Below, piece after piece: positions 1 through 41,259 of a DNA stretch of 41,259 nucleotides (positions are counted from its first letter, which is position 1; each line of letters begins with the position of its first letter). Origin of the DNA: an uncultured Clostridia bacterium (lineage in GTDB: Bacteria; Bacillota; Clostridia; Oscillospirales; CAG-272). The position numbers were made by a program, and so were the translations under genes. The notes under the pieces were generated by a model that saw nothing but the letters and a program-made list of their open reading frames with translations, was not told where the DNA came from and made no database searches. The stretch spans positions 1 to 41,259 of the forward strand of contig CAMKAU010000010.1 in NCBI GenBank assembly GCA_946410595.1, read 5' to 3'.

Positions 1-254
1 GCGGCGGACTTTCGATGTTCTTCCTGGTAGCGACCATGCTCGGTCTGTTCGGCTCTCCGATTCTGCCGTCGATCATCCGCATGGACGCGCTCAATTACTT
101 TAACTACGTTTCCATCATCACGCTGTTCGATCCAATCTCGATTCTGGACGGAACAACGGCGTTTATCTGGAAGTTCTGCATCCTCGCGGCGATCGGTTGC
201 GTGTGCTACGTCATCGGCAGCGTCCGCTTCCGCAAGAAGGATCTGCCGCTGTAA
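1..254 (+). CDS. ABC-2-type transporter permease, C-terminal fragment (5' truncated by window edge)
   Basis: Open frame from window start to stop at 254; hydrophobic C-terminal helices ending ...CVCYVIGSVRFRKKDLPL. Confidence 0.6.
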   Translation, partial: GGLSMFFLVATMLGLFGSPILPSIIRMDALNYFNYVSIITLFDPISILDGTTAFIWKFCILAAIGCVCYVIGSVRFRKKDLPL

Positions 255-295
255 AGAGCAAGAAACGTCTGAATCAACTAATGTGTCATATTAAC

Positions 296-327
296 GCACA
301 GCGGCGGGATCGATCCCGCCGCTGTGC
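296..327. repeat. 32-bp perfect palindrome GCACAGCGGCGGGATC/GATCCCGCCGCTGTGC between convergent genes (possible terminator hairpin)
   Basis: Direct reading; no strong T-tract follows on either strand. Confidence 0.7.
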
Positions 328-328
328 A

Positions 329-610
329 TTATGTAGTTCCTTTTGCGAGTGGCACGCCCGCCTCGATCATCAGCCGGACGCCGAGCCGGAAACCGCAGGA
401 GAACGCTTCAATCTCTGCGACGGAGTTCATTTCGTTCATCGCCTCGTCGTACTTTTCAAGCGTTTCCAACTGCTTGTCGGTCAGCGTTTCGCTGAGCTCA
501 TCCCGGTTTCTGCCCATCAGCGAGAGCAGGTGTTTATACCGCTTGTTCTCGGTCAGAATCGCCTCGTGCGGGTTTACGTTGCCGTACCACAGATCTTCAA
601 GCAAGGTCAT
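329..610 (-). CDS. DUF6809-like small protein
   Basis: 93 aa ORF, MTLLEDLWYGNVNPHE..., ATGA overlap with the upstream ORF. Confidence 0.65.
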   Translation of the reverse strand: MTLLEDLWYGNVNPHEAILTENKRYKHLLSLMGRNRDELSETLTDKQLETLEKYDEAMNEMNSVAEIEAFSCGFRLGVRLMIEAGVPLAKGTT

Positions 611-906
611 ACAAAGATCACCTCCCGCAGAACGATCTCTTCGGCGCGGTTTCGGATGTTATTCATGCGCCCGACCCAGTATAGCTGATCGCGGCGTTTC
701 ATCGCCTCGTCCACGCCCTCGTCCTTCGCCATTTGCTTCACCAGCTGAAAGAGCATTTCCTCCGCCTGCTCGTCCACCTCGCGGAGATAGGATTTCAGAT
801 TTCCGTTCATCCGCATCACGTTGACGACGGTGGGCTTGTTTTCTTTGAGGTACTGATAGTGCTGTTGCCCCCAGATACCTACGCTTCCGATAAAGTTTTC
901 TTTCAT
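607..906 (-). CDS. TnpV-like transposon-encoded protein
   Basis: 99 aa; GIWGQQHYQYLKENKPTVVNVMRMNGNLKSYL...WVGRMNNIRNRAEEIVLREVIFV resembles TnpV layout; RBS GGAGGCG upstream. Confidence 0.6.
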   Translation of the reverse strand: MKENFIGSVGIWGQQHYQYLKENKPTVVNVMRMNGNLKSYLREVDEQAEEMLFQLVKQMAKDEGVDEAMKRRDQLYWVGRMNNIRNRAEEIVLREVIFV

Positions 907-1001
907 AGCATTTCGCCTCCTTTGCCCACATTGTAGCGTAATTCAAAGAAAAAGACGAATATGTGAAAGGCACGAGGGGTAAATAGTTTACAAAATACGA
1001 A

Positions 1002-1029
1002 TTGACAAAAGAAAATGCGTGAGTATAAT
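1002..1029 (+). promoter_or_regulatory. Consensus sigma70-type promoter for the tRNA-like unit
   Basis: TTGACA (1002-1007), 16 nt spacer, TATAAT (1024-1029). Confidence 0.75.
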
Positions 1030-1057
1030 CGAATCAGAAGCAGGGCGTTTTTGGGGG

Positions 1058-1134
1058 TGTGTAAAGATGCCACCCGGGAGAGCGCCGCGTTCGCAACGCG
1101 GAGGTCATGGGTTCGAATCCCACCAGGTCCACCA
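1058..1134 (+). tRNA. tRNA-Ala(CGC)-like sequence with degenerate 5' half (pseudo-tRNA or tRNA-like RNA)
   Basis: Anticodon arm CCGCG-TTCGCAA-CGCGG, T-arm ATGGG-TTCGAAT-CCCAC (one mismatch) and encoded CCA present; 5' acceptor strand and 5' D-stem strand do not pair properly. Confidence 0.5.
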
Positions 1135-1143
1135 AAAAACGGA

Positions 1144-1173
1144 AAGCACCCAACGGGTGCTTTTTCGTTTTTT
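1144..1173 (+). terminator. Intrinsic terminator after the tRNA-like unit
   Basis: AAGCACCC-AAC-GGGTGCTTTTTCGTTTTTT. Confidence 0.8.
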
Positions 1174-1216
1174 GCTTGGATCAAAAGAAGGGATTCGAAG
1201 GGCGCGGAGTGAATGA

Positions 1217-1271
1217 CAGTCCGGGGGACTGTCAGAGCGCGCCCCGGCTCGCCCGCAGGCGAGGAATCCCA
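1217..1271 (+). repeat. 55-bp direct repeat, copy 1 (two hairpins)
   Basis: CAGTCCGGGGGACTGTCAGAGCGCGCCCCGGCTCGCCCGCAGGCGAGGAATCCCA; 54/55 identical to 1615-1669. Confidence 0.9.
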
Positions 1272-1283
1272 CCAGGTCCACCA
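1264..1283 (+). repeat. Second copy of the tRNA 3' end GAATCCCACCAGGTCCACCA
   Basis: Identical 20-mer to 1115-1134. Confidence 0.9.
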
Positions 1284-1284
1284 G

Positions 1285-1312
1285 AAAACCCGATGCGAAA
1301 GCATCGGGTTTT
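1285..1312 (+). terminator. Terminator-like hairpin, 12-bp stem with GAAA loop
   Basis: AAAACCCGATGC-GAAA-GCATCGGGTTTT. Confidence 0.65.
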
Positions 1313-1317
1313 CAACT

Positions 1318-1534
1318 AAATCCGTCCTTGCGGACGGGTGAAATCCGCTTCGCGGATGAAATCGCTCCCGCGAACCCCCGAAAATGAGCGAGCTCATTTT
1401 CGGGGAACCCCGGCGCGATGAAATCCGGCTCCGCCGGGTTTGAGGACGGATTTGATTTCATCGTGAGCGAAGCGAACGATTTCATCCGAGGACAATGTCC
1501 GAGGATTTCACCGTGCCGTAAGGCGCGATTTCAT
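1318..1534. repeat. Array of short hairpins separated by GATGAAATC / GATTTCATC motifs with an orientation switch
   Basis: TGAAATC at 1339, 1357, 1419; GATTTCA at 1454, 1478, 1504, 1527; hairpin CCCCGAAAATGAGC-GA-GCTCATTTTCGGGG at 1376-1405. Confidence 0.8.
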
Positions 1535-1614
1535 TTATGGCTGTTTTATCTGATATTCCCAAGACGACGCGGAGGCCGAAAAGGAGGGAGAACGCGGAGC
1601 GCTCGGAAGGCAGG

Positions 1615-1669
1615 CAGTCCGGGGGACTGTCAAAGCGCGCCCCGGCTCGCCCGCAGGCGAGGAATCCCA
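1615..1669 (+). repeat. 55-bp direct repeat, copy 2
   Basis: 54/55 identical to 1217-1271. Confidence 0.9.
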
Positions 1670-1717
1670 GCAAAAATCCTGCGCGTCAGCGCTGGATTTC
1701 GGGAAACAGGAAAGTTG

Positions 1718-1767
1718 AAAAAACAAAGCGCGCTTCTTGCCGGAAGCGCGCTTTGTTTTTGCTTTTT
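1718..1767. terminator. Bidirectional-looking intrinsic terminator downstream of pyrG
   Basis: AAAACAAAGCGCGCTTC...GGAAGCGCGCTTTGTTTTTGCTTTTTT. Confidence 0.7.
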
Positions 1768-1804
1768 TGGGCCAAAGCTGACGGGATCCGCGCCCGGCGC
1801 GGGA

Positions 1805-3415
1805 TCAAACGGTTTCCTTCCGCCGCGCGAACGCCGCGCCGATAAAGCCGAGGAAAAGCGGATGCGGCTTGTTCGGACGGGATTTGAACTCGGGATGATA
1901 CTGCACCCCGACGTAAAAGGGGCGGTCCGTGAGCTCCACCGTTTCCACGAGCAGGCCGTCCGGCGAGAGGCCGGAGAGGGTCAGCCCGCATTTTTGCAGG
2001 ATCTCCCGGTAGTCGTTGTTGAACTCGTAGCGGTGGCGGTGCCGCTCGGAGATCCGGCGGGCGCCGTAGCACTTCTCCATCGTGGTACCCGGCGCGATCT
2101 CGCAGGGGTAGGCGCCGAGGCGGAGCGTGCCGCCCTTGTCGACCTCGTCGCTCTGTCCGGGCATAAAGTCGATCACCTTATGGGCGCAGTTTTCGTCGAA
2201 CTCGCCGGAATCGGCGTCCGCGATGCCGGCGGCGTGCCGCGCGTACTCGATCACGGCGATCTGCATCCCGAGGCAGATCCCGAAGTACGGCAGCCCGTTT
2301 TCCCGCGCGTACCGCGCCGCGGTGATCATCCCTTCGATCCCGCGGCTGCCGAAGCCGCCCGGCACGATGATCCCGTCAAGCCCGCCGAGCGTTTCCGGCG
2401 CACTCTCCGGCGTCAGCGTTTCGGAATCGATCCAGTGGATCTTGATATGCGTATTGTAATGATAGCCCGCGTGGCGCATCGCCTCGGCGACCGAGAGATA
2501 GGCGTCGTGCAGGGCAACGTACTTGCCGACCAGCCCGATATGCACGGTATAGGGGCGCGATTTGATCCGTTCGACCAGCGCCGTCCAGTCGGAGAGGTCC
2601 GGCTCCGGCGCCCGGATCCCGAGCTCGCGGCAGACGACCGCGGAGAAGTTGGCTTTTTCGAGCATCAGAGGCGCTTCGTAGAGGTTCGGCAGCGTGATGT
2701 TCTCGATCACGCAGTCCCGCTTCACGTTGCAGAACAGCGCGATCTTGCCGAAGATGCTCTCCTCCAGCGGCTCGTCGCAGCGCAGGATGATGATGTTGGG
2801 GTTGACGCCCATCCCCTGCAGCTCCTTGACGGAGTGCTGGGTCGGTTTCGTTTTATGCTCCTCCGAGCCGTGGAGATACGGAACGAGGGTGACGTGGATG
2901 AAGAGACTGTTCTCCCGGCCGACCTCCAGCGAGATCTGGCGTACCGCCTCGATGAACGGCTGGGACTCGATATCGCCGATCGTGCCGCCGATCTCGGTGA
3001 TGACGACGTCGGCGTCGGAATGGTCGCCGACGTTATAGATGAACGTTTTGATCTCGTTCGTGATGTGCGGGATGATCTGAACGGTCGATCCGAGGTATTC
3101 GCCGCGGCGTTCTTTGTTCAGGACGTTCCAGAAGACTTTTCCGGTCGTGAGGTTCGAATACTTGTTCAGATCCTCGTCGATAAACCGCTCGTAGTGCCCG
3201 AGGTCGAGATCGGTCTCCGCGCCGTCCTCGGTCACGTAGACCTCGCCGTGCTGGTAGGGGCTCATCGTGCCCGGATCCACGTTGATATACGGGTCGAGCT
3301 TCTGCGCCGCCACCTTCAGCCCGCGCGCCTTCAGCAGGCGGCCGAGGGAGGCCGCGGTGATCCCCTTGCCGAGCCCGGAAACGACGCCTCCTGTCACAAA
3401 AATATACTTCGTCAT
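1805..3415 (-). CDS. pyrG: CTP synthase
   Basis: 536 aa; [32 protein letters not shown], GATase motif [18 protein letters not shown]. Confidence 0.97.
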
Positions 3416-3469
3416 CTGTTTTCACCTCGTTTCGTTGATTCTGTTCGGTTGATCGGATGATACGGTTAT

Positions 3470-3503
3470 CAGTTAAAAACTAAAAACTTACAACTTATAA
3501 CTG
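3470..3503. repeat. AT-rich heptamer-repeat element with inverted ends CAGTTA/TAACTG
   Basis: Minus strand CAG-TTATAAG-TTGTAAG-TTTTTAG-TTTTTAA-CTG. Confidence 0.6.
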
Positions 3504-3523
3504 ATTTTCGCTGCGCGAAAATC
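3503..3523. repeat. Hairpin GATTTTCGC-TGC-GCGAAAATC overlapping the guaA stop codon
   Basis: Perfect 9-bp stem. Confidence 0.7.
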
Positions 3524-5048
3524 ATTCCCACTCAACGGTTGCCGGGGGTTTGGAGGTAATATCGTACACGACTCTCGTGATCCCTTTTACCTCGTTTGTG
3601 ATCCTGCCGCTCGCCGCCGCGAGGACCTCGTAGGGCAGCCGGGACCACTCCGCCGTCATAAAGTCGTCTGTGGTGACGGCGCGGAGCGCGAGGGTATAGC
3701 CGTAGGTTCTCGCGTCTCCCATCACGCCCACGCTTTTCGTATCGGTGATCACGGCGAAATACTGATTGGTCCGGACGCCGGCGCGATCGACCTCCTCGCG
3801 GAAGATCGCGTCCGCTTCCCGCAGGATCCCGAGTTTTTCCTTTGTGATCTCGCCGATCACGCGCACGGCCAGCCCGGGACCCGGGAAGGGCTGCCGCCAG
3901 ACGAGCTCGCGCGGCAGACCGAGCTTTTCCCCGACCTCCCGTACCTCGTCCTTGAAAAGCTCCCGCAGCGGCTCGACGATCCGCTCAAAGGAGATCACCG
4001 AGGGCAGACCGCCCACGTTATGGTGGCTTTTGATCACGGCGGAGTCCCCTTTTCCGCTCTCGATCACGTCGGGATAGATGGTCCCCTGCGCGAGGCAGTC
4101 GAGCTTGCCGAGCTTGCGGGACTCCTCCTCAAAGACGCGGATGAACTCCTCGCCGATGATATGGCGTTTTTCCTCCGGGTCGGTAACGCCCGCAAGACGG
4201 GAAAGGAAGCGTTCTTCGGCATGGACGCGGATCACGTTGACCCCGAGCTTTCCGCCGATTTCCTTTTCGATCGCGTCGCCCTCGTTTTTGCGCATCAGGC
4301 CGTGATCGACGAAGACGCAGACGAGGTTTTCGCCGATCGCCTTATGCAAAAGGACCGCCGCCACCGAGGAATCCACGCCGCCGGAGAGCGCAAGCAGGAC
4401 CCGCTTGCCCCGCAGCTCCTCCCGGTAACGCGCGACGGCCGTTCCGATAAAGTCGTCCATCCGCCAGTCCGCGCGGCAGCCGCACACGTCAAAGAGAAAA
4501 CGGGAGAGGATCTGCGTTCCGTATTCGGTATGCGTGACCTCCGGATGGAACTGCACGCCGTAGAGCTTTCTCTTTTCGTCGCTCATCGCCGCGCAGGGGC
4601 AGCTCTCCGTCTCCGCCGTGACAAAAAAGCCGGGCGGCGTTTTTTTGACGTAATCGGTATGGCTCATCCAGCAGATACTTTTCTCCGGGACGGAACGGAA
4701 GAGCGCGCCGCCGCGGACCGTCAGCTCCGCTTTGCCGTATTCGCTGCCGCCCTCCGCCGGCGCGACGGTCCCGCCCGCCAGATACGCGAGGAGCTGATGC
4801 CCGTAGCAGATCCCGAGGATCGGGATCCCGAGCTCCAGCACGGCGGGGTCGAAACGCGGAGAGGCGGGATCCGCCACGCTGTTCGGCCCTCCGGTGAAGA
4901 TGATGCCGCGATACCCCGCGGAGAGGATCCCCGCGCAGTCGATCTTGCCGTACGGAACGATCTCGGCGTAGACCTTCTGCGCGCGGACGCGGCGGGCGAT
5001 CAGCTGATTGTACTGACCGCCGAAATCCAGAACGAGTATCTTATCCAT
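3522..5048 (-). CDS. guaA: GMP synthase (glutamine-hydrolysing)
   Basis: 508 aa; [37 protein letters not shown]-terminal [11 protein letters not shown]. Confidence 0.97.
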
Positions 5049-5057
5049 CGTTTTTCC

Positions 5058-6476
5058 TCACAGTTCGATCTGATCACGGATCTCTCCGGCGTCCCCGAGA
5101 TACGGCCGGATCTTTTCCAGAAACGCCGTGACCTGCCGCTCGCAGCGGCCGACGTAGCGGCCGGGGGCGAGCGTTTGTTTGATCTCTTCCTCCGTCAGCC
5201 GGAACGCGCTTTCCCCCGCCAGCAGCTCCGGCAGACGGCACGGCTCGCCGTTTTTCATCTTTGCCGTAGCTTCCATCGAACAGCGGCGGATCGCCTCGTG
5301 CGTTTTCTGGCGGTCCCCGCCGCGCTTGACGTTCTCCATCATCAGGTTTTCCGTCGCCAGAAACGGCAGGTAGTCGTCGAGCGACTTTTGGATGATCTTT
5401 TCGTTCACGACGAGGCCGGACACGACGTTTTCGGCGAGCCGCGCCACGGCGTCCGCGCAAAGGAAGCCCTCCGGCAGGGAGATGCGGCGGTTTGCGGAGT
5501 CGTCGAGCGTCCGCTCAAGCCACTGGGAAGCGGCGGTGGCGGAGGCGTTGGCGGCGTTTGCCATCAGATAGCGGGAAAGCGAGCAGATCCGCTCGCAGCG
5601 CATCGGATTTCTCTTGTAGGGCATGGCGGACGAGCCGATCTGGCTCTCCTCAAACGGCTCCTCAAGCTGCCGGTCGTGCTGCAGGAGCCGGATATCGCTT
5701 GCCATCCGGTAAAAGGTCTCGCCGACGGACGCGAGCGCGTGCAGGATCCCGGAGTCGAGCTTGCGGGGATAGGTCTGTCCGCAGACGTCGAAGCAGGCGT
5801 CAAAGCCGAACTCGGCCGCGATCCTCCGGTTCATTTCGTCGATCTTCTCCTCGTCGCCGCCGAAGAGCTCGAGGAAGCTCGCTTCCGTCCCCGTCGTCCC
5901 CCGGCAGCCGAGAAACCGGATCCGCTTCAAAACGAAGTCGATCTCGTCGATGTCGGAGACGACGTCCTGCATCCACAGGGTCGCGCGTTTCCCGACCGTG
6001 ACCGGCTGCGCCGGCTGATAATGGGTATAGCCGAGCGTCGGCAGCGCCTTATACCGCCCGGCAAATCCGGCGAGAGCCGCCAGAACGGCGGAAAGCTCCG
6101 CGCGGATCCTTTGCAGCGCCTCCCGGTAGAGGATGAGATCCGCGTTGTCGGTCACGTAGCAGCTCGTCGCGCCGAGGTGGAGGATCCCCGCGGCGGAGGG
6201 CGCGGCCTTTCCGTAGGCGTAGATATGCGCCATCACGTCGTGGCGGACCTCTTTTTCTCGCGCGGCGACGATATCGTAATCAATATCCGTGATATGCGCC
6301 TCGAGCTCCGCGATCTGCTCCTCCGTGATCGGCAGGCCGAGCTCTTTTTCCGCGCGGGCGAGCGCGGCCCAGAGCCGCCTCCACGTCTGATAGCGCGTAT
6401 CCGGCGAAAAGAGCCGGAGCATCTCCTCCGAAGCGTAGCGCGACGAAAGCGGCGATTCGTATCTGTCCTTGCTCAT
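5058..6476 (-). CDS. purB: Adenylosuccinate lyase
   Basis: 472 aa; signature GSSAMPYKRNPMRCE. Confidence 0.96.
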   Translation of the reverse strand: MSKDRYESPLSSRYASEEMLRLFSPDTRYQTWRRLWAALARAEKELGLPITEEQIAELEAHITDIDYDIVAAREKEVRHDVMAHIYAYGKAAPSAAGILHLGATSCYVTDNADLILYREALQRIRAELSAVLAALAGFAGRYKALPTLGYTHYQPAQPVTVGKRATLWMQDVVSDIDEIDFVLKRIRFLGCRGTTGTEASFLELFGGDEEKIDEMNRRIAAEFGFDACFDVCGQTYPRKLDSGILHALASVGETFYRMASDIRLLQHDRQLEEPFEESQIGSSAMPYKRNPMRCERICSLSRYLMANAANASATAASQWLERTLDDSANRRISLPEGFLCADAVARLAENVVSGLVVNEKIIQKSLDDYLPFLATENLMMENVKRGGDRQKTHEAIRRCSMEATAKMKNGEPCRLPELLAGESAFRLTEEEIKQTLAPGRYVGRCERQVTAFLEKIRPYLGDAGEIRDQIEL

Positions 6477-6486
6477 AGCGGCCCCC

Positions 6487-7761
6487 TTATCGGATGATGA
6501 TGCTGTCGCGCTCCGGCCCGACCGAAACGTAGGCGATATGACAGCCGATCTTCTCTTCGGTAAACTCCACGTACCGCCGCGCCGCCTCGGGCAGATCGCC
6601 GAAGCGCCGGCAGCCGGAGATGTCCGCGCCCCAGCCGGGCAGCGTTTCGAATACCGGTTTTGCGCGCGCGAGCGCCGCCGGGAAGGGGAACTCGTCCGTC
6701 TGTCTGCCGTCCAGCAGATAATGCGTGCAGACGGGGATCTCTTTCATATAGGAGAGCACGTCCAGCTTGGTGAGCGCGATAGCGGTGGCCGCCTGGACCT
6801 GAACGCCGTAGCGGGTGGCGACGAGGTCGAGCGGTCCGACGCGGCGCGGTCTGCCGGTCTTGGCGCCGTATTCGCCGCCCGCTTCGCGCAGTCTCTCCGC
6901 CTCCTCCCCGAACCATTCGCAGGTAAAGGGTCCCTCTCCGACGCAGGTGGAATACGCCTTGACGACGCCGATAACCTCCCCGATCTTCACCGAGGGGCAG
7001 CCGGACCCGATCGGGGCGTACGCCGCCGTCGTGTTCGACGAGGTGGTGTAGGGGACGATCCCGAAATCCAGATCCCGCAGCGAGCCGAGCTGCGCCTCAA
7101 AGAGGATCTTTTTTCCCTCCTGCTGCGCGTTCCGGAGGAGCTTGCCCGTGTCCGTGATATAGGTCTTGATCTTCTCCGCGTACCGCGAAAGCCACCTTTC
7201 AAGGTCGCTCATCGCGTACGGCTTTGCGCCGTAGACGCGCGTCAGCGTCAGGTTTTTCCACTCCAGAAGGTCCACGAGATGGCGCTTCAGTTCGTCGGGA
7301 TAGAAGAGCTCGCCCGCGAGGACCGTTTTTTTCTGGTATTTATCCGAATAAAAGGGCGCGATCCCCTGCTTTGTCGAGCCGTATTTCTTATCGGCCAGCC
7401 GGGCTTCCTCCAGCGCGTCCAGTTCTCTGTGCCACGGTAAAAGAAGCGAGGCGCGGTCGCTGATCTTCAGATTGTTTTCGTCTATTCTTACGCCCTTTTC
7501 GGCGACGGTCCCGATCTCCGCCAGCAGATTTTCGGGGTCGAGCGCCACGCCGTTGCCGAGGACGTTTACGACGTTTTTGCGGAAGACGCCGGACGGCAGC
7601 AGGTGCAGCGCGAATTTCCCGTATTCGTTGATCACGGTATGCCCGGCGTTCCCGCCTCCCTGATAGCGGACGACGACGTCGTAGTCCGCCGTCAGAAGAT
7701 CGACCATCCGGCCTTTTCCCTCGTCGCCCCAGTTGATCCCGACGATCGCGCAGTTGCTCAT
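6487..7761 (-). CDS. purA: Adenylosuccinate synthetase
   Basis: Start set at MSNCAIVGINWGDEGKGRMVDLL (7761) with upstream AGGAAA; ORF-track start at 7920 is upstream read-through. Confidence 0.95.
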   Translation of the reverse strand: MSNCAIVGINWGDEGKGRMVDLLTADYDVVVRYQGGGNAGHTVINEYGKFALHLLPSGVFRKNVVNVLGNGVALDPENLLAEIGTVAEKGVRIDENNLKISDRASLLLPWHRELDALEEARLADKKYGSTKQGIAPFYSDKYQKKTVLAGELFYPDELKRHLVDLLEWKNLTLTRVYGAKPYAMSDLERWLSRYAEKIKTYITDTGKLLRNAQQEGKKILFEAQLGSLRDLDFGIVPYTTSSNTTAAYAPIGSGCPSVKIGEVIGVVKAYSTCVGEGPFTCEWFGEEAERLREAGGEYGAKTGRPRRVGPLDLVATRYGVQVQAATAIALTKLDVLSYMKEIPVCTHYLLDGRQTDEFPFPAALARAKPVFETLPGWGADISGCRRFGDLPEAARRYVEFTEEKIGCHIAYVSVGPERDSIIIR

Positions 7762-7884
7762 GGTTTTTTTCCTTTCATATGCGTTTGCGTAATATGATCC
7801 AAAAAAGGATAGGAAGCTCGCAAAGATACGGCGCGGCGTACGCCGCGGGATCAACCCCGTATCCAGGAGGAACTTCCCGTGAGC
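7762..7884 (-). promoter_or_regulatory. Structured 5' leader of purA (nested GC-rich hairpins)
   Basis: GATACGG...CCGTATC arms enclosing GCGGCGTACGCCGC between the promoter and purA. Confidence 0.5.
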
Positions 7885-7913
7885 ATTATAGCACGGCGGG
7901 AGAGAAAACGCAA
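7885..7913 (-). promoter_or_regulatory. Predicted purA promoter
   Basis: Minus strand TTGCGT, 17 nt, TATAAT. Confidence 0.65.
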
Positions 7914-7956
7914 GCGGCAACCGGGCGTTCCGCGAGAAAAATCTTCTTTTTCCGCG

Positions 7957-9540
7957 TTATTTTCCGCTGTCTCCGTAGTTGGCGAGAACGCGGGCGGAAG
8001 GATCGTTCACGTTGCAGCCCTCCCAGGACCGGTTGGGCATCCAGAAATCCGTTACCATCTCCGACTGGCCGGGGTAATACCGCTCGAAGATCTCGCGGTA
8101 AAGCAGCGATTCTTTGGTAAACGGCGTTGCGTGGGCGTAGCGAAGACGCTTTTCTTCAAACTCTTCGTCGGTGTAGCGGCTCTCGGCGTACGCCTTGAGA
8201 TCGTCCACCATCGAATGACCGACCGCGTCGGAAAACGCCGCCTTCTCGCGCCAGAGGATCCCGTCCGGCAGGTAGCCGAGCCCCTCGAACGCCCGGCGGA
8301 GCAGGTATTTGCCCTTGCCGTAGCGGTTGAGCTTTATCTCCGGGTCAAGACTCATTACGTAGGAAACGAAGTCCAGATCCCCGAAGGGCACGCGCGCCTC
8401 GAGCGAGTTGACCGAAATGCAGCGGTCGGCGCGGAGCACGTCGTACATATGCAGCTCGCGCACGCGCTTTTCCGCTTCCTTCTGGAACGCTTCGGCGGAG
8501 GGGGCGAAGTCGGTATATTTGTATCCGAACAGCTCGTCGGAGATCTCGCCGGTCAGCAGCACGCGGATATCGGTCGTCTCACGGATCGCCTTGCAGACGA
8601 GGTACATCCCCATCGACGCGCGGACCGTCGTGATGTCGTAGGTGCCGAGCAGACGCACCACCGTTTCCAGCGAGGAGATCACCTCCTCCGGCGTCATATA
8701 CACCTCGGTATGCTCCGCGCCGATGAAATCGGCGACCTGCCGGGCGTATTTGAGGTCGATGGCGTCCCCGCTCATGCCGATCGCAAAGGTGCGGATCGGC
8801 TTTTCGCTCTTTTTCGCGGCGATCGCGCAGACAAGCGAGGAGTCGAGCCCGCCGGAGAGGAGGAAGCCCACCTTTGCGTCGGAGACCAGCCGTTTTTTTA
8901 CACCTGCGATCAACTTTTCGCGGATCTTCCGGCAGGCCGTGTCCAGCCCGTCGCGGCAGACGCGGTCCGCCTTTGCCGTATCGCGATAGCAAACGAACGC
9001 GCCGCCTTTGTAATAGTGTCCCGGCGGGAACGGCATGATCTTTTTAGCGAGGCCGACGAGGTTTTTCGGCTCGCTTGCGAACAGGATGACCCCCTTTTCG
9101 TCGTACCCGTAATAGAGCGGGCGGATCCCGATGGGGTCGCGCGCGGCGATAAACTCGTCTGTTCTGCCGTCGTAGATCACGCAGGCGAACTCCGCGTCGA
9201 GCCGGGCGAACAGCTCTGTCCCGTACTCGAAATACATCGGCAGCAGGATCTCGCAGTCGCTGTCGCTCGAGAAGGAATACCCCTTCCCTTTCAGGCGCTC
9301 CCGCTCCCGCTCGAACCCGTAGAGCTCCCCGTTACAAACGGCATAGCAGCCGTTCAGAGAGAACGGCTGCATCCCGGAAGGCGTGAGCCCCATGATCGAA
9401 AGGCGGTGAAAGGCGAGGAGCCCCTCGCCGGTCCGCACGACCCGGCTGTCGTCCGGGCCGCGCGATTTGGTCTCGGCAAACCCTATTTCAAACGCGGCGC
9501 GGTCGGAAACGGCGCCGCAATATCCGAAAATCGAACACAT
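7957..9540 (-). CDS. asnB: Asparagine synthetase (glutamine-hydrolysing)
   Basis: Start set at MCSIFGYCG; FLLSGGLDSSLV, SLEARVPFGDLDFV. Confidence 0.93.
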   Translation of the reverse strand: MCSIFGYCGAVSDRAAFEIGFAETKSRGPDDSRVVRTGEGLLAFHRLSIMGLTPSGMQPFSLNGCYAVCNGELYGFERERERLKGKGYSFSSDSDCEILLPMYFEYGTELFARLDAEFACVIYDGRTDEFIAARDPIGIRPLYYGYDEKGVILFASEPKNLVGLAKKIMPFPPGHYYKGGAFVCYRDTAKADRVCRDGLDTACRKIREKLIAGVKKRLVSDAKVGFLLSGGLDSSLVCAIAAKKSEKPIRTFAIGMSGDAIDLKYARQVADFIGAEHTEVYMTPEEVISSLETVVRLLGTYDITTVRASMGMYLVCKAIRETTDIRVLLTGEISDELFGYKYTDFAPSAEAFQKEAEKRVRELHMYDVLRADRCISVNSLEARVPFGDLDFVSYVMSLDPEIKLNRYGKGKYLLRRAFEGLGYLPDGILWREKAAFSDAVGHSMVDDLKAYAESRYTDEEFEEKRLRYAHATPFTKESLLYREIFERYYPGQSEMVTDFWMPNRSWEGCNVNDPSARVLANYGDSGK

Positions 9541-9550
9541 CGTCTTGTTC

Positions 9551-11314
9551 CTATTCCACGTCCTGCAGGGCGTCGTACCCTTCCTCCCCGGTGCGGACCT
9601 TGACCACGTTCTCCACGTCGTAAACAAAGATCTTCCCGTCGCCGATATGGCCGGTGTAGAGGACCTTTTTCGCCGTTTCGATGACGTGCCGGACCGGGAC
9701 CTTGCTTACCACGATGTCCACCTGGATCTTCGGGAGCAGATTGACCTCCACCGCGACACCGCGGTAGTATTCCGGCTGTCCCTTCTGCGCGCCGCAGCCG
9801 AGCACGTGGGAGACGGTCATCCCCGTGATCCCGATCTCCATCATGGCGTTTTTCAGCGCCTCAAAGCGCTGTTCCTTGCAGATGATCTCGATCTTCGTGA
9901 ACTTCGGCCGGCCTTCCTCGAACGCCGGAACTTTTTTCACGGGGATCGCCTCCGCGACCGGCGTGTCGCCGCTGACCGCGACGGCGTTTTCATATCCGTA
10001 ATCCAGACTTTCCACCGCCGGGACGAAATCGGCGTAGGCGCTCGGGAGACCGTGCTCGGTCTTATCGAGCCCCTTGATCTCCTCCTCGGTCGATACGCGA
10101 AGCCCGACCGTCTTTTTGAGAACAAAGAAGGTCACGATCATCATCACGGCCGTCCAGGCAAGGATCGCCGCGATCCCCAGAAGCTGAACGCCGAGCAGCC
10201 GGAAGCTGCCGGTATAGAAAAGACCGCTCTCCCCCGCCGGAGCGGAGGGGTTGGCAAGCAGACCGACGGCGACCGTGCCCCACACGCCGTTGGCGAGATG
10301 CACGCCCACCGCGCCGACCGGGTCGTCGATATGCAGTTTGAGATCCAGACATTCCACGACGAACACGACGAGAAACCCGGAAACGGCGCCGACGACCGCC
10401 GAACCGAGGGCGTCCAGCGCGTCGCACCCCGCGGTGATCCCGACCAGGCCCGCGAGGGAGGCGTTGAGGCACATGGAAACGTCCGGCTTCCCGTTTTTGA
10501 TCCAGGTAAAGATCATCGTCGTGCAGGTGGCGACCGCCGGCGCGACCGTCGTCGTAACGAAGATCGAGGCGAGGGAGCTGCCGTCCCACGCGGCGGCGCC
10601 GTTGAAGCCGTACCAGCCGAACCAGAGGATAAAGCAGCCGAGCGCGCCGAGCGTGACGGAGTGCCCCGGGATCGCGTTGACCTTTTTGACCTTCCCGGCG
10701 CCGTCTTTCGCGTACTTGCCGAGGCGGGGGCCGACCATGATCGCGCCGATCAGCGCGGTGATCCCGCCGACCGAGTGGATGGCGGCGGAGCCGGCAAAGT
10801 CGTGGAAGCCGAGTCTGACAAGCCACCCCGCTTCATTCCAGACCCAGCCCGCCTCGATCGGATACACGAACAGCGAGATCACGCCGGAATAGATACAGTA
10901 GGAAAGGAACTTCGTGCGCTCCGCCATCGCGCCGGAAACGATCGTGGCGGCGGTCGCGCAGAAGACGAGATTGAAAACGAACGACGGCGCGCCGCCGCTC
11001 TCAAGAAAACCGCCGAAGTCGGTCAGGATCTTCAGATTCGGGACGCCGACGACGCCGAGGACGTAATCCTCCGCCATCATCAGCGAAAAGCCGAGGAGAA
11101 CGAACACCACCGTCCCGATGCAGAAATCCATCAGGTTTTTCATGATGATATTGCCGGCGTTTTTGGCGCGGGTAAAGCCGGTTTCCACCATCGCAAAGCC
11201 GGCCTGCATAAAGAAGACGAGCGCCGCTCCGATCAGAAACCAGACGCCGAACACTTCCTTTTGCGCCGCTTCTGCTGCCAGTTTTGTTATTTCTTCCGCC
11301 AACACGGCGATCAC
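9551..11314 (-). CDS. amt: Ammonium transporter fused to C-terminal P-II (GlnB/GlnK-type) domain
   Basis: 587 aa; Amt motifs (GAALVFFMQAGFAMVETGF, HDFAGSAAIHSVGG) then P-II domain TKIEIICKEQRFEALKNAMMEIGITGMTVSHVLGCG. Confidence 0.93.
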   Translation of the reverse strand: MIAVLAEEITKLAAEAAQKEVFGVWFLIGAALVFFMQAGFAMVETGFTRAKNAGNIIMKNLMDFCIGTVVFVLLGFSLMMAEDYVLGVVGVPNLKILTDFGGFLESGGAPSFVFNLVFCATAATIVSGAMAERTKFLSYCIYSGVISLFVYPIEAGWVWNEAGWLVRLGFHDFAGSAAIHSVGGITALIGAIMVGPRLGKYAKDGAGKVKKVNAIPGHSVTLGALGCFILWFGWYGFNGAAAWDGSSLASIFVTTTVAPAVATCTTMIFTWIKNGKPDVSMCLNASLAGLVGITAGCDALDALGSAVVGAVSGFLVVFVVECLDLKLHIDDPVGAVGVHLANGVWGTVAVGLLANPSAPAGESGLFYTGSFRLLGVQLLGIAAILAWTAVMMIVTFFVLKKTVGLRVSTEEEIKGLDKTEHGLPSAYADFVPAVESLDYGYENAVAVSGDTPVAEAIPVKKVPAFEEGRPKFTKIEIICKEQRFEALKNAMMEIGITGMTVSHVLGCGAQKGQPEYYRGVAVEVNLLPKIQVDIVVSKVPVRHVIETAKKVLYTGHIGDGKIFVYDVENVVKVRTGEEGYDALQDVE

Positions 11315-11323
11315 CTCACTTTT

Positions 11324-13420
11324 TTATCTGACGCTGAAGAGAATATCCCCGTAGGTCGGGAACGGCCAGTAATCTTTTGCCGTGACCGTTTCCGCCTCGT
11401 CGCAGGCCACGCGCAGCTCGCACATAGCGGGCAGGACCTTATCGCGGATCATCGCGGACTCGGAGACGATATCCTCCGCGCCGCGCAGCTCGATCTCCGC
11501 CTTCTGCAGTTCGTCCACCCGGACGAAGATCCGGTCGGTCAGCTCGGACAGCTTTTTCACCAGTCCCGTTTCGTAGGCGCAGGGGACGGACGGGTCGATC
11601 GCCTTTTTGGCCGCGGCGTTGCGCGCCAGATCCGCCGCAAACCGTTCCACGGCGGGCGCGATCAGGGTCTTGGCCATTTCCGCCATCGTGCTCGCCTCGA
11701 TGGTGACCGTTTTGCAGTAGTTTTCCAGCATGATCTCGCAGCGGGAGCGCAGCTCGTCCACGGTAAACACCTTGTGCGCGGTGAGCATATCCACGTTCTT
11801 TTTATCCAGCAGATGCGGCATGCAGTCGGCGGTGGTGCGGTAGTTGAGAAGCCCGCGCACCTCGGTCGCCTCTTTGATCCACGCGTCGTCGTAGCCGTTG
11901 CCGTTGAAGATGATCCGCTTGTGGTCCCGGATCGTCTTTTTGATCATCTCATGCAGCGCCGTTTCAAAGTCAGACGCGCCCTCCAGCCGGTCGGCGTACA
12001 CCTTCAGGCTCTCCGCCACGGCGGCGTTGAGCATAATGTTCGCGCAGGCGATGGAGTTCGAGGAGCCGAGCATCCGGAACTCGAACTTGTTGCCGGTAAA
12101 GGCGAACGGCGAGGTGCGGTTGCGGTCGGTCGTGTCGCGGTTGAACTTCGGCAGGACATCCACGCCGAGCTTCATCTGCGTCTTTTGCGCGCCGTGATAC
12201 GGCTTGTCGTTCTCGATCGCCTCGAGCACCGCGTTCAGCTCGTCGCCGAGGAAGATCGAGATCACCGCCGGCGGCGCCTCGTTTGCGCCGAGGCGGTGGT
12301 CGTTGCCCGCCGTGGCGACGGAGATACGCAGAAGATCCTGATAGTCGTCCACCGCCTTGATCACGGCGCAGAGGAAGAGCAGGAACTGGGCGTTTTCGTA
12401 GGGCGTATCGCCGGGAGAGAGCAGGTTCTGCCCCTCGTCGGTCGAGATCGACCAGTTGTTGTGCTTGCCGGAGCCGTTGACGCCGGCAAAGGGCTTTTCG
12501 TGGAGCAGACAGACCAGACCGTGTCTCGCGGCGACCTTTTGCATGATCTCCATCGTCAGCTGGTTCTGGTCGGTCGCCAGGTTGGTGGTCGTATAGATCG
12601 GCGCCAGCTCGTGCTGGGCGGGCGCGACCTCGTTGTGCTCGGTCTTCGCCATGATCCCGAGCTTCCAGAGCTCCTCGTTGAGCTCCTCCATAAAGGCGGC
12701 GACCTTCGGCTTGATCGCGCCGAAGTAGTGGTCGTCCATCTCCTGACCCTTCGGCGGCTTCGAGCCGAAGAGCGTACGGCCGCAGAAGCGCAGGTCGGGA
12801 CGGGCGTCGTACATTTCTTTGGTAATGAGGAAATACTCCTGCTCCGGTCCGACGGAGGAAACGACCCGTTTGACCGTATCGCTGCCGAAGAGACGGAGAA
12901 CGCGCAGCGCCTGCCGGTTCAGCGCTTCCATCGAGCGCAGCAGGGGCGTCTTTTTATCGAGCGCGTGCCCGCCGTAGGAGCAGAACGCGGTGGGGATGCA
13001 CAGGGTTTTGCCTTTGATGAACGCGTAGGACGTCGGATCCCACGCCGTATATCCTCTCGCCTCGAAGGTGGCGCGCAGGCCGCCGGAGGGGAAGGAGGAG
13101 GCGTCCGGCTCGCCCTTGATCAGCTCCTTGCCGGAAAACTCCATGATCACGCCGCCGTCCGGCGAGGGGGCGATAAAGCTGTCGTGCTTTTCCGCCGTGA
13201 TCCCGGTCAGCGGCTGGAACCAGTGGGTAAAATGGGTGGCGCCCTTCGAGACCGCCCAGTCCCGCATCGCGGAAGCGACCGCGTCCGCAACGCCCGGATC
13301 CAGACCGGCCCCCTCGTCGATCGTGTGCCGCAAAGAGGCGTAAACCTTGGCTGAAAGAGTCGCTTTCATCACTCTGTCGTCGAACACCATGCTCCCGAAC
13401 GTTTCCGTTACCGTTTTCAT
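11324..13420 (-). CDS. glnN: Type III glutamine synthetase
   Basis: 698 aa; [29 protein letters not shown]. Confidence 0.95.
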
Positions 13421-13523
13421 AACCGATCTCCTTTTCTTTCTTCTCGGGGCGGGCGCCGCCGGTAAATGACGGAAAAGACGGCGCCGCCTTCATTTTTTGA
13501 ACTGTTTTGAAATGCCGGAAAAC

Positions 13524-13560
13524 AAAAAATGCGCCTCTGATCCCGCAGGATCAAAGACGC
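13524..13560 (-). terminator. Intrinsic terminator (attenuator) in the glnN leader
   Basis: Minus strand GCGTCTTTGATCC-TGC-GGGATCAGAGGCGC-ATTTTTT, about 13-bp stem. Confidence 0.85.
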
Positions 13561-13572
13561 CTTTGCCTTTAA
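13551..13572 (-). promoter_or_regulatory. ANTAR-type hexaloop hairpin overlapping the glnN leader terminator
   Basis: Minus strand (TT)AAAGGC-[AAAGGC]-GTCTTT(GA); loop has A1 and G4. Confidence 0.65.
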
Positions 13573-13580
13573 CGCTCCCC

Positions 13581-13609
13581 ATTATAGACCCGCCTTTCCG
13601 GTTTGTCAA
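13581..13609 (-). promoter_or_regulatory. Consensus promoter for glnN-amt-asnB
   Basis: Minus strand TTGACA, 17 nt, TATAAT. Confidence 0.85.
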
Positions 13610-13673
13610 GACCTTTTTTGCAATTTTTTCGAAAAAATCCTGCGCCGCCCGCGCTTTATTTTTCCGTTTCCTA

Positions 13674-13702
13674 TTGACAGAGGCGTTTCCCCGCTGTATA
13701 CT
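13674..13702 (+). promoter_or_regulatory. Consensus promoter for the split glutamate synthase operon
   Basis: TTGACA, 17 nt, TATACT. Confidence 0.85.
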
Positions 13703-13709
13703 GTCGTCA

Positions 13710-13727
13710 ATGAGCAAAGGCGTTCAT
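13710..13727 (+). promoter_or_regulatory. ANTAR-type hexaloop hairpin overlapping the plus-strand leader terminator
   Basis: ATGAGC-[AAAGGC]-GTTCAT; loop identical to the glnN leader loop. Confidence 0.65.
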
Positions 13728-13777
13728 GCGGGCCGCGGAGAAATCCGCGGCCCGCGTGAGCGCCTTTTGCGTTTTTT
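13714..13777 (+). terminator. Intrinsic terminator (attenuator) in the glutamate synthase leader
   Basis: GCAAAGGCGTTCATGCGGGCCGCGGA-GAAA-TCCGCGGCCCGCGTGAGCGCCTTTTGC-GTTTTTT. Confidence 0.88.
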
Positions 13778-13797
13778 CCGAGAAAGGGGAAACCGAT

Positions 13798-14892
13798 ATG
13801 CAAAAGGAAGGAAAGGTCAGGATCCCGTCCGGCTGCGCGATCGCGGCGATCATCTCCCGGGAAGGGCGGCGCATGACGGGCGAGAAGATCATCGAAGCGA
13901 TGAAGCCGATGCGCGAACGCTCCAACGGTCTCGGCGGCGGCTTTGCCGGGTACGGGATCTATCCGGAATACAAGGATTTTTACGCGCTGCATCTCTTTTT
14001 TGACTGCCGCGATACCCGCAAACGCTGCGAGGCGTTCCTCAAAGACTCGTTTGAGATCGTAAAAGGAGAGCGGATCCCGACGCGGAAAATGCCCGAAATC
14101 ACCGACGAGCCGTCCATCTGGCGGTATTTCGTCGCGCCGCTGCGCTCGGTCCTCTCCGATCTGCAGGTGGACGAAAAGGAGTTCGTCGCCCGCACGGTGA
14201 TGAAGATCAATACCGCCATGGAGGGCGCCTACGTCTTTTCCAGCGGGAAAAACATGGGCACGTTCAAGGCGGTCGGCTTTCCCGAGGACGTCGGCCGCTT
14301 CTACCGGCTGGACGAATACGAGGGGTACAGCTGGACGGCGCACGGCCGCTACCCGACCAACACCCCCGGCTGGTGGGGCGGGGCTCATCCCTTTACCCTG
14401 CTCGACTACTCGGTCGTCCACAACGGCGAGATCTCCTCTTACGACGCCAACCGCCGTTTTATCGAGATGTTCGGATACAAATGCACGCTGCAGACCGATA
14501 CCGAGGTGATCACCTACATCCTCGACTATCTGCTCCGCCGGCAGGGTCTGACGCTGACCGAAGCGGCAAACGTGATCGCCGCGCCGTTCTGGAGTACGAT
14601 CGAACGGATGCCGGACGGCTACGAAAAGGAAAAGCTGCGGTACCTCCGCACCGTCTTCCCGAGCTTGCTCGTGACCGGGCCGTTTTCCATCGTGCTCGGC
14701 TTTGACGGCGGGCTGATGGCGCTGAACGACCGGCTGAAGCTCCGGTCGATGGTGGTCGCCGAAAAGGAGGACCGCGTGCTGATCGCCAGCGAGGAGGCGG
14801 CGATCCGCGCCATGGAGCCGGACGCCGAGAATATCTGGGCCCCGTCCGGCGGGGAGCCGGTCGTCGTAACGGTAAAGGAGGGAGCGTTCTGA
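13798..14892 (+). CDS. Class II glutamine amidotransferase subunit of split glutamate synthase (GltB N-domain/GlxB-like)
   Basis: Start at MQKEGKVRIPSGCAIAAIISREG; HGRYPTNTPGWWGGAHPFTLLDYSVVHNGEISSY. Confidence 0.88.
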   Translation: MQKEGKVRIPSGCAIAAIISREGRRMTGEKIIEAMKPMRERSNGLGGGFAGYGIYPEYKDFYALHLFFDCRDTRKRCEAFLKDSFEIVKGERIPTRKMPEITDEPSIWRYFVAPLRSVLSDLQVDEKEFVARTVMKINTAMEGAYVFSSGKNMGTFKAVGFPEDVGRFYRLDEYEGYSWTAHGRYPTNTPGWWGGAHPFTLLDYSVVHNGEISSYDANRRFIEMFGYKCTLQTDTEVITYILDYLLRRQGLTLTEAANVIAAPFWSTIERMPDGYEKEKLRYLRTVFPSLLVTGPFSIVLGFDGGLMALNDRLKLRSMVVAEKEDRVLIASEEAAIRAMEPDAENIWAPSGGEPVVVTVKEGAF

Positions 14893-16397
14893 TGGGAGTG
14901 GAATATCTCTATCCCGAGTTTGAAGTGGTCCGCAACCCGGACCGATGCATCGCCTGCCGCGTGTGCGAGAGGCAATGCGCAAACGAAGTGCACGCGTACA
15001 GCGCCGAGCGCGGCGTGATGATAAGCGACGAAACGAAATGCGTCGACTGCCAGCGCTGCGTCTCGCTCTGCCCGACGCGAGCGCTGAAGATCGTGAAAAG
15101 CGACTGCGCCCTGCGCGAAAACGCGAACTGGAAAAACGAAACGGTCAAAGAGATCTATAAGCAGGCGAACAGCGGCGGGGTCCTGCTCTCCTCCATGGGA
15201 AACCCGAAGCCGCTGCCGGTCTACTGGGACAAGATCCTCATCAACGCGTCCCAGGTCACAAACCCGCCGATCGACCCGCTCCGGGAGCCGATGGAAACGA
15301 AGGTCTTCCTCGGCAAAAAGCCGGACGCCGTCGTCCGCGGCGAAGACGGCGGGATCGACTGCCGGCTGGAGCCGCAGATCGAGCTCTCCATGCCCGTGAT
15401 GTTCTCGGCGATGAGCTACGGCTCGATCAGTTATAACGCGCACGCCTCGCTCGCCCGCGCCGCGACGGAGCTCGGCATTCTCTACAACACCGGCGAGGGC
15501 GGGCTGCACGAGGACTTCTACCGGTACGGAAAAAACACGATCGTGCAGGTCGCCTCCGGGCGCTTCGGCGTGCACGAGGACTATCTGAACGCCGGCGCCG
15601 CCATCGAGATCAAGATGGGTCAGGGCGCAAAGCCGGGTATCGGCGGGCACCTCCCCGGCGCAAAGATCGTGGGCGACGTTTCCCGTACCCGGATGATCCC
15701 CGAGGGCTCGGACGCGATCTCCCCCGCCCCGCATCACGACATCTATTCGATCGAGGATCTGCGGCAGCTCGTCTTTTCCTTAAAGGAAGCGACGGAGTAC
15801 AAAAAACCGGTGATCGTCAAGGTCGCCGCCGTGCATAATATCGCCGCCATCGCCAGCGGGATCGCCAGAAGCGGCGCCGACGTGATCGCCATCGACGGCT
15901 TCCGCGGCGGGACCGGCGCCGCGCCGACGAGGATCCGCGACAACGTGGGCATCCCGATCGAGCTGGCGCTGGCCGCCGTGGATCAGCGCCTGCGCGACGA
16001 GGGGATCCGCAACAACGTTTCTCTGGTGGTCGGCGGCTCGATCCGTTCCGCCGCCGACGCGGTGAAGGCGATCGCGCTCGGCGCGGACGCCTGCTACGTC
16101 GCCACGGCGGCGCTGCTGGCGCTCGGCTGCCATCTCTGCCGCACCTGCCAGACCGGCCGCTGCAACTGGGGGATCGCCACACAGCGCCCGGATCTGGTCA
16201 AACGGCTGAACCCGGAGATCGGCTCGCAGCGGCTTATCAATCTGCTGACCGCCTGGCGGCACGAGATCATGGAGATCATGGGCGGTATGGGGATCAACTC
16301 CGTCGAGGCGCTGCGCGGCAACCGCCTGATGCTGCGGGGCGTCGGACTGAACGAAAAAGAGCTGGAGATCCTCGGGATCTCCCACGCGGGGGAATGA
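14892..16397 (+). CDS. Ferredoxin-FMN-binding glutamate synthase central-domain protein
   Basis: 501 aa; CIACRVCERQC, CVDCQRCVSLCP, then FMN-domain motifs MSYGSISYNAH, GGTGAAPTRIRDN. Confidence 0.93.
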   Translation: MGVEYLYPEFEVVRNPDRCIACRVCERQCANEVHAYSAERGVMISDETKCVDCQRCVSLCPTRALKIVKSDCALRENANWKNETVKEIYKQANSGGVLLSSMGNPKPLPVYWDKILINASQVTNPPIDPLREPMETKVFLGKKPDAVVRGEDGGIDCRLEPQIELSMPVMFSAMSYGSISYNAHASLARAATELGILYNTGEGGLHEDFYRYGKNTIVQVASGRFGVHEDYLNAGAAIEIKMGQGAKPGIGGHLPGAKIVGDVSRTRMIPEGSDAISPAPHHDIYSIEDLRQLVFSLKEATEYKKPVIVKVAAVHNIAAIASGIARSGADVIAIDGFRGGTGAAPTRIRDNVGIPIELALAAVDQRLRDEGIRNNVSLVVGGSIRSAADAVKAIALGADACYVATAALLALGCHLCRTCQTGRCNWGIATQRPDLVKRLNPEIGSQRLINLLTAWRHEIMEIMGGMGINSVEALRGNRLMLRGVGLNEKELEILGISHAGE

Positions 16398-16401
16398 TGA
16401 G

Positions 16402-16839
16402 ATGAAACGCGTCTACGTGAAAGAAGAATGGTGCCTCGGCTGTCACCTGTGCGAATACAACTGCGCCTTCGCGAACTCCAACCTGGAAGCCATGACCTCC
16501 CTCAAGGGGAAAAAGATCTTCCCGCGGATCCACGTGGAAGGCGGCGAGCGGATCACCTTTGCCGTTTCCTGCCGCCACTGCCGCGATCCGCTCTGCGTGA
16601 AAAGCTGTATCGCCGGCGCCATCTCCAAAAAAGAGGGCGTGGTCGTGATCGACCGGCAGAAGTGCGTGGGGTGTCTGACCTGCGTGCTGGTCTGCCCCTA
16701 CGGGGCGCTCGCGCCCGGCGAGGACGGCGCCATGCAGAAATGCGAGCTCTGCCTCGGCAACGCCTGCGGCGCGCCGGCGTGCGTCACGGGCTGTCCGAAC
16801 GGCGCCATCGTCTATGAAGAAAGGAGCGAGTCCGAATGA
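16402..16839 (+). CDS. 4Fe-4S ferredoxin-type electron transfer protein
   Basis: 145 aa with multiple CxxCxxC clusters. Confidence 0.9.
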   Translation: MKRVYVKEEWCLGCHLCEYNCAFANSNLEAMTSLKGKKIFPRIHVEGGERITFAVSCRHCRDPLCVKSCIAGAISKKEGVVVIDRQKCVGCLTCVLVCPYGALAPGEDGAMQKCELCLGNACGAPACVTGCPNGAIVYEERSESE

Positions 16840-18068
16840 AACGCTACGTCATCATCGGCAACGGCACGGCGGCGGTCGGCTGTATCGAGGGGATCCGCTC
16901 GCTCGACGGCGAGGGCGGGATCACCGTGATCTCGGAGGAGGCCCGTCCCGTTTACAGCCGTCCGCTGATCTCCTACTACCTGGAAGGTAAGACCGATCTC
17001 AAACGGATGCAGTACCGCCCCGAGGGGTTCTATAAAGAAAACGGCTGCCGCGTGCTGTACGGACGGCGCGCCGTCTCCCTCGATCCGAAGGAAAAGACCG
17101 TTACCCTCGACGACGGCTCCTCCCTCCCGTACGACGCACTCTGCGTTGCCGCCGGCTCGCGGCCGTTCGTGCCGCCGTTCGAGGGACTGGAAACGGTCGA
17201 GCGGAAGTTCGGCTTTCTGACGCTTGACGACGCGCTGGCGCTGGAAGGCGCCCTGACGCCGGACGCGCGCGTCCTGATCGTCGGCGCCGGTCTGATCGGG
17301 CTGAAGTGCGCCGAGGGGATCCTTGCGCGCGTCGGCAGCGTGACGGTGTGCGACCTCGCCGACCGCGTACTCTCCAGCATCCTCGACGGGGACTCTGCCG
17401 CGCCGGTGCAGGCGCATCTGGAAAAGCGCGGGATCCGCTTTCTGCTCGGCGATACCGCCGTACGCTTTGAAGAAAACCGCGCGTATATGAAAAACGGCGG
17501 CGCGGTGGACTTTGATCTTCTCGTGCTCGCCGTCGGCGTGAAGGCGAACGCGGAGCTTGTAAAAGACGCCGGCGGCAGGGTAAACCGCGGCGTCGTGATC
17601 AACGAAAAAGGGGAAACGAGCCTGCCGGACGTTTACGCCGCGGGCGACTGCGCGGAGGGGTACGACGCTTCCCTCGGCGCAAACCGCGTCCTCGCGATCC
17701 TCCCGAACGCCTATCTGCAGGGACGGACTGCCGGCGTCAATATGGCGGGCGGCAGCGCGGCGCTTCGGAACGCGATCCCGATGAACGCGATCGGCTTTTT
17801 CGGTCTTTCCGTGATGTCCGCCGGCGTCTGCGACGGCGAAATGACAACGGAAAGGGAGGGCGGCGCGATCAAGCGTTTCTTTGTCAAAGACGGGCTACTG
17901 AAGGGCTTTATCCTCGTCGGCGCGCCGGAACGGGCGGGGATCTACACCTCGCTGATCCGGGAGCGGATCCCGCTTGACACCGTCGACTTCGAGCTGACGA
18001 AAAAAACCGCCACCAGTTTGATCTTTTCACCGGAAATCCGTAGACAAAAGTTCGGAGGCGTAGTATAA
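16836..18068 (+). CDS. FAD-dependent pyridine nucleotide-disulfide oxidoreductase
   Basis: 410 aa; IIGNGTAAVGCIEGIR, VLIVGAGLIGLKCAEG, DVYAAGDCAEG. Confidence 0.92.
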   Translation: MKRYVIIGNGTAAVGCIEGIRSLDGEGGITVISEEARPVYSRPLISYYLEGKTDLKRMQYRPEGFYKENGCRVLYGRRAVSLDPKEKTVTLDDGSSLPYDALCVAAGSRPFVPPFEGLETVERKFGFLTLDDALALEGALTPDARVLIVGAGLIGLKCAEGILARVGSVTVCDLADRVLSSILDGDSAAPVQAHLEKRGIRFLLGDTAVRFEENRAYMKNGGAVDFDLLVLAVGVKANAELVKDAGGRVNRGVVINEKGETSLPDVYAAGDCAEGYDASLGANRVLAILPNAYLQGRTAGVNMAGGSAALRNAIPMNAIGFFGLSVMSAGVCDGEMTTEREGGAIKRFFVKDGLLKGFILVGAPERAGIYTSLIRERIPLDTVDFELTKKTATSLIFSPEIRRQKFGGVV

Positions 18069-18069
18069 T

Positions 18070-18789
18070 ATGGTAATCAACGCAAAAGGGCTCGGGTATC
18101 GCGCCGTCAACGACGCGCTCCGCCGGGCGGAGGGGGACAGCGAGGTGACCGGCTGTCTCGGCCAGCGGTTTCTCTGCGCCGGGATGTCCGGCGGCTCCGT
18201 TACGATCGGGGGGATCCCCGGCAACGCGCTCGGCGCCTATCTCAACGGCGCGGAGATCACCGTCCGGGGCAACGCCCAGGACGCCGTCGGCGATACGATG
18301 AACAACGGCAAAATCGTCGTCCACGGCAACGTCGGGGACGCCGCGGGATACGCGATGCGCGGCGGCGCGATCTACGTGAAGGGAAACGCCGGATACCGCG
18401 CCGGGATCCACATGAAGGAATACCGGGAAAAGGTGCCGGTGATGGTGATCGGCGGTACGGTGGGCAGCTTCCTCGGCGAGTACCAGGCGGGCGGCGTGAT
18501 CGCGGTGCTCGGGCTCGGGCGGGGCGGCGGACGGATCGTCGGCAACTTCCCCTGTACGGGGATGCACGGCGGCAGGATGATCCTGCGCTCCGACGGGACG
18601 GACGTTCTCTTTCCCGCGCAGGTCACGGCGCGGCCCGCGACGGAAGCGGACCGGGAGGAGATTTTCCGGTACGTAACCGAATACGCGGCGCTCTTCGGCG
18701 CGGACGCGGCCGGGATCATGGACGCGCCCTTCACGGTCGTGACGCCGGACAGCAAAAATCCCTACAAGCAGCTTTACACGGCCAATTGA
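18070..18789 (+). CDS. GXGXG-domain subunit of split glutamate synthase (GltB C-domain/GlxC-like)
   Basis: 239 aa; repeated glycine-rich turns (GNALGAYLNGAEITVRGNAQDAVGDTMNNGKIVVHGNVGDAAGYAMRGG). Confidence 0.9.
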   Translation: MVINAKGLGYRAVNDALRRAEGDSEVTGCLGQRFLCAGMSGGSVTIGGIPGNALGAYLNGAEITVRGNAQDAVGDTMNNGKIVVHGNVGDAAGYAMRGGAIYVKGNAGYRAGIHMKEYREKVPVMVIGGTVGSFLGEYQAGGVIAVLGLGRGGGRIVGNFPCTGMHGGRMILRSDGTDVLFPAQVTARPATEADREEIFRYVTEYAALFGADAAGIMDAPFTVVTPDSKNPYKQLYTAN

Positions 18790-18805
18790 AAGACAGGAGA
18801 ATGAG

Positions 18806-20017
18806 ATGAAATATTCAAAAGACGAGGTCCTTCAGTACGTGGCGGAGGAAGGCGTAAAGTTTATCCGTCTCGCGTTCTGCGACGTGTTCGGCAAACAGAA
18901 GAATATCTCGATCATGCCGGACGAGCTGCCGCGCGCCTTTGAAGACGGGATCGCGTTCGACGCTTCCGCCGTCGCCGGGTTCGGCGGAGACGAGGCCCGC
19001 TCCGACCTTTTCCTCCGTCCCGAGCCGGAAACGCTTACCTGGCTCCCGTGGCGGCCGGAGCAGGGAAAGGTCGTGCGGATGTTCTGCCGGATCGCCTACC
19101 CGGACGGCAGACCGTTTGAATGCGATACGAGAAGTCTTTTGAAAAAAGCGGAAGAAGACGCGGCGGCGGCGGGGCTGACCTTTTACTTCGGGGCGGAAGA
19201 GGAGTTCTACCTCTTTGAGCTCGACGAACGCGGCCTCCCGACCAAAACGCCCTACGACCGCGCCGGCTATATGGATATCGCGCCGGAGGACAAGGGGGAA
19301 AACGTCCGCCGCGAGATCTGCCTGACGCTCGAGAAGATGGGGATTTTCCCGGAAAGCTCCCACCACGAGGAGGGCCCCGGGCAGAACGAGATCGACTTCC
19401 GCTATACGACGGCGCTGACCGCCGCCGACAACGTGATGACCTTCCGGACCGTCGTGAAAACGACGGCGCAGCGAAACGGCCTGTTTGCCGACTTTTCGCC
19501 GAAGCCGCTGGAAAACGCGCCGGGAAACGGCTTTCACCTCAACTGCTCCGTCCGGCCCGATCCCTCCTCCGAGCAGCTTTTCCGGGTGATCGCGGGGGTG
19601 CTGGACAAGGCCGTTCCCTGCACGCTCTTCTTTAACCCGACCGCCGCGTCCTACGCCCGGCTCGGGGAGATGAAGGCGCCGCGCTACGTTTCCTTTTCGG
19701 CGGAGAACCGCTCCCAGCTGATCCGCCTCCCCGCGGCGAAAGGCGAGTACCGGCGGGCGGAGCTCCGCTCCCCTGACCCGACCGCCAATCCCTATCTCGC
19801 CATGACGCTGATGATCCGGGCGGGGCTGCGCGGGATCGAAAGGAAGCTCGCCCTGCCGGAGCCGTTTGACCTCAACCTCTACCGGGCGGGCGAGGACGTT
19901 CTCTCTCGCCTGCAAAAGCTGCCCGCCGATCTGAGCGAAGCGCGCGCGGCGGCTCTGGCCGACGGGTTTATCCGGGAAAGCGTCCCGGCCGAGATCCTGC
20001 AAATCTACGCGCAATAA
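18806..20017 (+). CDS. Short glutamine synthetase family protein (GS-I-like)
   Basis: 403 aa; FGAEEEFYLFE, SSHHEEGPGQNEIDF, NGFHLNCSV, ENRSQLIRLP, RRAELRSPDPTANPYL. Confidence 0.88.
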   Translation: MKYSKDEVLQYVAEEGVKFIRLAFCDVFGKQKNISIMPDELPRAFEDGIAFDASAVAGFGGDEARSDLFLRPEPETLTWLPWRPEQGKVVRMFCRIAYPDGRPFECDTRSLLKKAEEDAAAAGLTFYFGAEEEFYLFELDERGLPTKTPYDRAGYMDIAPEDKGENVRREICLTLEKMGIFPESSHHEEGPGQNEIDFRYTTALTAADNVMTFRTVVKTTAQRNGLFADFSPKPLENAPGNGFHLNCSVRPDPSSEQLFRVIAGVLDKAVPCTLFFNPTAASYARLGEMKAPRYVSFSAENRSQLIRLPAAKGEYRRAELRSPDPTANPYLAMTLMIRAGLRGIERKLALPEPFDLNLYRAGEDVLSRLQKLPADLSEARAAALADGFIRESVPAEILQIYAQ

Positions 20018-20052
20018 CGGCGCCGAAACGCCGGAGAAAGGAGGGGGACCGT

Positions 20053-20637
20053 TTGAGTCTGGAAGAAAAATCTTACAGCGTGCTCGTCGTGTCCGCGGCG
20101 GAGCCGTTCAATCAGGCGCTGACCGAGCTGTTCCCCGCCGCCTCCTTCTCCCCGATCCGTACGGTAGGCGCCGTCAGCGCCGCCAAACGCGCCGTATCGG
20201 AGCGGGATTACGACTTTGTGATCGTCAATTCCCCGCTCCCCGACGATCCCGGCGTCCGCTTTGCCGTCGACTCGGTCTCCTCCGGCGGGACGATCGTTCT
20301 CTTTCTCGCCAAGGCCGAGCATTACCCCGACGCGTACGAACGGCTCGTCGGGCACGGGGTGTTTATGATGCAGAAGCCGATCGCGCGGTCCCTCTTCCAG
20401 ACGGCGGCCGGCTGGCTGATCAGCGCGCGGGAGCGGATCCGGAAAACGGAAACGAGGACCCTCTCCATCGAGGAAAAGATGAACGAGATCCGCCTTGTCA
20501 ACCGGGCGAAGTGGCTACTCATCAGCGAGCTGAAAATGACCGAGCCGGATGCGCACCGCTTTGTGGAAAAGCAGGCGATGGACCGCTCCGTTCCGAAGCG
20601 GCAGGTCGCGGAGGAGATCATTCAGACCTACGGCTGA
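20053..20637 (+). CDS. ANTAR-domain response-regulator-like RNA-binding antiterminator
   Basis: 194 aa; receiver-like N-terminus, C-terminal ANTAR helices MNEIRLVNRAKWLLISELKMTEPDAHRFVEKQAMDRSVPKRQVAEEII. Confidence 0.88.
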   Translation: MSLEEKSYSVLVVSAAEPFNQALTELFPAASFSPIRTVGAVSAAKRAVSERDYDFVIVNSPLPDDPGVRFAVDSVSSGGTIVLFLAKAEHYPDAYERLVGHGVFMMQKPIARSLFQTAAGWLISARERIRKTETRTLSIEEKMNEIRLVNRAKWLLISELKMTEPDAHRFVEKQAMDRSVPKRQVAEEIIQTYG

Positions 20638-20662
20638 TCCCGCGTTGTCAAAAACGATCGCA

Positions 20663-20697
20663 AACGGCGCCGGAAAGGAATCCGGCGCCGTTTTTTG
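20663..20697 (+). terminator. Intrinsic terminator after the ANTAR gene
   Basis: AACGGCGCCGG-AAAGGAAT-CCGGCGCCGTTTTTT. Confidence 0.9.
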
Positions 20698-20750
20698 CCT
20701 TTTTTCCCCTTCTTTTGCCCGCGCGGTGGCGCAATTTTTTTGCCAAAACC

Positions 20751-20779
20751 TTGCAAAAAGACCGGCGCCGTGTTAGAAT
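20751..20779 (+). promoter_or_regulatory. Predicted promoter for the acyltransferase gene
   Basis: TTGCAA, 17 nt, TAGAAT. Confidence 0.55.
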
Positions 20780-20854
20780 AATGATACCTTTTTTCTCCAT
20801 TCCCGCAAAGGGACATCCCACACGAAAGGGGCGGACGGCGGCTCCGGACATTCT

Positions 20855-22045
20855 ATGAAACGAGACGAACGCTACGCGAGACCGGCGCATAAGCTGTGGT
20901 TTTTCTTCCTGCGGCGGTTTTTCTTTCTCTATACGCGGCTCTTTCTCGGCTTCCGGTGCCGCGACCGGTACCGGATCAAAAAAGGGGAGCCCGTGATCGT
21001 TCTCAGCAATCATCAGACAGACGAAGACCCCTTCTGCCTCTTCCCCGTGTTTGACGCCCCCGTCTATCCCGTCGCGACCGATCATATCTTTTCGGGAAAG
21101 CTCCGGAGCCGTCTTTTTTCTTATTTTTCGGTCATTCCGAAAAAGAAGGAGGCCTCCGACGCCAAAACGGTCTTAAAAATGTTCCGCCTGCTGAAAGGCG
21201 GCGCGTCGATCCTCCTCTTTCCCGAGGGGAACCGCACCTACGCGGAGTTTTGCTATCCGATCGCGCCGGGTCTTCCCGCTTTTATCAAAAAGACGAAGGC
21301 GACGATCGTTCTCTTTAATATCCGCGGCGGCACCGGCGTCAGTCCTCGCTTCAAAAACAAAAAGCGGCGCGGCCCCTTTACCGGAGAGATCCGGCGCGTC
21401 CTCCCGTACGCGGAATACGCCGGGATGGAGGACGGGGCGCTCTCCCGCCTGATCGCCGACACCCTGACCGTTTTTGACAGCGAAAGCGGCGCCCGCTACA
21501 AAAGCCGCCGGCGGGCGGAATACCTCGAACGGATGCTCTTTGCCTGTCCGCGCTGCGGCCAAACGGAAACGCTTTTTTCCGAGGGCGCCTTCCTTACCTG
21601 CCGGAGCTGCGGTCTGCGCGCGGAGTACGGCGAGGATCTGCGTCTTCACGGCCTTGACGGGTACGAACGGCTGGTCGACTGGTGGAACTTCCAGAAAAAC
21701 GCGGTGCGCAAAATGGAGATCCCGCCGAACCGCCCGGTCTTTTGCGACGAGGGCGTTACCCTCTTTTTCTCCACCCCCTTTGAAAAACGAAAACGCCTTG
21801 CCCGGGGCAAGCTCGCCCTGACCGGCGCCGCTCTCCGGTGCGGCGGGCACGCGTTTGAAACGGAGAAGATCTCCGCGGTCTCCGCCGTATCGGGGCGGAA
21901 CCTGACCTTCCGCTACGGGGAAAACGACTATACCCTGCGCGGCGGAAAACGCTTTAATCCCGTCAAGTACCTCTTTCTTTTGAACCGGCTCGGGAAGCGA
22001 CCCCAACCAAACGAAACGGAACAATCCGTTTATCCGGGAGACTGA
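20855..22045 (+). CDS. PlsC-like 1-acylglycerol-3-phosphate acyltransferase with C-terminal zinc ribbon
   Basis: 396 aa; SNHQTDEDPF and FPEGNRTY acyltransferase motifs; CPRCG...CRSCG zinc ribbon. Confidence 0.85.
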   Translation: MKRDERYARPAHKLWFFFLRRFFFLYTRLFLGFRCRDRYRIKKGEPVIVLSNHQTDEDPFCLFPVFDAPVYPVATDHIFSGKLRSRLFSYFSVIPKKKEASDAKTVLKMFRLLKGGASILLFPEGNRTYAEFCYPIAPGLPAFIKKTKATIVLFNIRGGTGVSPRFKNKKRRGPFTGEIRRVLPYAEYAGMEDGALSRLIADTLTVFDSESGARYKSRRRAEYLERMLFACPRCGQTETLFSEGAFLTCRSCGLRAEYGEDLRLHGLDGYERLVDWWNFQKNAVRKMEIPPNRPVFCDEGVTLFFSTPFEKRKRLARGKLALTGAALRCGGHAFETEKISAVSAVSGRNLTFRYGENDYTLRGGKRFNPVKYLFLLNRLGKRPQPNETEQSVYPGD

Positions 22046-22046
22046 T

Positions 22047-23456
22047 ATGATGTGGCGATTTGATCTGACCCAGTACGACGCCGTATGGAGCGTTGCGGTC
22101 AACCTCGGCCTTCTCCTCATCGCGCTGCTGATCGGCAACGCGCTGAGGCGGAGCGTTCCGTTTTTGCGGAAGGCGTTTATCCCCAGCGCCCTGATCGGGG
22201 GGCTTTTGCTCTTTTTTGCCAATCTCATCGCCGAAAAGGTGAGCGGCTCTCCGCTGACCGACGCGCGGATCATGCAGGTCGTGACCTACCACGCGCTCGG
22301 GATCGGCTTTATCGCCATGGCGCTCAAGACGGTGGAACAGAACAAAAACCGCAAGTTAGGGCTCCTCGCGCTGCAAAACGGTCTCCTGACCGGCGGGACC
22401 TATATGCTGCAGGCGGTCGTGGGGATCGCCGTTTCCCTCCTCTTTTACGCGGCGGGCGCGGCGCTCTTTTACGACGCGGGCGTGCTGCTTCCCCTCGGCT
22501 TCGGCCAGGGGCCGGGCAACGCCTTGACCTGGGACGTCAACTTCGGCGCTTACGGCTTTGACGGCAACGGCAGCTTCGGGCTGACGGTCGCCTCGATCGG
22601 CTTTATCGTCGCGTCGGTGGTCGGGGTGGCGTACATCAATATCTTCAAAAAGAAGGGACAGATCGTCCCGAAAACCGCCGGCGCCGTCCGGACGGTGGAG
22701 GATTTTGAAGGGAGCAACGAGATCGAGGACTGCGAGTCAGTCGATAAGATCTCGATCCAGTTCGCCTTCGTCGCGCTCGCCTACGCCGGCGCCTTCGGGA
22801 TCATGTTCCTCTTCGCCAAACTCAGCGACGTTACGGGCGTCAAGCTCTTCAACGATATCGCCTGGGGCTTCAACTTTATCTGGGGCGTGATCTGCGCCAC
22901 GGCGATCAAGGCCGCCATGCGCGCCTTTGAACGCAAAAAAGTCGTCCGGAGCCGCTATATCAACAACTACCAGATGGACCGCATCTCCGGCTTCGCTTTC
23001 GATATGATGATCATCGCCGGCGTCGCCGCCATCGACATCCGCGTGGTGACCAGGTACGCGTGGATGATCGCCGCCCTCTCGGCGGCGGGCGCGGCCGCGA
23101 CCGCCGTTTACGTCCGCTTCATCTGCAAGCGGTGCTTTGCGGGTTTCGAGCACGAGGCGTTTTTAGTGAACTTCGGCACGCTGACCGGCACCGCCTCCAA
23201 CGGGATGATCCTGCTGCGCGAGACCGACCCAAACTACGAAACGCCGACCGGCAGCATCTTCATCCTCTCGCAGTTCCCCGCCATGGCGGCGGTCGCCCCG
23301 CTCCTGCTTTTGCTCAACCTGAGCGCGGGGAGTCTCGGCGGCTGTCTGCTCTCCCTCGGGATCTTCTTTCTCCTCTTTGTCGCCTATACCGTCTTCCTCG
23401 TCCTCTCCGCGAAAAAGAGAAGCCGGGCGAACGCCCAAACGCCGCCGGCCCCATGA
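22047..23456 (+). CDS. Sodium/glutamate symporter (GltS)-like transporter
   Basis: 469 aa polytopic; GFGQGPGNALTWD, NFGTLTGTASNGMILLRETDP. Confidence 0.75.
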   Translation: MMWRFDLTQYDAVWSVAVNLGLLLIALLIGNALRRSVPFLRKAFIPSALIGGLLLFFANLIAEKVSGSPLTDARIMQVVTYHALGIGFIAMALKTVEQNKNRKLGLLALQNGLLTGGTYMLQAVVGIAVSLLFYAAGAALFYDAGVLLPLGFGQGPGNALTWDVNFGAYGFDGNGSFGLTVASIGFIVASVVGVAYINIFKKKGQIVPKTAGAVRTVEDFEGSNEIEDCESVDKISIQFAFVALAYAGAFGIMFLFAKLSDVTGVKLFNDIAWGFNFIWGVICATAIKAAMRAFERKKVVRSRYINNYQMDRISGFAFDMMIIAGVAAIDIRVVTRYAWMIAALSAAGAAATAVYVRFICKRCFAGFEHEAFLVNFGTLTGTASNGMILLRETDPNYETPTGSIFILSQFPAMAAVAPLLLLLNLSAGSLGGCLLSLGIFFLLFVAYTVFLVLSAKKRSRANAQTPPAP

Positions 23457-23478
23457 CCCCGTCGCAGAAAAAGAAAAG

Positions 23479-23509
23479 AAAGCCCGTCTGTCGGACAGAC
23501 GGGCTTTTT
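23479..23509. terminator. Bidirectional terminator between convergent genes
   Basis: AAAGCCCGTCTGTCGGACAGACGGGCTTTTT. Confidence 0.88.
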
Positions 23510-23535
23510 CCGTTTTTGTTTTCCGGCGGAGCGCG

Positions 23536-24720
23536 TCAGAAGGTAAGGGTTTCCGTCCGCGGGAGAAGGTCGGCAAAGCGCCGGCGGCAGTTTTCGATGA
23601 CGGCTTTGCCCTCCTCGCTCTGAAGACCCCCGCGGCGGATCGTGCGGCGCATGATGCGCGTGTAGCCCACGATCATCGCTTTTTCCGCCGCCGCTTTCAG
23701 GGCGTTTTCGTCCGCGCCGGGGAAATAGAGCGCCAGCATCTTCTCCCAGAGCCCGCGGCCGGTCTCCTGCGTGATGCCGAGGAAGTTCCGGATGATCTCG
23801 GGATCCAGCTCGGAATACCCGACGTAGGCGTTATACATACTTGCGAGCTCAAAGACGGGATGCCCGTGGCAGAGGGTGTCCATATCGATCAGGAGGGTCT
23901 CCCCGTTCTGGAGCATCACGTTTTTGATATGATAGTCGCCGTGCATCATGTGATCGTCCTCCGGCACGGCGGCGATCAGCGAGTAGAGCTTTTCGTACTG
24001 ATCGGCGGGCAGATAATCCCGGAGAAACTCCGCCCAGTCGAGCGCGACGGCGCGCATATCGGGCATCGTATCGGGCTTGACGACGGTGGAATGGATCAGC
24101 TTGAGCAGATCCACGCTCATCGCGGCGATCTCGTCCACGGTTTTCTCTCCGCGGATCAGGAGCTTGGCGAAGCTGGTCGCGTTGAGCAGCTCGAACACCG
24201 AGCCGTAGCCGCCTCCCTCGATGCGGACGACGTCGTAGGGAATGGCCGTCGGCACCCCGAGAACGAAGGCCGAGCGGGCCAGCTCGCGCTCGCGGTGGAT
24301 CTCCGGCAGCGCGTCCGGGTTGAGATAGACCTTGACGATCGTGTCCGGGTCGATGCGGTAGACCTTGCCGTTTGCGCCCTGCCCGATGACCTCGCACCCC
24401 TCGACCGAGATCAGGCGGTACGCCTTGCGGATCTCCATCATCTCGGTAAACCCGGTCATATCGAAGACCTCGTAGACCTCCGGGCTGACGTTGATCAGTT
24501 TGGTATCGGCGATCGCCTTTTTCAGACGGAGGACGACGCGGAGCCCCGCCGAGGAGATATAGGCGAGCTTATCGCAATCAACCGAAACGGAGGTCGGCCG
24601 GTATTGCTCGCAGAGCGCCGTGACCCCTTTTTCCAGCTCCGCGGCGTTCGTTGAGTCGATATGCCCGGCGACCCCGATCGTCAGAGCGCCGTTTTCGTTT
24701 GTGTGCGTGAGATTCATCAT
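23536..24720 (-). CDS. STAS domain fused to APH/TIGR02172-like kinase domain
   Basis: N-terminal STAS with YISSAGLRVVLRLKK; C-terminal kinase HGDYHIKNVMLQ...LLIDMDTLCHG; start set at MMNLTHTNENG behind GGAGTGG. Confidence 0.85.
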   Translation of the reverse strand: MMNLTHTNENGALTIGVAGHIDSTNAAELEKGVTALCEQYRPTSVSVDCDKLAYISSAGLRVVLRLKKAIADTKLINVSPEVYEVFDMTGFTEMMEIRKAYRLISVEGCEVIGQGANGKVYRIDPDTIVKVYLNPDALPEIHRERELARSAFVLGVPTAIPYDVVRIEGGGYGSVFELLNATSFAKLLIRGEKTVDEIAAMSVDLLKLIHSTVVKPDTMPDMRAVALDWAEFLRDYLPADQYEKLYSLIAAVPEDDHMMHGDYHIKNVMLQNGETLLIDMDTLCHGHPVFELASMYNAYVGYSELDPEIIRNFLGITQETGRGLWEKMLALYFPGADENALKAAAEKAMIVGYTRIMRRTIRRGGLQSEEGKAVIENCRRRFADLLPRTETLTF

Positions 24721-24721
24721 A

Positions 24722-25288
24722 CTATTCCACTCCTTCAAAAACCGTTTTGATCAGATCGGCGTATTCGCGCCACGCGTCGGTATCGGAAAGTTCTTTCGTA
24801 TAGTCGGCAACGGACCGGTAATACCACGCCTGCCTGGCGGGATCCTTCTGGTTGAAATGCTCCCAGATCCCGTCGCCATCCCGGCGGCGGAGCCGGGCAA
24901 AGGACCGCATATTCGAGAGCTTGTCGGAAAGCCAGAGGATCTTTACGCCGGGGTCGGCGGCGTTTTTCAGCCGCTCAAGCGACTCCTCCTTGCGGATCTG
25001 CCAGCTTTCCTCCGGCGGAACGCCGCGGCGTTTGTCCTCCGTTTCGGACGCGACGAGGGCGGCGACCCTCTCCCCGAACCGCTCCCGGATCTCCTCCGGC
25101 TCGGTCGGCGTATCCTCCACCGTATCGTGCAGCACGGCGGCGGCAAGCACCTCCCGGTCGCTCGTCATCGTTCCCGCGATCGCGGCGACCTCCAGCGGAT
25201 GCAGGATGTACGGCGTGTCCGTGCGCTTCCGCCGCATCCCGGCGTGCGCCTCCGTCGCAAACGCGATCGCCCTGTCTAAAAGATCCAT
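24722..25288 (-). CDS. Small HD-domain (p)ppGpp hydrolase-like protein (SpoT/Mesh1-like)
   Basis: 188 aa; AIAFATEAHAGMRRKRTDTPYILHPLEVA, AAAVLHDTVEDT. Confidence 0.85.
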   Translation of the reverse strand: MDLLDRAIAFATEAHAGMRRKRTDTPYILHPLEVAAIAGTMTSDREVLAAAVLHDTVEDTPTEPEEIRERFGERVAALVASETEDKRRGVPPEESWQIRKEESLERLKNAADPGVKILWLSDKLSNMRSFARLRRRDGDGIWEHFNQKDPARQAWYYRSVADYTKELSDTDAWREYADLIKTVFEGVE

Positions 25289-25301
25289 CGTTCCCTCCCC
25301 G

Positions 25302-27056
25302 TCACATCTCCAGCGTCAGGTTATTCAGACCGAGCGAGTTGACGTAGTTTGCGTTTTTGACCGTTTTCATCACCATCCGGATCCCGATATGCGCGGTCGG
25401 ATCGTCCGTTTTGTGGAGATCGAGATAGCGCAGCGGGTCGAAATGGAGACAGTTGTCGCGGATGCGGATCATACGTTTTTCCCCCTTGAAAAGGAGCCGG
25501 ACGTCGACGCTGTGCTCCCGGTTATCCTTCGTGAAGCCGTGCGCCACGATATTGGAGGTCATCTCCTCGATGCAAAGCGCGATCATCGCGCCGTTGCGCG
25601 GGCTCTCCCCGTGCAGACGGCAGAACTCCGCCGCCTTCGCGGAAACGGCCACGGCGCCGCCGAGATCGGTGAGGGTCTCCTCCATGCAGTCCCCCTCCCC
25701 CGCGCCGAACGAGGGCGGGAGATAGGAGAACGCCTCGGCGGAGAAGGAAACGCGGCCGCAGCGCTTCCATACCGCGATCACGATGACGAGAAGGGTCAGC
25801 GTTTCGCCGCAGAGATAGCCGAGCCAGACGCCGGTCGTTCCGAGAAACCGGCTGAGAAGGAAGGCGAAAAGCGCGGTGAAAGCAAAGTTCTGCATCACCG
25901 AGATCGCCTGCGTGAACTTGGTTTGGTTTACCCCCTGCAGGTAATTCTTGTAGGAGGTATTCAGCGAGCAGGGGAGCAGCGAGAGGGAGAAGAGCCGCAG
26001 CCCGAGGATCGCCATACCCGCCGCCTCCGGATCCCCGGTGAGAAAGAGCCCGACGAGCAGCGGGGCAAGGATCAGCACGGCGGCGATCAGCGCAAGGTCC
26101 AGCGCGACGGCGTAGAAGAACATGGTTCTGATCAGCGCGCGCAGCTCGGTCTTATCCTCGTCGCTGTAAAAGATCGAGGAGAGGAGCAGCGCGACGGACG
26201 CGATGCCGGAGCCGAAGCAGTAACAGAGATTGCCGACCGTCGAGATCACCGAATAGGCGGCGACGGCGAGGTTTTGCCCGACCTCGAGCAGCACCTTGTT
26301 GAGTACGAACACGAGCAGCACCAGACTGATCTGGTTGATCACCGTCGGCAGCCCGTAGCGGATCAGGTCAAGCGCGGTCTTCCCCCGCAGGAGCGCGGGG
26401 CGGAAACGGAAGATACAGCTCTTTTTGAAGAAGTAAAGCGCGCCGATCACGAAGGCGATATAATAGCTGACGCTTGAAGCGAGCCCCATCCCGAGGGTGC
26501 TCCACTTCACGACGAAGACGTTGAGAACGTCGAGGGCGATATCCGCGACCGTCATCGCCGCGACCGCGGCGACGAGCCGGGTCCGGCTGCCGGAGATCTG
26601 CATAAAAGGCACCATGATCTGCGCGAAGATGAACGCGGGCGCGCCGATGATAAAGCCGCGCAGATAGTCGCGCGTGAGGAAAAACACCGTGTTGTCGGGG
26701 GTGGGTCGGCCGGCGCCGAGGAGGACGCAGATCGGATCGGTAAAGAGCAGCACGGCCGCCGTGCCGACAAGCGAGATCGCCGCCGCGAGCGCGACGGAAA
26801 CGGAAAAGCAGCCGTTGGTCGCTTCCATATCGCCGCTGCCCATCGTTTTGCCGCACATCACCTGGATCCCCGCCGAAAGCATACTGCCGAAGGCGGCGAA
26901 GACGAGGAGGACCGGCGTGGCCAGTCCGTAGGCGGTCATCGAGTTAACGCCGAGGAAACGGCCGATCATAATACTGTCAACGAGCATGCAGAGCATCACC
27001 GTCATCGCGGAGACGATCTGCGTGACCAGCATCTGTCTGAAAATCTTTTTGATCAT
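25302..27056 (-). CDS. MATE family transporter fused to C-terminal HATPase_c (RsbW-like) domain
   Basis: 584 aa; MATE core (VDSIMIGRFLGVNSMTAYGLATP), then IALCIEEMTSNIVAHGF...RIRDNCLHFDP...IGIRMVMKTVKNANY. Confidence 0.85.
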   Translation of the reverse strand: MIKKIFRQMLVTQIVSAMTVMLCMLVDSIMIGRFLGVNSMTAYGLATPVLLVFAAFGSMLSAGIQVMCGKTMGSGDMEATNGCFSVSVALAAAISLVGTAAVLLFTDPICVLLGAGRPTPDNTVFFLTRDYLRGFIIGAPAFIFAQIMVPFMQISGSRTRLVAAVAAMTVADIALDVLNVFVVKWSTLGMGLASSVSYYIAFVIGALYFFKKSCIFRFRPALLRGKTALDLIRYGLPTVINQISLVLLVFVLNKVLLEVGQNLAVAAYSVISTVGNLCYCFGSGIASVALLLSSIFYSDEDKTELRALIRTMFFYAVALDLALIAAVLILAPLLVGLFLTGDPEAAGMAILGLRLFSLSLLPCSLNTSYKNYLQGVNQTKFTQAISVMQNFAFTALFAFLLSRFLGTTGVWLGYLCGETLTLLVIVIAVWKRCGRVSFSAEAFSYLPPSFGAGEGDCMEETLTDLGGAVAVSAKAAEFCRLHGESPRNGAMIALCIEEMTSNIVAHGFTKDNREHSVDVRLLFKGEKRMIRIRDNCLHFDPLRYLDLHKTDDPTAHIGIRMVMKTVKNANYVNSLGLNNLTLEM

Positions 27057-27068
27057 CTCGCCGCCCGT

Positions 27069-27365
27069 TTATTCGACCGTAAGAATGTCTGAAAAGCCGG
27101 TGATCTCAAAGATCTCGGCGATCGTTTCGTTCACGTTTTTTACCGTCATCTTCCCGGCGGCGCTCATCCGCTTCTGCGCGGAAAGAAGCACGCGCAGTCC
27201 CGCCGAGGAGATGTAGTCCAGTTTGGCAAAGTCGAGGGTAAGCTCCGTCACGCCTTCCGCGTTTTCCGCGATCGCCGCCTCGAGCTCCGGCGCCGTAACG
27301 GTGTCCAGGCGTCCTTCCGGGGTAAGGGTAAGCGCCGTTCCGGTTCTGTTTTTTCCGATCGTCAT
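27069..27365 (-). CDS. STAS-domain anti-sigma factor antagonist
   Basis: 98 aa; LDFAKLDYISSAGLRVLLSAQKRM. Confidence 0.9.
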   Translation of the reverse strand: MTIGKNRTGTALTLTPEGRLDTVTAPELEAAIAENAEGVTELTLDFAKLDYISSAGLRVLLSAQKRMSAAGKMTVKNVNETIAEIFEITGFSDILTVE

Positions 27366-27377
27366 ATTCTACCTCTT

Positions 27378-29525
27378 TCAGATATTTTTCTTGATCTTCA
27401 GAATGTTTTTGCCGTCTTTATACTCGTAGCTCACGGCGTCCATCGTCTTCTTGACGAGGAAAACGCCGAGCCCGCCCGCCTTCCGCTCCTCCGCGGACAG
27501 GGTAACGTCGGGATCTTCGGCCGCGAGCGGATCGAAGGGCTTGCCCTTGTCGATAAAGGAGATCACCACGGCAAGCGGTTCTTTTTCCACCTCGACCCGC
27601 ACGGTCGCCGATCCCGTCTCGGGATGGTAGGCGTACTGCGCGATATTGCCGAACAGCTCGTCGATCGCCACGTCGATCTGCATCTGCGCCTTGAGCGGGC
27701 AGTCGAGCCGCTCCAGCTCGGCGTTGACAAAGTCGGTCACAGCGGTAATGTTTTCCACGGTCGCTTCCACGGTCATTTCTTTCGTTTCCTTCATGTTTCC
27801 GGGCTCCTTTCCGATATAATGCATACAAAGCATCGTCAGATCGTCAAACTGCGGGGCGTCGCCGACGAAACGGGCGACCGCGCGGTCGACGGCCTCCAGA
27901 ATCTCCTTCGGCTCTCCCTCCTGGGCGGCGCGCAGCGTTTCCAGCATCCGCGCGGTGCCGAAGAGCTTTTCCGCGCTGTCGGTCGCTTCCGCCACGCCGT
28001 CGGTATAGAGGAAGAGCTTGGCGCCCGGCTCGAGCTTCAGCTCGTACTCCCGGTAGCGCGCGCCCTCCATCCCGCCGATGACAAATCCGTGCTTGTCTTT
28101 GATCAGTTCAAAATCGCCGTCCGGCTGCTTGAGCACCGGATACTCGTGGCCGGCGTTGGCGGCCGTGAGCGTACCCGTCGTGAGATCGAGGATGCCGAAC
28201 CATACCGTGACGAACATTTCCTCGCGGTTGTTGGCGCAGATCTGCGCGTTCACCGCCTCCAGCACCTCTTTCGGGCTGCGGCCCATCATCGCGTAATTCT
28301 GCACGAGGATCTTCGAGATCATCATAAACAGCGCCGCCGGGACCCCCTTGCCGGAAACGTCCGCCATCACGAGCGCCAGGTGTTCGTCGTCCACGAGGAA
28401 GAAGTCGTAGAAGTCGCCGCCGACCTCCTTTGCCGGGGTCATCGAGGCGTACACGTCAAAGTCGGGACGCTCGGGGAACGCGGGGAAAATGTTCGGGAGC
28501 ATATCCGCCTGGATCCGGGTCGCCAGCGCCAGCTCGGTGCCGACGCGCTCCTTTTCGGCGATGATCTTCGTGAGGTTTTCCTCGTATTCGGAGAGCCCCT
28601 TCTCCATATCCGCCATCAGCAGCGCGAGGTTTTCGACCTCGTCGCCCGTCGAGATCTTCAGGCTGGAGAAGTGCTCGATATCGGTCTTGCCCTCCTGCTT
28701 GTCCCGGATATACTCTTCCGCCGCCGCCGCGATCCGGTTGATCGGAGCGACGAGCGTTTTTTTCATATGGCGGACCATAAAGATCGCCACCAGATTGACG
28801 ATAAGGAACATGGCGAGCGCGTAACGGAGCACGAAGCTCTTCATCCTCCCCGCGATGCTGGTCAGCGAAACGTCGGCGAGAACGAAGGCGACTTCCTCGC
28901 CCTTTTCGTTTCTGATCGGAACGCCGCTCGTCGCGAGCCAGCCGTATTTTTCCGTGCTGCCGATGTCGTAGAGACGGCCGCTGCCGTCCCAGGAGAGGAA
29001 CTTGTTTACCTCCCGCTCCGGGACGCTCTCCCAGTCGCCGGGCTGGCAGACGTACGCCTCGTCCTCCTCGGGGTCGACGATATAGACGATCGCGCAGGTG
29101 TCGCGGTCGTAGGTGGCGAGATAAATATCGTAGACCTCGCTCGTCTTCCGGAAGGCGGCGAGAAATTCGCGCACGTAGCGGTAGTCCTCGCGCTCGGCGA
29201 TATCGGCGAACACCGCGCGGTAAGAGTCTTCTCCCATCTCCTGCCGGCGTTCCTCCGGGAGGGCGCGGTAGCGCGTCATGACCTCCTCGGCCAGGGGGCC
29301 GACGTCAACGGTCTGCTCCATCAGAGCCGCCGTCGTGCGGGAAAGATTGAACGCTTCCGCGACGCACTGTTCTCCCAGCGCGTACGCGTAGAGCCCCAGT
29401 CCGAATATCAGCGCCGCGAGCCCGAAGACGATCGCCCCCATGACCGTGGCGCGGAAGGTACGGGCGGCAAGCGAATAATGCTGCCGCTCAAGCCGGTTCA
29501 TATCCCGAATGCTTTTTTCAGGCAT
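27378..29525 (-). CDS. Membrane sensor with SpoIIE/PP2C phosphatase and C-terminal HATPase_c domain
   Basis: 715 aa; TM helices, GGDFYDFFLVDDEHLALVMADVSGKGVPAALFM, LYTDGVAEA, C-terminal QIDVAIDELFGNIAQYAY. Confidence 0.92.
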   Translation of the reverse strand: MPEKSIRDMNRLERQHYSLAARTFRATVMGAIVFGLAALIFGLGLYAYALGEQCVAEAFNLSRTTAALMEQTVDVGPLAEEVMTRYRALPEERRQEMGEDSYRAVFADIAEREDYRYVREFLAAFRKTSEVYDIYLATYDRDTCAIVYIVDPEEDEAYVCQPGDWESVPEREVNKFLSWDGSGRLYDIGSTEKYGWLATSGVPIRNEKGEEVAFVLADVSLTSIAGRMKSFVLRYALAMFLIVNLVAIFMVRHMKKTLVAPINRIAAAAEEYIRDKQEGKTDIEHFSSLKISTGDEVENLALLMADMEKGLSEYEENLTKIIAEKERVGTELALATRIQADMLPNIFPAFPERPDFDVYASMTPAKEVGGDFYDFFLVDDEHLALVMADVSGKGVPAALFMMISKILVQNYAMMGRSPKEVLEAVNAQICANNREEMFVTVWFGILDLTTGTLTAANAGHEYPVLKQPDGDFELIKDKHGFVIGGMEGARYREYELKLEPGAKLFLYTDGVAEATDSAEKLFGTARMLETLRAAQEGEPKEILEAVDRAVARFVGDAPQFDDLTMLCMHYIGKEPGNMKETKEMTVEATVENITAVTDFVNAELERLDCPLKAQMQIDVAIDELFGNIAQYAYHPETGSATVRVEVEKEPLAVVISFIDKGKPFDPLAAEDPDVTLSAEERKAGGLGVFLVKKTMDAVSYEYKDGKNILKIKKNI

Positions 29526-29609
29526 GCTGTCTCTCCTTTTCCGTCCGGCGCGGCGCCCCGGCGATCTGCCGGCGGCTTTGTCCGCGCCGCTCTTCAGCGT
29601 ATTTTTTAT

Positions 29610-29638
29610 ATTGTATCTCTCCGGACCTTTTTTGTCAA
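29610..29638 (-). promoter_or_regulatory. Promoter of the partner-switching operon
   Basis: Minus strand TTGACA, 17 nt, TACAAT. Confidence 0.75.
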
Positions 29639-29676
29639 TCCGTCCCGGCCTTTTCCCCGCCGCTCAGCGGGAAAAC

Positions 29677-32070
29677 TTATCGTTTCCGCCGCTTCACTTC
29701 CGAGAGGACGGCGGCGACCGTCCCCGCGAGGACCGCGGCGGCGCAAAACGCGATCAGAAGGATGACCGGCAGCGGGACGGAGGAAGGATCGCCCGGCTTC
29801 GGCGCCCCGCTTCCCGGGGTCTCCGTTCCGGCGGATCCCGTTCCGCCCGGCGCCGGCTGCGTTTCGCCGGGGTCCGTCTCGGCGGTCGTTACCGGGACAG
29901 GGGCCGTTTCGTCGGAGGAAAGGATCAAAAAGCAGGTGTCGCACCGGCCGTCGCCGTTTTCGTCGGCGTGGAGGATTTTCGTTTCATCCATCACGGTTCC
30001 GCAGCGCTCGCAGGTCCGCCAGTGACAGAGATCGTCGTGCGACCAGCCGTCGGACACGAGGTGCCCCGCGGGAGGGGTTTTCACGTCGTTGTGATTGGAG
30101 ATGAGCTTCGTCCCCGCCGCGTCGGAAAACCACTTGCCGCAGCCGCCGCAGACGTAGTAGGCGATATGCCCCTCTCCGGTACAGGAGACGACGGCCTCCG
30201 TCTTCGTCAGCGTATGGACGTGGCTGCCGGCGGGCGTGATCACGTAGCCGCAGTCAAGGCAGACCTGGGGCTCCGTTGCGGTCGCGGCGGGGCCGGGACG
30301 GTGCGGGACGACCGTGTCGTGCGCGCCGCAGAGCAGCCCGGTACAGCCGTGGGCGTGCCCCTCCTCCGCCCGGTAGGTCCAGCCGGAGGAATAGGTATGG
30401 GCAGCGAGCGCGCCGTAGGAAAGGCCGCAGACCTCGCAGACCGCTTCCTGCGCGCAGGTCGCCGAGCCGCCGGTATGCGTACCGAGCGTTCCGGAGATCG
30501 TCTCGCCGCATTCGCGGCGCAGGCAGACCTTATAGTGGCTCGTTCCGTTGCTCTTCCACTCGGACTCCCAATGTCCCCGCGCGGGGAGGATCCCCCAGCC
30601 CTCGTCGGTGATGCGCACCTCCGCTCCGGCGTCCTCAAAGCGCCAGCCGCAGCCGGCACAGTAATAATGATATTCTTTCCCGGGCTGCGTACAGGTCGGA
30701 TAGACCCGGTTGACCTTTGTCAGATCGTGGACGTGCGTGAAGGAATAGGTGATCTGGATGACCTCCTTGGGATCCTGCTCGTGCGCTTTCGACACGGTTG
30801 CCGGGACCCCGTTGACCCAGCCCGCCACGTCGGGTTGCCCGCCCGAAAGGGGGAAGCGCTTCCCCGCCTTCGCGGTGACCCAGATCACCGCCTGGTAGCT
30901 GTGTCCGGGCAGGAAAACGTCGCCCGTCTCCAGGTATTCATCGCTCGTTTCGTCGTACCACATCTTCTGGTTCAGCTGCGGATCCAGCTCGTACCGGTCC
31001 GGCTCCGCCGGGACGGCGGAGGAGGGCGTCTGGTAGGCGGCCGGCTCCGTGACCGTTACGGCGACGGAGGAGATCGCGTCGGAGACGTCGAGCGCCGTCT
31101 TCGGGACGTAGCCGAAGTACCCGCCCGCCGCGACGCGCCAGTAGCCGCCCGACTCGGAAAGCAGCGTCACGAGCTCGCCCTTTTGGAGCTCTTTCAGGAC
31201 CCGCGCCTGGCTGTACTGCTCCGCCAGGACGGCGCAGGCCGTTTTGACCGGCGCCGTGCCGACCCCGTCCGGCGCCTTCACGTTCACGACCGAGGTGACG
31301 GAATCGAGCGTTTCCATCCGCTTTTCGCCCACGTAAAGGACAAGATCGGTGCGGAACACAACGGTCGTTCCGTACCGCTCCGGGCGAAAGCCGTTCTCGA
31401 AATCGGTAAAGCGGACGGCGCTGCCGCCGGCGGTGACGTAGGTCTCCTTGACGAGCTCCCCGTCGGAGCGCTCGCGCAGATCGCTGCTCATCGGGTGATA
31501 ACTGACGGAGGGGCAAAAGGGGCTGTCGCCGTAAGAAGTATAATATTTGACGCCGTCTTCCTCGCGCTCAAGGGTAAGCGGGGAGCCGTTCTGGCAACAG
31601 ACGCCATTTGAGGTGATCTCCACCCCCTCTTTTTCCATTTTGGCAAGGAGCGAAGCGTGGGTGTGGATGACCATGTTCATATCCGGGCCCCAGAACGATT
31701 TGCCGTTCTTGTCGGTGACCAGACAGCAAAAATAAAGACTGTCCCAACCGTCGCCGTCGCCGGTGTAGGCGATCCCGTCGTGGGTGATCAGCGACAGGTG
31801 CGCGGTCCGGGTCCCGCTCCATCTTTCGTCGTCCTCGATCGTCATCAGCTCCTCGACCGGGACGTTCCGGCCGACGCCGACGAACCACTGATAGGCGGGC
31901 TCCTCCGCTTCGGTCGCGACGACGAGATCGTATTTTGCCGGCGCGTAAACGTAATCGTCCGTTCCGTATCCTTTCAACACGGAAAACGCTTCCGATAAAA
32001 ACGGAAAGCAGAAAACCGGCGCAAGCGCGAGAGAAAACGCGAGAAAAAAGGAAAGGATCTTCTTGTTCAT
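29677..32070 (-). CDS. Surface protein with SH3-like domain, repeated CxxC modules and C-terminal TM anchor
   Basis: 797 aa; signal peptide; YYCAGCGWRF, YYVCGGCGKWFSDAAGTK, CERCGTVM; TM helix then basic tail VKRRKR. Confidence 0.75.
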   Translation of the reverse strand: MNKKILSFFLAFSLALAPVFCFPFLSEAFSVLKGYGTDDYVYAPAKYDLVVATEAEEPAYQWFVGVGRNVPVEELMTIEDDERWSGTRTAHLSLITHDGIAYTGDGDGWDSLYFCCLVTDKNGKSFWGPDMNMVIHTHASLLAKMEKEGVEITSNGVCCQNGSPLTLEREEDGVKYYTSYGDSPFCPSVSYHPMSSDLRERSDGELVKETYVTAGGSAVRFTDFENGFRPERYGTTVVFRTDLVLYVGEKRMETLDSVTSVVNVKAPDGVGTAPVKTACAVLAEQYSQARVLKELQKGELVTLLSESGGYWRVAAGGYFGYVPKTALDVSDAISSVAVTVTEPAAYQTPSSAVPAEPDRYELDPQLNQKMWYDETSDEYLETGDVFLPGHSYQAVIWVTAKAGKRFPLSGGQPDVAGWVNGVPATVSKAHEQDPKEVIQITYSFTHVHDLTKVNRVYPTCTQPGKEYHYYCAGCGWRFEDAGAEVRITDEGWGILPARGHWESEWKSNGTSHYKVCLRRECGETISGTLGTHTGGSATCAQEAVCEVCGLSYGALAAHTYSSGWTYRAEEGHAHGCTGLLCGAHDTVVPHRPGPAATATEPQVCLDCGYVITPAGSHVHTLTKTEAVVSCTGEGHIAYYVCGGCGKWFSDAAGTKLISNHNDVKTPPAGHLVSDGWSHDDLCHWRTCERCGTVMDETKILHADENGDGRCDTCFLILSSDETAPVPVTTAETDPGETQPAPGGTGSAGTETPGSGAPKPGDPSSVPLPVILLIAFCAAAVLAGTVAAVLSEVKRRKR

Positions 32071-32166
32071 TTTGTCTGACCTCCGGGAGATACGGTTTTT
32101 CGGGCGGCGGATAACGGGGGAAAACGGGGAACGCGCGCGGCGGCGCCGCCCGTTCCGTGATAGAAT

Positions 32167-32196
32167 ATTTTATCATAAAAGGGGCGGCCTTGTCAA
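32167..32196 (-). promoter_or_regulatory. Predicted promoter for the surface protein gene
   Basis: Minus strand TTGACA, 18 nt, TAAAAT. Confidence 0.55.
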
Positions 32197-32239
32197 TGCC
32201 GGACCCGCCTTTGAAGGAGGTTCTCCCGCCGTTTTCCTG

Positions 32240-32268
32240 TTGACAACGGCGGTCTTTTGCCGTATGAT
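32240..32268 (+). promoter_or_regulatory. Promoter for the zinc-ribbon protein gene
   Basis: TTGACA, 17 nt, TATGAT. Confidence 0.7.
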
Positions 32269-32299
32269 AAAAAAGAACCGAACCGAAGGAGAAAACGAA

Positions 32300-32896
32300 A
32301 TGAAACGGTGTGAATACTGCCGGATGCTGGTCGAAGACGAAACGGAGCGCTGCCCCTCCTGCGGGGCGACCGCGTTCCTCAAGCATTGCGGCAACTGCGG
32401 CAACGAATACGAAAGCGGCGCGTTCTGCCCCGCCTGCGGCGTCCGGGCCGGCCAGGAGCCGCGCCTCTGCCCGCGCTGCCGGACCGAATACTACACCAAC
32501 GCCTGCCCGAACTGCGGGTACCTTCCGGCGGAGCGGGAAAGCGCGCCCGCGGAAGCGGAGCCCGCGCCGAAAAAAAGGGGCTCGCTCGTCTGGTGGATCC
32601 TCGGCTGGATCTTCCTTTTCCCGCTGCCGCTTTCCCTTCTGATCGCCCGCAGCAAAAAGCTGAAACCGTGGATGAAGGCCGTTCTGATCGTCGCCGTGTG
32701 GGGGTTTTTCCTCTTCGCGATGGAAAACGCGCAAACCGATACGCCCGAAACGCCGGACCTCCCCGCCGCGACGGAAACGGCCGCCCTTTCCGATCCCGCG
32801 GACGCGCCGGAAACCGGCGCGCTCGCCCCCGGAGATCGCGACGGCGAGGAGATCGACGCAAACCTGCTCTTTTCCGCCTCCCGCCCCCTCCTCTGA
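32300..32896 (+). CDS. Zinc-ribbon membrane protein
   Basis: MKRCEYCRMLVEDETERCPSCGATAF..., several CxxC pairs, then TM helices; RBS AAGGAG. Confidence 0.75.
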   Translation: MKRCEYCRMLVEDETERCPSCGATAFLKHCGNCGNEYESGAFCPACGVRAGQEPRLCPRCRTEYYTNACPNCGYLPAERESAPAEAEPAPKKRGSLVWWILGWIFLFPLPLSLLIARSKKLKPWMKAVLIVAVWGFFLFAMENAQTDTPETPDLPAATETAALSDPADAPETGALAPGDRDGEEIDANLLFSASRPLL

Positions 32897-32910
32897 CCCC
32901 GAAACAAACC

Positions 32911-32951
32911 GGCGCGCTTCCTCCGCCATGCGGAGAAAGCGCGCTTTTTTT
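32911..32951 (+). terminator. Intrinsic terminator
   Basis: GCGCGCTT...AAAGCGCGCTTTTTTT. Confidence 0.75.
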
Positions 32952-33246
32952 CGCCGTTTCGGAGCTCTTCCGGTTTCAGGATATCCTCCGCTTTTATTCA
33001 GCAAAAAAATCAGTCCCATAAACCGCCCTGCAACGGAGAAATTCTGTTTTTTACGGAAATATTTTATTACAGAAAAACAAAAAAAGCAAGATTTCCTTTT
33101 CTTTTTCCGGGACAGCGGCAACAGAACGGCTGTCATATACGAAAAACGCCGGATACTCTTAGGCCGTTTTCCGATCCGGCGCAGGATGATTTGCTCATAA
33201 AAATACGCAAGTCATCAAAACCGAAAACCAAGAATTGCCAACCATC

Positions 33247-33276
33247 TTGACAACTTCCGTTCTCCTCAAATATAAT
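33247..33276 (+). promoter_or_regulatory. Promoter for the DUF4185 lipoprotein genes
   Basis: TTGACA, 18 nt, TATAAT. Confidence 0.75.
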
Positions 33277-33348
33277 GAAATAGGGTAAGATAGTGACGAA
33301 CATGGAGAATTGCCCTTTCTGTGAATAACCCAAGGAGAAAAACCAAAA

Positions 33349-35790
33349 ATGAAGCATCACAAAAACGCCTCCCGCACGTCTCCGCTTTTCCGGATCCTTT
33401 CGATGATCCTTTCACTCCTTTTCTGCGCCGCGGCGCTCGGCTCCTGCGATAAGCCGGACGTCCCGCCGGCGGACAGCACGGACGCCCTGCCCGAGGACGA
33501 TTTTGCCGCGGAAGCGGCGACCGTCTTTGTAACGCAGGACGGCGCCGGCGAAAAGGACGGCTCCTCGCCGGAGAACGCCGCCACCCTTGCCGACGGCCTC
33601 GGCAAAACCAAAAAAGCGGGCGGCGCCGTCGTCGTTTGCGGGCCCGTTTCCTTTGACGAAGAATACTACTTCCCCTCCAACGGCGCGGCCGTTACCCTGA
33701 CCTCCGTCTGGGAGGGCACCGACTACCGGACGGCGGCGGACGCGAAGCTCTCCTTCTCCGCCAACGCCTTCTTTTACGGCGACTATCTCTTTGACGGCGT
33801 GACGATCTCCGCCGAAAAAGCCGATCTGCTCTTCTGCCTCCAGTACAACAACGTGACCTTCGGCGCGGACGTTGAGTGTGTCCGCGCGTCCGGCGTTTCG
33901 ACCGATATCGCGCTGATCTGCGGCTACAACGTCCCCTCCAGCGCCTACCGCACCGTGGAACAGGTCAGCTGCCACAAGGACGCCGCCGTCACCGTGAAGG
34001 GCGGCTCCTGGCAGTACCTGCGCGGCGGCAACCGCCGCACCCAGGCGAAGTCCGCCTTCGGCACCGTGGACGAGGGCGTTACCTTTGCGATCTTCGTGGA
34101 GGGCGGGACCTTCTCCGTCGCCTCCGGGCGGGATCTCAACTCTGCCGCGGGCATGAACAGCGTGGCCGGCTCGGTCTATATGGAGATCAGCGGCGGCGCC
34201 TTTGAGGGCCCGGTCTATCTCCTCTCCCGCGCCGGGAGCAACACGGAGCTTTATCCCGTGTCCGTTACCGGCAGCGTGACGCTGAAGATCACCGGCGGGA
34301 CCTTCCGCTCGAAAGAGCTGGCCGTCCGCCAGACGACCTCCGACAAAATCGCCCTCTCCTCTCACGCGGAAACGGTCCTCTGCATCTCCGGCGGGACCTT
34401 CCCGGCGGGAACGGTCGCCACGGGCGACACGAACAGCAGCGTCCTCCTCGCCGACGGCGTGGGCGTGACCGCGAAGTCCTTCACGAAGACCCTCTCCGGC
34501 AGCGCCGATCAGATCGCCGCGCCGACCATGAAGGCGAACGCCCCCTCCTACACCGAGCCCCCCTTCCCCGAGACGAAGCCGAAGACCGGCCCCCTCACGG
34601 CGGAAGAGGAAAAGAGTCTGATCCCCGAGACCGCCGCCTCGCTTGCGAAGGTCCGGAAGCTGGAACAGAACACGCCGGCGTCCTCGATGCGTCTGCGCGA
34701 CCCCAACAAGCTCTACTCCCTTGACGCGGTGCGCAGCGTAAAGTTCGTCTCGATGCTGACGGGCGAGTATTCGATCAACAAAACGATCACCAACTACGAT
34801 ATCGCGGGCGCGGGCGGCGGCTATATGATCGACTGCGGAGGCAGCGTCCTCCTCGCCTTCGGCGACTGCAACCCCGAGGGCGAGCTCGGCAAGCCGTGGC
34901 GCGCAAACGCCCTCGCCTTCACGACCGACCGGGACTACACCGACGGCATTACTCTTGACGGTTTCTATATGGGCGACACCTTCCAGAGCGCGCCCTTCTC
35001 CGGCGAGTTCCTCCTCTCCGGGCACGACACGAAGAACAAGACCGAAGAATCGAAGATCCCGACGGGCGGCGTGATGATCGGCGATACCCTCTACTTCTGC
35101 TATATGTCGGTCGCCAGCTGGCGGGAAACCGACCGCAACGGCTGCTGGCCCTGCAACTACGGCGGGATCGCCAAATCGACCGACTTCGGCCGCAGCTGGG
35201 AAACGCCCTCCGACCTGCGCTGGCCGGCGGGAACCGACGTCTCCGACCCCGTTGAGGAGATCCCGGAGTGGGGTCTGGCGCAGCTCTATCCCGTCTTGGA
35301 CGGAGATTACGTCTACTTCTTCGGCGTTCCGGGCGGACGCAGGGGCTACTGCCGCCTGATGCGCGTCAAGCAGTCCCAGATCGAGAACTTCTCCGCCTAT
35401 GAGTATATGACCGGCCGGGACGAAAACGGCAACGCGATCTTCGAGCGCGGCGAGAAGGCGATGATGACCAACTACGCCGCGGTGGACAAGTGCGTCGGCG
35501 GCGTCGGCGTGATGTATAACGAATACCTCGGCGAGTGGCTGATGTTCTACTGCACGCCGGAAACGGGCAGTTTGAAAAACTGTATCGTGATGCGCGCCGC
35601 GAAGACCCTTGACGGCAAGTGGTCCGAGGCGGTCCAGGTTATGTCGCAGGCGACCTTCGGCGCCGTTTACGAGCCGCGCGTTTCCGCCTCTTACACGCGG
35701 GAGGGCGGCCGCTATATGATGCTGATCACCTCGCGCTGGGATATCTACAATTCCATCGTCTGGGAAATCGAACTTTCCAAAAAGGACTGA
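33349..35790 (+). CDS. Lipoprotein: beta-helix-like N-terminal region plus DUF4185-like beta-propeller region
   Basis: 813 aa; lipobox-like FCAAALGSC; GGTF/GGAF repeats; C-terminal GIAKSTDFGRSWETP...EPRVSASYTREGGRYMMLITSR. Confidence 0.75.
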   Translation: MKHHKNASRTSPLFRILSMILSLLFCAAALGSCDKPDVPPADSTDALPEDDFAAEAATVFVTQDGAGEKDGSSPENAATLADGLGKTKKAGGAVVVCGPVSFDEEYYFPSNGAAVTLTSVWEGTDYRTAADAKLSFSANAFFYGDYLFDGVTISAEKADLLFCLQYNNVTFGADVECVRASGVSTDIALICGYNVPSSAYRTVEQVSCHKDAAVTVKGGSWQYLRGGNRRTQAKSAFGTVDEGVTFAIFVEGGTFSVASGRDLNSAAGMNSVAGSVYMEISGGAFEGPVYLLSRAGSNTELYPVSVTGSVTLKITGGTFRSKELAVRQTTSDKIALSSHAETVLCISGGTFPAGTVATGDTNSSVLLADGVGVTAKSFTKTLSGSADQIAAPTMKANAPSYTEPPFPETKPKTGPLTAEEEKSLIPETAASLAKVRKLEQNTPASSMRLRDPNKLYSLDAVRSVKFVSMLTGEYSINKTITNYDIAGAGGGYMIDCGGSVLLAFGDCNPEGELGKPWRANALAFTTDRDYTDGITLDGFYMGDTFQSAPFSGEFLLSGHDTKNKTEESKIPTGGVMIGDTLYFCYMSVASWRETDRNGCWPCNYGGIAKSTDFGRSWETPSDLRWPAGTDVSDPVEEIPEWGLAQLYPVLDGDYVYFFGVPGGRRGYCRLMRVKQSQIENFSAYEYMTGRDENGNAIFERGEKAMMTNYAAVDKCVGGVGVMYNEYLGEWLMFYCTPETGSLKNCIVMRAAKTLDGKWSEAVQVMSQATFGAVYEPRVSASYTREGGRYMMLITSRWDIYNSIVWEIELSKKD

Positions 35791-35835
35791 CGGCAGTACA
35801 GTCCCCTCCCGATCCCGACTGAAAAGGAGAACGCC

Positions 35836-38532
35836 GTGAAACGAACGAAACACGCCGGACGCCCTCTGCTTGCCCTGCTCCTGCTCTGCTCTCTGATGCC
35901 GATCGGCTGCGCGCCCGCCGCGCCGGCCTCCCCCGCCTCGTCGGAAACGGCGGGAACGGGAAAGGCGCCTCTGCCCGCCGGGACCGCCGAACAGACGGAG
36001 GCCCCGCAGACCGCCGCGCCGGAAACGAAAAAAATCGGCGAAACGGAAACCGCCGCGCCGGAAACGGACCCCGCGCAGACCGGGACGGCGGAGACCGATC
36101 CTTCTCACGGCGGGTCGGAGGAGACCGCGGCGCCCGAAACCGCGGCGCCCGAAACCGCGGCGCCCGAAACGGCGGCGCCGGAGACCGAAGCGCCCGAAGG
36201 GCTGCAGGGCGGGGATCCCGCCGCGCCCGTCGTCTTCGTCACGCAGAAGGGCGCCGGCCGGAAGGACGGCTCCTCCCCCGAGAACGCCGCCACCCTTGCC
36301 GACGGCCTCGGCAAAACCAAAAAAACGGGCGGCACGGTCGTCGTCTGCGGTCCGCTCTCCTTCCCGGAGACCTACTACTTCCCCTCCCATGAAGCGACCG
36401 TCGTCCTGACCTCGGTCCGGGACGGGATCGACTACCGGAAAACGAGCGGCGCGAAGCTCACCTTCTCCGCCGACGCGAACTTCTACGGCGACTACCTCCT
36501 CGAGGGGCTGGCCGTCTCCGCCGGAAAAAACAACCTCTTCTTCTGCTTCCAGTATAACAACGTTACGATCGGCTTAGACGTTGAATGCTCCCGGGCAAGC
36601 GGCGTTTCGACCTATATCGCGCTGCTCGGCGGCTACAACGCTCCCTCCTCCCTCCACATGAACGCCTACCAGATCGGCTGCCACAGGGACGCTTCCGTCA
36701 CGGTGAAGTCCGGGACCTGGCAGTATCTGCGCGGCGGCAACAGCCGGATGGACCCAAAGTCCGCGTTCGGCACGGTCGACGAGGGCGTCTCCTTCTCCGT
36801 CTTTATCAAGGGCGGGCGTTTTACCGCCTCCTCGGGACAGGATTTCAACTCCGCCTCCGGGATGAACAGCGTCGCCGGTACGGTCTATATGGAGATCAGC
36901 GGCGGGACCTTTGACGGTCCGGTCTACCTCCTCTCCCGCACCGAGAGCAACCCGAACCGCAATCCCGTCGCGGTTACCGGCAGCGTCACCCTGAAGATCA
37001 CCGGCGGCACCTTCCTCTCGAAGGATCTGGCCGTCCGCCAGGTAACCTCCGACGCGATCACCGTTTCCACCTACGCGAAGACGGTCCTCTGCGTTACGGG
37101 CGGAAGCTTCCCCTCCGGGACCGTCGCCAAGGGCAACCCCGGCGCCCGTCTCTTCCTCGGAAGCGCCGTATCCCTCACCGGCAGCGCCTTTACCGTCACC
37201 GAGCAGAGCGACGCCTCCTGCCTTGCCGTACGGGCGCCCGCCCTCTCCGAAAACGGGATCCGCTATACCGATCCGCCCTCCGTTACGCTTTCCGCGACAA
37301 CGCCGCTGACCGCCGCGGAGAAAGACGCGCTCGGCCCCGAGGCGAAGGAACGCATCGCCGACGTCGACGCGCTGATCGCCGAGCAAAAGAAGCGGGAGAA
37401 CACCCCCGAGCTGCTCGCCGGTCTTTACAGCGCAAAATCGCGCACGCTGAACGACCCCGCCTATTCCCTCTACCGGGTCGAGAGTCTGCGCTTCGTTTCC
37501 CTCCTTACCGGGGAATACTCCGACAACCGCACCCTCTCGAACTACGATATCGCGCGCGTGGGCGGCGGCTATATGATCGACTGCGGCGACTCGGTTTTGA
37601 TGGCGTTCGGGGACAGTAACTCCGAAGACGGCCTCGGCAAGACCTGGCGCGCGAACAGTCTTGCCTTTACCACCGACTTTGACTACACCGACGGACTCCG
37701 GATCGACGGGTTTTATATGGGCGACAGCTTCCAGAGCAAGCCCTTTGCCGGAGAGTTCCTCCCCTCCCTGCACAAAAAGGGAACGGAGGAGTCGAAGATC
37801 CCGACGGGCGGGCTGAAGATCGGCGATACCCTCTATTTCTACTATATGTCGGTCAACGCGTGGGGCACAACGGGCCGCAACGGCTGCTGGCCCTGCAACT
37901 ACGGCGCGCTCGCCAAGTCGACCGATATGGGCCGCAGCTGGGAGACCCCCTCCGATCTGCGCTGGCCGGCGGGAACGGACGTTTCCGACCCGGTGGCAAA
38001 GGTCCCTTACTACGGACTTGCCCAGCTCTATCCCGTCCTTGACGGGGAGTGGGTCTACGTCTTCGGCGTTCCCGGCGGGCGCAAGGGCGCCTGCCGCCTG
38101 ATGCGCGTAAAGGCCGAGCAAATCGAAGATCTTTCCGCCTACGAATACATGACGGGCCGGGACGGAAACGGCCGCGGGATCTTCGAGCGGGGCGAGGCGG
38201 CGATGAACTCCAACTTTGCGGCGATCGAAGCCGCGGTCGGCGGCGTCGGCGTGATGTATAACGAATACCTCGGCGAGTGGGTCATCCTCTACTGCACCGC
38301 CTACGCGGGCGATCTGAAAAACAGTATCGTGATGCGGACGGCCAAGACCCTTGACGGCGTCTGGTCGGATCCGGTCCTGGTCATCAAGCAGGGCGGCGTG
38401 ATGGGCGCGGTCTACGAGCCGCGCGTCTCCTCCGTCTACACGCGGGAGGGCGGCCGCTATATGATGGTCATCACCTCCCGGGCGACCCTCTACCAGTCGT
38501 TTGTGTGGGAGATCGAAGTCTCGAAAAAATGA
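35836..38532 (+). CDS. Paralogous lipoprotein with extended Pro/Ala/Thr/Glu linker
   Basis: 898 aa; same domain order as 33349-35790; signal ...LMPIGC; ETAAP linker. Confidence 0.75.
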   Translation: MKRTKHAGRPLLALLLLCSLMPIGCAPAAPASPASSETAGTGKAPLPAGTAEQTEAPQTAAPETKKIGETETAAPETDPAQTGTAETDPSHGGSEETAAPETAAPETAAPETAAPETEAPEGLQGGDPAAPVVFVTQKGAGRKDGSSPENAATLADGLGKTKKTGGTVVVCGPLSFPETYYFPSHEATVVLTSVRDGIDYRKTSGAKLTFSADANFYGDYLLEGLAVSAGKNNLFFCFQYNNVTIGLDVECSRASGVSTYIALLGGYNAPSSLHMNAYQIGCHRDASVTVKSGTWQYLRGGNSRMDPKSAFGTVDEGVSFSVFIKGGRFTASSGQDFNSASGMNSVAGTVYMEISGGTFDGPVYLLSRTESNPNRNPVAVTGSVTLKITGGTFLSKDLAVRQVTSDAITVSTYAKTVLCVTGGSFPSGTVAKGNPGARLFLGSAVSLTGSAFTVTEQSDASCLAVRAPALSENGIRYTDPPSVTLSATTPLTAAEKDALGPEAKERIADVDALIAEQKKRENTPELLAGLYSAKSRTLNDPAYSLYRVESLRFVSLLTGEYSDNRTLSNYDIARVGGGYMIDCGDSVLMAFGDSNSEDGLGKTWRANSLAFTTDFDYTDGLRIDGFYMGDSFQSKPFAGEFLPSLHKKGTEESKIPTGGLKIGDTLYFYYMSVNAWGTTGRNGCWPCNYGALAKSTDMGRSWETPSDLRWPAGTDVSDPVAKVPYYGLAQLYPVLDGEWVYVFGVPGGRKGACRLMRVKAEQIEDLSAYEYMTGRDGNGRGIFERGEAAMNSNFAAIEAAVGGVGVMYNEYLGEWVILYCTAYAGDLKNSIVMRTAKTLDGVWSDPVLVIKQGGVMGAVYEPRVSSVYTREGGRYMMVITSRATLYQSFVWEIEVSKK
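36121..36198 (+). repeat. 15-bp tandem repeat coding for ETAAP
   Basis: Repeated GAAACCGCGGCGCCC units. Confidence 0.85.
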
Positions 38533-38559
38533 TCGCTTGTCCGAAAGGAGGGTTTTAGT

Positions 38560-39444
38560 ATGCTGAACGTCAACGCCGTTTCCCCTTACGTCCGGGCCGC
38601 GCTCACCTCGACCCTCCGGCCCGGGCTTGTCTTCAAGGAGCGGGCTCTCTTTGACTACGAGCTGATCTGGTTCATCTCCAGCGGCTTCAGTCTTTTGATG
38701 AACGACAAGTCCTACGAGACAAAGCAGGGCGATATCATCCTGATCCCGCCCGGCGTCAACCACACGATCGTCGTTCCGCCGGACTCCTCTCCGCTCCACG
38801 CGCATATCCATTTTGACGTGACCTACACCCCCTCCAGCGAGTTTTCCTACGTCTCCTACAAAAACCTCGCCGACTTCACCGAGGAGGAACGGCGCTGCAT
38901 CCAGCCGGACTTTTTCGGCGGGGAGCTGGAATACCCCTTCCTCAACGTCAGCAACCGCAAGGTGTTTCTCTCTCTGGTGGAGGACGTGATCCGCACCTAC
39001 CACAACAAGCCGGTCCTCTATCAGCTGATCTGCAAGGAGCAGATGACGGCGCTGCTGCGCATGATCATCCGCGACAACATTTCCGAGCTGCGCAGTTTTG
39101 CGCACGAGGAGCCGGACTTCATCAGCAGCGTCAAGAGTTTTATCGACGCAAACTTCCTCAACTCCCGCTTTAATCTGGACGACCTCTCGGAGCAGTTCCA
39201 CTACAACAAGTTCTATCTGGTCAAAAAGTTCCGCTCCACCTACGGCGTCTCGCTGATCAAATACTGCAATTCCCTGCGCTCCGAATACGCCAAAAAGAAG
39301 CTGGAGGAGGGGCTTTCCCCCTCCCGGGTGGGAGATCTGCTCGGGTTCCCCGATATCTATTCCTTCAGCCGTTTCTTCAAGATGCAGTGCGGGCAGAGCC
39401 CCTCCGCATACCTCCGGGAGCTGCGCGGCAAACAGACCCTCTGA
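38560..39444 (+). CDS. AraC family transcriptional regulator (cupin sensor + HTH)
   Basis: 294 aa; [15 protein letters not shown]-terminal [32 protein letters not shown]...[16 protein letters not shown]. Confidence 0.92.
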
Positions 39445-39506
39445 CCCCGCCGGCGCCTTCCGTTTTCCAATCGGTTCCAAAATACCTCAAAAGAAGGAGA
39501 AAAGAT

Positions 39507-40388
39507 ATGGAAAAGAAAATCCCCGTCGCAATCATCGGTCCCGGCAACATCGGGCTTGACCTGATGCACAAGATCCTCAAGCGTTCCAAGAATATGGAGC
39601 TCAAGCTGATGGTAGGCAACGAGACCTCCAAGCACCTTCCTCTCGCCGCGGCGGCCGGCGTGCCGACCACCGACCGCGGGATCGAAGGGCTCCTCGAGCA
39701 CGACGATATCAAGATCGTGTTCGACGCCACCCTCGCCAGCGCCCACATGGTGCACGCGCCGCTGCTCAAGGCGGCCGGCAAGATCGCGGTCGACCTTACC
39801 CCCGCCGCGATCGGTCCCTACGTTTGCCCTCCCGTTAACCTGGAAGGGTACAAAAACGAGCCGAACCTCAACCTGATCACCTGCGGCGGCCAGGCGACGA
39901 TTCCGATCGTGTACGCCCTCAGCGAGGTGACGAAGGTCAACTACGCGGAGATCGTGGCCTGCATCGCGCGCGACAGCGCCGGCCCCGGCACCCGCGACAG
40001 CATCGACGAGTTCACCATCACGACGGCGCGCGCGCTGCGCGTGGTCGGCCGCGCCGAAAAATCCAAGGCGATCATCCTTCTCAACCCCTCCAAGCCCCCG
40101 ATCATGATGAGCAACACCATCTACTGCCTTGTGGAGGATCCCGACGAAAAGAAGATCAACGACGCGGTCAACCGGATGGTGGAACGGGTGCGGCAGTACG
40201 TTCCCGGCTACACCCTCAAGCTCCCGCCCACGATCGACGGACACCAGGTCACGATCATGGTCGAGATCGAGGGCGCGGGCGACTATCTCCCCAAATACAG
40301 CGGAAATCTCGATATCGAGACGAGCGCTGCGCTGGCGGTCGGCGAAGGGATCGCGGAACATCTTCTGAAACAAGGAGGCAATCACTGA
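39507..40388 (+). CDS. mhpF: Acetaldehyde dehydrogenase (acylating)
   Basis: Start at [48 protein letters not shown]. Confidence 0.92.
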
Positions 40389-40390
40389 TT

Positions 40391-41259
40391 ATGAAACGGA
40401 TCAACATTCTCGATTCCACTCTCCGCGACGGCTCGCACGCGATGAGCCACAAGTACACGACGGAGCAGATGGCGATGCTCGCGGAACAGATCGACAGCAC
40501 CGGCGTCGACTTCATCGAATTCGGCCACGGCAACGGCGTCGGCGGTTCCTCCATCCAGTACGGCTTCGGCGCCGCGACGGACGAGGAGTATATGAAGGCC
40601 GTCAGCCCGAAGGTGAAGAACGCGAAGCTCGCGATCATCACCCTCCCCGGCATCGGGACCCGGTACGATCTGAAGATGGCGAAGGAAAACGGCATCACCG
40701 TCGCCCGGTTCGCTACTCAGATGTCCGAGTGCGATATCGCTCGTCAGCATATCGGTATGGCGAAGGAAATGGGCCTGATCCCGTGGGCGGTCCTCCCGCT
40801 CGCCAAGTTCCTCTCGGTGGAGGAGACGCTCCGCTACGCCCAGACCTCCGAAAAGTTCGGCGCCGAGGTGATCTACCTCCTCGACGGCGGCGGATCCGCC
40901 CTGCCGGAGGAGGTCTACGAGCGTATCTTCACCCTCCAGAAGCACATTGACGTTCCGCTCGGCTTCCACGCGCACAACAATATGCAGCTTGCCGTTGCCA
41001 ACACCCTCGCGGCGATCGACGCGGGCGCGACCTACGTTGATACCTGCATCAAGGGCTTCGGCGCCGGCGCGGGCAACTGCCCCATCGAGCCGCTGCTGCT
41101 CGCGCTTGACCGCAAGGGCTACCGCACCAACGTCGATATGTATAAGGCGATGGACGTGGGCGACACCTACCTCAAACCGCTGATGCCGCGTCCGATGGAG
41201 CTGACGAGCGACCAGATCATGCTCGGCTACGGCGTCTACTCCAGCTTTATCCTCTTTGC
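40391..41259 (+). CDS. mhpE: 4-hydroxy-2-oxovalerate aldolase (3' truncated by window edge)
   Basis: Open to window end; MKRINILDSTLRDGSHAMSHKYT..., GFHAHNNMQLAVANTLAAIDAGATYVDTCIKGFGAGAGNCP; absent from the ORF track. Confidence 0.93.
   Translation, partial: MKRINILDSTLRDGSHAMSHKYTTEQMAMLAEQIDSTGVDFIEFGHGNGVGGSSIQYGFGAATDEEYMKAVSPKVKNAKLAIITLPGIGTRYDLKMAKENGITVARFATQMSECDIARQHIGMAKEMGLIPWAVLPLAKFLSVEETLRYAQTSEKFGAEVIYLLDGGGSALPEEVYERIFTLQKHIDVPLGFHAHNNMQLAVANTLAAIDAGATYVDTCIKGFGAGAGNCPIEPLLLALDRKGYRTNVDMYKAMDVGDTYLKPLMPRPMELTSDQIMLGYGVYSSFILF

Follow-up and report, generated by a model that had tools for sequence, protein, structure and literature searches.

Can one RNA hexaloop, standing almost at the first nucleotide of a transcript, be enough for an ANTAR protein to prevent transcription termination? 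Antitermination by EutV needs both of two hairpins, the linker of 5-12 nt between them being critical (PMC3369931), and in Enterococcus faecalis there is no antitermination with a single hexaloop alone (PMC8934654, PMC3369931); the EutV:RNA structure 6WW6 has the ANTAR dimer gripping one hexaloop at a time, and two questions were left open: what makes a pair of hexaloops necessary, and whether there are functional sites with just one (PMC8934654). They return with two divergent leaders in the 41,259-nucleotide stretch of DNA from a gut Clostridia bacterium analysed here (the window). These leaders very probably act as a transcription-attenuation switch in both directions; the ANTAR protein that would operate it is the product of the last gene in one of the two operons concerned, and its binding, the sign of the regulation and the signal are what we infer. 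The features on the glnN side, all on the minus strand, are as follows.

13581..13609, minus strand: glnN promoter TTGACA-N17-TATAAT, sigma-70-type, 12/12 consensus positions (-35 at 13609-13604, -10 at 13586-13581)
13550..13573, minus strand: candidate glnN antiterminator hexaloop GTTAAAGGC[AAAGGC]GTCTTTGAT, A1 at 13564 and G4 at 13561, with a covarying stem
13523..13560, minus strand: glnN intrinsic terminator GCGTCTTTGATCC-TGCG-GGATCAGAGGCGC plus U-tract, overlapping the loop end and the 3' arm of the hexaloop
13474..13491, minus strand: degenerate second glnN module GAAGGC[GGCGCC]GTCTTT, its loop beginning with G1 (A1 lost), without a U-tract
11324..13420, minus strand: glnN, type III glutamine synthetase (Pfam GSIII_N, 6e-79), first gene of glnN-amt(PII)-asnB
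9551..11314, minus strand: ammonium transporter with C-terminal PII domain (Pfam Ammonium_transp and P-II)
7957..9627, minus strand: asnB, asparagine synthase, glutamine-hydrolysing (Pfam Asn_synthase, 1e-71)

The first-pass annotation had read the start of this leader as a consensus promoter, followed after about 15 nt by the hairpin AAAGGC-[AAAGGC]-GUCUUU with A1 and G4 in its loop, the 3' half of which overlaps a terminator, and each of these elements is found where it was placed. The hairpin lengthens to 9 pairs (13573-13550), with the 5' arm (GTT)AAAGGC at 13573-13565, the loop AAAGGC at 13564-13559 and the 3' arm GTCTTT(GAT) at 13558-13550; its loop begins 16 nt past the -10, so that the stem would begin at about +1. 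The terminator has a 13-pair stem (13560-13531) and then AUUUUUUG, with the U-tract at 13530-13523. Because the terminator stem starts at loop position 5, the two structures are mutually exclusive, as had also been claimed: the 5' part of the leader, folded alone, gives the hexaloop (-7.8 kcal/mol), and the entire leader gives the terminator (-25 kcal/mol, z -4.1, equalled by 0 of 200 shuffles). Downstream of this leader, the ammonium transporter and the PII signalling protein form a single 587-aa fusion.

A second module, absent from the first-pass annotation, lies about 100 bp away, faces the opposite way and heads the glutamate synthase-glnA-ANTAR operon; we refer to leaders of this kind as gatA-type.

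13674..13702, plus strand: divergent promoter TTGACA-N17-TATACT
13710..13727, plus strand: divergent-leader hexaloop ATGAGC[AAAGGC]GTTCAT, loop at 13716-13721, A1 at 13716 and G4 at 13719
13719..13782, plus strand: divergent-leader terminator with U-rich tail, overlapping the 3' arm of the hexaloop
13798..14892, plus strand: glutamate synthase amidotransferase subunit (Pfam GATase_2), start at 13798 favoured
14892..18789, plus strand: glutamate synthase FMN domain, ferredoxin-like, NAD(P)H oxidoreductase-like and GXGXG subunit genes (Pfam Glu_synthase, GXGXG)
18806..20017, plus strand: glnA, glutamine synthetase of 403 aa (Pfam Gln-synt_C, 7e-83)
20053..20637, plus strand: ANTAR protein with a pseudo-receiver domain (phospho-Asp replaced by N59), the sole ANTAR protein of the genome

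The two leaders of the window differ in the sequence of their stems and are identical in loop and architecture. The start codon of the longest open reading frame for the amidotransferase subunit, ATG 13726, sits within the terminator hairpin, and relatives mostly align only from residue 17-27 of this longer frame onward; relatives and ribosome-binding site together favour ATG 13798 as the probable start. The ferredoxin-like and NAD(P)H oxidoreductase-like genes are named by sequence and order only, this order being fixed in relatives.

How exceptional is this arrangement? A scan of both strands of the 41 kb for A1/G4 hexaloops with a stem of at least 5 pairs and a 3' arm that enters a terminator returned exactly two matches, both directly 3' of consensus promoters, and the same scan of ten Markov-shuffled windows returned one match in total (0.1 per window). 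Genome-wide, the pattern GCAANGRCGTY has 44 matches, among which only the two leaders combine promoter, long stem and terminator. The genome holds two GSIII_N matches, and since no further module occurs among the 44 pattern matches, its second GSIII gene is without one. An Rfam search of the leader region gave no family at the gathering threshold, and its sub-threshold matches were at chance level; elsewhere in the window, Rfam recognises a Gut-1 RNA at 1313-1429 (plus strand, 54.7 bits) and a tRNA at 1055-1131 (plus strand).

How would such a switch work? Each transcript would start with a hairpin of 6 bp and a 6-nt loop (A1, A2, G4), the 3' arm of which doubles as the start of the terminator. 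If no ANTAR protein were active, the terminator, by far the more stable structure, would form, and transcription would stop before glnN-amt-asnB and glutamate synthase-glnA-ANTAR alike; when nitrogen is short, we infer, the ANTAR protein would grip the hexaloop as it emerges from RNA polymerase, hold its 3' arm and thereby permit readthrough. As the ANTAR gene is itself part of one regulated operon, the switch is probably self-reinforcing.

The candidate for this role is the protein encoded at 20053-20637. Its ANTAR domain scores 2e-14, most of the protein can be aligned with Rv1626, and the ANTAR profile PF03861 has a single match in the 2 Mb genome, inside the regulated operon; NCBIfam holds no model for it. 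The position of the Rv1626 phospho-Asp is occupied by Asn59 in 103 of 104 homologues, so that the phospho-acceptor of a response regulator of the EutV/Rv1626 type is missing, and Ser14, near the usual site of acidic residues, is likewise present in 103/104. Judged by its sequence, the protein has a pseudo-receiver at its N-terminus, like AmiR. A kinase is therefore an unlikely input, and control probably comes from a protein partner or a ligand, not from a histidine kinase; glutamine or 2-oxoglutarate, acting via GlnA or PII, would be our guesses for the signal. When the RNA contacts of EutV are mapped by hand from a phmmer alignment, K149, E160 and M172 are kept as K153, E164 and M176, Y164 corresponds to H168 as in AmiR, K143 and K147 correspond to R147 and R151, and R142 and R168 are replaced by I146 and E172, two differences that weigh against the proposed switch. 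K153, E164, H168 and M176 are each conserved in practically all (~100%) family members, and the positions that contact G4 are largely kept.

Is a single hexaloop really all that these leaders offer? The answer comes from the relatives, of which those with names are metagenome-assembled genomes (MAGs) of rumen and gut Clostridia. In 40 relative loci, the order glnN <- -> GOGAT ... glnA-ANTAR is largely kept and, in most of them, the promoter-hexaloop-terminator module stands on both sides. In 148/148 modules A1 lies 12-16 nt past the -10, and in all but one of these (147/148) 13-16 nt past it. Transcription usually starts 6-8 nt past the -10. With the loop 13-16 nt past the same element, the hairpin would therefore begin at about +1, and there is no space for the P1 hairpin on which EutV depends. 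The first-pass annotation had made its reading depend on a start no further downstream than 13551, and this fixed phase between promoter and loop argues for a start just upstream of the hairpin.

It is nevertheless conceivable that the ANTAR protein acts here only together with a second hexaloop supplied from elsewhere, be it a downstream tandem module, the divergent transcript or another RNA held by the same dimer. The precedent of EutV, with its two hairpins 5-12 nt apart (PMC3369931, PMC8934654), speaks for such an arrangement, and so does the second hexaloop present in 47 of 73 glnN-type leaders, typically 61-73 nt on. The gatA-type leaders, however, have a second downstream hexaloop (stem of at least 5 pairs) no more often than chance (2/75 versus 4.3 in shuffled sequences), and an upstream hexaloop that could serve as P1 in 0/75. 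The tandem glnN copies were considered as P1 and P2 and rejected, given this spacing and the first terminator that lies between them; where both are intact, as in many relatives, they are two complete attenuators in series. In the window, the second copy lacks both A1 and the U-tract, and this simultaneous loss would fit relaxed constraint on a dead attenuator. The canonical dual hexaloop, P1 and P2 joined by a linker of 5-12 nt, is thus not what is found, one hexaloop per terminator appears to be sufficient here, and we regard the need for a second one as unlikely.

A different doubt concerns the ANTAR protein itself. Might the promoter be constitutive and the terminator an ANTAR-independent attenuator or insulator, with the hexaloop as a mere by-product of the terminator's 5' arm? 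The terminator is indeed far stabler than the hexaloop, and loop positions 5-6 are accounted for by terminator pairing. Against this stands, to begin with, the distribution of the module, which tracks the ANTAR gene. That gene was detected in 111 of 297 family genomes, and the exact promoter plus hexaloop pattern occurs in 67 of these 111 as opposed to 2 of the 186 ANTAR-negative ones (Fisher p 7e-34, a value overstated by the relatedness of the family genomes); the reversed pattern, used as a control, gave 0 matches in the family. The 44 ANTAR-positive genomes (44/111) without the exact pattern weigh against the link, although the pattern is strict and misses some true leaders; the two module-bearing genomes without a detected ANTAR gene are incomplete MAGs in which a further search for ANTAR also gave none. 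The presence of glnN was considered as the cause of this co-occurrence and rejected: GSIII is near-ubiquitous (277/297 family genomes), and the module is therefore linked with ANTAR and not with glnN. As a separate observation, ANTAR-positive family genomes often have two glnN genes and ANTAR-negative ones usually one, as if a nitrogen module had been added.

The hairpin itself carries the marks of a conserved RNA. In a promoter-anchored scan that imposed no requirement on the loop, limited the position of the hairpin and asked for a stem of at least 5 pairs, 6-nt loops were the commonest (107 of 149 promoters); loops of 8 nt (101 promoters) and 10 nt (72) were also frequent, as expected when loop-closing bases can stay unpaired. 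Of 116 promoter-anchored loops, 104 have A1, 104 have A2 and 104 have G4, and position 3 is free, giving the loop A-A-N-G. Covariation of the stem, named in the first-pass annotation as a test, is borne out among 57 distinct hairpins: both sides change in 6 of 8 pairs, and the score of 0.554 (shuffled mean 0.273) was reached by 0 of 500 shuffles and fell to 0.08-0.20 in sliding-partner controls. Much of this signal reflects the difference between glnN-type and gatA-type hairpins, so that the independent events are fewer than the cell counts, and smaller compensatory changes occur within each type as well. The middle arm is, in most leaders, complementary both to the 5' arm and to the 3' arm of the terminator, with matched changes, which is what alternative structures require.

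These features bear directly on a by-product hexaloop. A1, A2 and G4 lie outside the glnN terminator stem of the window, yet they are conserved, position 3 being the one that varies, and the 5' arm of the hexaloop covaries; an attenuator that works without ANTAR is accordingly very improbable. Least credible of all is an operator in the DNA, bound by a repressor or activator, just 3' of the promoter. The classic operator position is indeed occupied by an inverted repeat whose distance from the -10 is fixed, but the second stem pair is G-U in 57/57 hairpins, which fits RNA and would leave a DNA palindrome mismatched, the conserved loop is non-palindromic, and a terminator overlaps the hexaloop in nearly all leaders, with a U-rich tail in 147/148. 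Of the marks expected of a leader under ANTAR antitermination, those visible in sequence are all present: an A1/G4 hexaloop, its overlap with a terminator, a covarying stem and an ANTAR gene in the same genome. The central claim of the first-pass annotation, that a nitrogen operon is under ANTAR-controlled antitermination, is thus supported as the probable reading by the covariation, the co-occurrence and a genuine ANTAR protein. Besides the divergent module, that annotation had overlooked the departure from the canonical dual-hexaloop target and the pseudo-receiver nature of the N-terminal domain.

Which genes would such leaders control? Of 147 modules, 145 stand upstream of GOGAT (68), glnN (53), GDH (8), amt (4), glnA (3), purC (3), purA (3), CTP synthase (pyrG; 2) or the ANTAR gene (1), a count biased by the many loci that were fetched via the ANTAR gene; one additional module precedes a purF-like gene, assigned by reading. 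Among loci found by the pattern alone, 36 of 38 modules stand upstream of GOGAT, glnN, GDH, purC or amt, and one such pattern-found module precedes an ATP synthase a-subunit-like gene, which may be chance or a real outlier. With modules upstream of pyrG, purA, purC and gdhA in relatives, the presumed regulon reaches nucleotide synthesis. Class-wide, the combination of promoter and hexaloop is present in 25 of 392 genomes, from 22 genera (control 0).

Taken more broadly, it seems reasonably likely that these leaders represent widespread ANTAR antiterminators of gut Clostridia, with one hexaloop at the 5' end, no recruitment hairpin and a kinase-independent pseudo-receiver, which control a glutamine-centred regulon (GS, GOGAT, GDH, Amt-PII, purA, purC, pyrG) and the regulator's own operon. 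If so, they point to a way in which nitrogen assimilation may be controlled in many uncultured Clostridia of the rumen and gut, and genomes are easily searched for such regulons by means of the conserved promoter-hexaloop motif. The leaders are also plentiful and short, and as natural candidates for which a single hexaloop seems enough they make the question posed in PMC8934654 directly testable.

How do these leaders compare with the systems already described? Having just one hexaloop for each terminator, at about +1, would set them apart from the ANTAR RNAs known so far. On the side of the regulator, AmiR of Pseudomonas is likewise an ANTAR protein with a pseudo-receiver and with His at the position that in EutV is stacked on G4; unlike with AmiR, no AmiC-like partner gene is seen beside the ANTAR gene here. 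NitR of Clostridium saccharobutylicum is encoded next to glnA. With EutV and the eut operons of E. faecalis (Ramesh 2012, PMC3369931; PMC8934654), the leaders share the A1/G4 hexaloop, the 3' arm overlapping an intrinsic terminator, a protein with receiver-like and ANTAR domains and several leaders per regulon; they differ in having one hexaloop per terminator, at about +1, in place of P1 and P2, a receiver without the phospho-Asp, and nitrogen assimilation rather than ethanolamine as the pathway served. ANTAR leaders found by covariance, among them one for glutamate synthase in Desulfotomaculum reducens and 13 elements in D. acetoxidans (PMC3369931), likewise place nitrogen genes of Firmicutes (P-II, ammonium transporters, glutamate and glutamine synthases) under ANTAR attenuation. 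The motif used in that search was a dual hairpin, which a lone hexaloop would not have fitted, and the present set extends beyond those leaders to the glnN, GDH, purA, purC and pyrG leaders of gut Clostridia.
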